DNA of 64,000 nucleotides from Emydura subglobosa (lineage: Eukaryota > Chordata > Testudines > Chelidae). Below are positions 1 to 64,000 of this stretch, one piece after another. How positions within the stretch are numbered: the first letter of the stretch is position 1; every line of letters begins with the position of its first letter. Both the position numbers and the translations under genes were made by a program. Location of the stretch: NCBI GenBank assembly GCA_007922225.1, contig ML679966.1, forward strand, positions 54,618,742 through 54,682,741, in the 5' to 3' direction. The notes below the pieces were generated by a model. It searched no databases. It worked only from the letters and a program-made list of their open reading frames with translations, and was not told the origin of the DNA.

Positions 1-29
1 AAATAAATACGTATGTAAATCCATTTTGG

Positions 30-116
30 GCTAGCTATTCAGCTGGTGTAGTCACAGCTCCATTGTTTTCAGCTGTTATGGTGACTTACACCGGTCCAGG
101 ATCTGACCCAGGATGT
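30..116. repeat. Short palindromic interspersed repeat, copy A
   Basis: The two ends are rough reverse complements: a left end reading cagctggtgtagtcac and a right end whose complement reads ggaccggtgtaagtcac, followed by a ggatctgaccca-type tail. The same layout recurs at 5308-5393 and 30772-30850. This looks like an old, short foldback family. I cannot name it from sequence alone. Confidence 0.4.
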
Positions 117-119
117 CTG

Positions 120-1250
120 TAAAAAAAAATAGACCATAAGGATGAGTATGATCCTTTCATTGGTGTGTGGCTAAATAAATTAGAGACCCAAAGCCTTCCA
201 TGGTGAATCAACCACGCACATCATGTTCCTGAATGCTCCATATGGCATTTGGATCTCTAGCTTAGCTGAAAAATATGTAAAAACCCCCCACATAGTTAGA
301 CCCTTACAGCAGCCCAAACACATGGTACTCCCCCCCCACTCCCCAGAATGACTGTTCCCCATAAAATGTACAGTTATCGCCTCTATCCTTACTCACAAGC
401 ACTGTCTCTCACTAAAAGGCACCCTTCTACTGTGCCATCTGTAACTCACCACATGTTCTCATATTAAAAAATGGCTCCCTGTCGGCTGCATGTCTAAGCA
501 TGCTTATATGCATTCGTTATTTCAGCTAAGATTGGCACTAATTCATGGGGGTGAAAATAAGCTCCAGTGATCATCCTTATGTAGGGCCAAGATTTGGATA
601 CACTTACTCAGATTGAATAGCACCTTACTTTACACACTATACAGTTGATTTTGATGGGACTGCTCAGGGATTAAAGTAGAACTCAATGTACATAAGGGTA
701 TTTCACAGTACTGGTCATTGGATAGTAATGTATAAAGATTTTGGTGTAAATGTCCCTTTTTTGCTCAAACTATTTGCTTGGTGGATGACACACAGAAAAC
801 TATTCAAGTTAACTAAATTGATTTGGATGGCTACTTAATTCCAGCCAAAAAAATTAATAGCTCCTCAAACACAATTTATTCCAATTTTCTGAGCTTTAGT
901 GCAGATATGACAGCAAAGAGAGAGAAACAATCATGTCCAGCAGTGATATATGATGATAGGGCTGTAGGTTGGCAGTGACAACACAAACCACAAAGCATCA
1001 GGATAAAATACAACATTATACACAAATACATATAGTTTGATTGTGATTTATTAAAGATGACACCTGGCTAGCAAGCAAACAATCCTGCTCCCCTCCCCAC
1101 CTCAACTTCCACAAATACCAAAGATCAAGTATAAACTTATTATAACCTCCCCACCCAGTTCTTCAGGTAGAATAGAAAATAGAAATACTATTAGCTAAAA
1201 ATAGCAATTGAAATCCCATTACAAATGTGTTTTTGAAGTATTACATTATA
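120..1250. other. Unique AT-rich DNA, no gene seen
   Basis: Only short chance reading frames are present, on either strand. No splice-bounded coding stretch, RNA gene or clear repeat was recognised. Confidence 0.5.
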
Positions 1251-2487
1251 AGAACATAAGCATGATCATATTGGGTCAGATCAATGGTCCATCTAGCCCA
1301 GTTAGTTGTCTTCCAACAAAGGTCAGTGGCAGATGCTTCAGAGGGAATGAAAAGAACAGGACAATTATATAGCGATCCATCCCCTGTCATCTAGTCCCAG
1401 CTTCTAGCAGTCAGAGGTTCAAGGACACCCGAAGCATGGAGTTGCATCCTTGACCATCTTCCTAACAGCCATTGATGCACCTATCCTCCATGAACTTATC
1501 TAATTATTTTCTGAATCCAGTTATTCTTTTGGCATTCACAACACCCTAGGGCAACCAGTTCCACAGGTTGACTGTGCATTGTATGAAGAAATAGGTCCTT
1601 ACATTTGTTTTAAACCTGCCGCTTATTAATTTCAATGGGTGACCCCATGGTTTTTGTGCTTTGTGAAGGAGTAAATAGCACTGCCTATTCACTTTCTCCA
1701 CACCATTCATGATTTTATAGATCTCTATCATACCCCCCCTTAGTAGTCTCTTTTCTAAGCTAAACAGTCCCAGTCTTTTTAATCTTTCTTCATATGGAAA
1801 GCTGCTCCATATACATAATCATTTTTGTTGCCATTCTCTACACTTCTTCCAGTTCTAATATTTATTTTTTTGTGATGAGGCAACCAGAACTGCACACAGT
1901 ATTAAAGGTGTGGGTGTACCAGGGATTTATACAAAGATATTATACTATTTTCTGTCTTATTATCTATCCTTTTCCTAATGGTTCCTAACAGCTATTAACT
2001 TTTTTGACTGCCACTTCACATTGAGTGGATGGGTTCAGAAAACTCTCCACGATGACTCCAAGATCTCTTTCTTAAGTGGTAACATCTAATTTAGACCCTA
2101 TCATTTTGTCTGTATAGTTAGGATTATGTTTTCCAGTATGCAATACTTTGCATTTATGAACACTATATTTCATCTGTCATTTTGTTGCCCAGTCACCCAG
2201 TTTTGTGAGATCCCTTTGTAGCTCTTTGAAATCAGCTTTGGACTTAAGTATCTTGAGTGATTTTGCATGGTCCACAAATTTTGCCACTGTTTGCTCACTG
2301 TTCACCCCTTTTTTCAGATCATTTATAAATATGTGGAATAGCAGAGGTCCCAGAACAGATCCTTGGGGGACCCTGCTATATACCTCTCTCCCTTGTGAAA
2401 ACTGACCGTTTTTTTCCTACCCTTTGTTTCCCATCTTTCAACCAGTCACTGATCTATGTGATCAGTCACTCTTATCTCCTAACTCAT

Positions 2488-3105
2488 GGGCAGTAGGTGA
2501 AGCTTCCCATCGGAGAGACTAACTCCCCGTCCCGCCTCTTTTGCTCGCTGCTATGCCCACACTCCATCCCTGTTCCACCCCAGGCCCTGCCCTGTCCCCC
2601 GGCTCCACTCCCTACCTGCTTGCCACATGCATGCCTCTTTCTCCTTTCCTCCTCCTCCCTGCACAGATTCCCTCGCTGCTGCTCACCACATCCCTCCTCC
2701 CCTCCCCTACTTGGCCCCTCTTCCACTTCTCCACACGTCTGTTCTCCCAAGACACCTGCCGCTCATGCTCTCCATCCCTCCCCTGAGCCGGGCTTATTTA
2801 TATGCACCATGCAGGTACCCGGGTGGCTGAGGAAGTGGTATCTGCTACTCAGCTTCCTGGCTTCATCTGTCATCTCCCTGGGGAGTCAAGTGACCCAGGA
2901 AGCTTGAGTAACAGATACTGCCTCCTCAGCTGCCTGGGAACCTGCATGGTGCATAATAAATCAGCAAAAACTTCCATCGGAAGCCCACTCCCAGCATGGA
3001 GAGAAAAAAGCAGGGCCACCATTGCCCAGGCGTCCAAGCAGCAGGTTGTCGTTGGCTGAGCTAAGGGAGGTTTAGCCTCCCCTTGGCTATTATACCCATC
3101 ATCCA
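2488..3105. repeat. GC-rich insertion inside the CR1
   Basis: CR1 similarity stops after the sequence ending ctaactcatgg and resumes near catgccctcactgctt. The intervening ~620 bases are far richer in G+C than the flanks. The part at 2530-2790 is strongly pyrimidine-biased on the plus strand, and the part at 2794-2961 is an inverted repeat. Overlapping open frames here are a by-product of base composition. No target duplication is obvious. Confidence 0.6.
2794..2961. repeat. Inverted repeat, 67-bp arms, 34-bp loop
   Basis: The arm 2794-2860 is about 85% identical to the reverse complement of 2895-2961. For example, tgcaccatgcaggt on the left pairs with acctgcatggtgca on the right, and tcagcttcctgg pairs with ccaggaagcttga. 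Transcribed, it would fold into one long hairpin. It forms the right half of the GC-rich insertion in the CR1. Confidence 0.85.
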
Positions 3106-3195
3106 TGCCCTCACTGCTTACTTTGCTTAAGAGTCTTTGGTGTGGGAGTTTGTCAAAGGCTTTCTGAAAATCCAGGTACGCTACATCAACTGTAT

Positions 3196-4155
3196 TATAT
3201 CATGCTTGCATTATTGGTGCACTCTACCTCCCTAATATCTTTCAAATCATACGCTCACTTATATACATTTGTGAGGGAGAAAAACAGCTACATCTTCTAA
3301 CCTGCAGCATCAGCACAGGATAATTCTCCACTCCCATGCGGCCATGAAAAGAGACATCTGCAGCACCACAGCGCCTCACAGAAGGCTGAAATATGGATTT
3401 GCCAGGAATGTTGCCAGTGCAGGTGTGGATAGTGTGGAATCTACTGTCCCCAGTTCATTTTCAGGAGAGCAATGGACCATGCCTGTTAATCCTGCGTAAC
3501 ACTTCAGTAGCAATATGCTTCCTGGATGTACACGTGTCTTGTCCTTATTTTAACTCAGGATGTTTTGATTAGCCCTGCAGTTCCTCGCAGTTACAAGGAC
3601 TGTATTTGGGCTCTGTTTACTTCCTCAGGCCTGGGCTTCAAATCCCTATGACTATCAAACCAAGAAGCTATATACTGCTTTGGATGACTACGTATCTACA
3701 TTTCCCTTTTACTTCTTGTTGTCACTATTGTTTAAACAATTTTAGCGCATGAGTCATACAAACTGACAATCTCAATTTTCTAAGTTGGGGACCTCGTGTC
3801 AGGCAATTATTTTACATGATATTACTGTTATCTCTCGTGATTGTGCAATTCCCCCTGTAAAAGAATAGCATTTAATGTGCAGAGAAGTGGAGGCAAAGAA
3901 CTGGTTGACAGAATATTACAGCACCTACTGGTAATAATTTTTATTCATTCTCATTTGAAAAAAATGCTCTAAGTTTTTTCTTTATATAAATGAATTTGCA
4001 TATATGTTTCTCTGGAGTCAGCCAGATGTTTTATGTTTACTCAGTGCTTGGCCAAGGTGCACAGCCAATGTTGAGTAAATTATGCTTTTCCAGCTTAGAT
4101 GTCCTGGAAAATAGACAGAATGCTAGAATTTACATGATTTCTGCATTCAAGTCTG
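3196..4155. other. Unique DNA, no gene seen
   Basis: No coding region or recognised repeat. Composition returns to AT-rich. Confidence 0.45.
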
Positions 4156-4272
4156 TAGTGAGTGGGTGTGGCCTCCCTCTGAAACTGACAGGGAGAAACA
4201 GGCCGGGCCTGTGGGGGCGGGGCCAGAGACTGCCTGTCCACCCTCCGGGAAGCAAGGGGGCGGGAGAGGAAG

Positions 4273-4280
4273 TATAAAAG
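4273..4280 (+). promoter_or_regulatory. TATA box of the LTR-like unit
   Basis: TATAAAAG sits about 75 bases downstream of a GC-box-like gggggcgggg. If used, transcription would begin near 4305 and run through the acidic open frame. This is sequence match only. Confidence 0.4.
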
Positions 4281-4476
4281 AGAGGCCCAGAAGCTCAGTC
4301 GGTGGCCAGCTCCTGGAGGGGAAGGATTTCTCTCCCCGCCCTCCAGAGCTGCCTGCGTCCTGATACCTGGGTGAGCGGACCAGGGCCTGCATTCAGGCGC
4401 CGGCAAATGAGCAGCGTGCGGCCTGGGCCCAGAGGTACCCCCAGATCTGACCACCCCACCAGACCCGGTGATCTAG

Positions 4477-4722
4477 AGGGGCCAAGACCTGGAGGAGCTG
4501 CCGGACGCAGATGAGGAGGAGGTGACTATACCGGGGCCAGACTTGGAGTTGCCCTTGGAGTTGCCAGAAGACGACACCGAGGCGCGGACACTGACAGGGC
4601 TGGACCTGGAGGAACTGCCCCGTGCCGACCTCCCTGCTGAGCTGCCCGACCTACCACCCCCTGACGATATCGAGGGGTTCTGCAACCTGCCCCTGGGCGT
4701 CTACCCTGATGAGGTCGATTAG
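4477..4722 (+). CDS. Acidic Leu/Asp/Glu/Pro-rich open frame of unknown function
   Basis: This frame is open for about 81 codons after a stop near 4474 and ends at a TAG at 4720-4722. It has no in-frame ATG, so any translation would start upstream or at a GTG. The product is dominated by Asp, Glu, Leu and Pro in a loose repeating pattern (DLEELPDADEEE, DLELPLELPEDD, DLEELPRADLPAELPD). No catalytic motif is visible. It may be a fragment of a retroelement structural protein, or simply an open frame in GC-rich repeat DNA. It is unlikely to be a host gene. Confidence 0.25.
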   Translation, partial: RGQDLEELPDADEEEVTIPGPDLELPLELPEDDTEARTLTGLDLEELPRADLPAELPDLPPPDDIEGFCNLPLGVYPDEVD

Positions 4723-4937
4723 ATGGTGGCACACCAGGTACCCAAGGGAAAGGGGGCAGGAAGTAACCCGGGGAGGGGCTCCCCAGTCCAGGGACTGGGG
4801 AACTGGACAGTGAGTCAGCGTCTTGCGGTTGGAACCCCGCTGACTCCGTGGCATACCCCTCTGCCATGGCTAGGGACCTGGGCTGGGACGCAGTGGAGTT
4901 GGGTGGGCCTGCGTTCTCCTCCCCCTTCCCTGACCAC

Positions 4938-4997
4938 CCCGCCGGGGGCCTCTAGACTGTGTGCTGTCCCGCCGGGGGCCTCTAGACTGTGTGCTGC
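4938..4997 (+). repeat. 30-bp tandem duplication
   Basis: Two adjacent, essentially identical 30-base copies, each containing gccgggggcctctagactgt, lie inside the LTR-like unit. Confidence 0.9.
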
Positions 4998-5132
4998 CCA
5001 TTGGAGCTCGGGCTATTGCCTTTGGACTGCCCTGCCTGAGCCCAGAGACTGTTTCCCTGCCCCAGGCTGGGCCAACACCTGCTGGAGCAGGATAGGGAGT
5101 GGGTGTGGCCTCCCTCCGAAACTGACAAGGAG

Positions 5133-8100
5133 GGATGGCCACCCATTCTACAAAGTCATTGAGAGTTCAGATATTCTTATTAATGAGCTAATCACAGATG
5201 GCTCAGAAATACCTGCTTCTCCTAAGTACACAATTAATCAGTGGCAAAATTTGCAGTCATAATGTTACTGTAATAGCAATAGCTAAATCAGATGAAGAAA
5301 AGTCTATGGACCAGATTCTCAGGTGGTGTAAACTTGTATGGCTCCACTGACACCAATCAAATTGTCTTTTTATACCAGCTGAGGATCTGACCCTATACTT
5401 TTATGATAGTAGTATTAAAAGTGTGTTATTACATGACAGTGTCAGATGATATTATGTCAAAAATATGCTTAGAGTGTGACATATCACAAAATCACCCAGA
5501 GAATCCTGACAAACTCAGCATAGTGAATTTCGATGAATATTTAGAAAAACATATGTTCATTGTCTGCTATTTATTCCAGCAGCCAGTGCTTGACTTATTT
5601 GTTTGTGTGTTTAACAATTTTTAAGACTTCAACATAATGTCATGGAACCAAATGTTTAGTACACTTTTGACTCAATATGAGGATTGTTTCTATTAGGAGA
5701 GAATTATTAGGCAACATACACAAGATGAATACATCATCCAGGTCTTCTACAAATGTACAATGCCACAGATAGGGTTAGAATAGGAATAATATTGAAAGCG
5801 AGAGCAGTAGAACTTTCCAAGACTCTGTCCATGGATCATTCTCAGAGTTCCACTCTTTTAGTTTTTTGCTTTTACGATTTTGCTTATTGCTCAGGCTGTA
5901 GGAGCTGTTCTAATATGAATATATAACTTTATCCCTGTCACAGAAATCCCTTTTGTTCCATCATATGTTCTCTAGGATTGTTCAAATGGGATAGATCTCT
6001 TGGCTGTTTGGAGCCACTGCAGAAGATATTGTGTCCTGCTAAGGCATCTTCACATAACTCTGGAGATAGAAAGAGGCCTCAAAGAAGCCAAAAATTGCCC
6101 CTAGAAGGCTCCCCTAGTTCAGGACTGGTGCAGGGGCAGTACAGATGTTCATACACACATAGCTCTCGGTGTAACAGCAGCTGGAAGAATAGCCGAACAG
6201 GGATGGGAAAGAGAGGGTCCAGATTAGGAAGGCAAATGCCTGGAACACTCTTTCTTCTAGCTATTGTGAGCTGTAGACAGCTTGCTGGCAGCTGTAGGGA
6301 AACTGCTACATATTAGAACAACTCCCAGAACAGCCAAGAATCTGGGAATTATGGCCTCCTTTGTCTCCCTTTCACCTTGGCTGTGCACCTCTCAGGAAGC
6401 ACAGCACAGAATATGCCCCGTCAGATCTAGGACCACTGTTTTTACCATAGAAAAGAATCTTCTTAGCAGTGAACAGCTCACTATTATCCAGTCGAAGCCT
6501 GCCTTAATTATTCCAGCATACTAATACTAATACTGGGCCAAATCCTGAAGTCTGGTCTTTGTTCAGTTTTTAACTTCAAGCCTTGGTCAGGCAAACTTCT
6601 ATGGATGAAGGCACATTTGGGTAAACCATTTGATTTCCATCTGATATACAACATAGATTTTTTTTTATTTGCTGTTACTTCTCTGTAAACCTCTTAGAAT
6701 CAAACTCCCTTCTTTGCTTCTCCTTCTTACTTTTCAAATACATCTAAAATCTTACCTTTTCTTTGAATTCTTTCAGCTAATGACCATCTGCTCTTTAGTG
6801 CTTTTCTTTATTGTAATCTATTTTATTGACTACTCATCATTCAAAGTTTGTTCTGCATGGTAGGATTCCTTATTGTATTTGTTCATGCCCTGGAATAATG
6901 CATTGAAAAAGTGCTATGAGATATTTAGGAAACACAAGTAGGAGATAACTTTGGCTTTAGGTCTCATCATCTGAAAGATAGCAAGCACCTCTAGCAGCAG
7001 AGACATTCCCAACCTGCCAAGGCCCAAATGTGGAACATAATGTGTGAAAAAGACCCAGACTAAGGGAGGAAGGATAATTTATACTCAGTATATCGTGGGA
7101 ATTATTCTTTTAGTGTGAATAACTTTCTCTACAACTTATATGATTTTTTATTTCAGGTATAAATAATTTTCAACCATTAAAGTGAGGGGACACCAAATCT
7201 GTGTGGGATGTAAGCAACTTTAGGAATAAAATGAATGAGATCTGCCCAAATTAAGTGTAGGATCTCAGAGCCCCAGATATTGGTTTAATACTCAATCAAA
7301 GTAGAGTGTCACTGATACAACTTCCTACAATAGTTTGACTCTCATTAGAGGTCTCTGTCTAGTCACTGCCTAGGTCCTTCCTGTTTGTGCTATAAAATGT
7401 GATGAGAACACATAAATAGAGTGGCTGTAGGTCACATTGCTTTCTGTACCTGAAAACTGGCAAGTGAACATTGGGTAGTTAACAGATTGCCAAATTCATA
7501 AATTTTAATCTGAAAGCAATTCCTTTTCTTAATGTAAGAGCTATCTAACAGTTCTTGAAGGGGTCTCTAGTTTATAGATTTTGGAAGTGAATGAGAAAAT
7601 GAATAAACTATATTCTTGCCTTTCTCTGTTGCTGTTAAGTTATTCACATAATGTTCCATTTTAATACAATTTATGCCTTTACCAGCATTTTAATGTTTCA
7701 CTGTAGAAGGGAAAAATGAGCCTTTTATCATTCATACTGAAAAAATTTAAACTTTAATCCACTCAGAATAAGTAATTGTTATTTGATCTTAAAGGATGAA
7801 ACTCATAAACTATGGAATGGCAGGGAATGAAACATACTTTATGGTGTAAATGTTACACTGTGTCTCCTATTTACCAAAGGGGCTAACATTACCTAGATTC
7901 ATTATAGTGAATCTTGGTGGCACTTGTATTAAACAGATTATTTTAATCCTAGATTAACCTCTTCAAGGCTGAATGATGTACCTGACATTCTCTTTTTGTT
8001 CAAGTGTTCATCTCATTTGAATCAACATTATATGAAAAACTAGCGACAGGACATATGCACATGCCAGCAGCGGTGAAGGGATTAATTAAGATTATCCCTA

Positions 8101-8690
8101 TGGAAAGGAGGGACTATGTAGGTGTAGGCAAGTTATCAGTAACTTGGATATATGGTTTTGTAATTATTTTTGAATCTTTGAAGAACAAGCTGCACTGCCC
8201 TCGATTCACTGGCTTAACTCAGATTTGAGCAGCTTTTAGTGCTCTAGGTACTTTTTGGCTCATTATCATCAGTTTCAAAGCAAAAATTTCCACTTACTAC
8301 ATACTGAAAAGAAACTATTTCTACCACTAATCTCACTAATATATTTCTACCCACTTATCTTGGGTCCTTTCCCATCACTCCATGATGTGAAGGGCTTGTA
8401 AAGCTGTTCTAACAGGACAGTTGGGGATTCCTAATGTGTTCGTGAATCTCAAGCTTCTGTGGAGCTGACTATGGTCTGGGAGAGCTTTTTACTGTGGGAT
8501 TATTGTGTAAAGAGCAGATAATTAAAACAAAACAAAAAGCTACCATGGCAACACCTGTAAATATATGCAAATTTTCAGACAGAGTAAATTCTTATGGCAA
8601 CTCATTGATGTTCCACTGTTGGGGGGAAATGTGTTACAACAAACTGCAAAATTTTAAATATGTGTTTAGGATTTGGTAATAAATATTTTG
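5133..8690. other. Mostly unique AT-rich DNA
   Basis: Short chance frames only. Apart from the palindromic repeat at 5308-5393, no coding exon, RNA gene or classifiable repeat was recognised. Confidence 0.45.
5308..5393. repeat. Short palindromic interspersed repeat, copy B
   Basis: The left end ggaccagattctcaggtggt mirrors the right end, whose complement reads ggtcagatcctcagctggt. The centre is a gctccactgacaccaat type. It shares its design with the copies at 30-116 and 30772-30850. Confidence 0.5.
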
Positions 8691-9256
8691 TAGAGCTGGT
8701 GAAAAGTCAGAGTATCCATTCTACAGTAAATTCAAAAATGTATTTAGGTTAAAACATCAAAATTCTTCACCAAGTGGATAGTTCAGAAAAATTTTGGTTT
8801 GGAAATGTCAAAATGTTTCATTTCAATATTTTCTGTCAGACTAAACATTTCCAAATCAGTTTATGGAAAAAAACTGCAACTTTTTGTCTCAGCTAAATTT
8901 GAGCTGCATCAATGGCATCCAATGACACACCCCAGTCATCAGACTCCCATAACACACCACAGTGGTTCAACCAGAGAGCAGACTGTGATGCATCATGGGA
9001 GATGTACTTCAGTCAGCGAACCAGGCCTGTAGTAGAGAATGAGGGCATGAGAAACCTGAACTATAGCTCCCATGAGAAAACATGTCAGCTCAGGTTAACA
9101 AAGATGAATGCTGACCTGACCCAAAACAAATTTTTCCCAATGGCAAATTAAAAAAATTCAGCATAATTGTAATTTTCCTGCAGAGGATTTTGATTCCATG
9201 GAAATTACGTTTTTCACTGGGATTTTTCCATCAAAAAGATTTTTCATTCAGCTCTG
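8691..9256. mobile_element. Foldback or MITE-like element with degenerate terminal inverted repeats
   Basis: The left end (tagagctggtgaaaag) and the complement of the right end (cagagctgaatgaaaaat) match imperfectly. Both sub-terminal regions are rich in aaaattt-like words, and the centre holds catcatgggagatgtac. No clean target duplication was seen. It is probably an old DNA-transposon derivative. The class is uncertain. Confidence 0.4.
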
Positions 9257-9894
9257 CTCTTTAGTGGTTGGTTTAAATACTGGAGGATATCTTTATTATG
9301 GAAAGGGTTTTTAAATTTTTTTTACATAAAAAAATTAGATTAGGTGGAGTTTGGAGCAGACATTAGACTTCTCAGGAGCCATCATTGCCATGAGATATCA
9401 TGAACTCCCCACTTTAAGATATGCAACCCTGAATAACTTTAAAACTATTACAGCAAGTGGAGCCACATGGGCCTATGAAAATATCTTGGGGCACAAATAT
9501 TCATTGAAACTTAACTAATGAGACTATTCTGAACGTATAGATTAGATTGAGATATTATGGAACAAAAAATGGCAATGATTTATTTTCCAATTTAAAAATC
9601 AATATTTATTTATTCCTAAAACTCACATATGACTGTCAGCCTTTATAGCTAAGTTCCCCCAAAATTTTCCAAAAGCCTCAGATATGCCACAAGACATTAT
9701 GACCTTTAAGAAATTTATTAAAGAATGTGACATGGAAGCCTGGGGATGAGTCAGTAATGGGCTTCTAATGAAAACAGTCATCATTAAATTATAGACTCAA
9801 TATTGTGGCTCCAAAATAACTAACTGGTGAGATAAGGATCTGTATACATTCCTATTGCTTGATATTATCAGCCCCTTGCCAAGCAATAGGGAGT
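9257..9894. other. Unique AT-rich DNA, no gene seen
   Basis: No coding region or recognised repeat. Confidence 0.4.
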
Positions 9895-10420
9895 GTTTCC
9901 TCTTATGATCCTTGGGACACGGTGGCCTGCCTCTTTAAAGGGCCAGGAGGCTTGGGGCTAACTAACCCTATTCAATTAACCATGTGCAATAATTAACTGC
10001 CTCCCAGTTTAATGGGTCTGAACTAATTGGGGTCAGGTGACAGCATGAAACACCTGAGTTTCATAAAAGGACCAAAAAAACTCAGTATGGGAGTAGAACT
10101 AAAGGGAGAAAGTTGGATCTGGAAGGCCACCTAAGCGTCAGAGCACTATCCTGGAGACAGGAAGACTGAAAGGTAGGCCAGAGGGCAGAAACTGTGTGGG
10201 AACTCCAGCGAAGGAGCCTGGGAATCAGGGTTGTATCCTAGAGTTAGAGAGACTTAAAGGTATCTCAAAAGGGACTGTGAACTGCGGCTGGAGCGTGGGC
10301 TGAAAGGACCACAAGTGGGGCAGAAGAAACTTATATTTGTGTGGGACTTTTGTTACCTCAAAAGGAAATCAAACTTTGATTGACCTAGGAGGTTGGCTGG
10401 GCCATGTGACTCACGGAGTG
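9895..10420 (+). mobile_element. LTR-like segment
   Basis: A change in composition, a ctttaaagggccagg block, a TATA-like cataaaagg near 10060, and a purine-rich leader-like stretch after it resemble the promoter half of a retroelement LTR and its downstream region. Termini and target duplication were not found, so the borders are approximate. Confidence 0.3.
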
Positions 10421-10679
10421 TTACCAGATTTGCCCATTACCTTGGGATGTGCTCATTTATAAGAGTTACTTTCCTGGGGGTAGAGGGGAGGGTTGTAATT
10501 ATATCACTGTACTGCTTGTGTCACTTGTGTTTTCATATGGAGCTTTATTTCTCCCTTCTGCAAGTCCCCTCCCAATAGAACTATCCTGTAGGACCTAAAT
10601 TTCCTAGGGCTGGGTTCCTCTAGCCCCAGATTCAGATAAACATCCACATATATACACACACACACATTCACAGATTAAC

Positions 10680-12110
10680 AGAGCGTGTCTGAGCGGACCG
10701 GGTTAATCAGCACTTCCAAGCTGCCACCCTTATATGCCACAGATTCAGCATGACCCTATCCCCACTTTCATGCTACAAATGTTCCAGTAGTAACCCTCTT
10801 AATGAGCATTCCCCACAGGATTTTTGGGCATTACAGGGATCTTTGGTTTAGGTAAAAGAAGCATTGCTGCAGAGCAAGATAGGGAAGTCAAGAACACGAA
10901 AGAGTAAATGAAATTTGGAGAGAGTTTGGCAACCAGCTTGATTATAAAAGTTACTTTATTGCCAGGTATATAAAACTTATGATACTAATAGTATAAGGAG
11001 AGAAACAACCAAACAGTTACAATATTACACAATTTCAGTTACGGTATTGGGGAAATCTAGCCCAAGTTTGCTTACAAAAGTCGGGTTTAGAAAGTTATAC
11101 CTGGAGTGAGAAAGAGAGACATCAAATTAGGTCTGAGGGAAAAAAGTGGGCTTAACCAGAGAAGAGAGAATGAGTGTTGGGGTCTCACGACTCAGAGCAG
11201 CTTGAACTGGTTAAAGGTTCCCAGGAGACAGGCTCTTCAGCTTAGGGTCCAGAGTGCTTGAGACAGGTGGAGCCCCCAACATGATCAGTCAGGAAAAGGT
11301 GAAGTCCTAGTGGAACTGATGCAGCTTTTGGAACTAGGCACCAGAACAGAGTTTTGAACTTGAACAGGGGTTTTTGTAGGGAAACTACAGTGATTCCAAG
11401 GAGAACACTAGGTTTGCTTACGGGTAAATAATGACTCAAGGAAGTATATCAAAGTCATTTTGTTTAGGCTGGACAATAGGAACTGATCATTCCTGGCTAT
11501 GGGGAATGTTACTTCGAGGGAGCTCACAATACAATCAGGCAGATTCAGTGTTTTGGATATCAATAAAGAATCTATGACTAGAATTGGTCTAACTGCTGAG
11601 CTGGGTGGGTGTAGGCATGGGTTCATTAACACCTGGAGCAGAAATCTCCCATTATGCCGTGCTTCCCTGATTCACTGATCTCAGAGTTCAGTGCGGTTCC
11701 TGCCTTGGAGCGTGGTTCTCCATTTGGTATGCTAATGAAGATACCCCTTTTGTTCCATCTTCGATGCAAATGAGGCTAGGGGAGTTGCCTTAATCCTGTC
11801 ACCCTTGTCCCAAGAAGTTTAGATGTGTCTCCCATTGCATTTTCATTGCTTTTTGTAAGTCTTTCTTCTGACCAGTTCTGGTTCAAGGAAGGCTGGGGTC
11901 GGGGGAAGTCCTTTGTGAGTCAGACAGGCTGGGTACTGCGCCCTGGCTCCCCAAGAACACAGAGCTGACAGGTAACAGGAGAGAGAGAAAATCCTGGAGA
12001 GGAGAGTAAATTAAGGTAGGGAATGCCTGCAGCATCATGCTTGGCCAACAAGGGGTGCTACATGGCAGGCAGGCCTTATGACAATCCTGTGTCTGCAACT
12101 GTCTAACGTC
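10680..12110 (-). mobile_element. LTR-like segment, minus orientation
   Basis: On the complement a polyadenylation signal (AATAAA, near 10960) lies towards one end of a long moderately GC-rich segment that differs from its flanks. This matches the layout of an ERV-type LTR read on the minus strand, possibly with adjoining internal sequence. No gag, pol or env reading frame is visible. Borders are approximate. Confidence 0.3.
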
Positions 12111-12119
12111 TGCCACCTG

Positions 12120-12900
12120 ATGTCAAATACATCTTTGCAGAGTGGATATTTCTTTTGCTATATAAAATATACTCTTAGCAGACTATTAACATGCTCTTCA
12201 TAGCCATGGAGATTAAAGGACATTAATATTGATATTAAATGGAGTTTTCTTTTGTACAGGAAGAGGAAAGTGCTCTATCCTAGACTTGCACGAGACAAAC
12301 AGTAGCATTTTGACTCCTATGTTTATATGTGATTACATAAATATTTCAATGTGACAAACAGGTTAAAGACTAAATTCCCTTTGTGTACTAATTTTCTGAT
12401 TAAGGGTCATGTAACTCTTTAATTCTCCAGATTTAGAGGATTATTTATTTGCATCTCAAAAATAACATTTTAAGTAATAGAATTGAGGTTAGCTGGCAAC
12501 AAAAGTGAAAGATGCTTGAAATGTTGCAAGACTGAAGCAAATGACTGTAGATATTAAAAGCTTTGAATAAGATATTTTTTCTAAACACAAGGCAATTACT
12601 TTCTCCTCACCAGTTAAGCAAAATCCAGTTATTACACTGTTCTATTTTTTTTCAGTCACATCATCAGAATAAATGGGTAGGAATGTTAAATTTTTGTTCA
12701 AATTGCTGGACATTCAATCTACAAATGTGTAAAATTCTCATGAAATTGTAACATCGAACACATTCCATTATTCTTGCTTTTAATGGGAATGGAGTAGGGT
12801 GGGTGTGAAAGAGAATATTCTTGGCTTTAATGTGAAAGGATGGGGGTATGGGGTGATGAGAGAGAGAGAGAACATGGAGAAGTTACACTGAAAATTCAAT
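12120..12900. other. Unique AT-rich DNA, no gene seen
   Basis: Only short chance frames. Contains a small GA-rich patch near 12860. Confidence 0.45.
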
Positions 12901-12904
12901 CAAA

Positions 12905-13085
12905 AGTGAAGCACTGGAATGGGTTACCAAGGGAGGTGTGGAATCTCCATCCTTAGAGGTTTTTAAGGCCTGGCTTGACAAAGCCCTGGTCTGGATGATT
13001 TAGTTGGGGTTGGTCTTGCTTTGAGCAGGGGTTGGATTAGATGACCTCCTAGAGTCCTTTCCAACCTTAATCTTCTATGATTCTA
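12905..13085 (+). mobile_element. CR1 LINE 3' tail
   Basis: It matches the 3' end of the long CR1 copy at 27640-30247 almost word for word (gcactggaatgggttacc, atctccatccttagaggttt, gattagatgacctcct) and ends with the CR1-type ttctatgattct terminus. Severely 5'-truncated and non-coding. Confidence 0.85.
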
Positions 13086-13089
13086 AACT

Positions 13090-13910
13090 AACATTCTAAG
13101 AGACGTGTTATCTTTTACCTTAGTCTCCAGGAGGTTGGGAGATTTGTGAAGACAATGATTAAGATTAAAGTTGTGTGAGAAAAGGTTGGGGCAGCCTGTG
13201 GCCTTTTCACTGCACGATCTAAAGGTCAGCCATAGACCTCCATTCAGAGCTGTTTGCTTCTTGGCCTCAGGGTTGGTTTGTTTGTGAGGCAGCTACTTAG
13301 TGAACCGCAGTTTTACTTTGCTCGAGTTAGAGTATGGTGTTCAGCATCTATCCATAAGGTGTTTTTTTACCCTCTCTCAGAGTTTCAAATGAACTAAATC
13401 ACTCACAATGACACTCAGTTAACACCAGGTCAAACTACAAATTTTGCCTTTTTTCTGCAAAACAATAAATCAAGTTAGGCTTATGGTTGCTCTAAAGGTT
13501 TGTGAGTCTTAGGAAATATTTCAGTGATCACTTTCTTCGGAGTTTTGATTTTTATGACAAAGGCAGGAGACTTTCACAAGCTTCTGGGCTTGATAAAGAT
13601 GTTTTGCACAATTTCAGAAGAACGAGCAGTCAAACATGGGAGGGAAGAGGACATAATAGAGAAATGTCATCTAAGTAGTGAATCAGAAACTTGGTCTTGC
13701 TAGGCTTGTGGAGAGTCTTCAGCCACTTTTCCAGATAGGTGAAAGCTTTTTTTCCCAGCAGATGCTCTGAAACAAGAATGCTGAATTAGAGATCTTCATC
13801 TATTTACTCTTTCTTATTATACAGGAACAAATAACAGCGAATGAAATTACAAGGCAATGAAGTTAAAATGAAATATTACTTTACACAATGCATTATAATC
13901 TGTGGAATTC
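13090..13910. other. Unique DNA, no gene seen
   Basis: No coding region or recognised repeat. Confidence 0.4.
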
Positions 13911-13914
13911 AAAT

Positions 13915-14225
13915 GTTAAAGATTATCCCTGGGTCTAGTAACCAAGCAGGTTGCAAAAGGGGATTAGACATTTACATAGATAAGGAGATCTTTTACAGGT
14001 CTATTAGAAAGGATTACAAAATATAAGGGATATAAACTTTCATGCTTCAGGACATAAAACAGTCACTAATTGATGGAGGTTAGGAAGAAACTTCCTCTAT
14101 TAATCATTTATTCCATAATTGTCAATTAAATAGATTTGTGAGTCTTCCTGTCTAGTTTATGGTGCTTGTCACTGTTGAGGACAGGATGCTAGTGTACATG
14201 GACTATTGGTCTGATATGCTGTAGA
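13915..14225 (+). mobile_element. CR1-related LINE 3' fragment
   Basis: The run gggatataaactttcatgc, then caggacataaaacagtcac, gaggttaggaagaaacttcc and ggactattggtctgatatg follows the order of words in CR1 3' regions. The same order recurs at 49180-49395. Non-coding, diverged. Confidence 0.65.
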
Positions 14226-16914
14226 AATTTGTATTGCAGCAGCTCAAACATTTCTGAATTTGGAAACTTTGATAAACAGATCTTTTTAACAGTTCTATAG
14301 TTGGCCAGAAATATTGGGAACAAGAGTGGAGTTTTTGCAAAACCAACCCTCCATCCCCACAACAATTTGTTAATTAACTGTAGAGCAGAACACATTTTTA
14401 TAGATTTAAAAAAAAAAGCCAATCAACAATACAAATATTCATAATTCTTCTGCCTTTTCTTTTTCACCAGTGCTAAACACTAAATTCTTGTTTTTTCTCA
14501 CTTAAACTCAGTGAATCAGTTTCACTCATGTGTAAGGTTATGAGGCTAAATTAGCTAAAACTCACATGGAGAGCCCAGAGGGTGGAGTGACACTATTTTA
14601 GGTTCACTTAGCCCCAATGGACAACATTTTTAAAATGAGCTTACTAATATGAATTGCTGATACAGGAGTGGATCTTAATTTGTATAGTCCAAAGTTTATT
14701 AATATACACATTGTACATAGCTGTTACATAGATATCCAGAGTAGGAAGTGGGCCCAGAGAATCAGCAGGGAAGGGCGGGGATATTGTACAGCAATCTCTA
14801 GTACTCTATGATTACTTACCTATTGATAGTCCAACAACAAGAAGAAAAGCATGAACAGGGATACATTCCCCAATTTTCCAGGAACAGGATTCCTCTAGCA
14901 GATGAGATGATGGCATAAAGATTCCGTTCCTTGATCCTCAAGGTCAGAATAAAACCGTGTCTGTTAACATCAGTGAATAGCATCTAGAGGGCAGCCAATC
15001 AACAATCACCAGCTCACTCCATCTGAATGGTGCTGTGTATTGTCCAGCTATTGCAAATGACTCCCAGACTAGGAATATGTGGCTACAGAAAATAAGTTGT
15101 CCTTTGTTTTAACTCTGTTAGGTGAGGCCTGACTATACTATAAAGGAGCAGAAAAGCTCAAATTATGTTGTTTACTGTTGTTAGATTACTAAATCAAAAT
15201 CTTCAGCCATGTTAAACTTCATCTGAGAAATTTTAGTTTAAACCCTGCTTCGAAATACAGACCCCCAAAATCTCTCACTGCTCTGCATTACAGGTGTGAT
15301 TGTACTATCTGAAGTAATAAAGAATCCTGTGCCTTTTCAGAACAGATTCTGAGTTTGAAGTGTCACATGGTCAGTGATTCCTACCCTTTCCAGTGTAGCT
15401 TATTCAATACTTGGTGGCTTTTATTAAAATACCTTGCAAAAATGTGTTCAGGACAAAACTGCTTTTGCTTCAGTCATCATAGGAATGTTCTGAAACATTG
15501 TCTCTGTTTCAGAACACACATTAGGAGTTTAAAAATTGTCATAGCTACTAAAAAAAGAGACCTTGGCCTGTAAATTCTGCTGAAGAAGGAGATTTAAAGA
15601 GATGCTAGTCTCAGAACAGAGAGGAAACAGGCAGTAGGAAAAAGAAAAAAAACCTGCCCACACACTAACTACACCACTCTGGAAGAAACCAGTAAATCAT
15701 GTAAGTGCAAGATATTGTATGATCTTTAAACAGAACTATCAAGAAAACCAGATGACAAGTTGCACATCAAATTGCAATCCTGAGGAATCTAAATATGAAG
15801 TACTGGGAACTAAAGTGGTAGGTCATTATTGCAGTAACGTGGATTGGGCCCTCCGTTGTGCAAACAAATAAGAAGATATGGTTTCTGCCTCAAAGAAACT
15901 ACAATCTAAAGGTGTGGAGTTATAAGTAAGGGCAGCTTCCACAGCTGGGGCAGTGCAACTATGTTGAAAATCATAGTTTGATCCTTGGTTCACTCTTCTC
16001 CACACTTTCACCTGGCATAGATTCCTTGCCCCTGCATCTACACAGTTGCACTGACTGTCATGTTGAGGGAGAAGTGGAATCAGGACTCTGCCTACCTGCT
16101 GTATTGAACTTACTGTGTTTTAGTAACCCAATAGATGGTCTGATAGAACCTACATTATTCAGTAATAAAGGCCCTGGTGCACATGAATGTTACATACATT
16201 AGCAAAACTAACGATTTATACTGCACAGTTTGCAAAGGATTAGGCCTGTATTAGGCATGGAGACACTTGAAGTATCTGAGTGTTCTGCTAGAAGTGAAAC
16301 ATTAATATTCCTCTAAGCCTTTTTTGCAGCCCCGCCAGACCTTTGTGTTACCTTTGCAGAAAACACACTGTTGTGTTTTCCGGACACTGATCTCTTCATT
16401 GAATTTTAAAACAAAAATCACGGTTTACCTAAACTATTCGCTTATCTATTACTTAATTTTTATGTCATTCTATAAATTATAAATGCAAGGAGAGAACTCC
16501 TTCGCTTTTGCTGCAGGCGGTGTTTTGATATTGCAAGCCTGATGTCTAAACCCCGATAAGAATTGTAGGGTAGATGTATTATAACCTGTCGTCTTCTTCT
16601 CAAATAAGCTTTTGAAGGCTGGGCTAGAAACAAAATATTTCTATTTCAACATGTGAGCCTAGGAACTGTTTCTCAGAGCACTCAGTGTTTTGCTCTTTAA
16701 TACGCAGAAAACAAACCACCTCACAGAACACAATCAGATACAGAACTGCAGAGTATCTCACACACACCAATGACCTCCTTTAATTTAGGGGTTATAGAAG
16801 AAAAAGAAAATGAAATAGAATGCTGCTGTAATATGAGGAAACTGCAGTTGTCATGCTAAACTGTGGGCTGAGTGAAACTTGAAACATCACAAGATAACAG
16901 TTGGCTCTAGTTAA

Positions 16915-17180
16915 TCAAGCATGACAGGTAAGGAAAGAGTAAAATCACCACACTCAGCAGAATAAGACAGACCATTTAAAATGGTAATACAATCGGTCAT
17001 CTCATTTCACCACTGACACCCTTCAGCATTTGCTCGTGTCAGTCATCTTTTGCAGATTGTCAGCTGAATATCAAAACAAGCATGACAGGCAAATAAATAT
17101 GAGTCTGAGCAAATATTCTCCTGCAGACATCACAGACAAGCATGACTGACAGGAACTCACTGATACTGATGATTGAGGTT
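16915..17180. promoter_or_regulatory. Candidate regulatory cluster of TGACA/TGTCA motifs
   Basis: Three related words, aagcatgacaggtaa, aagcatgacaggcaaa and aagcatgactgacagg, recur within about 230 bases. Further TGACA or TGTCA cores lie near 17014, 17036 and 17056, and a tgatgattga lies near 17165. TGACAG is the known core of MEIS/PREP/TGIF-class homeodomain proteins, and TGATTGA resembles PBX-HOX sites. Function is inference from motif density. Confidence 0.3.
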
Positions 17181-19123
17181 TTTATTCTCTGAGTAGATTG
17201 TCTGGGTTATTCCTTGTCAGGCCGTGCATTTCAGATGGCTTATATAGGTCTGTGGTAAAACTCCCCAAATCACATCTGCGTTTTAGGAAAATAATTTTAA
17301 CCCTAACCCACAAAAGAGAGAATCATTTGGGGAGCTTTCTAAAGGAATTTTGGATTAACCTTTCTGTCTTAATGCTAATAATTTATTCATTTAGAGAGTA
17401 AGGATGCAGGCAAATGAGTTAGTCAGGATTAGGTGGAAAGTTAATGAGCTCTATGTAAAAAGTAGGGTTTAGTTGGGATATATAAAGGATATATAAACTC
17501 TGTCACTGGCCTTCATGGTAGGCATTGGTAAGATAGGGGATATAGTGTGGATTTGCTACAAATATAGGGCAGCATATTGTTGTGTTGCTCCAGCAGCAGC
17601 CCAGGAAGCAGATTCTGACTTCACAAACCGCACTACCATCAATGCAAACACCACGTTTGGAGGTGCTTTAAGACTAAATTAGCTTACCTGGCTGGGGGTG
17701 TGGGTTAGAACTCAGGCTCCACTTTAATTTGGGCTGGAACCTGCCCACTTTGCAGTGAGGAGGCAGGCAAAATTACTCAAGTGCTGATAGTCCTCCAGTG
17801 CCTTCCCACAACTGCTCCCCCCTAACGCACAGACAAGTTCTCTTGCAACAGACACAATTGACTGGAAAAGAGTCCTAGAGCATCAGCACAAAGAACTAAG
17901 GGATATGTCCCCAAAAACATGCAAGGAGTGCAGAAACAGTGAAGATACAGTAACTCCTATATGGCTTTGCAGTGGGAATGCTCACACCTGGGTTAGACCC
18001 AGATTCTGATCACCTGGGATAACTCTGCAGTGAAGATTTACACCTAGATTGTATTCAGAAAATCTGGTTTTAGATTTGGGGGCTGTGCATTCTGTTTACG
18101 GGCGAGTGAGCCTCAAACATGTTGAATTGAGATTCCAATTGAGATAAACATCCAAAAGCTCAGAGGCTTTCCTAAACTATCTGAACATGGTGAATTTCCA
18201 AAACTGGGCTGGAAATCTCATTAGAACAAATTTTCTTCTGAGAATATATAGCTCTTCGGCTTCAAATGCTGCCTGGAAATAGTGTGATAACAGCCATTCT
18301 CCTAGTGTTTCTGCATTTCTCATTTTGCCCCAGCAGGAAACCAGCAGTGAAAATCACTTATTTCAGAATCTCAAAGATTCCACTGAAGCTCAGTTTTGGA
18401 AATAGGTGAAGATTAAAGGGGGGTTATTTTCTACCCTAATTAATTCGTCCTTCCCTAGTTTTTTTTGGAGGTGGCTCTGAAGGCAATATTTAGATATGAA
18501 CAACACCATCTGTACAATTCAACTTAAGGTATTACATAGGTATATTTTACACAGGCATAAAAATCATATTCAAATAACTAGGAATTGTACTTCTCTCTCA
18601 TTACTAGTTGAAAGTAGAATTAATGACTCCAATGGGAGTTATACTTACACAGGAAGAAGAAATAGCTCCATGTTTGTAACGTACTGGTATATTTCTATGT
18701 CCTTTGTCCCCCACCTCCCCTTGAATATTCTGGAGAAGTAAATCAAATATTAGCTAAAAATCTATGAGAAAAATGACAAACAGCAAATATTTAGCATGCA
18801 TAGTTCTTAAAAGGTTTTCACCACATGGCTTTGAGTTAATGAAAAGTATAGTGAATATAGAGTTCGTTTGGAGCGGTGGGGCCCTAGCCACCTTTTGGTA
18901 GATCTGAGTGAGCTGAAGGACTAATTGAGAACACACCACCAATCTGACAACTAGAACTAAGTGAGAGCCTCCATGTATCTTACTGACAACAACCTATGTC
19001 AAAGGCTTAACACGCTATTTTGAAGTTATCACTCTTATTCAGACGTGTGATTTGAGTTGTTGCTTGAGGCTTATACAGCTACTTCATCGTTATTTCTTGA
19101 TTATAAGGTGTATGTACGTTATA

Positions 19124-19149
19124 TGTGTGTGTGTGTGTGTGTGTGTGTG
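19124..19149. repeat. GT dinucleotide microsatellite
   Basis: Thirteen uninterrupted GT units. Confidence 0.95.
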
Positions 19150-20057
19150 GGTCACTGCTTGAATTTATTGTGTCTTAAGAGCTGCATAATGTTAATATGA
19201 TCTGATGGCAGATTGGCTGTTGTCAGTGGGAAAACTTCAACCTATGGCTGCTCTAGTGGAACACAGTATTAAAAAATGGATCTGTTAACATACCTCTTCA
19301 CCCCCCAACTCTTTTCCTACCTCTCAATAATAATCAAACACAAACATTTTGAGGGGTTCATTAAATTGTAGATAATCCATCAAAAATTCAAATAATTTGG
19401 ATTAGTTTTGGATAAACATAAATATTAGTGTTCAGATAAAGCAACCCCACTAACTTTGTGAGGTTCACCATCACTGTTGCCCCTGGCAATCAGAGGATGT
19501 TTTGCCGAATTCTATACCCGATTTTGAGGAAAGTTTTGAAAAATCTGTGGAATTCATGAATTCATTTGAAATGCACATAAAAATGCTAATTGGTTTAGAT
19601 TTAATTTATATCCTTGAGTAGTTCTGAATGAAGTTGATTTATGCAACTGGTTTTTTGTGACCACCAATTATTTCAGGAGGAAAATATGCAAAAAAGTAGT
19701 AAGGAAATTTCCATATCTTGTGGGTTAACGACCATCATTGTGTGAACTGCTCATTCATCCTCTGTGGCAATGGTATGAGTTCTGAATTGTGCATGGTTAT
19801 AATGATAAATGACAACCAAGTTCACATCCTTAAATAAGTGTGTTACTATACATCTTTCCATTTTAACTGCACTATGTAAAAATCTGTATCTTGGCAATGC
19901 CATGTTAATGCCAGTAAAACAAGGACTTCACAGTTGACAACACAACTATAGTATTTCAACTCTCTATGCCATCTCCATCTGCTGTTAATGTGGCAGCAAT
20001 TTTTTGTTTTTTATTGCTATAGCTCCCAAACGCACTAGTTATGGATCAAGATTCCAT

Positions 20058-21725
20058 TACATAAGACCAGCCATAATGGATCAAATTAATGGTCTATCTA
20101 GCCCAGTATGCTATGTTCCAACAGAGGCCAGTGCCAGATGTTTCAGATTGAATGAATCCATTCCCATCTTCTGACAGTTGGAGATTTAGGGACACCCAGG
20201 GCATGGGGTTGCATCCTTGATCATCTTGGTTAATAGCCATTGATGGACATATCCTCTGAACTTATGTAATTCTTTTTGGAATCCAGTTAATCTTTTGGCT
20301 TTCACAACATCCCATGGCAACGAGTTCCACAGGTTGACTATGCATTGCGTGGAAAAAAAACTTCCTTAAGTTTGTTTTAAACCTGCTGCCTATTAATTTC
20401 ATTGGGTGACCCCTGGTATTCATATTGCATGAAAGGGTAAATAACACTTCCCTCTTCACTTTCTCCATACCATTCATGATTTTATAGACCTCTATCATAT
20501 CCTCCCTCAGTTGTTGTTTTTTCTAAAATGAATAGTACCAGTCTTTTCAATCTCTCCTCATACAGAAGCTGTTCCAAACCCTGATCATTTTTGTTGCCCT
20601 TCTTTGAAACTTTTCAATTGTAATATCTTTTTTTGAGATGGGGAGACCAGAACCGCATGCAGTATTGTGTTGCTGACAGGTAAAGGGATCCCTGATTACC
20701 AAGCACCACGCTGAGGAAACAGTTTCTTAACTATTTACAAGTTTATTTGGGGCAAAGGGGATGTGGGGTTTTACAAGGGAAAAAGGAACAATATATATAA
20801 CAGAACTATCTACTTTCCTTAACGGGGATTTAAGCAGATTAGAAGGAGAACAAAACACAGAGTACACTAGATAACGATTATATGAGTTTCAAAAGTATAA
20901 TCAAATTAATGTTACTAATACCCGAAAACTATAACAAGAATACTATTTAAAATCTTACCACCACGAGGAACAGGGTCATGACGCCTGACCAATGGGGGAC
21001 ACAAGAAAAGCTTGGGTTCAAAACTCGGACCGGTTACACTCGACTCGACTCTTGCCCAGCAGAGGACTCGGGGGCGGGAAGAGGTAGCAGCTCCAGAGGA
21101 TCAGTCTGGCGGGCCGACAGCTCTTCTGCCAGGCCCGCCGAAATGCAGCAGTTATTATGCACTCGGGCTATGCTTGGTACATGAGTGGTGTGTAATATTC
21201 TTAACAGCCGATGGCTGCCCCTGTTCGTGAGAGGTGTGCAGTATTCGTAACAGCTGATGGCTGCCCCTGGACTTTTTGCAACGTCCCATTGTTTGCCATT
21301 TCAGACGTGCTATCTTAGGTGTGTCAGTCAGTAAAGGTCCCGATAAGGTCAGGTCTCAGGTGTACTGTAATTGCCAAGCGGGAGGGGGTGAGCGGGGGCG
21401 AGTGCCGGTCACTAGATATTATACTGTCGCCACATATTGAAGGGATGTGTGTGCGTGTGTGTACCATAGTTTATATAGTGGCAGTTTTGTATTTTCTGTT
21501 TTATTATCTATCCCTTTCCTAATGTTTCCTAGCAGTCTGTTAGTTTATTTGTTTTTGTTTGACTGCCACTGCACATTGAGCAGATGTTTTCAGAAAACTA
21601 TGCATGATAACTTTCAAGATCTTTCTTGAGTGGTAACAGCTAATTTAGAACCCATCATTTTGTATGTATAGTTGGGATAATATTTTCCAATGTGCGTGAG
21701 TACTTTACACTTATCAAGACTGAAT
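20058..21725 (-). mobile_element. CR1 LINE, minus strand, split by a solo LTR
   Basis: A second minus-strand CR1 tail. The complement of 20262-20498 encodes MIEVYKIMNGMEKV followed by RFKTNLRK, matching the copy at 1251-3195. CR1 sequence breaks at 20667 and continues at 21440, the gap being an exact LTR insertion. The CR1 part ends near 21725. Inactive: stops in all frames and most of the 5' region missing. Confidence 0.85.
20668..21434 (-). mobile_element. Solo LTR (ERV type), 767 bp, with 5-bp target duplication
   Basis: The segment starts TGTTGCTGACAGG and ends CTGTCGCCACA, giving the TG...CA termini of a retroviral-type LTR. It is flanked by TATTG on both sides (20663-20667 and 21435-21439). 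On the minus strand it begins TGTGGCGACAG and has an AATAAA signal near 20740, close to its 3' end, so transcription would run leftwards. Two copies of an approximately 45-base subrepeat (about 21182-21270, containing cagc(c/t)gatggctgcccctg) lie inside. No internal genes remain, so this is a solo LTR left by recombination. Confidence 0.9.
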
Positions 21726-22364
21726 TTCACCTTGCTAGGTGCTGTACAAACAGAACAAAATGACAGTCCCTGTCCCAAAGAACTTGGAAAGCTACTTAGA
21801 TTCTATTGGTAATAGTTTCTATGCAATGGGCTCAACCTACTTTCATGCATAGTCCAAAATAAAGATTTGAAATAGTTTATGCTTAATTCCATACTCTCTG
21901 AATCACTTCACTATGTTTTCTGGAATTCTAGATATTTGCCTGTAATTTCCTATTGTTTGAACTGCAAAGGATTGGTAGCACCTTTTATATACTATTGGCC
22001 TTTTTGACCTTAGTACCTAGTCAAAATTCAAGGAACTGGGATGTTCTTACTGGAATTAGAAATTGACAATGGAGTCTGGTATCTTCTTGATGCAATCTTG
22101 TTTGTTTACAAGGAATGTGCAAGGTCCTGCTTCTCCAAATGTAGGAGGAACAAAAAATTTAAGAATATTTTCTTAGTACAGCTCCAAGGCCTCTTTAGTC
22201 AACACCCAATCCAAAAAACACTCTCTCTAGCTTTTTCCAGAGTCATACCCTATGCTCTCAGGTGGCTGCTTGGATTTCCGGCTCTTTACCTCCGAGTCTG
22301 TCTCTATTCTCTAATTTGTGTCTGTACCCCTGCCTGTCTTTTTTTTTTCATTTTTTTTTTATAG
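21726..22364. other. Mostly unique DNA
   Basis: It begins with a short repeat-like segment (gtgctgtacaaacagaac, then cagtccctgtcccaaagaac) that resembles 15845-15905. The rest is unclassified. Confidence 0.4.
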
Positions 22365-22740
22365 ACTCTATGGTCAAAAGGGACCAATATGATCATCTAG
22401 TCTGTCCTCCTGCACAACGAAGGCCGCAGAACCTCACCCACCGACTCCAGTAATAGACCCCTAGCCTGTTACTGAGTTATTAAAGTCCTCAAATCATGGT
22501 TTAAAGACTTTAAGGTACAGAGAATCCACCAGCAAATGAGCTGTGTCCCCTGCTACAGAGGAAGGCAATCTGCCCTGGGCAAAATTCCTTCCCAATCCCA
22601 AATATGGCAATCAGTTAAACTCTGAGCATGTGGGCAAGACTCACCAGCCAGACACCCAAGAAAGAATTCTCTGTAATAATTCAGAACCCACTCACAATAC
22701 TGAGTGGAAGCCTCCACTTACCTGGTGCTAGTTTCTACAT
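22365..22740 (+). repeat. Interspersed repeat, family not named
   Basis: The opening gggaccaatatgatcatcta, gtctgtcctcctgcacaac closely resembles 51115-51170 (ctctgataatctagtctgac). It continues through ccctgggcaaaattccttcc and gacacccaagaaagaattct. It appears to be a common, non-coding repeat. I cannot place it in a class with confidence. Confidence 0.55.
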
Positions 22741-22744
22741 TAGG

Positions 22745-24220
22745 CCTTATTTTAGGTGTGGCCCCTTAACTATCCCTCACAACTATCTTGAGTGAAAGGT
22801 GCATTCTGACATCAGTTTTAACTCAACCCATAACAATTATTCAATTCTATTTTAAGAACTTTATTCTTGTTAGTGAGATTAATTCAAACATTTTCAAACT
22901 GGTATTGTTCGGTTAAGCTGATGTGAATGTGAGATTTGATATTTTTTTTTCTATAGTTTTTTATATTGTTCTCATCACTATAGTATCTGAGCACCGGCCA
23001 GTAGTGCATTAAGTGACATGACTAACAACTGTTACAGATAGTACATTCTTGCGCATCCTCACCCCAAAGGGAGAATTGTGTGTACAGTGTAATACTTTGT
23101 TTCGGTAGGGTTTTTTTTTTTTAAAATGTACTACTGTGTGGGTTAGAGTAGACAAGGTGGAAGACATGTGCCTTGCACTTGGAGGGGAAGGTAGTAAGGT
23201 TTGTGGTGGTCCTTAGTGCCTGTGGGAGACTGGCTCCTGAGAAAGAACTGTCACATACAGATGTGCTCTACCCTGGTGGTAGAAATTTCCATTGCCTCAC
23301 GACTGGAGTTGTCAACCTCACCCTTCATGCCAGAAGTCCCCTTAGACACCCGCGTATACAGGCCACACATACACACACACACACCCACACACCCCCTACC
23401 AAGAAACTATTGTATGGCTTCCAACTGTATCTTAGAAAGATTAAATCGACGTTAAAAGGTATATTAGTATGAAAGCCAGAAGAAGCAGCTCAAATGCTTC
23501 CAAAGGTTCAAAAATAAGTTCAATCCAGCTCTCATTACTAGTCTGCTTTCTGACTTCAGTGGCAGTTAGATTGATTCCTTAATAGGTAGAATAGTTTTCC
23601 AGCCTACAGATAGGCCCTACGGATGGCAGGGAGGATGGTTGTAATTAACTTTTGTGAGGCCAGAACTATGGATTATAAATTAATTAAAAAAGCATCCATT
23701 CTATTTGTAGTAGAAGCAGCTGAGGTATTTTACAAACATGGTTAGAGTATAGCATTTTAAAACACAGACTTCTACATCTGGCAATTTAAACTATAATGGT
23801 ATCATCTGTAACTTCAATATATTGTTATAAACCCTCTTTACTGTACTCTGTGTTACCTCAGTGACTCTTCTCCCAGTGGGATCTGGAGGATTAACTCAAA
23901 CAAGTTTAATTTATTCTTGCTTTCCACTTCTTCTCCATGGTAATGTGCTTAGCTAACAGGCTAAGAAGTACACACTGCTCCCTTTCTTCCAACGTAAGAA
24001 GATTTAACAGGTTCTAGAAAGTACCTTCCAAATGTTATAGGATTCCCCAGATCTTGTGATATTAACATTCCCTGCTTACTTTCCATTTCCTTTCTCTAGC
24101 CACATAGTCTCACTCAGAACCCATTTTATAACCTCTGAATTGTACTCTTTTCAACCCATTTCCTCTGGAAAATATATTACATGCTCATTATTCTGTACTA
24201 TCTATAAATTTACTTGTATT
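22745..24220. other. Mostly unique AT-rich DNA
   Basis: It contains a short CA-rich microsatellite at 23365-23392. No exon or classifiable repeat was seen otherwise. Confidence 0.4.
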
Positions 24221-24224
24221 ATGG

Positions 24225-24560
24225 AATCAGAGGCTGCGGTTCCCTGGAGGGAATTATTGATAGGATACCAGAGAACAGGTGGAGTTAGCCTGGAAGCAGA
24301 TCAGCCACATGGACAGAGCAGTGCATGTAAAACTCTTACTTTACCTTGTTGGGGAACAAGGTAGAGAGGGCAGCAGCACTCTGAAGCTTACCACTACCTC
24401 AAGCTTCACAGCAACACTAGGACTCCTGTAGGCCTATTGCTCCCAAAACCAGGAAAAACGTTATCCTGTTATGTGTCCAATTTGTGTGGTATACTAAAAG
24501 GGAAGGCAATATAAGGTTCTTTACTTCTAACAGCAGCTCTATATAAGAATGTGGGAATAT
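24225..24560 (+). mobile_element. Degraded LTR-retroelement-like fragment
   Basis: Its first ~95 bases match 30605-30700 in order: cagaggc, ccctggagggaa(c)t, gatcagccacat(g/a) and gacagagcagt. The two copies are in the same orientation and bracket the Ty3/gypsy integrase relic at 27060-27620, so they could be remains of its two LTRs. This is a hypothesis. The similarity is short. Confidence 0.35.
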
Positions 24561-24685
24561 CTAGTAAAAATGTGTTAAATGCTTGATTAACTGTTTACAC
24601 TTCCCATTCTCCATTTTGAATTCCAGGTGGTGGTGGGTGATGTGGGGTGATGCCACGCTGTTGGTGTGCATTCTATCATTAGTGG

Positions 24686-24711
24686 ACACACACACACACA
24701 CACACACACAC
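24686..24711. repeat. CA dinucleotide microsatellite
   Basis: Thirteen AC units followed by a C run. Confidence 0.95.
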
Positions 24712-24789
24712 CCCCACAGTTCATAATAAAAATTGAATGTGGTCATAAACCAGAAATCCTTCCCATTTGTATATTAACAAACAGGAGAG

Positions 24790-25409
24790 TCAGAAACTTA
24801 CCAGGCTCCAAGGCTCCTTCTGCCTCTTCTGTTTCTGCTGCTGGTTCCACATTGGGATGCTCCTTTGAGCCAGGGGGTATGTGTTATCAGAGTTCCTCCA
24901 AGTACACACCCAGGATGTGCTGTAGATGCTCCAGCAGCAAAGCCTCCTCAGGGAGCAACATGAGCACTTTGCTAGCCTGATCCAGCAGCTGCTGGCTCCC
25001 CTCCGGTGCTATACTAGATTCAGGAGTCAGAAGGTTGCCATCCCAGTTGCCATCATGAACTGCTGGGGGCTCAGTGTTTAGTGCAGTACCCAGCACCCAG
25101 TTAATGTTCTTGTAAAATGCAGGGTGACAGGGAATTCCCAGAAGTGCAGTTCTCCTCCCTTGTTTGCTGGTGGTGGCTCTTGAGCTACTTAATCTGCTCC
25201 CTGCACTGGTCACCTTTCCTTTTAATCTCCAGTGCTGCCAGATTGTCCACTATTTCTTGGTACACATGGTCTTTTCTGATATTCTCACTGAAACTGAACA
25301 TCTTGCTTGTCTTGCACCAGAGATTTACCAGAATCTGACTGTAGTCCTGTGGCCAGGTAGCAGCGTGTTTGGTAAAAGACAACTTCTTGTCGGTGGCCAT
25401 AGCTAACAC
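24790..25409 (-). pseudogene. Trihelix / Myb-SANT-like DNA-binding domain protein, broken
   Basis: The minus strand encodes an N-terminal DNA-binding domain of the Myb/SANT-like (trihelix) type. It includes a first helix QILVNLWCKTSKMFSF, a middle YQEIVDNLAAL, and QCREQIK at the third helix, then a stop near 25185. A second frame (24887-25213) supplies the domain end (HPAFYKNINWVLGT) and an acidic, Leu-rich C-terminal region (LLDQASKVLMLLPEEALLLE). An in-frame stop and a frameshift therefore separate the halves. The start is the ATG at 25409 or 25400. Such domains occur in PIF/Harbinger partner proteins and in many multi-copy vertebrate genes. It is most likely a retrocopy or transposon-derived relic. 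No introns are visible. Confidence 0.65.
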
Positions 25410-25723
25410 AGGAGACTGTTCACTCTGTTTGCAGTTCAGTGCTCAGAATAAAATGGAAAGGTTAAACTGTACAGGGGCACTTTAACAATCAACAGGTGTC
25501 CAAGCCACTGCCAATTATTGGAATGGACAACCAATTATCCTGCTTGCTGCTTTTAGCCATTTTCAGGCCTTTGCAGGAACTTAGCATAACTAGGCAAACT
25601 GGGGGAAGAGAGGGGGGGCAGTATACAGTGAACACCTGAAGTGATCCTGGCTCTAAGGATTCTCTCTGAATATGCAAGGGCAGCTGTCTATGAAAAACAG
25701 GAAATCTGGCTATATTTTAGAAT

Positions 25724-26273
25724 TGTTGGTATGGGGAAATCTAACTATTAGACTAACAGCTATGACTATTTGTTTAACCATATTTTTTAGTGACATGGCT
25801 CTGTAACTCCTGCTTCTGCCTACTGATTGATTTGTTTGGTCAGCTGTGTAACATTTTTCTTGATTGACATGTCTCTGTAACTTTTGGGATATAAGAGGGA
25901 GGTAGTGAGTCTGAGTCAGCGGATCACTTCGTGGACACATTGGTCCTTCTGTCTGTGTCTGGAGATCTTTCAGTCATCTGGAAATCTGTGACTAATTCAC
26001 CTGAAGACTGCCTCAGACTTGTGGGAGTAACTATCAAGTACCCTGACTTTTGGGGTGCTCTAATACCTGTTGTATTTGTATGTGCTTAAGACTAATAAGT
26101 GGAGACTAGTAAAAGCTTCCAATGGGAATTGCTGGATATCGGAAGTAAAGCTTTAAAATTAAAAGCACTTGGTTTTAATTTGTGTTTGTGCTGGCCATAT
26201 AGCAGGTGGATGTACTGTGTTTCCTCTGTTTATTTCCTGATGCCGATTTGCAGAGACTAAAAGTTACTAGGTC
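25724..26273 (+). mobile_element. LTR-like segment
   Basis: It begins near TGTTGGTATGG and has a TATA-like gggatataagaggg at about 25887. About 150-250 bases further on it is T-rich with attaaaagc, resembling an ERV-type LTR in plus orientation. Neither the right border nor a target duplication could be fixed. Confidence 0.35.
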
Positions 26274-26299
26274 AGGGAACCCTGGGTAACAAAACAACA

Positions 26300-26640
26300 A
26301 GCAGCTGTACTTGAACTGGGGGGCTGCATCCATCTCCTGAGAGTTGATTGGCTAGTTTTGGGATAGGAAGGATAGAACACTAGCCCATGGGATTCTGGGA
26401 TCACATTTGTGGACTCTCGGGACACAAGTCTGGGGATGTGGGCCCAAGTTGTATTCTCACTGCAAAATGATGGAGTCCCAGTGAGACTCCAGGTGGGGCC
26501 AATCACTCTCAGCTTGGCTATTGGGCCCAGGTCCTGAGGCCTTACTGGCCTGAGTCAGACAGATTTGTGTGTAGATGGAAGTGTGACAGGTGGGTTGGCC
26601 ACGAGCCTGGGTTTACATTGCAGTGTAGATATACACAAAA
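26300..26640. mobile_element. DNA-transposon-like fragment, possible hAT MITE end
   Basis: The right part (cctgagtcagacagat, then ggccacgagcctgggttt and acattgcagtgtagatatac) has the look of a terminal and sub-terminal region of a hAT-type MITE. The opposite end was not identified and no target duplication is visible. Confidence 0.3.
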
Positions 26641-27059
26641 CAATTATGGAAAAGGACACCTACAGGCAGTCAAGAGCAATACGAGCAGTGTGACCAGAAG
26701 ATAAAAGCCAAGTACCAGAAGCAGCAGAACCATATTTTCAACTTTAAAGATGAGCTGATTAGGGAGGATGGAATCACATTTTGAGAACAAAGAGCTTTTC
26801 TGCCCCCTTCATCACATAAGATGTCATGCCAAAACACTGTCTCACATCTCAGAATTGACAGCTGTCTTAAATGGCCTCAACAGTGTGTGTACTAGAAGAA
26901 ATGAACACACAGCTCTCTTCCTTAATAGAAGCACACCTGCCAGTCATGGGAAAATTGCCAGCAGAGACTGTGACCACCTGAGCTCCTCACCTGACCATGG
27001 AAAAAAGTGGGAGAGGACTTATTTACCTTCAAGGAAAAGCGGTACTTGATTACAGTGAG

Positions 27060-27620
27060 CTACTGTTTAAACTTTAGGGGGGTCAATGCCCTGCCTGATG
27101 TAAGAAGCAAGGCCGTTATCTGGCAAACTGAAGGCACACTTTGCAAGATACAGCATTCTCAACACTGCATTCACTAAAAATGGACCCCGATTTGCTTTGC
27201 AAGAATTCAAGGAATTTGTATGCAAATGGGAGTTTGACCACCACACCTCTTCCACAGCATACCCACAGAGTAATGATATCAGATGGAATCAGCTGTAAAA
27301 AGTAGCTAAGGCTGTTTATTCTGGTTCAGAGCCCTTGTTAGCATTTTTGGCACATAGGAACACCAGATTGCCAAAATAGTCCAGTGCAGGTATTGATGGG
27401 ACAAAGGCCCAAAATCCTGTTATCAGTGAAAGGAGACCTGTTGCTGCCAGAAGGCTGGAGATACTGCTGAGAGGAGTTGGCCAACTATCAGAAAACAGGC
27501 ACTAGAGTACAACAGGTCAGCCAAGGACCTACCTACTCTAGAGTTAGGCACTCCTTCAAGGATCCACCCAATAGAGAGAGTCTAAAAGGAATGGGCTAAA
27601 GGAGTCATGAGGGGGTGCAG
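27060..27620 (+). pseudogene. Ty3/gypsy-type integrase remnant
   Basis: The plus strand from about 27124 encodes KLKAHFARYSILNTAF, then NGPRFALQEFKEFVCKWEF and HHTSSTAYPQSND, the order seen around the second and third catalytic residues of retroelement integrases. The expected Asp before NG is replaced by Lys (KNG). The glutamate-bearing segment after PQSN is degraded, so the enzyme is dead. Further on, a shifted frame (about 27470-27610) gives YNRSAKDLPTLELG, a typical C-terminal stretch. The stops and frame shifts indicate an old copy. CR1 sequence begins immediately downstream. Confidence 0.7.
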
Positions 27621-27639
27621 TGGCACACAGTTCATATGA

Positions 27640-30247
27640 AACGACTACATAAGAGGGAGAAGTGATCTGAGCTCCACGATTAAACTGGAGATAAGCCAGT
27701 TGAGAGTCTCTGAGTTAAGCTTAGAAGCAAGAAAAATAAGGGTGATGTCGTAGTGGTATCTGTTATAGACCACCAGACCAGAAAGGTGAGGTAGATGAGG
27801 CTTTCTTCAGTCAACTAGGGAAAGTTTCCAGTTCACAGGACCTGGTTCTCAAGGGGGGGACTTCAGTCACCCTGACTTCTGCTGGAAGAACAATACAGCA
27901 GAGCACAGAAAATTCAGGAAGGTTTTTGGAGAGTGTTGCAGACAACTTCCTGGTGCAAGTGCTGGAGCAACCAACTAGGGGCCATGCTCCTTTTGACTTG
28001 CTGCTCACAAACAGGGAAGATTTGGTAGAGGAAGTAGAAGTGGGTGGCAACCTAGGCAGCAGTGACCATGAGATTGTAGAGTTCAGAATCCTGACAAAAG
28101 GAAGAAAGGAGAACAGCAGGATACGGATCATGGACTTCAGAAAAGCAGACTTTGATTCCCTCAGGGAGCTTATGGTCAGGATCCCTGGAAGGCTAATATG
28201 AGGGGGGAAAGGAATCCAAGAGAGCTGGCTGTATTTTAAAGAAATCTTAGTGAGGGTGCAGGAACAAACCATGACGATGTGCAGAAAGAATAGCAAATAT
28301 GGTAGGCGCCCAGCTTGGGTTAACAAAGAAGTCTTTGAGCTTAAACACAAAAAAGAAGCTTACAAGAAGTGGAAGCTTGGTCAGATAACTAGGGAGGATT
28401 ATAAAAATACTGCTTGAACATGCAGGAATGAAATCAGGAAAGCCAAAGTGCAATTGGAGTTGCAGCTAACAAGGAATGTGAAGGGGAACAAGAGAGGTTT
28501 CTACAGGTGTTACCAACAAGGGGAAGATAAGTGAAAGTGTGGGCCCCTTACAGAATGGAGGAGGCAACCCAGTGACAGAGGATGTGGAGAAAGCTGAGTA
28601 CTCAATGCCTTTTTTGCCTCTGTCTTCACAGACAAGGTCAGCTCCCAGACTAATGCACTGGGCAGCACAGAATGGGAAGGAGGTGAACATCTCTCAGTGC
28701 TGAAGGAACAGGTTCAGGACTATTTAGAAAGATTGGACATACTAAGTCCATGGGGCCAGATGCAATGCATCCAAGGGTGCTGAGGGGGTTGGCTGATGTG
28801 ATTTCAGAGCCATCGGCTATTATATTTGAAAGCTTGTGGCAATTGTGGGAGGTTCCTGATGATTGGAAAAAGGCAAATATAGTGCCCATTTTCAAGAAAG
28901 AGAAGAAAGAGGATTCAGGAAACTACAGACTGGTCAGCCTCACTTCAATCCCTGGAAAAATCATGTAGCAGGTCCTCAAGGAATCCATTTTAAGGCACTT
29001 GGAAGAGAGGAAGGTGATCAGGAGCAATCAACATGGATTCAGCAAGGGCAAGTCATGCCTGACCAACCTGATTGCCTTCTATGAAGAGGCGACTGGCTCT
29101 GTGGATATGGGGAAAAGAGTGGATGTGATAGATCTTGACTTTAGCAAAGATTTTGATACTGTCTCCCACAGTATTCTTATCAGCAAGTTAAAGAAGAATG
29201 GGTTGGATGAATGGACTATAAAATGGATAGAGAGCTGGTTAGATCATCAGGCTCAACAGGTAGTGATCAATGGCTCTATGTCTAGCTGGCAGCTGGTAAC
29301 AAGCAGAGTGCCCCAGGGGTCGGTCCTGGGCCAGTTTTGTTCAACATCTTCTTTAATGATCTGGAGGATGGGATAGATTGCACCCTGAGCAAGTTTGCAG
29401 ATGACCCTAAGCTGGGGGAGTGATAGATACTCTGGAAGGTAAGGATAGGATAAAGAGTGACCTAGACAAATTGGAGGATTGGGCCAAAAGAAATCTGATG
29501 AGGTTCAACAAGGACAAGTGCAGAGTCCTCCACTTAGGACGGAAGAACCCCATGCACAGCTACAGACGAGACCGACGGGCTAGGCAGCAGTTCTGCAGAA
29601 AAGGACCTGGGGGTTACAGTGGATAAGAAACTGGATAAGAGTCAGCAGTGTGCCCTGGTTGCCAAGAAGGCTAATAGCATATTGGGCTGCATTAGTAGGA
29701 CCATTGCCAGCAGATTGAGAGAAGTGATTATTCCCTTCTATTTGGTGAGGCTGCATTTGGAGTATTTTGTCCATTTTTGGGCCCCCCGCTATAAAAAGGA
29801 TGTGGACAAGTTAGAGAGAATCCAGCAGAGGGAAACAAAAATGATTAGGAGGCTGGAGCCTTATGAGGAGAGGCTGAAGGAACTAGGCTTGTTTAGTCTG
29901 CAAAAGAGAAGAATGAGGGGGAATTTGATAGCAGCCTTTAACTACCTGAAAGGGGGTTCCAGGGAGGATGGAGCAATGGTAGTATGACAGAACAAGGAGC
30001 AATGGTCTCAAGTTGCAGTGGGGGAAGTCTAGGTTGGATATTAGGAAAAGGTTTTTCACTAGGAGGGTGGTGAAGCACTGGAATGGGTTACCTAGGGAGG
30101 TGGTGGAATCTCCATCGTTAGAGGTTTTTAAGCTGTGGCTTGACAAAGCTCTGGCTGGGATGATTTAGCTGAGGTTGCTCCTGTTTTGAGCAGGGGTTTG
30201 GACTAGATGACCTCCTGAGGTCCTTTCCAACTCTAATATTCTATGAT
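27640..30247 (+). mobile_element. CR1 LINE, longest copy in the window
   Basis: A plus-strand CR1 retrotransposon runs from the C-terminal half of the endonuclease to the 3' end, about 2.6 kb. It terminates at 30247 with the CR1-type attctatgat. The last ~180 bases are shared with the tails at 12905-13085 and 57460-57583. It is 5'-truncated and frameshifted. It lies directly against the Ty3/gypsy integrase remnant and probably landed in it. Confidence 0.92.
27745..29987 (+). pseudogene. CR1 ORF2 (endonuclease-reverse transcriptase), broken
   Basis: In order: an AP-type endonuclease C-terminus with the SSDHEIVEF motif (catalytic SDH codons at 28061-28069); the region leading into reverse transcriptase ([18 protein letters not shown] at 28750); NQHGFSKGKSCLTNLIAF; the motif-A region (DLDFSKDFDTVSH, where Lys-Asp replaces the usual Lys-Ala); VPQGSVLG; then after a frameshift FADD (29394-29405); and the C-terminal half at 29619-29987 ([31 protein letters not shown]). 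At least four frames are needed to read it through, with in-frame stops, so no functional protein is made. Confidence 0.9.
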
Positions 30248-30249
30248 CT

Positions 30250-30700
30250 GAAGAAACAAGGGGAACTAACAAGAGACAACACCCAGAAAGCCAACAGTGA
30301 TCATCACAAAATGGAGAGGCAGAACAATCTGGAGGCCAATGCCAGAGTAGGAGAGAGACTCCACGGAGAAAAAGTTTGCTAGATTCAGAGACCTGTAGCA
30401 GGATACAAACATCACTCCTGGAGTGGTCTCCTGTTGAGGAGATCAAACTGTCTCAAAGATGATGTCACTAGCTGAGTCTGTGGTAATGATGAGTCTCCAA
30501 TTCAGAAATGGGCTAGCAACCTCTGGCCAAAGGGACACAAGGCAGGGGAACTTGGCCTCAATTATTTGGTTTTAATGTTTGTAAAATAAGGAAGATATAT
30601 TATCAGTGGAATAGGAGCCAGAGGCCCATGGTCCACTGGAGGGACTGTTACTGAGGGGACACCAGTGGAACAGCCACATAAACAGAGCAGTCTCCAGGTT
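30250..30700. other. Unclassified, with gypsy-related patch
   Basis: No coding region. The part 30605-30700 matches the start of 24225-24560 in the same orientation and may be the far LTR of the gypsy relic that the CR1 interrupted. Confidence 0.35.
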
Positions 30701-30771
30701 TAATGATGTTCTCTTTGTTTAATCTGTATTTAGATTTAACCTGTCCTAATCAAACAGTACTGTGCTAGATT

Positions 30772-30850
30772 CTCTGCTGAAGTAAATCAGTTTGCTTCTA
30801 TGGACTTCAGTGCAGCTATGCCAATTTATACCAGTTGAGAATCTAGCCCA
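30772..30850. repeat. Short palindromic interspersed repeat, copy C
   Basis: The left end gctagattctc and the right end gagaatctagc are exact reverse complements. The centre holds gacttcagtgcagctatg. It has the same design as the copies at 30-116 and 5308-5393. Confidence 0.5.
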
Positions 30851-31173
30851 TAATTAGAACTCCTGGGTTATGGGGAGCATTAATTTCCCTTTGGGGGGTT
30901 ATTTTTAATAATTTTTCAGCTTTATGTTGAAGTGAAAAAAAGATCTGTTTTGGCGGCTTTTTCTTTTGTGTGTACCGTAATGAGTAATCTCTTTGTAATA
31001 TTCCCTAGTGTGCTTTAACATGTTGCAAATAGCACTATGTTAACTCACACTAGGGAACCTTTAGTGCGCACCAACATTGTTTACATGGATCAAATAATGC
31101 ACAACATGTTAGTGCACTTTAGAAATCCTACCCCGGTAGTCTTTATTATTGCTCCATGTATAAGCCTTTATGT

Positions 31174-31418
31174 CAGGGTGACCATATGTCCTGTTTTGAC
31201 CGGGACAGTTAGTTCCCTTTTTTAATTCCTGTCCTTGGCATCCCGATTTTTTTTTTTTTTTTGGTTGCAAATATGGGCATTTGTTCCGTTTGCTCTTGCC
31301 AACTGGCAAGCAGTGATGTCAGGTGGCTCAGGCCAGCACTATGTGGGGGGGGAGAGGGACCCCTCAGGCAGACCCTGCACGGTGTCCCATTTTCCCTTTG
31401 GGAAATATGGTTGCCCTA
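31174..31418. mobile_element. hAT-type MITE with 8-bp target duplication
   Basis: Terminal inverted repeats: left cagggtgaccatatgtcc, right end complement tagggcaaccatatttcc. The flanks 31166-31173 (ctttatgt) and 31419-31426 (cctcatgt) match at 6 of 8 positions, the differences being transitions. That is consistent with an aged 8-bp duplication typical of hAT elements. At 245 bp it is non-autonomous, and it carries a run of 16 T near 31247. Confidence 0.8.
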
Positions 31419-31429
31419 CCTCATGTATA

Positions 31430-34400
31430 AGTGACCATTTCTGGTGTTTTCCTACTGTTTATAAAATCAATAAAAGATTAGTTTATTGGGTAACTCTGAA
31501 AATCAGATGCTCTATCTGTAATTTGTACATATAGTAACAAATGTAGAAATGTACTTAATGCCTCCTATTGGTGGAAAATGTAGAATTGCCAATGGTTTCT
31601 TCTAATTTTCATGATAACCAAGGAGGTTAATATAGGAGAAATAATAGCCAGTAGTTTTTTCCCCGTTTTTATTTTGAGTAGAAACATTTATGAATGTTTC
31701 CTGTTCCTTTGTGTATAGGCAGTGTTTTTTTAGATCAATGTATTAAAGTTTAAATAAGTCACTATCATACCCTCTGTAAAACCCAGGACAAGAATGATGA
31801 TTAGAATGCCATGATGGTTTGAGTAAACACTCACATTGAGTATAAATTTCTTTGGCTTGTTTCTAACATTTTTGAGGGACAATTAGGAATCTTGTACCTG
31901 AGACTTTTGGACTTTTGCCTTTTACGTATTTCCTCATTTCTTGACCAATTTGGTTTGTCTTTTTTCCCATCTCAGTAGAATTGTGCCTCTTCCTGGAACT
32001 AAATAAACTCACGATATTTGTTCAAATATATTGTCAAAATATACATTCCTCAGTTCTGTCACCTATGCTATATCTTTCATGTGTGAAATATGAGGAGTCA
32101 ACCAGAGGTAGCCAAATAACACACAAAGTGATTGATGAATATTTTTACTAATAAACATGATGCATTTTCTCTGCTGCTGTTCTTCATGAGATCATGTTAT
32201 TCATTGTTCACAAGTACTTGGATGACCTACTTTGTATTTGTGAATTACAAAAGGATCCAAGAAATTTAGCATGAATCATTATTTATCTAAAGTTCATGCT
32301 GGAAGTGCTGTTCAGTTTTTTTCATTTTTCATTATCTTGCTTAAGAAGTTCCAGTCAGGGACCAGAAACAATACCATAGAATGTCATACAGTAAATTTAG
32401 AGGACCACTCCTAAAACACAAAGAGCAAACAAATAATAAGAAGGAACAATAAAAATTAAAGTATAGGCTGACATGTCTTTAAGTAAAATAGATAGTGAAT
32501 ATTTATAAATGAATCCATTCATAGAAATCACAAATGATTCACAAATAGAAACAGGCATTTAATTTGATGTATAATTATTTCCCACTAGTTATTTCACCAC
32601 TTTCAGTGATTATGTCGGCCATCATGCCCAATTCAGTATTCATTTACCATTAAGGGCAAACCCTGAGTTTGAACCCTCTTTGAATTGCCCACTTCTCTCT
32701 AACTATTTTTAAAAGAATGTTGGTGCTATATTGAAGCAAGTTGTATCTATGATCTTTGTTAGTATTTTGGGGCTCTGGGCTTGATTCTCTGCTCTTCACT
32801 GACCAGAGGCAGACCTAACTTAATTAGCTCGTTTATGGTCCCTAAGAGACCCTAGGTGAGTGGAAGATCAGACACAACTGAACTCCACTTAGCCATGCCT
32901 CCTCCCCATCCAACCCAGGCTCCTCCCTCAGAATGCCTTTAATGTCTCACCTCCCGCTCCGCATACCTTGTATGCCAGAAGTAGGAGGTGAACCTCATCA
33001 TCTTCTGCTCCAAGTGCAAGATGCATTTCTTTGATCGTGCTTTCTCTAGCACACACATTACAACAGGTGTATTTAAAAAAAAAAAAACATTTTCTCACAT
33101 GTTCTGCACACATTTCTCCCCTGGGAGAAGTTAAAAGAACAAACTACTGTTGTTGCTTAATACACTACTAGAATGCTCTCAGATACTATAGTGATGGAGG
33201 CATAAGAACTTAAATAGAATAGAAGCAGAAGATCCATCTCTTCCAAATTTCCACAAATAGATTCACTGGGCACAGGAAAAATTTTCTACATGGTCCTAAA
33301 TTGCCTTAGTGGACCAGATAATCCAGCCCTCTGTGTGTTACTCTTAGTCCCTCTGAGTAACTATCTTTTCAGAGCACACTGATACTTGTAGAGGATTAGA
33401 AAATATAATTACATTAAGAAAAGACAATAAGGAAGTTAATCTCTCCATATTTGTGGGTGATACCTATTGATGTTAATCAGAGATAGTCACATTTATTAAT
33501 GGAAGACTATATCCATAAATACTGAGTAAAATTCTATCTTATATGAGTGAGTATATTTCAAAATGTGGTATTGATTTTCAATTTGTTTCATTACATTCTG
33601 AGCTGACTCACTGACTGATATCGGTGAAGTCAATGGGATTGTGCAGTGTGAACTTGTCCCAATAGCTGTGGCTAAAATCTCAAGCAACTGCCTCAAAAAA
33701 TACTCCTTGGTTGTTGTGATAGTTATACTACTCAAGTATTACAGGTAGTAAACCACACTCAAAGTGGGCATGTTATAAGAAGGGTTATTTATTTCAGGAG
33801 ACTGATATGTACAGGGTACTGTTATTGTCTGCATGATTTATAGTGGTGTTAGAACTGTGATTTTAAAGAATACCACCTGTATTCTACAGCTGAACATTCT
33901 GTAGAATATTCTATACATGTGGTGTGCCCTAAGGGCCAATTTTTCAGAAGTGTGTCGTTAGCAGGCACTACTTGTGCTTCTAACTTTGTACCCATTTTTG
34001 AACTGCACCCTTCCTTCTCTCCAAAATTCTTAAGCCTTAAACAAGCCCCCAGTTGGAGGTGCAAATCAGGCAGTTAAAGGCTCAAGTTTTTTGATTTACA
34101 CATGTACTTCATTTCATAGGCACAAAGTTATGCGTGGAAATTGCACCCAAAAAAAGGGAAGCTGGTCTTAGCCTAGGTCAAATATACAACACAAACATCA
34201 AACTAGATAAAAATAAAGGAACACTAATATTGAAGCTTTACTTTATCTCAACACAGAATGTGTTAATATGTTAATATGAATGTCTTTGCCCTGAAGCAAA
34301 TTAAAATAATCTAAAAATCACAAGCTGGTCATAAATACAACAAGTACATAAAACATTTCAGGATTTTATTTCTAAATTCATCTAATTAGCATTCCATCTA

Positions 34401-35039
34401 AGTCAGGGTAATAGACTCCAATAGTACCTTTAATCTGTTGGCAACTCTACCATTGCCTTCAATGAGAGTTTCATGCCTGGATCAAAGGTAGTATATGACC
34501 CAGAATGAGGCATAGATTATACTGTGTAGAGTGTGATTCACTGCAAAGTGGTTAGCCCCAACAAGGAATTAATGAATTGATTTCTCATTGATCTTGTGGT
34601 GTAGGAACATTTCACTTTATAGTGAGTGACTGCTATAAGGATAGCATAGAGGATAACTTTTATTTTTCACTTCTATTGGTGAGGACCCATAATAGTGGCT
34701 ACTGTAATGAATCTACCACTCCAGAGTCATAACTGCCTTCCCTCAATCAAAGTAATTATTTTATATATTACTACTATCTTAATAGTGTCTGTACATTACA
34801 TATGCGGCATGGTATATAATAATTTAATTCTACAAAGAAGTTGGTTCCAAAGACTTGTTTTACTTTCTAAATGTCAAGTTTTCTGATTTCTGAGTGTTCA
34901 TCATTTGGTTGGTGAAGCATAGACATGCTATGACAAATTGCTGATGGTAGGCAGCAGGGGAAAAATCTCCAGAAAATCTGTAATTTGCAGATTTTTATAA
35001 ATACGTTTAATGCTTTAGGGTTTAATCCAGACCAGAAAG
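31430..35039. other. Mostly unique AT-rich DNA
   Basis: No supportable exon, RNA gene or large repeat was recognised across this stretch. Open frames are short and of biased composition. Confidence 0.45.
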
Positions 35040-35146
35040 GGTTTATCACCACCTGCCCTGTAATCTTGGGTGCTTCTGTGCTGTGATTATTTGACTTAGA
35101 GACCTGATACCATCACATGTTCACATCACAATGGCCTCACCCTGGC
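35040..35146 (-). mobile_element. Left part of the LTR-like repeat that received the DIRS element
   Basis: This is a short segment next to the left DIRS end. Together with 41843-42800 it would form one continuous older repeat if the DIRS element is removed. Its assignment to an LTR rests mainly on the right-hand part. Confidence 0.3.
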
Positions 35147-35334
35147 TTCTCTCTTCGAGAGTTGCTCATATGCATTCCATGTAGGTGAGTGCGCGCCCCG
35201 TGCACGAGTCTGCGGAAGCTTTTTTGCCCTAGCAACCCCAGCGGTCGGTCCCGGCGCCCCCTGGAGTGGCGCGCATATAGCGCGGTATATAGGGCGCCGC
35301 CGACCGCGCGGGCCCCCAGTTCCTTCTTTCCGCC
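35147..35334 (+). repeat. DIRS left inverted terminal repeat
   Basis: It starts ttctctcttcgagag and runs to about the ctttccgcc at 35334. It matches the reverse complement of 41625-41804 with few differences, mostly C/T or G/A. It contains gcggtatatagggc near 35281, a possible TATA-like element for the element's own transcription. Confidence 0.93.
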
Positions 35335-35497
35335 TGTGACGGTCAGTGGAACGTCTGCCCCTTGCCTCTTCGCAAGTAGCAACCTCTAATCGTGTAGATA
35401 AGTTCTTTTTTGTTTTCTTAGATTACTATAGTCATTAGTAAATAGTTAGATAAGATAGTGTAAATAGTTAGCCCTTAGGGGCTCGTCCTTAGGAGCC

Positions 35498-38400
35498 ATG
35501 CCCGGCTCCATCGGGTTCAAGTCATGTGTGGCCTGCTCCAAGGTGTTCCCCGCCAGCGACCCGCATGATCGCTGCCTTAGGTGCCTCGGGGAACAACACT
35601 GAAAGGATAAGTGCCGCATTTGCAAATCATTCAAACCCCGCACTCAAAAGGACAGAGATGCTCGCCTCCGGGCGATCTTGATGGAGTCGGCACTTCGACC
35701 CGACTCGGAGCCCTCCAGATCACCAACGGCACTGAGCATCTCGTCGGTGCTCAGCGCTCCCTCAGCACTGACATCGACACCACCGGTACCGCTCAAGACG
35801 GCACCGAAGAAGAAAAAACGGCTGGCGGCCGTAACTATGGACTCCCCCCTGCGACTGGTACAGCAGGGGGTGATACAGGAGATGCCCCAGCCACGTGCCG
35901 TTGAGGATGTCCCGGCACCGGCATCTCCTCATAGGGAGCCTCCCCCGACCCCGGGGGGTGGGGGAGCGCCCCTACAAGGGCCGTCGACGCCGGAGGCGTT
36001 TACAGCGGCACGAGCCCTCATGGCCTTGCCTACGCCTCCGTCCCCCCCTCGGCCAAGGGCCTCGGGGACAGCGTCTCGGGGTAAGCCCGTGCTGGGCTAC
36101 TCCAGTGGGAGGAGGAGACGGGACTAGGTGTCTCCCCCCAGACGGTCGGGGAGAGGGAGAGCAACATCCTCCCCTCCCAGCTCCGACCATGAGTCGTAGA
36201 GCTCCTCCAAGACATGGCACCGGGCGTGCTCTGGAGGTTCCCGGGAGAGCTCCGCATCCAAAAGAAGATCTTCGGAGCCCCGGCACCGGTCAACGCTGCA
36301 GGGAAAGACCCGGACGAAAGAGTCACGGCACCACTCCCGCTCGTCTTCGGGCTCCCAGCACCGACCTTCACCGACGCTGGGCGCCTCGGTGCCGGCAAGA
36401 GATCGTCGTTCCCGATCGTTGGAGCACAGTCCGGTGCGGATCCCGGTGCCCCAGACCCGGCACTGGTCTAGATCCCCGGCTGCGCGCAGAGACAGGCGCC
36501 AATCCCGCTCAGTCAGTGGGCGGCGGGACACTTCGACACTCTGGGCTCGATCGCGTTCCCGGACTCCGAGCCCATCCCGCCCTTCGACACGCGATGCTCC
36601 TACATCGAGCCAGCATCACCCTCCGGCACCGAGGGTACGAGAGCGGTACCGACATACGCGATCGAGATCAGCTAGTCCGGTACGCTCGGAGGCACCGGGA
36701 AAGACATCGGGACACTACCGACGCTCCCGATCCCCGGTACCCAGAGACAGCCCGCGGTACCGAGGTAGATCGAGATCGCCAACGCGTTCTCCGACGCGAT
36801 GTGTGGTACCGAGGGAGGACACAGCACCACATCGGCGCTCCGGAGCCTCGGTACCGAGGGAGGGGCATTACCGCCAACGCTCGAGGTCCCTCTCAGACAG
36901 CCCGGTGCACCATTATCGGCACCGAAGGGTCTCTCAACCCCGTTCCCGCAGCCCGACGTGAGCCCCAGCACCAGGTGTCTCGGCACCGGGGGTCTTTCCG
37001 GTACCACAGGTTAGCCGAGAGAGACGGCGTTCGCGGAGTCCCAGAGGCCATACCAGGAAACATCGCCACAAAACGCGGAGGTACTCGTCTTCCTCCAGCG
37101 ACTCTCCATCACGCCGGCACAGCAAGCGCCGCCACCGCTCCCCCTCGTCGCGCAGCCCATCTCCAGCTAAAGGGCAGCGCAAAAGGAGCCGGAGATCTCC
37201 AAGCCCGGCTCACGCAACCATGGCGCCATACCCGGCACCAGGCCCGGTACCGACATGGGGGCAAGGCCCATGGCAATGGCCTTACTGGGGACCCTGGCCA
37301 CCACAGACAGTACAGGGGACAGGGTCATTCCCCTCATCCTCAAAGCCCCAACCTCCTCCCCCACCTAAGAGCGGATCGCAGGAGGAGCACCCACAAGGGG
37401 ATGACCAGTCGTTGGAGTACGAGTCCGACCCTATGGAGGGGCCATCCACGGATTCCCTACTGCAGTCCTCCTCCTCTTCTCCCCTGATACAACATCCAGG
37501 GACCAGAGGACCCCGCTGCCTGATTTTAAGGCGCACCAAGAGCTCCTGAAAAGGCTGGCAGAAAACCTTAAAATAGATCTCAAGGAGCTCTCGGAGGAGG
37601 AGGACCCCATCTTTGGCATTCCGGCCTCTGCGGGCCCTTCTAGAGTAGCGCTTCCAGTATATGACCGGGTACTGAAACTGGTCAAGCCTATCTGGGAGAC
37701 TCCTGCCTCGGTGGCCCCAACCTCAAAAACGGTGGAGCGGAAATACTATGTACTGCAGCAAGGGTTCGAGTACCTATATAACCACCCAGCCCCGGGCACC
37801 TTGGTTGTGGACGCCGTTAATCAGAGAGAACGGCAGGGTGCCCAGGCTAATACTCCCAAAAACAAGGAGTATAAGAAATTAGACCTTTTCGGGAGGAAGG
37901 TTTACTCGACCGCTGCTCTCCAGCTCCGCATAGCGAACCACCAGGCTCTTTTGGGGCGTTTATAATTTAAACCTATAATCATCGCTCCAGAGATTTACAT
38001 CAGCCCTACCTCAAGACCTCGCACTGATTTTACCACCTTGCTCCAGGAGGGGTCAACTGTCGGAGGAGCTACGATGCAGTCTGCCAGCGACGCTACAGAT
38101 GCGGCGGGTAGAGCCATGGCATCCGGCATAGTTATGCGCCGATCGTCCTGGCTGCAGTCCTCAGGCCTCTCAACCGAGGTACAACAGGCAATTCAAGATC
38201 TGCCCTTTGATGGTACAGGCCTGTTCTCGGACAAGACTGACAGTAAACTACACGCCCTGAAGGACTCGAGGGCCACCCTGAGATCATTGGGTCTGTATGT
38301 ACCTCAAGTGACGAGACGCCAGGGCAAACAACAGCCTCAGAGACAGCAGCAGACTGCTCCTAGGCTACCCCCCCGTCCATCACAACCTAGGAGAGGTCGG

Positions 38401-38541
38401 GACCGGTTCAGACAAACCAACCGCCGAGACGGTCCAGCCCCTGCCAAAGGTTCCCAATCAGGGCCGCGTAAAAACAATAAGCGCCCTTTTTTGATGGGAC
38501 GCTCGAGAGCGGCACCTCTGCCATTCCAACGGCCCTCGTAG
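35498..38541 (+). pseudogene. DIRS ORF1, gag-like protein with Cys pairs and Arg-Ser domain
   Basis: The ATG at 35498 opens a frame with paired cysteines (CVAC, CLRC, then CRIC), a zinc-binding pattern. A stop at 35600 interrupts it, and the same frame continues through 35678-36127. Further stops lie at 36125 and near 36197. Between about 36380 and 37210 it is packed with Arg-Ser dipeptides (RSRSRTPSPSRP, RSRSPTRSPTR), like the RS domains of splicing factors, with another stop at 36959-36961. A frame change just before 37501 leads into a conserved C-terminal region (LPDFKAHQELLKRLAENL; DPIFGIPASAGPSRVALPV). One stop follows at 37963, then a basic Gln/Arg-rich tail ending at 38541. It presumably coats element RNA. 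It overlaps the RT frame by about 60 bases. Confidence 0.85.
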
Positions 38542-40424
38542 CCGATCAGGATCATACCCTTCCCTTCAAAGACAGGCTTCGGCCTTTCCTCCAAGAGCGG
38601 CAGGGCATAACCTCAGACCGCTGGGTGCTAAGTGTGGTGCGGAGAGGTTACGCCTTGCAGCTCTCGGCTTTCCCACCGGATTCCCCCCCTACCCCGTCCC
38701 TCTTCAGGGACCCCTCTCACAAGCAGCTCCTCCTCCAGGAGGTCTGCTCCCTGCTCCGCCTAGGGGCAGTAGAGGAAGTCCCACCTACGGAAAGGGGCAG
38801 GGGGTTTTATTCCTGGTATTTCCTTATCCCCAAGGCAAAGGGAGGCCTCCGGCCTATTCTGGACCTGCGCCGCCTCAACAAGTTCATCAGGCGGCTCAAG
38901 TTCCACATGGTCTCCCTAGCCTCCATCATTCCCATACTGGATCCTGGGGATTGGTATGCCGCTTTCGACTTAAAAGACGCATATTTTCATGTCTATCCTC
39001 CCTGGCCATAGGCGTTTCCTACGGTTCATACTAGCTGGTGGCCACTACCAATTTTCAGCCCTTCCCTTTGGCCTGTCCTCAGCACCCAGGGTCTTCACCA
39101 AGTGCATGGCGGTGGTGGCGGCCTACCTGCAGCGCAGAGGCGTTCAAATTTTCCCCTACCTAGACGATTGGTTACTTCGGGGAAGGTCCAGACTTCATGT
39201 CATAAACAGCTTAGCCCTAACGTGCACGACATGCAACAGACTGGGGCTGCTCATAAACGAGCAGAAATCCACGCTGACCCCAGTACAGCGCATAGAATTC
39301 ATTGGGGCCACCCTAGATGCAGTGCAGGCCAGGGCCTTCCTCCCACAACCCCAGTTCCAAGCTATGACAGCCATCATTTCCGAGCTACAGAGATTCCCCA
39401 CGACAACAGCCAGGCACTGCCTTCAGCTGTTGGGGCACATGGCGGCATGTACATATGTGGTGAGGCTGGCTCGTCTCAGAATCAGGCCCCTGCAGGGGTG
39501 GTTAGCCTCAGTTTATGACACTCTCTGAGCAAGGTAGTCACGGTTCCACCCCAGGTCCTAGCGTCCCTGAACTGATGGACAGACCCGAGACAGATAATGG
39601 AAGGAGTCTCATTTGCAGACATGGTCCCCTCTGTAACACTGATTACAGATGCTTCCGACATCGGGTGGGGTGCCCACATGACCCACGGCCTCAGTACACA
39701 AGGCCAATGGTCAATACAGGAAAGATTGCTCCACATAAACATTCGGGAGCTCCGAGCAGTACTTCTAGCCTGCAAGGTTTTTCTCCGCTTTCTGAAAGGA
39801 AGGGTGGTGCAAGTCCTTACAGACAACACCGCAACGATGTTTTACATCAACAGACAAGGGGGAGCACGCTCCTCGGCCTTGTGCCACGAGGCATTGCAGC
39901 TATGGGACCTCGCGGTGAGGTACGATTTCCATCTGGTTGCGTCTCACCTCCCAGGGGTGAGGAACGACGAGGCAGACCGCCTCAGCAGGTCGTTTTTACC
40001 CCGCCACGAATGGTCACTTCATGGGGAGGTTACAGCGTTTCTCTTCCGCAAGTGGGGAGTTCCCCATCTGGACCTCTTTGCCACACTACAGAACAGAAAA
40101 TGCCCACTATTTTGCTCCCTGCGCGGGCGTGAACAGAACTCCATTTCGGACGCGTTCCTGATACACTGGTCGGGGCCACTACTCTATGCGTTTCCCCCGA
40201 TCCCACTGCTTCCCAAGGTGCTCTTGAAAGTCAAGAGGGACAGAGCAGATATCATCTTGATCGCACCAGCATGGCCGAGACAGCACTGGTACAGTATGCT
40301 GCTCGACCTCTCCATCGCCACACCGCTCCCGAGACACTACGCTCTCCTCTCCCAGGAACAGGGTCGCCTGCTCCACCCAGACCTGGACTCCCTCCACCTG
40401 ATGGCATGGAGGCTCCATGGCTAG
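38481..40424 (+). pseudogene. DIRS ORF2, reverse transcriptase - RNase H - methyltransferase-like
   Basis: The frame opens at 38481, overlapping the end of gag, with no early ATG, as is usual for DIRS. Reverse transcriptase: RWVLSVVRRGYALQL, LRPILDLRRLNKFI, motif A AAFDLKDAYFHV, a frameshift near 38995, LPFGLSSAPRVFTK, and YLDD at 39157-39168. After another frameshift near 39520 and a TGA in the linker comes RNase H: LITDASDIGWGAHM (Asp codon 39648-39650), INIRELRAVLLA and VLTDNTATMFY (Asp codon 39822-39824). The C-terminal DIRS methyltransferase-like domain spans about 40066-40300 (LDLFATLQNRKCPLF, YAFPPIPLLPKVLLK, IAPAWPRQHW). Intact copies would copy RNA to DNA in the usual rolling, circle-forming way of this order. 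Confidence 0.92.
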
Positions 40425-41460
40425 CAGAGGGAGAGAGGGCTTGTTCGGAACAAGTCCAGCGCGTCCTGCTGGGAAGCAGGAAACCTTCCACCCAGGTTGT
40501 ATACCGGGCAAAGTGGAGACGTTTCAGTTATTGGGCACAGTCACGTGGCATTTTGCCACTGGACTCAACCATACAGGCCATCCTAGACTATCTCCTACAC
40601 CTAAAAATGCAGGGCCTTGCCCTGGCCTCCCTAAGGGTACATCTGGCGGCCATCTCGGCCTTCCATTGCCCAGTGGAGGGGAGATCTATCTTCTCTCACC
40701 CAATGTCCATTAGGTTTCTCAAGGGTATAGAGAGGCTGTTCCCACAAGTTCGTGAACCTCTGCCTCTCTGGGACTTAAATCAGGTCCTCACTATTCTCAC
40801 AGGTCCCCCCTTCGAGCCTATGGCTACATGCCCACTTCTGGTCCTGTCGTGGAAGGTAGCCTTCCTGGTAGCCATTACATCGGCTAGGAGGGTCTCCGAG
40901 TTAAGAGCCCTAACCTCAGACCCTCCTTATACAGTCTTCTATAAGGATAAAGTGCGACTGAGACCGCACCCGGCCTTCTTGCCTAAGGTGGTGTCCCAGT
41001 TTCATTATAACCAAGATATCTTCCTCCCCGTGTTTTTTCCCAAACCACACGGATCGGAGGAGGAGCGGAGATGGCACTCACTGGACGTCAGGCGAGCCTT
41101 AGCTTTCTACATAGACCAGACCAAGCCGTTCCGGAAGTCCACGCAACTCTTCGTCGCAGTGGCGGACCGCATGAAAGGCTCACCTGTCTCCACCCAGTGC
41201 ATCTCCTCCTGGATCACCACCTGCATCCGCACCTGTTATGAGATGGCAAAGGTACCACTCCCGGGACCGATTACGGCGCACTCAACCAGAGCCAAGCCAC
41301 CTCGGCGGCGTTCCTGGAACGAGTGCCCGTGCAAGATATCTGCAGAGCTACAACCTGGTCATCGGTCCATACCTTCACCTCCCATTACGCCATCGTGCAG
41401 CAGGCAAGAGAGGACGCAGCAGTCGGCAGAGCCGTGCTGAGAAGGGCTTCTCGCAACTGA
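40271..41460 (+). pseudogene. DIRS ORF3, tyrosine recombinase
   Basis: It starts with the ATG at 40271, overlapping ORF2 by about 150 bases. The N-terminal SAM-like core-binding region is visible (STQVVYRAKWRRFSYWAQ; LRVHLAAISAFH). The catalytic domain has the first Arg in ITSARRVSELRAL (codon 206) and HSTR with His 337 and Arg 340. A single-base frameshift just after 41290 follows. In the corrected phase the sequence continues with a conserved AAFLERVPVQDIC stretch and a SHYAI segment carrying the nucleophile Tyr (codon 41386-41388), ending at the TGA 41458-41460. In intact elements it integrates the circular DNA without target duplication. This copy is inactive through the frameshift. Confidence 0.92.
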
Positions 41461-41493
41461 CTCCTTCCCACCACCAAAGGCATGGCTATATAA

Positions 41494-41594
41494 TCACCTA
41501 CATGGAATGCATATGAGCAACTCTCGAAGAGAGAAAACAGGGTTACTTACCAATAACTGTTGTTCTTCGAGATGTGTTGCTCATATCCATTCCA
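41494..41594 (-). repeat. DIRS internal complementary region
   Basis: The left half (41494 to about 41535) is the reverse complement of the element's left end. The right half (about 41535-41594) is the reverse complement of its right end. The whole therefore reads, on the minus strand, as the two ends joined head to tail. In the DIRS replication model this segment templates completion of the ends and circle closure. Confidence 0.93.
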
Positions 41595-41624
41595 AACCCA
41601 CCCTCCGTCCCCACTGTCGGAATC

Positions 41625-41842
41625 GGCAGAAAGAAGGGACTGGGGGCCCGCGTGGTCGGCGGCGCCCTATATACCGCGCTATACGTGCGCCACTCCAGGG
41701 GGCGCCGGGATCGACTGCTGGGGTTGCTAGGGCAAAAAAACTTCCGCAGACTCGTGCACGGGGCGCGCACTCACCTACATGGAATGGATATGAGCAACAC
41801 ATCTCGAAGAACAACAGTTACTGGTAAGTAACCCTGTTTTCT
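41625..41842 (-). repeat. DIRS right inverted terminal repeat with outer extension
   Basis: 41625-41804 mirrors the left repeat. The outer part (about 41805-41842, aacaacagttactggtaagt then aaccctgttttct) has no counterpart at the left end, so the right repeat is about 30 bases longer. The ICR confirms both end sequences independently. Confidence 0.92.
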
Positions 41843-42800
41843 ACCAGCCTGATTACTCCTTGCAGGGCGACACCAACAGCCCTTCCAGTCCCAAGTCTCT
41901 CCTGCAATGTCCAGTCCCTCTGATAGGAACTTTTGTGAGGGTCCAAAGTTCGCAGCCTCCAAAGAGACAGAATATACAATAGCCTGTTAGTTTGCCTGAA
42001 GACCCACACTTCAGTTTAATACACAGTTCTGAGATGTGCTGTGTCATAAAACAAGAGTAAGTTTATTAACAAAATGTAGGTTTAAGTGATTTCAAGTGAA
42101 AGGTCGCAAATATAATAAACAAAATATGTTTTCTAGTGACTAGCAAGTAACTATCTTTGGCTAAGCAATGTCCTTACTTACATCAAGTTATCAATATCCC
42201 TACTCCTCCAGATCAGGGGATCCAACCTTTAGGGTCAAATGGCACTGTACCCTATTGTCTTCTCAGTGATGGATGACAACATGGATATTTGCCTCTGCTT
42301 ATATCTTCCCAAAGTTCTTTGACCCAGTTTCAAGAGGCAGGAAGATTTCCTAGGAGGTGCACTCTCCATCCCTGATCAATATTGTCATCTTTCCCCACTT
42401 GTTCCCCTGATGGCTTTGTTTACCTTTCACGTAAATGTGCTATTCATTGTCTCAGATCACACCTTGCTTAATTGACATTCCAGACAGTTAAGCCTGCAAA
42501 ATAACATTCTTTTGTCTAGGACTGGCTGGGCTTAGGCATTGCCTGCCAAACACTTTCAAGGAACATATTTCCAGCACACACCTACAATTCTTTATACACC
42601 ACGTGTACATACATCATTCAATAATATTAATGATCAGCATGTTACCAGTTTGCCCATGAAACCTTACATGACATCTTTTAGATACAGTTTTGGACAACAG
42701 GGAGTTGATGCAGTGAGTGTGAGGGCAGGCCTGGTGAGTTACGGTATGATGTGCCCTCTGCCAGTTGGCACTGAGGGGCTCCCTGGGTCACAACATTGTT
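41843..42800 (-). mobile_element. Older LTR-like repeat flanking the DIRS element, right part
   Basis: A long non-coding segment with an AATAAAC-type signal on the complement near 42058, then a C/T-rich body, resembles an ERV-type LTR in minus orientation. Its missing left edge would be 35040-35146. Family and exact borders are uncertain. Confidence 0.35.
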
Positions 42801-43229
42801 CCTCTTACATTGGATCATCTGAATTTTTTTATGCTAAAAGTGTAATGTGTCTCTGGTTGCTCTGCTTTAAGCTAAAAGCAGAGGAACTAGCTCAGTGATT
42901 GTTTCAATGTTTAATATTAAGTCATCAGAAATGGCTGTGCCTGATTAATGTCAAACATTTATACATACACTCATGAGCAATAACAAGATCAATGTCAGCC
43001 CTGATGACTAGATGGATGGTTGTTACTTGAGGATTCCATTACAAGAGGGCGTACTAATCAATTTATGTCTACTTTTTAATATGTTACTGCAATCCTGTCT
43101 TTTACCAACATTTGAAAGGACGTTATCTCAACTGTCTGATAAAAAAACAATAAGTAATGTAATCAGACTTTGAATATAGTAAAAGGATATTCTAACTATA
43201 GAGGAAATACATATAGAAATATAGCATAT
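42801..43229. other. Unclassified DNA, no gene seen
   Basis: AT-rich, with no coding region or recognised repeat. Confidence 0.4.
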
Positions 43230-43990
43230 TGTACCTCTGTGATGAACAACTTTTCTTCCAGAAAAAAATCTAGACTGGACTATTTCATTCCTTCTTCTTC
43301 ATCCTTGGCACCCTCATGTGCACAAGGTGTCCACTGTTTTTGCCACGTATGGTGTTGTGCCGTTCTGCTCAGGCTTCTGAATGTCATGTTGATGGATTTG
43401 GCTTCCTTCTTTATTCTGTATAATGTTTCTTTGGGTTGCCCTGTTTTTCTTTTTCCAGGTAGTGTCCATATTATCACGTGCAGTTCAAATCATGTTGGTG
43501 GCAAACTTAAAGCCATGTCCTACCCATCTTCTTATTGTATTTGGTGCTTTAGGTTGGTTTGCTGTACTTAGAATTTCTGGTGTTGCAAGAATTTCTTTCC
43601 AATGGACTCTGAAGATCTTCCCCAGGCATTTATTATGGTATGAGTTGATATGTGTGCTGAGTTTTTGTGGAAGATTTCCATGACTCTGCTCTGTAAAGGA
43701 GGATAGATACAATTTTTAACACCAGCATCACATTTTTGTATCAGTGCCAGTCATACTACTTTTTCCAGATTTTTTCAAACTCATGAAAGTTGTTTGCTGC
43801 TTTTGATATTCATTGCTTGACATCTAGCATGATCTCACCATTGCACATCTCACTCCCTAGATAGCTAAAATGACTTGTTTCTTCATTTACTCTTATGTTA
43901 TTTTTTGGACAGTGATAGACATGTATCTAGTCTTCCCGTTGTTGATGAACAATCCACTGATGGACTTAAGTCATTACATTTTCAACAGCT
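43230..43990 (-). pseudogene. RTE-like LINE, C-terminal part of ORF2
   Basis: Read on the minus strand, this block gives the region after the reverse-transcriptase core of a non-CR1 LINE. It has an INNGKTR-type stretch near 43950, a LYRAESW-like stretch near 43680, then NKCLGKIFRVHWKE, TIRRWVGHGF and GKRKTGQPKETLYR. That order (thumb region, then RRWxGH and GKRxxGxPK) is typical of RTE-type and related endonuclease-reverse transcriptases. It is broken by many stops. It continues the LINE at 46130-46400 and 47490-47830, separated by insertions. Confidence 0.65.
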
Positions 43991-44249
43991 AGAGTATGCT
44001 GTAAGTGTTTTGTGCTTTTACAAAGACCCTGAGGAGCACTAGACATGGCTTAAGAGAGGGGGTTCAAAGGTAGCTTCAAACCACCTAGACACTTTTCCCA
44101 ACTTTGGAACATTTTGGTACTGGGCCAGTCTCTGACATGAGACCAAGCAGCCTGAAGGGTGCTGCAATTTAGGCTAGGTGTCAGAGGTCTTCTTCAGGTC
44201 TTGAAAATAAACTCAGTCAGCTAAATACAAGGTTGAATAGATTCTTTAC

Positions 44250-45715
44250 CATAAGTAGTTAAAACATGTCAGGGACTATTCGTGGTGAAGTGGCCCATTA
44301 ACATTCCTCCAATCATAGGGGGAAAGGGAAGCGGGGGAGATGTCAGCAGGAGGGGGTATTGTTAGTGGGTTACAGATTGTTCTAAAAAGCCAGTATCTGT
44401 ATTCAGTACATGTTTTGTAGTGTCTAGCAAAGTTAAGAATTTAAGATCCCAGGCTTGTCTTTTGAAAGTGTTGTACGGGTTTCCTTTGAGGATGTGGACT
44501 GATAGGTCAGCTGTAGAGTGATTGCTTTGTAAAAAGTGCTCACCCACAGGCGATGTGGTGTTTTGTCTTTTTATCAGTTGCCTGTGTGAGCTCATTTGAG
44601 TGCCATTGATTCTCTGGTTTCACCCACATAGTTGCTATTGGGGCACTTAGTGCACTGGATGAGGTACACTACATGTTGTGATAAGCATGTGTAGAATCCC
44701 TGGATCTTGAAAGGTGTGTTGTGTGTGGGGGAGGATGTTGCTCATTGTAGCAGTGGTGATATGTCTGCAGTTTTGCATCTGTTGTTCTGTCTGGTGCCAC
44801 TTTGAATTGGTGTGTCCTGGTCTGTGGGGAGTTTGCTTCTAATGATGAGGTTGGGGGTGAGGGGTGTTTTAAAGCCAGAAGTGGAGGGTTCAGGAAATAT
44901 ATTTTTCAGGATAAGGTCCCCATTGAATCTGTAGTTGTTACCCCATATGGGTTCTAATATAGGGTAGAAAGTGATAAGTAAGGGTGTGCAGTTCGAGGGT
45001 GTTTTATTTCTATATTGAAATGGACCATTCCATGATGTGATCTACCTCTCTGCTGAAGTCTCCTTGTTTGGTGAAGGCAGTTTTCAGTGTGTTAAGGTGT
45101 ATATTCCAAACTTTCTCCTCAGAGCTTATTCTGTGGTATCTGAGTGTGTGGCTATAGAAGACATATTTTTGGTATGTTTGGGATGGTTACTGTTTCTATG
45201 AAGATAGGTGTGGTGATCCGTGTGTTTCTTCTATGTAGTTGTCTGTAGGGTTCCATTGCTAAAGCTGATTGTGGTGTCCAGGAAGTTGATGTTAATGTGA
45301 TAGTGTTCCAGAGTAGTTTAATGGATGGGTGGTTGTTGAAATGGTGGTGGAAATGTATGAGGGAATTTAAATCATCTGTCCAGCGGATTAAATATCATCA
45401 ATGTATCTCAGGTATATCATTAGTTTCGTGGTGCATTTGTCTAGAAATTCTTCTTCATGGTAGCCCATATTGGCATGCCACAATGGCATATTGAGGTGCC
45501 ACCCTAGTCCCCATGGCTTAGATGAAGTGTTTGTTGTTAAATGTAAAATTGTTATGGGTGAGGATGAAATGGATGAGTTTGCAGCATGTTTGGGGTAGAT
45601 ATCTGAAGGTTGTCCATTGTCTTGTAAATATTTGAGGCAGGCAGTTATGCCATTGTTGCAAGGGATGTTGTTGTTGTATAGGGATGTGTAATGGGGTCTA
45701 TAAGCCCCATTGAGG
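44250..45715 (-). mobile_element. Penelope-like element, degraded
   Basis: On the minus strand the reverse-transcriptase end begins near 45700 with LYNNNIPCNNGITACLKYL. FILTHNNFTFNN-type sequence and GTRVAPQYAI follow near 45500, and a WTDD-containing stretch near 45390 in the zone where the catalytic Asp pair is expected. The 3' part carries a GIY-YIG-type endonuclease region: YLIQCTKCPNSNYVGE (about 44640-44690), then in another frame PVGEHFLQSNHSTADL (44362-44595). This RT-plus-GIY-YIG order defines Penelope-like retroelements (Neptune type resembles it best). Frameshifts and stops throughout show that it is inactive. It lies within the RTE-like LINE. Confidence 0.8.
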
Positions 45716-46129
45716 ACTTAGGCAGGAAGGGGAGCTTTCCCTAACTGCAAACAAAAAGATCTGCCTTGCTCACATGCAACTGCAAGAGCTGCCAATCCTG
45801 AAGGCAGACAACCACAGCTGAACCTTGTGAAGGAGTCAAAACCCAGTATGAATAAGGAAGAGCAATAAAGGAGGAGGAGCCTAAGATTGCAGAGCAGTGA
45901 CAGCTCTGTGCCAGGAAGTCTCCCCAAGCAAGGCAACGTTAGCCCAACAAGGGCAACAACAACCCCAAAGGCTGTCTCCAATTGGGGGGGGGGGGGGGCA
46001 CAAACTTGGACACCTGAGGGCCCAGCAAGGAGTCCAACAGAGACTCCAAAAGGAACTTGTGACAGGATGTGACATTCATGCTGGCAAGGAGTTCTTAGGA
46101 GGTTGTTAATGTTGCAACATTTATTGCAT
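45716..46129. other. Unclassified insert between Penelope-like and RTE-like sequence
   Basis: A moderately GC-rich segment with a 15-G run. A 160-codon minus-strand frame here is Leu/Cys-rich, spans unrelated blocks and shows no family motif, so I do not call it a gene. Confidence 0.4.
45984..45998 (+). repeat. Homopolymer of 15 G
   Basis: Fifteen consecutive G, capable of forming a quadruplex and prone to length error in sequencing. Confidence 0.95.
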
Positions 46130-46400
46130 TGCATCAGTGGTTGTAGAAAAGAGCATTGTGTCATCAGCATATCTGAAGTTGGTTTAGAAGTGTCCATCAA
46201 TGGAAATCCCAGCTACCTTCCACTTTGTCAAACCCTTCCAAGGATTTTCTCACAATACATTCTGTGTATGTGTTAAGGAGGCTTGGGAACAAAATACACC
46301 CTTGTCTCACATACTGCCCAGTGGAAAACCATCCACTGTTTCCTGCTGTACGCACCATGGTGTGGTGGTGGTGATAGAGATATGCTATATTCACACCCTA
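46130..46400 (-). pseudogene. RTE-like LINE, central RT block with YADD
   Basis: The minus strand encodes VRTAGNSGWFSTGQYVRQGC, ILFPSLLNTYTE and, in a shifted frame, FRYADDTMLFS. The YADD codons lie at 46160-46171. These are motifs 4-5 of a non-LTR reverse transcriptase. The upstream part lies at 47490-47830 and the downstream part at 43230-43990. Confidence 0.75.
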
Positions 46401-47490
46401 CACACTATTGTAGTAATTTTTGTATAAAATATGCCTTGTGAGTCCCATCATGATGAATGTGTGTAGTAATATTATATGTAAAGTTACAAATATAAGCTGA
46501 AATTAGGTCTGCAATGTGCTTATCAGACAACTCTGGGTAAACCAGTTTCTCAAAGACAAAGGACAAACTGACATCTTTAGCCCGGTGTCATCAAAGTTGA
46601 TGGGCAAGTGGCCATTCTTTGGCAAGGAAGGGGGTCAGAACAAAGAGATATGCATTTTAGCAAATAACAGCATGAAACTTTTTTAACCACAAGATTCAAT
46701 GACTCTAACCTCACAACAGGAATTAACTTTATCTAGGGGTAATTCTCAGGAAAATGCATTTCAAACGATGATTGGTCTATAAAGTGTGGGCAAAAACACC
46801 TCATGTGATCTCTCCCTGTCCATCTCTCTGTCTCTTTCATCAAAGAAGACAAAAGAAATTAGTCATTTGACATTTAGGAGAGCTCCTTACCTGAAATGTG
46901 GTCCCTGTTGCAGGGAGCATTTGGTAAGTATTTTATCTTGAGCCAAGTCTAGTTTAAGATTTAGTACTAGAAAGCATTTTATCATTCTCGTCACCATTTC
47001 TGACTTACTGCCTAGTACCTGTACTCACTTAAACTCCATGTCTTTGTAATTAAACTTTTTGTATTCATTAATCAAAACTATTCCAGTGTTGTGCTTAAAT
47101 TGGACTGTGTGGTAACTCCATTTAAAGTAGCAAACTGTTTGGATATGGTTCCCTTACATGGGCAACAGACCTAAAATATCTAAACTGTCCAGAAGAGGAA
47201 TAGACAGTGCAGAACACTTTTTTGGGGGGGAAATTCATGGCTTAGAGTGTGTTGAGGTCACCCTGCAAGTAGTAACCAAGGCTACTGAAAGCCAGGGTGT
47301 GGCTGGTGTTTGCTGACAGGCTGCTGAGGTCAGAAATGCTGGGCCAGGGCTGTGGTCATACACAGACATTCAGGGTGTGACCTGCATGCTGGTAGACAAT
47401 TTATTAGTGTACCAAGTGGGAGCTACAGAAGCAAAAGATTATGAGACATCTAGGTTTGCAGGGTAGGTGGGACTGGTTTGGATTGCACCC
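46400..47490 (+). mobile_element. LTR-like segment splitting the RTE-like LINE
   Basis: LINE coding sequence stops at about 46400 and resumes near 47490. Between them is non-coding DNA with an attaaac-type polyadenylation region near 47050, giving an ERV-type LTR layout in plus orientation. Termini were not resolved. Confidence 0.4.
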
Positions 47491-47830
47491 CAGAATGTCA
47501 TACATGCAATGAGTTCAGTGAAATACTTTGGAACCACCACATCTGGCAGTATCCTCCAAAGACTTTCATGTCTGACAGTATCAAAAACTTTTGAGTAGTC
47601 AATGAAGCACATAATAAATGTGACTTGTATTCCCTGCATTTTTCAATTATGTGATGAATATTTGCAAGTGGGTCATGTGTGCCTCGGCTTGTTGTTGTGG
47701 TGGTAGTTCTTCTATCCTTTGTCTCATGTGATCTTGGATTATCCTGAATTATGTAGAGCAGAACTTTGCTTTCATGTGACATCAGGGAGACGATACATTT
47801 ACTGATGATCGGGAAAAGGGATAAACTGGG
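47490..47830 (-). pseudogene. RTE-like LINE, N-terminal RT block
   Basis: The minus strand gives SLMSHESKVLLYIIQDN (47700s), SRGTHDPLANIHHIIEKC, and in another frame FIDYSKVFDTVRHESLW, which carries the motif-A region of a LINE reverse transcriptase. The order of these blocks on the minus strand fits one LINE continuing into 46400-46130. It is 5'-truncated at about 47830, where a CR1 fragment begins. Confidence 0.7.
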
Positions 47831-47875
47831 AGGTGGCAAAATTAGCAGATGACGACAGGTAATTATTTAGGTTTG
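47795..47875 (+). mobile_element. Short CR1 reverse-transcriptase fragment
   Basis: gggaggtggcaaaattagca followed by gatgac corresponds to the FADD region of CR1 RT (compare 29394-29405). The fragment is very short, and its border with the RTE-like block is uncertain. Confidence 0.4.
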
Positions 47876-47879
47876 TCAT

Positions 47880-48585
47880 TACGTGATGGGATAGAGGGGT
47901 TAAGGACAGCCTGTGGACCCAGATGGCCCTCCCCTGCAGCAAATGTCAGGCATGGAGAGGGGAGTTAAAAGGAGGAGACCTTGACCAGTTCATGGCTGAC
48001 CAGGAAGGAAAGCAGAGTGAGAAAAGCTGTTTGATTCAAATCTTGCTTAGTCTGTTAAAAGTTAAAATTTAGACCATGATTCTATTCTTATTTTTTATGT
48101 AAACATCTGTGACCTCCATATCTAACACTTATAATCATATAAAAATCTCTCTTTCTGTAGTTAATAAATTTATTTTAATGTTTTTTCCTTACCAGTGAGT
48201 TTGTCTAAAGTGCTGGGGAAATCTGCTCAGATTACAAAAGCTGGTGCCTATCCACTTTCCTTTGATGAAATGGCAAACTAATTAATGAATTTACACTGTT
48301 CAAGAGAAGGTCTTGAGCAGTGTAAGATGGTACATTGTGGGGTGCAAGGTTGGGGGCTGGGGAAATTGTCTGGGTCTCTCTCTGTATAATTCATGAATGG
48401 CTTATAGAGCATTCATGTAAATTAGCTGGGTGTGTCCCTGCATGTTGTTGGGTGAATCATCACAGAACCTGAAGGGGTTTTGCTGCTTGTCACTGGCACA
48501 GCATTTTGAGAAACAGCCTAGCCTGGAGAGTTAAGGGGCACAGTGGTCCCACAGTTCCAGCTTGCATCCCAAAGATCCCATCACA
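47880..48585 (+). mobile_element. LTR-like segment, plus orientation
   Basis: A ttaaaagg promoter-like site lies near 47966, and a taataaatttat polyadenylation region near 48163. The R/U5-like part runs to a CA at 48585 (gatcccatcaca). This layout is typical of an ERV-type LTR. No internal coding sequence adjoins it. The left border is approximate. Confidence 0.5.
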
Positions 48586-48839
48586 GATGAGAAGGAATAT
48601 ATGAACTACTCACATACTGCTGAATTTGAAATTAGTCTTAATGTTTCAGGAAGCAAAGTGGGTAGCTCAGAATAAAATTCTCCTTCATGTGAGCTGTGAT
48701 AAAAAAAGTCAACACAATATTATGTATAAAGAATGCAATCAAAATAATTCTGCAAATATCCATTTTATTATAATGATATGCTTTCATCTCAATGCAGTTC
48801 TTGCCTCTCACCTGCATATGTTAAAAAAAAAAAAAAGAT
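48586..48839. other. Short unclassified AT-rich DNA
   Basis: Includes a poly-A run near 48824. No gene. Confidence 0.4.
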
Positions 48840-49395
48840 ACATTTCAGGTAGAATAGAACCGGAGAGAGGTGACAAAAATGATGAGACTTTAAAAGACTT
48901 CTGTGTGGAGAAAGATTAAAAAGATTGCTGCTGGTTAGTTTAGAGAGATGAGTAAAAGGGGCCATGATAGAGGTAAATAGAATAATGAATGATGTAGAGA
49001 AAGTAAATCAGGAGCTCCTGTTTCTCATAATACAAGAACAAGGGGACATTCAGTGAAATAGAAAGGCAGCAAATTTAAAAGTGTTAAAGGAAACACTTTT
49101 TTTACAGAATGCAGAATTAACCTGTAGGGCTCATTTCCACAGGATATTGAGACTAAAACTTAGTAGAATTTGAAAAAGAGATACTGAGATCAACCATCAT
49201 GGCATTAAAGAGGATAAAAAGAATGGAAATAATTCTGATGCTTTAGGGCACAAGTCAATCGCTAAATGAAGGGGGTTAGAGTTATCCTTCCCTTATGGGG
49301 AGGATATTTGATAGTAGTCAATGACAGGGACTTTTGCACTTTCTTCTGCAACATCTGGTTCTGTCTACTGGCAGAGATGGGTGAGTGCTCTGCTT
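48840..49395 (+). mobile_element. CR1-related LINE 3' fragment
   Basis: The order of words (gtggagaaagattaaaaaga, gccatgatagaggtaaatag, aatgatgtagagaaagtaaa, caagaacaaggggacattca, aaaggcagcaaatttaaaag) follows the complement of the minus-strand CR1 at 1251-1900. It continues into the 3' region shared with 13915-14225. Highly diverged, non-coding. Confidence 0.65.
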
Positions 49396-49627
49396 TGCTG
49401 TGATCAAGTATGGAAATTCTCATGGTCATATGTAGTTTAATGGAGGCTGATGACATCCAGGAATGCCACCAGTGTACAGCACATTGCAGAACTATGGAAA
49501 GCATTTTTGGTGAATTCTGCGCAGGGACACCGGGGAAAATTCCTACTTGGTGCTACCTCATGCCAAGTCCCCTACACCTCATTAAACACTGACAAATGCA
49601 TAGGTGGAAACCAGTCTGGCTCAACCA

Positions 49628-50621
49628 TGTGTTAGTATTGTTAAAATAGGTCTTAAATTTATAAGAAGGTGTTTTAGTGTTTAGACTTGATGAAATGCTT
49701 ATAGGATGCTGCATGTATTGATCTCACTTATAGCATCTGTAGCCCATGGTATAAAGTTATATTGAGTGTATGTATTGTAAACCTCTGTAATTGTGTAACT
49801 CACCAAACAAGAGAGGAGCATTAATTAAATAAAGTGCTAATCCCGCACACAAGAAGGCCCCGGGAAACCAAATGAGCCATTGTGAAACATCAAAGGACAG
49901 AGACTTTGTTGATTGCCTCCCCCCCACACACACACATACACCAATGAAGAGTAGACAGGTACCGATACTTGTTCCGTTAGTTTGAACTCTGGGGGAAGGG
50001 AATAAAAATCCCTGACCAGAAAGAACTTCATCACTCTGTTGCTTGAAATTTGGAGAAGGCAATATTTCTAAGCATAAACAAGGGACCCCAAGCTCCTTAG
50101 CTTGGGTTAGCTCTAGAGGACACACAGATTGCACATTACCCAGTTTCTATTACCATTTGGAAGCTAAGACTGTAACTCATTTGTGTGTGTATGTTTAGCT
50201 GCTTTAACCTTGCAAATAATTCTAATTTCTTTTTCTTAGTTAATAAATCTTTAGTTAATTTATTATAGGATTGGCTACAAGCTTTGCCTTTGACACATCT
50301 AAGGTACACTTGACCTGGGGTAAATAACTAGTCCTTTGGGACTGGGAGTAATCTGAATATTATTGTGATTTTTTTTGGTGTAAGGGATCATTTATCACAA
50401 AGGCAGTCTAGGCTGTGTGGCAAGAAAGATCGGAGTGCCCAAGGGGACCATCTGTGACTCCATGTTAAGGTTGTTGTAGTGCTTGAGGAATTCACACTTG
50501 AAATCTAAGTATAGAATACACAGCCAGTTTGGGGTTTGTGCCTTGTTTCTTAACAGTCTGCCCTTAGGTTGGCACTCACTCTAGACAGTTTGGAACCTAC
50601 ATTGTACAAAACGTGACATGG
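49628..50621 (+). mobile_element. LTR-like segment, plus orientation
   Basis: It starts near TGTTAGTATTG and ends near ACGTGACA. An aggcaatat to promoter-like region (gggaataaaaatccc near 49997) is followed by a taataaatctttag polyadenylation zone near 50240. A long U5-like tail is consistent with an ERV-type LTR. A clean target duplication was not found. No internal genes are attached. Confidence 0.5.
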
Positions 50622-50799
50622 GACCTCTTCCTACTGGTCTATAGTATTTCTAAGGCACCTATCATCTGGGTATATAAATATTAACATGCTTATAGAGTAA
50701 GCAGATTTAATCTGAAACACCCCTAGCACTGTAAACCATATGTTAGTCAATTTAATTTATTTCTAATTCAGTCTCATACCTAACATTTTAGGCATGAAT
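50622..50799. other. Short unclassified DNA
   Basis: Nothing recognised. Confidence 0.3.
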
Positions 50800-51200
50800 G
50801 TCACAAGAATGATAAAGGATTAGAAAACATGCCTTGTAGTGATAGATTCAAGGAGCTCAATCTATTAAGCTTAACAAAGGGAAATTTAAGGGGTGATGTG
50901 ATTGCAGTCTAGAAGTTCATACATAGGGAACAAATATTTAATAATGGGCTCCCCAATCTAGTAGATAAAGCTATAACATGATCCAATGTCTGGAAGACAA
51001 AACAAGTCAAACTCCGGACTAGAACTAAGGCATAAACTTAAGTGAGAATAATTAACCATTGGAACAATTTTCCAAGTATTATGGTGGACTTGCCATCATT
51101 GTCAGATTTTAAGCTCAGAAAGGACCACTCTGATAATCTAGTCTGACCTCCTGACAACACAAGCCATACAACTTCCCCAAAACAATTCCAAGATCATAAT
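50800..51200 (+). mobile_element. Diverged LINE 3' fragment plus shared repeat
   Basis: 50810-51090 has the word order of a LINE 3' region (agattcaaggagctcaatct, aaggggtgatgtgattgcag, ccattggaacaattttcc). 51105-51200 (aaaggaccactctgataatc, tagtctgacctcctgacaac) matches the start of the repeat at 22365-22740. Confidence 0.5.
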
Positions 51201-52439
51201 CTTTTAGAAAAAGCATCCAATCTTGATTAAAAATTTATCAATTAATGAAACCCAATGCATGCCTTTTTCATTGTCTTATTGCTTAACTAGTAGGACTTGG
51301 CTCTTGCTGACAAAATGTGATATTAGCTAATAAAATTCTGTATGTAAACTCTAAAAAGACTGACTAACGCTACAAGCCCTACATACTTCAGTGTTCTGAT
51401 AACATCATCATTCCCTGGAGCATTACTTTTGCAATAACTGTATCACCAGAACCTTTGGATTTGTGTGTATAGCCTAATAACTTGACCACATTTACAGTGT
51501 CCTCTATATATTGCAACTGACTAAATATACTATATTTATGAAGCTTCTGGATTTTTATAATGTAAGAAATCATAATATAAAATACTGTGTCATTTTCTTC
51601 AAACTTTGTTGCATTACTTTTATCACATATTCCAGGAATGGCCTGGACCATAACTATTAGTCATCTTCCAGGAAATCAGAACAATGGCAGTAAAACCTAG
51701 TCTATTGAGAAAGGCCTTTATAAGTCAAAACCAACTTGTTACAACTCTTTTTGTAGCAAATGCTTAATAATGCATTATTTTCTGTCTGGCATGGCTATAA
51801 TTTCTGTTTAGGATATCAAGGGAAATGTCTCAGTTTAAAAAATAATACCACTTACAGAATGGCTCAGAAAAAGCAGTGCGCTTCTGCACTTAATGGACAA
51901 ACCCATTGCACTGCATTTAATTCAACAATGCTGAATGAGTCGGCATAATTCCAAATGATGCTATAGGTATATGGCAAGGAGCAAGTATCAAAAAGTCACT
52001 TGTCTTCCTACGTTGTGATACAGTGAACTATGACATATCCTCCAAGAGCCTCATGTGGTCTAGTTCTTGTCTGATGTTCACACTTGTCATAAAGATCACA
52101 CTACAAAAGTTATGTCTTAGGCAAACATCAGTAGAACAGAGTGAAGAGGGAATAAGAGGAACTGAAAAGTAATATTTTCTCAGCCTTCAAATATTTCCTT
52201 AAAGACCACACAGTAATATGTCTGCTACATGGTATGTACTTATAGAAAGTAGTAGTAGAAAGGGTTAGAATTTTACATTTCCAGTAGAAATCAAAAGCGG
52301 AAACCTTATTTCATTTATTGGATTTGAAATAGATACATCAAATAGCATGTCTAAGAATAAATGGCGATTAAAAAACATCAAGTCCTTAATATAATGTTAA
52401 ATAAAATATTTCATACAGATTTTGCATCACATTTTTGGA
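51201..52439. other. Unique AT-rich DNA, no gene seen
   Basis: Only short chance frames. Confidence 0.45.
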
Positions 52440-52650
52440 TAAAAAGGGTCAGAGAAGCAGATCAATCAAATATGGAAAAGGCCAATAAATTATCTTGTCT
52501 TCCCTACCCTGTGCCAATGTCAAATTAATCTGTATAGTATATTCTCCAGTGCTTGTCCAGTCCAGTTTTAAGTGACTCCAGCAATAGGATTTCCACTACC
52601 TTCCTAAGGTGATAGCTAGTATGTCTTATTTTCTTTAAAGATGGTGGCCA
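52440..52650 (-). mobile_element. Diverged CR1/L2-like 3' fragment
   Basis: Words such as agtgcttgtccagtccagtt, ttaagtgactccagcaatag and gatttccactaccttcc are the complement of a LINE 3' consensus order (compare the elements at 50800-51090 and 56216-56490). Short and old. Confidence 0.45.
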
Positions 52651-54150
52651 TTTACTTGCATGAAGCTGTCTCAAAAGCACATATTAAGGTTTATCTTCTT
52701 TACAACGCCTGTACAAAACTTATTCTTAGTTAAAGATACTTATTCACATGCTATGCCAACAACAATTCAGTGACGACATTCCACTAAAAAAATCTTAGCT
52801 GTTTTGTGCAGTATTATGCTGATCTACCTACCTAGCTACATCTCAAGAAGTTTTCAGAAAAAAGACACTATCTTTTTTCACATATAACCACCCCAGAAAA
52901 GAAGAATTGGCAACAAATTGTATTTACAGCAATATTGTAATGACCAGCACAATGACTGTATGCACAAAATTCTCAATTTCCCTAGACAAATTGAGTATAT
53001 GTTTGGACAAGCAATGGTACTTGCAATCACTTCATTTGTATGCAATGTGGTGGATCCTGGAAAATGTAATCCAGCTAAGATGGTTAGCCTATAGAGGAGA
53101 ATAGGAACAGGAGTCATCCAACTGCAGTTTCCACAATTCTGAACCAACATATTTTTGTTTTCAGCCAAAACATTTTAATTTAATTTTTTTTGCCAAAATA
53201 TAAATATTTCATAGAGGGAAGAATTCTGTTCTAGAAAGCATAAATGTATCAAACTTTTGAAAATCTCAGTAGTGGTTTGGTTTGACAGGAGGGCAAATGG
53301 TAATGTCAGATCTTATTTTATCTGAAGCAGTTTGTCCACTCCCAATAACAATTTGAAGTTTTACCTAGTTTTCGCTGCTTGAGCTAACATTCAGCACTGT
53401 CTGCCATACATCACTATAATATAGATCACCTCTATCTGTTGCCAAAGATATAATGCCCTAGCATTATATTTTTGAGTTCCATGATTTTGTTAGAGAGCAG
53501 CAGGGTTATGAAAGAAAGTTTGTTTGAATGCAATTCCCCTACCCCCTCACAAAAGTAATTTTAAAATGAAAGCTATATCATTTTCTACTTTTAGTTATTC
53601 AGTAGATTCCCTGGGCGCTGTTACCTTGGAAACATCATAGTGTAAAAGAATACAAATACATGGAACATCATCTTGGACCCCTTGACAATGCCTGAAAAAA
53701 CAATGTTGATAGCAGTGGAAACCAGTGAAAATTTAGCAGAAGCAGAAGTTTGACCTTTAAAATGGATGTTGGGAGGAGCAGAAGAATCTGAGTAGTTGAG
53801 AAGGTTTAACTCTCTGAAAGCTCTGATTTCAAAGATAGTGGTACCACAGTAATGACTGTGTCATTTATAGATTATTCAAAAGGGGGGAATTTTGTGTGGA
53901 AAATAAGGTAATACAGCAAAACTTTACATACAAAGTCCTGGTGCAAAGAAATATAGTGCAATATAGTTAGGCCTAACTGCAATGCATAATTGTTCTGGGA
54001 CCCAACCTTAGGACTGGGTCATAATAGGGTTGAAATAATAGTTGTAAATTCAGTATTATTTGAAGTATTAAAAAGCCACAAACATTTTTTATATTAATTA
54101 CTTCCCCCTCAAAATGGCTGACTGATCCACAGGCTCTCCTGCACCATTTA
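52651..54150. other. Unique AT-rich DNA, no gene seen
   Basis: No coding region or recognised repeat. Confidence 0.45.
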
Positions 54151-54179
54151 TTGTTACCTTGGGAAAAATTAAAAAAACT

Positions 54180-54360
54180 AAAATTATACAAAACTAACAT
54201 GGCACACATTGAATGGATTAAAAACTGGCTAAATGAGGAGTCTCAAAAAGTAACTGTAAATGTGGAGTCATCATCGAGAGGCTGTGTCTCTAGTGGGATC
54301 CTGCAGGGATCAATTCTTGGCCGTATGCTATTTAACTTTTTTGTTAAGTACCTGGAAGAA
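54180..54360 (+). pseudogene. CR1 reverse-transcriptase fragment
   Basis: The plus strand encodes WIKNWLNEESQKVTVNVE followed by SSGILQGSILGRMLFNFFV. That is the CR1 block between motif A and FADD (compare 29210-29340, where the same positions read VPQGSVLG). Pro is replaced by Leu in the PQGS motif. A GC-rich foldback begins at 54362 and ends the similarity. Confidence 0.8.
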
Positions 54361-54361
54361 A

Positions 54362-54795
54362 ACAGTTACCACCCTCCAGTGACTCAGAGAATGCAGCATG
54401 GGGCCCAGTGCAGGCAGGACACGGGCTGCACCCCCAAAAAGCAAAGAGTGCCTGCCTGGTGGCATGGAGCCCAGCTGGTGTGGGAGGTCCAGGCGGGCCC
54501 CACTCGCACTCATTCCCCTCCCCGAAGCTCCTCCCCCACCAGCCGCTCATACCTCTTCATCCACTCCCGCAAGAGGCACAAGCAGCAGGTGTGGGAGGGG
54601 ATGAAGAAGCGTGAGCAGTGGGGGGGAGAGTGGGCTGAGTGGGAACAGGACCTGCCTGGACCTGCAATGCCAACTAGGTTCTGCACCACCAGGCAGGAAG
54701 GGTGCGTGCCCTGTTTCCAGGGGTGCAGGCTGGGCCCTACCCATGCCAGGCCCCACACTGCATTCCCTGTGACACTGGAGGGTAGTAGCTGAAGT
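54362..54795. repeat. GC-rich foldback, ~140-bp arms
   Basis: 54362-54505 pairs with the complement of 54648-54795. Matching words include accctccagtg, gtgcctgcctggtgg/ttcctgcctggtgg and gtccaggc. The ~140-base loop is purine-rich on its right side. The open frames that overlap here on both strands are a consequence of the inverted symmetry and GC content. It interrupts CR1 coding sequence. Confidence 0.8.
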
Positions 54796-54990
54796 GCTGG
54801 GGCAGGCCAGGCCGATTTCTCCCATGGTGGTATGTGGAGGCTGGGGTGGAGCATGGGCATGGCTTTAGAGGAAGGGCTGGTCATTCTGGCTTTGGAATCT
54901 ATGAATCTCTTCAGAGAGAGAGGTTTTTGTGGACATTTTAGGCATTAAAAGCTTAGGCAAAAGATTTCTAAAGATAGGTGTCTAATGTTA
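54796..54990. other. GC-rich tail of foldback and unclassified DNA
   Basis: GC-rich to about 54890, then AT-rich. No gene. Confidence 0.35.
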
Positions 54991-54995
54991 GACAC

Positions 54996-55952
54996 TGTTA
55001 CGCTTGGTATTTTATCTCAGTGGTGGGAATGGAGCAAACAGACAAAATGGGTTGAAAATTTAGCTTATTTATTGAGAGAGGTAATGAGACAAAGACAAGA
55101 CTGGAAGTCCTCTGCCATAATGAAACAGAAGTTCCAGCACAAGTCTTAATACACGGAGTAAAATGCAGGCACAATCAACAATAAAGATAAAAAGTAACAA
55201 CTTGCAAGTTAACATCGGCTGAGCAACAGCAGCAGCAACAACAATTAGTAAACAGTGAGGTGAACCACACAGCAAGGAAGAAACCCGCCAAGAGGATACC
55301 TACAGCAATATACTCCTGGGGGCCCATCGATCTAGGAGGGGTAGACTTATCTAAGCGGGTGAAGGGGTGCTTACCAATACAAGAACGAGGAGACCCATAC
55401 TTTGTTCTGATAAGCTGGTGGCGACTGGGGAACCGTCCTGGCCAAGGCATCCGCTAGCGCTTCCACGGATTCACGGAGAGTCTCACTAGGGGAGGCTGCC
55501 GGGTGTCTGATATACCCTCTTTTCCTCTTCACCTTACAAAAAGCTTTACCCAGCAATACATGACGTATATCTCAATCCCCTTAGGGATGGGTCTTAACAT
55601 TTGGCTACTATTAGTCTATTGGTAGTTAGGGACCTTTGGGAATGAGGTGACGTTAGTTGTTTACTTCAAAAAGAACTTAATTTATAGCATTACTTCTGCT
55701 TAATTCATTGCTAAAACAGGAATTATTCTGCTTATCAAGCATCAACAGGTGTATGTTTTCATCTCGGGCTTCTCCAGGCCCCATGACACTTCCTCATTCG
55801 GCCCAAGGTCTGTCAGAGGGCAGTGACTGTGTTCTGCTTTTGAGAGGCCTAACTCTTGCTATACTTGCTTCAAAAGCTTAGCAATGCTTTCAGAGCCTTG
55901 CTCTTGTCAAGCTATACTGATTTCGCATCACAAAGACTTGCGCATCCTAACA
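54996..55952 (-). mobile_element. Solo LTR (ERV type), 957 bp, with perfect 5-bp target duplication
   Basis: Bounded by TGTTACGCTTGG and CATCCTAACA (TG...CA) and flanked by GACAC on both sides (54991-54995 and 55953-55957). On the minus strand it begins TGTTAGGATG, ends CGTAACA and has AATAAA near 55062, which places R/U5 at the left. There is no gag, pol or env between the ends, so it is a solo LTR. A (cag)n-like patch lies near 55225. It is a different family from the solo LTR at 20668-21434, judging from unrelated bodies. Confidence 0.92.
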
Positions 55953-55957
55953 GACAC

Positions 55958-56107
55958 AGACAGGGTAGGATTTTCTTAAGTGCCAAAGTGACGTTCAGTA
56001 GAATATGTGCTTCTAAATTACTCAGGTGATTTTGGAAAATCCCTCTCTCTTAGCCAATTTTTCCAAGGTACTGAGCACTTGAAGCTTCCCTTGAAGTCAG
56101 GACATTG
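55958..56107. other. Short unclassified DNA
   Basis: Nothing recognised. Confidence 0.3.
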
Positions 56108-56490
56108 TAGAGGCAACTGTTTTGGCTATGTGATAACAGTCTTCAAATATGTTGAGGGATGTTACAAAGAGGACGTGATCAATTATTTTTCATATCCACT
56201 GAAGGTAGAATAATGGTAGTAGTAGAAGTAATGGGCTTAATCAGCAGCAAGGGAAGTTTAGGTTAGATATTAGGAAAAACTTTCTAACTATAAGGGTAGT
56301 TAGGCTCTGGAATAAGCTTCCAAAGGAGGCTGTGGAATCCCCATCACTGGAAGTTTTTAATAACAGGTGAGACAAATACCTGACTGGGACGGTCATCTAG
56401 GTTTACTTGGTCCTGCCTCAGCACAGGGTGTTGGACTTGATAACTTCTCAAGGTCCCTTCCAGCCCTACATTTCTAGGATTCTATGTAGA
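56108..56490 (+). mobile_element. CR1 LINE 3' tail
   Basis: The word order gataacagtcttcaaatatg, aagtttaggttagatattag, gctctggaataagcttccaa, ggtgttggacttgataactt and tttctaggattctatg is that of a CR1 3' end. The terminus is the attctatg repeat. It is a different subfamily from the tails at 12905 and 57460. Confidence 0.8.
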
Positions 56491-57459
56491 GAGTTTGGAG
56501 TTATAACTAGTAAAAATTTGTTTCAGCAAAACCACTGACCAATTTCTATTCTCAGGTGAAACTGAGAAGAGATTCCAACCTTAAGACCCCCTTGACTAGA
56601 ACAACATTAGCATAGTATATTAACAAAGCAAAGACATAACTAACGGTATTTTATATATAATGTCTCCTATTGTTTCTTTTTATTTGATTTTTCAAGTTTT
56701 TCTCAGAAAATAACCAGAGTTGAAAACAAAATCAGATAGAACAGCTTCATGACTTGCTGTTGATAGCTGTCTGTGTAGTGGAAACCAATTTTAAGATGAC
56801 TTCTTTTAAAATAACTTTTATTTGCTTTTTACTAAAAATGTTTATCAGTTTTAAATCATTTAGATTCAGCACTCTGAGCTCAGCCTGAAGTCACTGGGGA
56901 TTGAAAATTTTCAGCAGCTATCTGATCTGACCCTTAATGAAAGTTACCAAGAATCTGAAAAAGTGACAGTAACAGGATGCATAAAGAACAGTATAAAGAA
57001 AGGATCCTGTTTACAACTGCATTAAAGATTACAGGAAATGCTGTGGAGCTGGAACTGGGATTGTTCTAAAAGATACAGGATCAAACAAGATTTTAATCTC
57101 TTATTAGGAAGGGGTATGAATAGTGCTAGACATCAGAACACTGTTCGTTGACTTTTTCTTGACTCTTTCCATTGGGTTTCTTTTTTCCAAGTCTTCTGAA
57201 AGGAAATTTTGCTAGTCTCCCTTCAAGAACTGTATTCAAGTCAGTTAGTGTCTCTTTTGTTCTATGATGTTATAGCATCTTGGAGCATGACTTATATCAA
57301 GTTAACTAGTCCTGACAGTTCCGCGGGAGGAGGGGAGAGTAGAGAATTCCACTAGAGAATAAAACATGGTTATAGTTATAGCAGACAGAATTAATATCAG
57401 ATGTGCTTTTTACAGGACTACACATTGAACTGATGAATTTCTGAGTACATCATCATCTT
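56491..57459. other. Unique AT-rich DNA, no gene seen
   Basis: Nothing recognised. Confidence 0.4.
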
Positions 57460-57583
57460 TAAGGCCCGGCTTGATAAAGCCCTGGCTGGGATAATTTAGT
57501 TGGGGTTGGCCCTGCTTTAAGCAGGGGGTTGAACTAAATGATCTCCTAAAGTCCCTTCCAACCCTAATCTTCTATGATTTACA
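57460..57583 (+). mobile_element. CR1 LINE 3' tail
   Basis: It matches the last ~120 bases of 12905-13085 and 30120-30247 (ggcttgataaagccctggct, gttgaactaaatgatctcct) and ends at ttctatgatt. Confidence 0.85.
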
Positions 57584-58750
57584 TCTTCTACTGAACCCAA
57601 TGGACAATGGAGCACACACATGACCTACATGATGCACTTTAGGCCAAGTCTGCAGCTGGGATAATCAACATATCTCCATTAGCTATGTCAATTTACAACA
57701 CCTGAGAATCTGATTCAATGTCTCAGGGTTGTTCCTATAACACTACCTCATATGCAAAAAAAAAAAAAAAAAAAGCCAGTGTGTCTGACTGCTTTCAGTT
57801 TGAAGAGACTCCAAACAACAGAGTGAAAGATTGAGGTGTCATTACAGGTGTGAAAAGGCAAGTTGCTGCTAGTCTGATTTCATAGATCTGGACACAAATG
57901 TACTTCTTTGAAAAGAAGAAAGGTAACAAAAGAGCAATAAAACCAAGATGAACTAATTCAAAAGATATAAAAGTTTTCATTACAGACCCCTGAAAAGAAA
58001 CTATATAGAAATGTGCTGTAGCACATGCAGCAGGTATCCTCCCTTTATGCACTCATAGTTATACCTTCATATTGTAGTGACAATACATTGGAACTGCTTT
58101 ACTGTTGTTAGCACAGTAGAACAGCACAGCTAAAGGTGTGAGCTGGATTTTCTTCCTCCTTGTGCATCATCAACAAGATTGCTTACCAAGTTCCAGCCCA
58201 TTTCATCTGTGCAAATCCACTGAAGGCAATGGGAGTTTGCATAAGGATAACTTACTGCAAAACTTGCCTGAGGAACCTGGGTGGTCTGCAGGAAGTAAAG
58301 AACCCAGCTAGACTTTCAGAGCCTCAGGTAAGTTTGCAAGGCTGGCAGCAAGAAAAAAATCTCTTTACTTGTAAACTGAGTATGTTTGGGGCATCATCCT
58401 CATCTGGGTCTAGCATGTGTCACAGTAGCCACAGGGCTGCTATAATTTTATATGCTGGCTGAATTGATTCCCTTAGGACTGTTTTGCCAGCTGGGGATCA
58501 GCAGATTGCATCATGGTCTGGTCCTACCCCATATAGTCCCCAGAAGGTCCTCTCTACCCCCAGCTGGCTCCATCACATCCCTGCTTTGGGGTACCAAGGC
58601 GTAAGGGCTGAAGTAAAGATGCCCCATTAGGGCAAGGATTCCCTAGTGCTGAAAAAAATGTTCAGTTGCCCCATTAGGACAGGTTTAACACTATCTAAAA
58701 ATGCCCTGGTGGTGCAAATTGAATTTAGTAGCACCAGGGTTTGGGTACTT
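57584..58750. other. Mostly unique DNA with a 19-A run
   Basis: An uninterrupted poly-A lies at 57756-57774 with no recognisable retrocopy immediately upstream. No gene. Confidence 0.4.
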
Positions 58751-58761
58751 GATGTAAAAAT

Positions 58762-59065
58762 TGGGGTTGTCAATCAACCACAGTTAACTCAAGCGATTAA
58801 CTCAAAATAAATTAACTCAATTAAAAATTAATCTGAATTAATCACAGTTTTAATTGCACCATTAAACAATAATAGAATACCAATTTAAATTTATTATAAA
58901 TATTTGTAATTGAAATCAATATATTTGAAAATGTAGAAAACATCCAAAATATTTAAATAAATAGTATTCTATTGTTTAACAGTGTGATTAAAACTGTGAT
59001 TAATCACGATTATATTTTTACATTCATGATTAATCACAATTTTTTTTAATCATTTGACAACACTA
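58762..59065. mobile_element. hAT-type palindromic MITE with perfect 8-bp target duplication
   Basis: The element starts TGGGGTTGTCAA and its right-end complement starts TAGTGTTGTCAA. Both sides carry GTAAAAAT (58754-58761 and 59066-59073). Nearly the whole 304 bases form one inverted repeat: for example, attaatcacagttttaat on the left pairs with attaaaactgtgattaat on the right. It is over 75% A+T. TIR length, start and 8-bp duplication indicate the hAT superfamily. No transposase remains. Confidence 0.9.
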
Positions 59066-59073
59066 GTAAAAAT

Positions 59074-60020
59074 CATTAAGACATGGTAGCGATGGAGTCC
59101 ACAATACTATTTTTTCATTGTCACTTTTTCTACTAGGATCACATGCTGAAGATTAAAACAAAGTTCAAATAAAAGCAAATGAGACTGGGGGTGGGTGGGC
59201 CGTGGCTTCTTTTACCTGAGACTAGAGTTTAATTTTAAATATGGGAACTCTCAACATTTCAGACAATTTATTTGAATTCAGTCATCTGGGGTATAAATAT
59301 GAATATATACAGTAGTTATATTTGTTTTGGGATTTTTATTTTAACTTTCATGATACTGGTTGAGTTTGTGGTGAAGATAGAGGTATCCATGGAAACTGTA
59401 CAGTAATTCATAGAGTAGAACTGTATAGTGGTTCTAAACCAAAAATATGTTTTACCAAGAAAATCAGTACTACTTTTTCGTGTCAGATTGTCACACAGTT
59501 AATGTTTGTTCCTTTTATATGATGATGATTTGAGCTCTTTCAAGGCAGACAGGATTGTTTGGTGTTTTGTGATTTAAAACATCAATAAAAAGTAAACTTT
59601 CATAAAGTGCGTAGCATGCCAAAATAAATCATAGTCAGAAAATGGATTTTGATGTGAACTACCCATAATGCTCTACTAAAACTGCTTTGAATAATGTTTA
59701 TTTTTATTAATTAGAAGGTAGTAGCTCTTTCATTTGTACTTCTATACTCCAGTAGGGATGTAAGTGAGGTAGATAGAAGGAGGATTCATCTTTTGGGATA
59801 TTTCCAGACTAGAGTTTCTAGAAGCTCCTGTTTTTTAACATGAGTTGATTGCCATTTAACAAAATTTAACTGACACTTTTGCAGATGCTCAGTCTAGGGT
59901 AAACCACAGATGTTTGTGTCCTAGAACAAATGCTGTGAAGTATCTGGTCTAGTATTTATAAATGTATTAGATAATTCAAGTTAATGGGCAATCAGTTAAC
60001 TCAAGACTTAGTCTTGATAT
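59074..60020. other. Unique AT-rich DNA, no gene seen
   Basis: Nothing recognised. Confidence 0.4.
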
Positions 60021-60021
60021 A

Positions 60022-60108
60022 CTATTAGAGCACAGGATTTGAAGTTAAGAGCCTAGGTTCTATTTTCAGCTCTTGACAGACCACCTGTGTGACCTTGGGC
60101 AAGTCATT
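60022..60108 (+). mobile_element. MIR-like SINE fragment
   Basis: agcctaggttctattttcag, ctcttgacagaccacctgtg and tgaccttgggcaagtcattg give the conserved MIR/CORE-SINE central order. The tRNA-like head and the tail are not recognisable. Confidence 0.75.
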
Positions 60109-60109
60109 G

Positions 60110-61160
60110 AGACGCCATTTTAAAAAATGTCCTCCTTTTCGCTTTCATTTGGAAATGAATTTCAGCTAGAAATCTGTGTACTCAACCAAGCTTTCCAAAA
60201 GGTCAGAGTGATTAGATGTGTTTCAGAGTGGGGGCTGAGAGTTTGAGGAGGTTATTTATTTCATATGAACACTCTGGTTTTAACTTTGAATTTGGGAGAT
60301 GCAAAACTGATTTTTTGTTTGTTTTTGTGCCTGATAGCATGTTCTGATATTTCTAGTTTACTAGTAAAATAAAAAAAAAAACCCACTTCCTTAGCATAAA
60401 CTTTCCCTATTTCAGAATTGACCCTGTACCTTAAACCTCAATAAAATTTTTGAACTAATTTTCATTTAAAGTTTCTAGGACTTTTGAGAGAGTTCAAAAA
60501 TGCCTTTAAAACATTTTTTCCATAACCTAAAATGAACTCCTGTTTTTTTTCTGAGATCCAGGACTCAAATAGCTTTTCCAAATCACATTAAATGTGGGCA
60601 AAATAAATTCTTCTGACATAATCCACACATGCAAGGTTTTTTGAGAATTTTAAGAGGAGGTACAACTGATTTTATAATACAAAGCAGATCTCACCTTTAA
60701 TAATTAAGATACTGCCATGTCTCCATGATAAAATCTTTTGTCAATCAGTGTTCTACCATAATTTCTTATTTTCATTGAAACAGCAGGTAAAATCTTATTT
60801 ATAGCATGGCAAAGCCTTTTGATACCATCAGCGTTTAACAGTCTGCAACGGAGAACTGCAAAAGAAATTATAACCTGTCGCTTGACACTCACACTATTTT
60901 CATTTTGTATTTTTAGTACTTTTCAGTGGGATTATTGTGTTTAAATAAGCAGACAACCATCCTAATGCAGATATCCAGTCCATTTAAGGACTGATTTAAA
61001 TGTTTGTGATTGAACAAAGCACATATTGTAGTCAAATCAGACACTGTGGCTAACATTTTAAAGCAACCTAGGAGAATTAGGTATATATCGTCCATTACTT
61101 TCTATGGCATATTTTTCTGTCTATTTCCCTAGAATGTTTTGAAAATTTGAACGTCTAGCT
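60110..61160. other. Unique AT-rich DNA, no gene seen
   Basis: Short chance frames only. Confidence 0.4.
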
Positions 61161-61164
61161 CAAA

Positions 61165-61840
61165 AATATTGTTGGTTACTGTTGCCAGGTATGTCCACCC
61201 TGTCTGTCTTTGGGGCAGATTTGAGAATGTGGTGGCCCCAGGGTTAGAGCTCGCACATCTGTCCTTGATCTCAAGACAGTGGCCCAACAGCCAGAGTCAA
61301 GGTGACTGCCTGGGGGATCAGGCCCGGCAGCCAGAATCAGGGGGCTCCTACCAGGGGTGTGATGGCCAGGGTAGGGGGACCCAGCCCCACCCTACACCTA
61401 CAGGTCCCAGCCAAGGTTGCTCATCACTGAGTCAGTGGGGAATCCATCCGCAACACACTGACTCTTACTGGCAATCTCAGATGTCTCCCCCTTCCCTGGG
61501 CTGTGTCCAACCTTGTCTCATGATGTGGTAGTCCACAGGTCATGAGGGCTTCCGGGCTCCTCAGCGCATGTAGTCCTCCAAGACTCTGACTCCAGTCAAG
61601 GGTCTGGACAGCCTGGATATCCTGTCTGGTTCTCTGGTCCTCTCGTTGTCTCTGGTAAGGGCTGCAGTGGTTCCTGGGCTAGAACCTCCAGCAAACATCC
61701 TTTCTCCTTGGCAGTCCTCTTGAATGAGCTGGGCTTTTATAATGTGGCAGCAGTTGGAGCATGCCCAGCATGGTCAGGTGGGTGAGACTTCTGTCACCCC
61801 TCAGTGGTGTACCAAGGGGTCACAGAGGGGGACCTCGACC
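61165..61840 (-). mobile_element. GC-rich repeat related to the unit at 4160-5132
   Basis: The complement of 61365-61480 follows the same order as 4800-4920 (gagtcag(c/t)gt(c/g)ttgcgg(t/a)tgga, then cc(g/a)ctgactc, then ggctgggac). This is therefore another, inverted copy of the same dispersed family, with different flanking sequence. No retroelement protein is readable. It abuts the hairpin array. Confidence 0.45.
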
Positions 61841-61841
61841 C

Positions 61842-62425
61842 CGGCACCAGGCTGGCCCTTCACCAATGCGCAGGAGGCAGGGGGCGCAGGAGGCTCTGAG
61901 GGGCCCCTCAGCACCTCCCCTTTGCGCATCATGAAGGGCCAGTCTGGTGCCCTCCCCAGGCCGGGGTAGTGAGACCACCTCGTACAAACTGGTGCCAGGC
62001 TGCGGGGCAGGAGTGGCAGGTAAGTGCGGGGGGCATGCCAGGTCAGCCCTTCACAATGGGCAGGGGGCGCAGGAGGCTGAGGGCCGCAGAACATCCTGTG
62101 GCCCCCACCCCCTGCACGTTGTGAAGGGCTGGCCCATTGCCCCCCAGGCCAGAAGTGTGAGGCCGCCTTATCCGAGCTGGCTCTGGGCTGCTGGGCTGGA
62201 GCGGTGGGTAAGCTCTGGGCCAGCCCTTCACAATGGGCAAGGGATGGGAGGCGCAGGAAGCTCTGAAGGGCACCCCTCAGTGCCTCCCCCCATGCATCAT
62301 GAAAGGCTCACCCAGTCCCCCTCCCCAGGCAGGGGAGTGAGGCTGCCCTGTCAGGTGCCAGGCTGTGGGACTGCAGCAGGAGATGCGGGCGCCATGCGGT
62401 GGGTAAGTGCAGGGACTGGAGGCAG
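61842..62425. repeat. Tandem array of three GC-rich hairpin units
   Basis: Three imperfect direct repeats of about 180-190 bases, each containing its own inverted repeat: (1) 61842-61952, ggctggcccttca against tgaagggccagtc; (2) 62041-62142, cagcccttcacaatgggc against gttgtgaagggctggccc; (3) 62217-62314, cagcccttcacaatgggc against catgaaaggctcaccc. The linkers are also related to each other (gtgag(a/g)cc(a/g)cc, then gcagg(t/a)). Long open frames across it are compositional. Confidence 0.8.
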
Positions 62426-63670
62426 TGGATCCAAACCTGCATTTGCGCCCCCCAAACCTCATGCCCCCCCACAGGTACAGACCGCCCCTCCCCGGGGCAG
62501 CTGGGGGGTGGCACCAGGATCCTTCCTGTCCTGCACGGGAGGGGTGGGAGGCCTGGGAGGGGGCACAAATGTAGGCTTGGCCCCCAGGTGCCGGAATCCC
62601 ACCATATGCCACTGTCACCCATAGTGTATGGTTAACCTTTTTGTGGCCAGTGTGGGATATGTCCTCTCCGTCACAGTTACCCTTGGCTAAAGCCCATTAT
62701 TTCTTCTTTACCCACTGGTTTTGCACTGGTACAACTTCGTGAGCTTTACTGGAATTATTCCTCATGTACACTAGTGTAAAAGAAAAGAGAACAGGTCCTA
62801 ATAATCCAATGATTTAGATCTTGATTCAAATATGTTAGTCAAACAAGACAAATGTTCTGAAATTGAGCTTTTTTACTGGTCTACAATTTGTTTTGTGTAG
62901 TAGATTAACTCTATAAGAACTCTAAATGAATGGTAATTCAGTAGTGTGAAAAGCAAAACTTCACTGAACTAAAATTCAATAAGTTCACAGTCTCAGTTTT
63001 CACACATTATGGTCCCATATTGTCAAGCCCAATCCATTCATTAAAATGAATCAGTCTCTTTGTTATGGACTTTGTAACAAAAGAAAATCTAACAAACAAA
63101 TCAGTGTAATTTATCATCTATAAATATGTGATATTAAAAAAATCCACAAACTTTATTTATCCTTTCTCAGATACAGGAAGTTATTAAATAATTCTTCACT
63201 TGCAATCCTTTAACAATCACTGACAAACCAGCAGTTCAATGTCAAATGAACAGATGTCATTTGGCTTGCTTATTTCTAATGTCTCCACGGGTTTGGCCAT
63301 CTTTTATACCAAGTCACATTTCTCTTGTAGGTGATCAGCATTAAGATTCCTATGCAAAATATGCATCCATCATTAATGTAGTTCCTTTGTTCCCCACACT
63401 TTGCTGAAGCTTCTGTTATAATCAATTGGCTAGTTCATACTATAAACATATTTTGTATATATAGAATAATTTAGATGTATCCGTGGAGGTTGACATTTTT
63501 TTATTTAAAAAAAAAAAACTTGCATATTAAAGTGATGTATTTTAGAAATATTATTCATTCATTGCTAGATAGACACTAAATGTAAAGCTACATTGTTTCT
63601 TTCCTTTCAGTTGTGAGTAAGGGGTAGGACATAGCTGTTACACCCCAGGAGCAGCCAGAGACGGAACTAT
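62426..63670. other. GC-rich to 62625, then unique AT-rich DNA
   Basis: 62426-62625 continues the GC-rich island. After that, no gene or clear repeat is seen. A poly-A lies near 63508. Confidence 0.4.
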
Positions 63671-63675
63671 AACTA

Positions 63676-63980
63676 AGGCTTGGTGTACACGTACCTCCGT
63701 GATTCGGCAGCAGTCAATTGGAGTTACGCAAAGTATGCAAAGAACTTGCATAACTCCCTTCGACTGCTGTGCTTCTCTTCTATGCGCTGTCTTCACTGCA
63801 CTGCGCCAACGGGAACTGTGTTCCCGTCGATGCAGCGCTACACCACTTTTGGGGGTGGATTAATAACATTGACTTCTGGATCGACTGAGCAGGTCTTCAC
63901 TCAGTCGTTCCAGATAAGTCGATTTGAAGGCGGCAACTTTGCCATCGTCAATGTAGACAAACCTTACAGTAAATCAGGAG
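63676..63980. mobile_element. MITE-like element with imperfect terminal inverted repeats
   Basis: Left aaggcttggtgtacacg and right-end complement aaggtttgtctacattgacg match imperfectly. The ~300-base interior is unlike its flanks. It resembles hAT-type MITEs in termini and size, but I could not identify a target duplication. The element lies at the window edge. Confidence 0.5.
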
Positions 63981-64000
63981 TTATTTCATGAGGTCAGTGG

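What the first reader, a model, noticed from the sequence alone, without database searches (positions are those of the whole stretch)
35147..41842. End-to-end DIRS tyrosine-recombinase retrotransposon
Inverted terminal repeats, an internal complementary region, gag-like protein, RT (YLDD), RNase H, methyltransferase-like domain and tyrosine recombinase are all present in one 6.7-kb unit. DIRS elements are a minority order among vertebrate retroelements and are rarely seen this complete. Most disabling changes are single stops or frameshifts, so the domain layout can be described fully.
Basis: partly seen in the sequence, partly recalled or inferred. Interest (0 to 1): 0.8.

Follow-up and report, generated by a model that had tools for sequence, protein, structure and literature searches.

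The report
Decayed DIRS retrotransposon copy, probably turtle
This is one decayed, nearly full-length copy of an abundant jumping-gene family of a known type (DIRS) in what is probably a turtle genome; it is ordinary in kind, except that its relatives seem to keep a second reading frame open across part of the polymerase gene for reasons not yet explained.

Summary
Window 35147-41840 is an end-to-end DIRS-like retrotransposon: inverted terminal repeats (174 nt, 95% complementary), an internal complementary region (ICR) matching both ends (1 mismatch in 101), a broken gag with a LAP2alpha-related C-terminal part, RT (YLDD), RNase H, a weak Dam-like domain and a Cre-like tyrosine recombinase. 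It is not rare or unusually complete in its genome: a right-end pattern matches 1811 + 1807 times, and 17 of the 40 best right ends pair with one of the 40 best left ends. The recombinase groups with turtle DIRS proteins; turtle DIRS with hundreds to thousands of copies are already published. New detail: host TT precedes 39 of 39 other left ends (GTT in 24); 4 of 71 readable loci lie inside other DIRS copies, three of them at an ICR; and the recombinase-phase frame across RNase H-methyltransferase has no stop in 12 of 15 other copies (5.0-6.8 expected by synonymous shuffling, 7 copies tested), although its amino acids are not conserved. This suggests, without proof, that the frame is translated as an unconstrained linker, perhaps by recoding out of gag; a T_TTT_TTG lies where the frames meet. 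Verdict: new member of a known kind.

The parts
35147..35148 (+). TT at the left host/element junction (host NTT, here CTT)
   Evidence: 39 of 39 other fetched left ends also carry TT here
35149..35334 (+). left terminal repeat; 35161-35334 is the 174-nt arm complementary to 41625-41798
   Evidence: left 40 nt match the ICR 40/40
35498..38541 (+). gag-like gene, broken: five stops and one frame change; N-terminal CxxC...HxxCxxC, central arginine/serine-rich part, LAP2alpha-related C-terminal part
   Evidence: frame supported by third positions having the most changes in 14 of 16 copies
37405..38538 (+). gag C-terminal region related to turtle proteins with the LAP2alpha domain (PF11560)
   Evidence: (only 37405-37962 was searched); 37966-38538 resembles P0178 by eye; direct Pfam search of the window pieces found no LAP2alpha match
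38487..38493 (+). T_TTT_TTG in gag phase, possible -1 frameshift site inside the gag/pol overlap (inferred)
   Evidence: read; no unusual RNA structure downstream (z -0.08)
38481..39528 (+). reverse transcriptase, broken by a frame change near 38975-39008; YLDD at 39157-39168
   Evidence: RVT_1 E 0.01 and 2.7e-12 for the two pieces
39627..40010 (+). RNase H domain
40011..40421 (+). methyltransferase-like domain; the presumed motif IV position reads FPP
38495..40424 (+). second open frame over pol, in the phase of the recombinase gene; one stop in the window (40130) away from the two pol frame changes
   Evidence: only the part 39576-40421 was tested in other copies
40133..41290 (+). tyrosine recombinase gene up to HSTR (41279-41290)
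41291..41461 (+). rest of the recombinase in another frame, with the likely catalytic Tyr codon at 41386-41388 (by eye against the consensus, inferred)
41494..41594 (+). internal complementary region: 41494-41533 pairs with the left end, 41534-41594 with the right end
41625..41840 (+). right terminal repeat and right extension, ending in TTTT 41837-41840

Best explanation
It is a decayed copy of a DIRS-like tyrosine-recombinase retrotransposon from a turtle lineage. Shown here: the architecture, the predicted folds of RNase H and recombinase, the abundance, junctions at host NTT with no target-site duplication seen in the flanks, and third-position bias among copies in gag, RNase H-methyltransferase and recombinase. 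Inferred from the published DIRS model: the RNA is reverse transcribed, the ICR bridges the two ends so that a circle with the junction CCCTGTTTTCTCTC forms, and the recombinase recombines that junction with a genomic (G/A)TT(T/C) site. As it stands, with gag, pol and recombinase all broken, this copy cannot encode intact proteins.
For: Inverted repeats and ICR. Recombinase: 97 related proteins among the 7992 candidates scored, the 12 best rows turtles; set of 14 rows, the window and 13 turtle rows, SH-aLRT 99; Cre by profile and fold. RNase H. RT. Junctions: 39 of 39 other left ends have TT, the base before it G 24, A 9, T 4, C 2; 36 of 39 other right ends end in TTTT, 2 in TT only, 1 in ATTTT. 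The next host base is T 25, C 9, A 2 of 36. No shared word of 5 or more at the two junctions in 16 of 17 two-ended copies, the window included. Abundance.
Against: No empty site was obtained, so absence of a target duplication rests on comparing the two flanks only; one of 17 copies (L061/L062) shares a 7-base word three bases off the junctions, and one left end (L043) differs in its first element bases. The methyltransferase assignment is weak. Circles, transcripts and proteins cannot be seen in sequence. No PAT, Ngaro, VIPER or Crypton rows were in the tree. The host's name is not known.
Confidence: 0.96

Rival explanations
1. PAT-like or Ngaro-like element, with split direct repeats.
For: The same kinds of domain are present: gag-like, RT, RNase H, recombinase.
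Against: Terminal repeats are inverted with an internal complementary region, and no split direct repeats were found. A methyltransferase-like region is present, which Ngaro lacks according to PMC3266345 (background section read).
Confidence: 0.02
2. The open recombinase-phase frame over pol is an accident of codon usage, without translation.
For: Its amino acids are not conserved: pol third positions vary as freely there (603 changes in 12655 compared sites, 15 copies) as third positions in the recombinase-only part (556 in 13625, 16 copies). Three of 15 copies (L135 with four, L137 and L148 with one each) and the window copy carry stops in it. The same kind of shuffle test gave P 0.0045 for another frame, over gag, that other copies show to be a chance opening. 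In simulations of random synonymous change the probability of no stop was 0.007 to 0.26 in 16 pairs, so single pairs are not decisive.
Against: 0-1 stops against 5.0-6.8 expected under synonymous shuffling in 7 copies (P 0.009 or less each); the same offset in their recombinase-only part is at expectation, and in gag too. Eight copies were given; L135, which has four stops, was skipped there for a gap. In the window itself P is 0.02, 0.14 and 0.018 for three pol pieces. All 7 stops seen in the frame are private to one copy. The copies are related, so these are not independent tests.
Confidence: 0.4
3. The open frame is translated: ribosomes leave gag near T_TTT_TTG (38487-38493), one shift giving Gag-Pol and another giving a Gag-recombinase fusion with a disposable linker.
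For: The stop-avoidance data above. Gag (phase 1), pol (phase 0) and the recombinase frame (phase 2) all meet at 38481-38541, and the recombinase frame opens right after 38494. It has no Met from 38495 to 39031 in the window. Parts of nine database proteins match the window's frame over RNase H-methyltransferase (E 1e-4 or better, 29-38% identity), so the frame is open in some other reptiles as annotated.
Against: No special RNA structure downstream. The site could not be checked in other copies. A second shift into phase 2 needs a separate mechanism. Splicing would serve as well.
Confidence: 0.25

Closest known systems
AcDIRS1 and AcDIRS2 of Anolis carolinensis (PMC3266345, Table 3, section read)
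   Same: Reptile DIRS-like elements with inverted repeats of similar size, ICR halves of 40-58 and 39-60 nt (here 40 and 61), right extension of 26-28 nt; AcDIRS2 has TTT start, AAA junction and a long ORF overlap
   Different: Those are 5.9-6.0 kb; this one is 6.69 kb, longer than all 28 elements of that table (largest 6283 bp). AcDIRS2 ends in TGT and AcDIRS1 lacks the long overlap
Turtle DIRS1-like elements behind the LAP2alpha domain (PMC4495291, abstract and section 3.2 read)
   Same: Turtle hosts, high copy number, ORF1 related to LAP2alpha, inverted terminal repeats
   Different: The parts read do not describe junctions, nested insertion or the overlap frame
DIRS-1 of Dictyostelium (PMC5633606, passages read)
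   Same: ICR, overlapping ORFs, reported preference for inserting into its own copies
   Different: Insertion into own copies is said there to lack apparent sequence preference; here three of four nested cases lie at an ICR

Membership tests
DIRS-like retrotransposon | inverted terminal repeats | tested here: met
   174 nt, 95% complementary
DIRS-like retrotransposon | internal complementary region matching both ends | tested here: met
   1 mismatch in 101
DIRS-like retrotransposon | RT with Y(L/I)DD and RNase H | tested here: met
DIRS-like retrotransposon | methyltransferase domain after RNase H | tested here: inconclusive
   conserved domain in relatives, Pfam Dam in 9 of 41 members at E 0.01 or better, none in the window piece; the fold was not tested alone
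DIRS-like retrotransposon | tyrosine recombinase | tested here: met
DIRS-like retrotransposon | NTT at the ends | tested here: met
   39 of 39 other left ends; right ends TTTT 36, TT 2, ATTTT 1 of 39
DIRS-like retrotransposon | no target-site duplication | tested here: inconclusive
   none seen in the flanks of 16 of 17 two-ended copies; one shares 7 bases off register; no empty site was obtained
DIRS-like retrotransposon | RT/RH phylogeny with DIRS | not tested
   no reference rows of PAT, Ngaro or VIPER in hand; only a recombinase tree
PAT-like / Ngaro-like | split direct repeats | tested here: not met
LTR retrotransposon | long direct terminal repeats and DDE integrase | tested here: not met
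   no long direct repeats; no integrase family in 10 pieces
Crypton | recombinase without reverse transcriptase | tested here: not met
   RT present

The most novel reading that the evidence does not exclude
Selection keeps a second reading frame open through the whole pol gene of this DIRS family without caring which amino acids it encodes, because the recombinase is made as the end of a long recoded protein that starts in gag; pol and recombinase would be two alternative recoding products from one site.
Probability: 0.25. Interest if true: 0.6.

Novelty: new member of a known kind. Interest (0 to 1): 0.3.

Why it matters
As an element it adds a described reptile DIRS family with well over a thousand 3' ends. 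What could matter more is how DIRS recombinase is expressed: long ORF overlaps were reported in half of 28 DIRS elements (PMC3266345), and copies here show an overlap that appears to be kept open but not conserved, which is testable. The junction data give a target preference, (G/A)TT(T/C), and a few nested cases point to insertion into ICRs of other copies, as expected if the recombinase recognises the circle junction.

Tried and rejected
1) Target-site resemblance: the window's left flank ACCCTGGCTT resembles the circle junction ACCCTGTTTT. Other copies do not show it, apart from a nested one, and near matches are common by chance (10 seen, 6.6 expected at up to 1 mismatch). Rejected as a general rule; only TT, usually with G or A before it, is general.

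2) A second gag gene: 35874-37487 is an uninterrupted 537-codon frame over gag (0 stops against 3.6 expected, P 0.0045). In 16 of 16 other copies that frame has at least one stop, and in 14 of 16 the third position of the other frame has the most changes. Rejected; a chance opening, and a warning about P values of this size from the shuffle test.

3) Homology of two gag pieces and the recombinase piece to solved structures by single sequence: nothing below E 0.1. Profiles worked for pol and the recombinase.

4) The fold of the methyltransferase-like part was not tested on its own; the RNase H half filled the match lists. Absence of a methyltransferase in those lists means nothing.

5) Not done because the genome server stopped answering: empty-site search, genome-wide count of insertions into ICRs, gag/pol junction in other copies.

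6) One search took 30 pattern loci. The 18 from minus-strand matches were not oriented and were dropped, so its printed totals (20 and 12) are not usable; of the other 12, four were typed ICR (one, L024, with a host-like flank, left out as unclear) and eight right ends were kept. In one search the printed total of mismatches is not usable: one edge base lies outside the ICR in each row and L007 was out of register; only the window figure is used. In one search the row YRnonover was read in the wrong phase; one search gives the correct control.

Full report
What is there. The window holds a complete DIRS-type unit from 35147 (host/element TT) to 41840. One search found inverted arms 35161-35334 and 41625-41798 (174 nt, 95% complementary), a 63-nt pair inside the right end (41532-41594 with 41780-41842, 98%) and a 50-nt pair of the left end with 41494-41543 (96%). 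Counting only element bases, the internal complementary region (ICR) 41494-41594 matches the left end 40/40 and the right end 60/61. No long direct repeats of LTR or split type appear.

Host and abundance. In a tree of 48 recombinase rows, the window and 47 hits chosen by me from the 97, the window falls in a set of 14 rows, itself and 13 turtle rows (SH-aLRT 99, quick search). The best RNase H-methyltransferase hit is Emydura at 74% identity. The host is therefore probably a turtle; its name is not given. In the source genome (1.93 Gb) a 29-base right-end pattern with up to one mismatch has 1811 forward and 1807 reverse matches and none for the reversed control. An intact 3' end gives two matches, one from the ICR, and many listed places are single, so this is roughly 1800 to 3600 ends. 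The 40 best right ends and the 40 best left ends, scored out of 4300 and 3444 candidates, include 17 same-strand pairs about one element apart, the window included. So completeness is not rare here.

Junctions. I fetched flanks of all 39 other left ends scored and all 39 other right ends scored. TT precedes the left end in 39 of 39, although one of them (L043) has changed first element bases. The base before TT is G 24, A 9, T 4, C 2; G before TT is 17% in the window's other DNA. Right ends read CCCTG (one CCATG) followed by TTTT in 36, TT only in 2, and ATTTT in 1 of 39. The next host base is T 25, C 9, A 2 of 36. In 17 two-ended copies, the window included, 16 share no word of 5 or more at the two junctions; one shares 7 bases, three bases off register. 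The simplest reading is that the target is (G/A)TT(T/C) and that TT is shared. Two nested cases fit this, as their host sequence would otherwise need six T; the two TT-only right ends do not fit it without a loss of TT. Piednoel et al. report NTT ends for 23 of 28 elements and a 3-bp junction (PMC3266345: background, distribution and in-depth sections read, plus passages).

Nesting. Of 71 loci with readable flanks (62, and the window), 4 lie inside another DIRS copy: two exactly at the ICR junction (L059/R060 and R116), one in the ICR region of a diverged relative (L072), one in coding sequence (L065/R066). L092 lies 29 bases from another DIRS end and is not counted. If ICR and terminal repeats make up 0.1% of the genome, three such cases have P about 6e-5; if all DIRS is 1.4%, four have P 0.019 (computed with n 72). 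The shares are assumptions, not measurements. Dictyostelium DIRS-1 is reported to favour its own copies (PMC5633606, passages read).

Selection and the overlap. In 16 gag pieces of other copies (77.6-96.3% identical to the window) the third position of the gag frame has the most changes in 14, not in the two closest; 8 of 16 have no stop in that stretch. In 16 pieces of the 3' half (one, L139, is unrelated in the RNase H-methyltransferase part and is left out there) changes at first, second and third positions are 173, 128, 603 in RNase H-methyltransferase and 116, 133, 556 in the recombinase-only part. So both were under selection in the lineages that gave these copies. RNase H-methyltransferase itself has no stop in 14 of 15. 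The recombinase phase over it has no stop in 12 of 15 copies; the third phase has 11-15. All 7 stops in the recombinase phase, the window's at 40130 and four in L135 included, are private to one copy. Synonymous shuffles predict 5.0-6.8 stops where 7 copies show 0 or 1 (P 0.009 or less each); the same offset in the recombinase-only part shows what shuffles predict, as does gag. L135 was among the eight given to that script and was skipped for a gap. In the window P is 0.02, 0.14 and 0.018 for three pol pieces. Random synonymous change between pairs of copies would leave no stop with probability 0.007 to 0.26 (16 pairs). Against this reading: the same test gave P 0.0045 for a gag frame that proved to be a chance opening, and the copies are related. 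In the window's RT part the only stops in the recombinase phase are 38492, at the gag/pol overlap, and 39009 and 39516, next to its two frame changes; the RT part was not tested in other copies. Pol third positions are as free in the overlap as third positions in the recombinase-only part, so the amino acids of the open frame do not seem to matter. I take this as maintained openness without conserved sequence. My preferred cause is translation of the frame as a linker, entered from gag; a T_TTT_TTG lies at 38487-38493 in gag phase, but no RNA structure supports it (z -0.08), and other copies could not be read because the server stopped answering. Long ORF overlaps as such are published (PMC3266345). 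Whether stop avoidance has been tested is unknown to me: the listings (4 of 4 papers shown; 20 of 53; 10 of 23) show no such paper by title or abstract start, and the library lacks most subscription journals.

Verdict. A well-known kind of element, a new member with useful detail; interest modest.

Noticed in passing
L065 / L066 (C21:6401756-6408398): A copy inserted in another DIRS where the left flank is RT sequence and the right flank is recombinase sequence about 1.8 kb further on; host element deleted, or insertion with deletion.
   Followed up: partly
L139 (C7:76899315-76901135): A copy whose recombinase part is 96% identical to the window but whose RNase H-methyltransferase part does not align (57%), so an internal deletion, replacement or rearrangement.
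   Followed up: no
window 1254-2000 and 20059-21535: Two copies of a dispersed repeat, 78-86% alike in blocks; possibly a CR1-type element (recalled, not tested).
   Followed up: no
window 35874-37487: Uninterrupted 537-codon frame over gag in this copy; not open in 16 of 16 other copies.
   Followed up: yes
P0184: A predicted Emydura C-type lectin protein ends in a piece of DIRS gag (60% identity over 45% of the query), perhaps a gene-prediction fusion or exonised gag.
   Followed up: no
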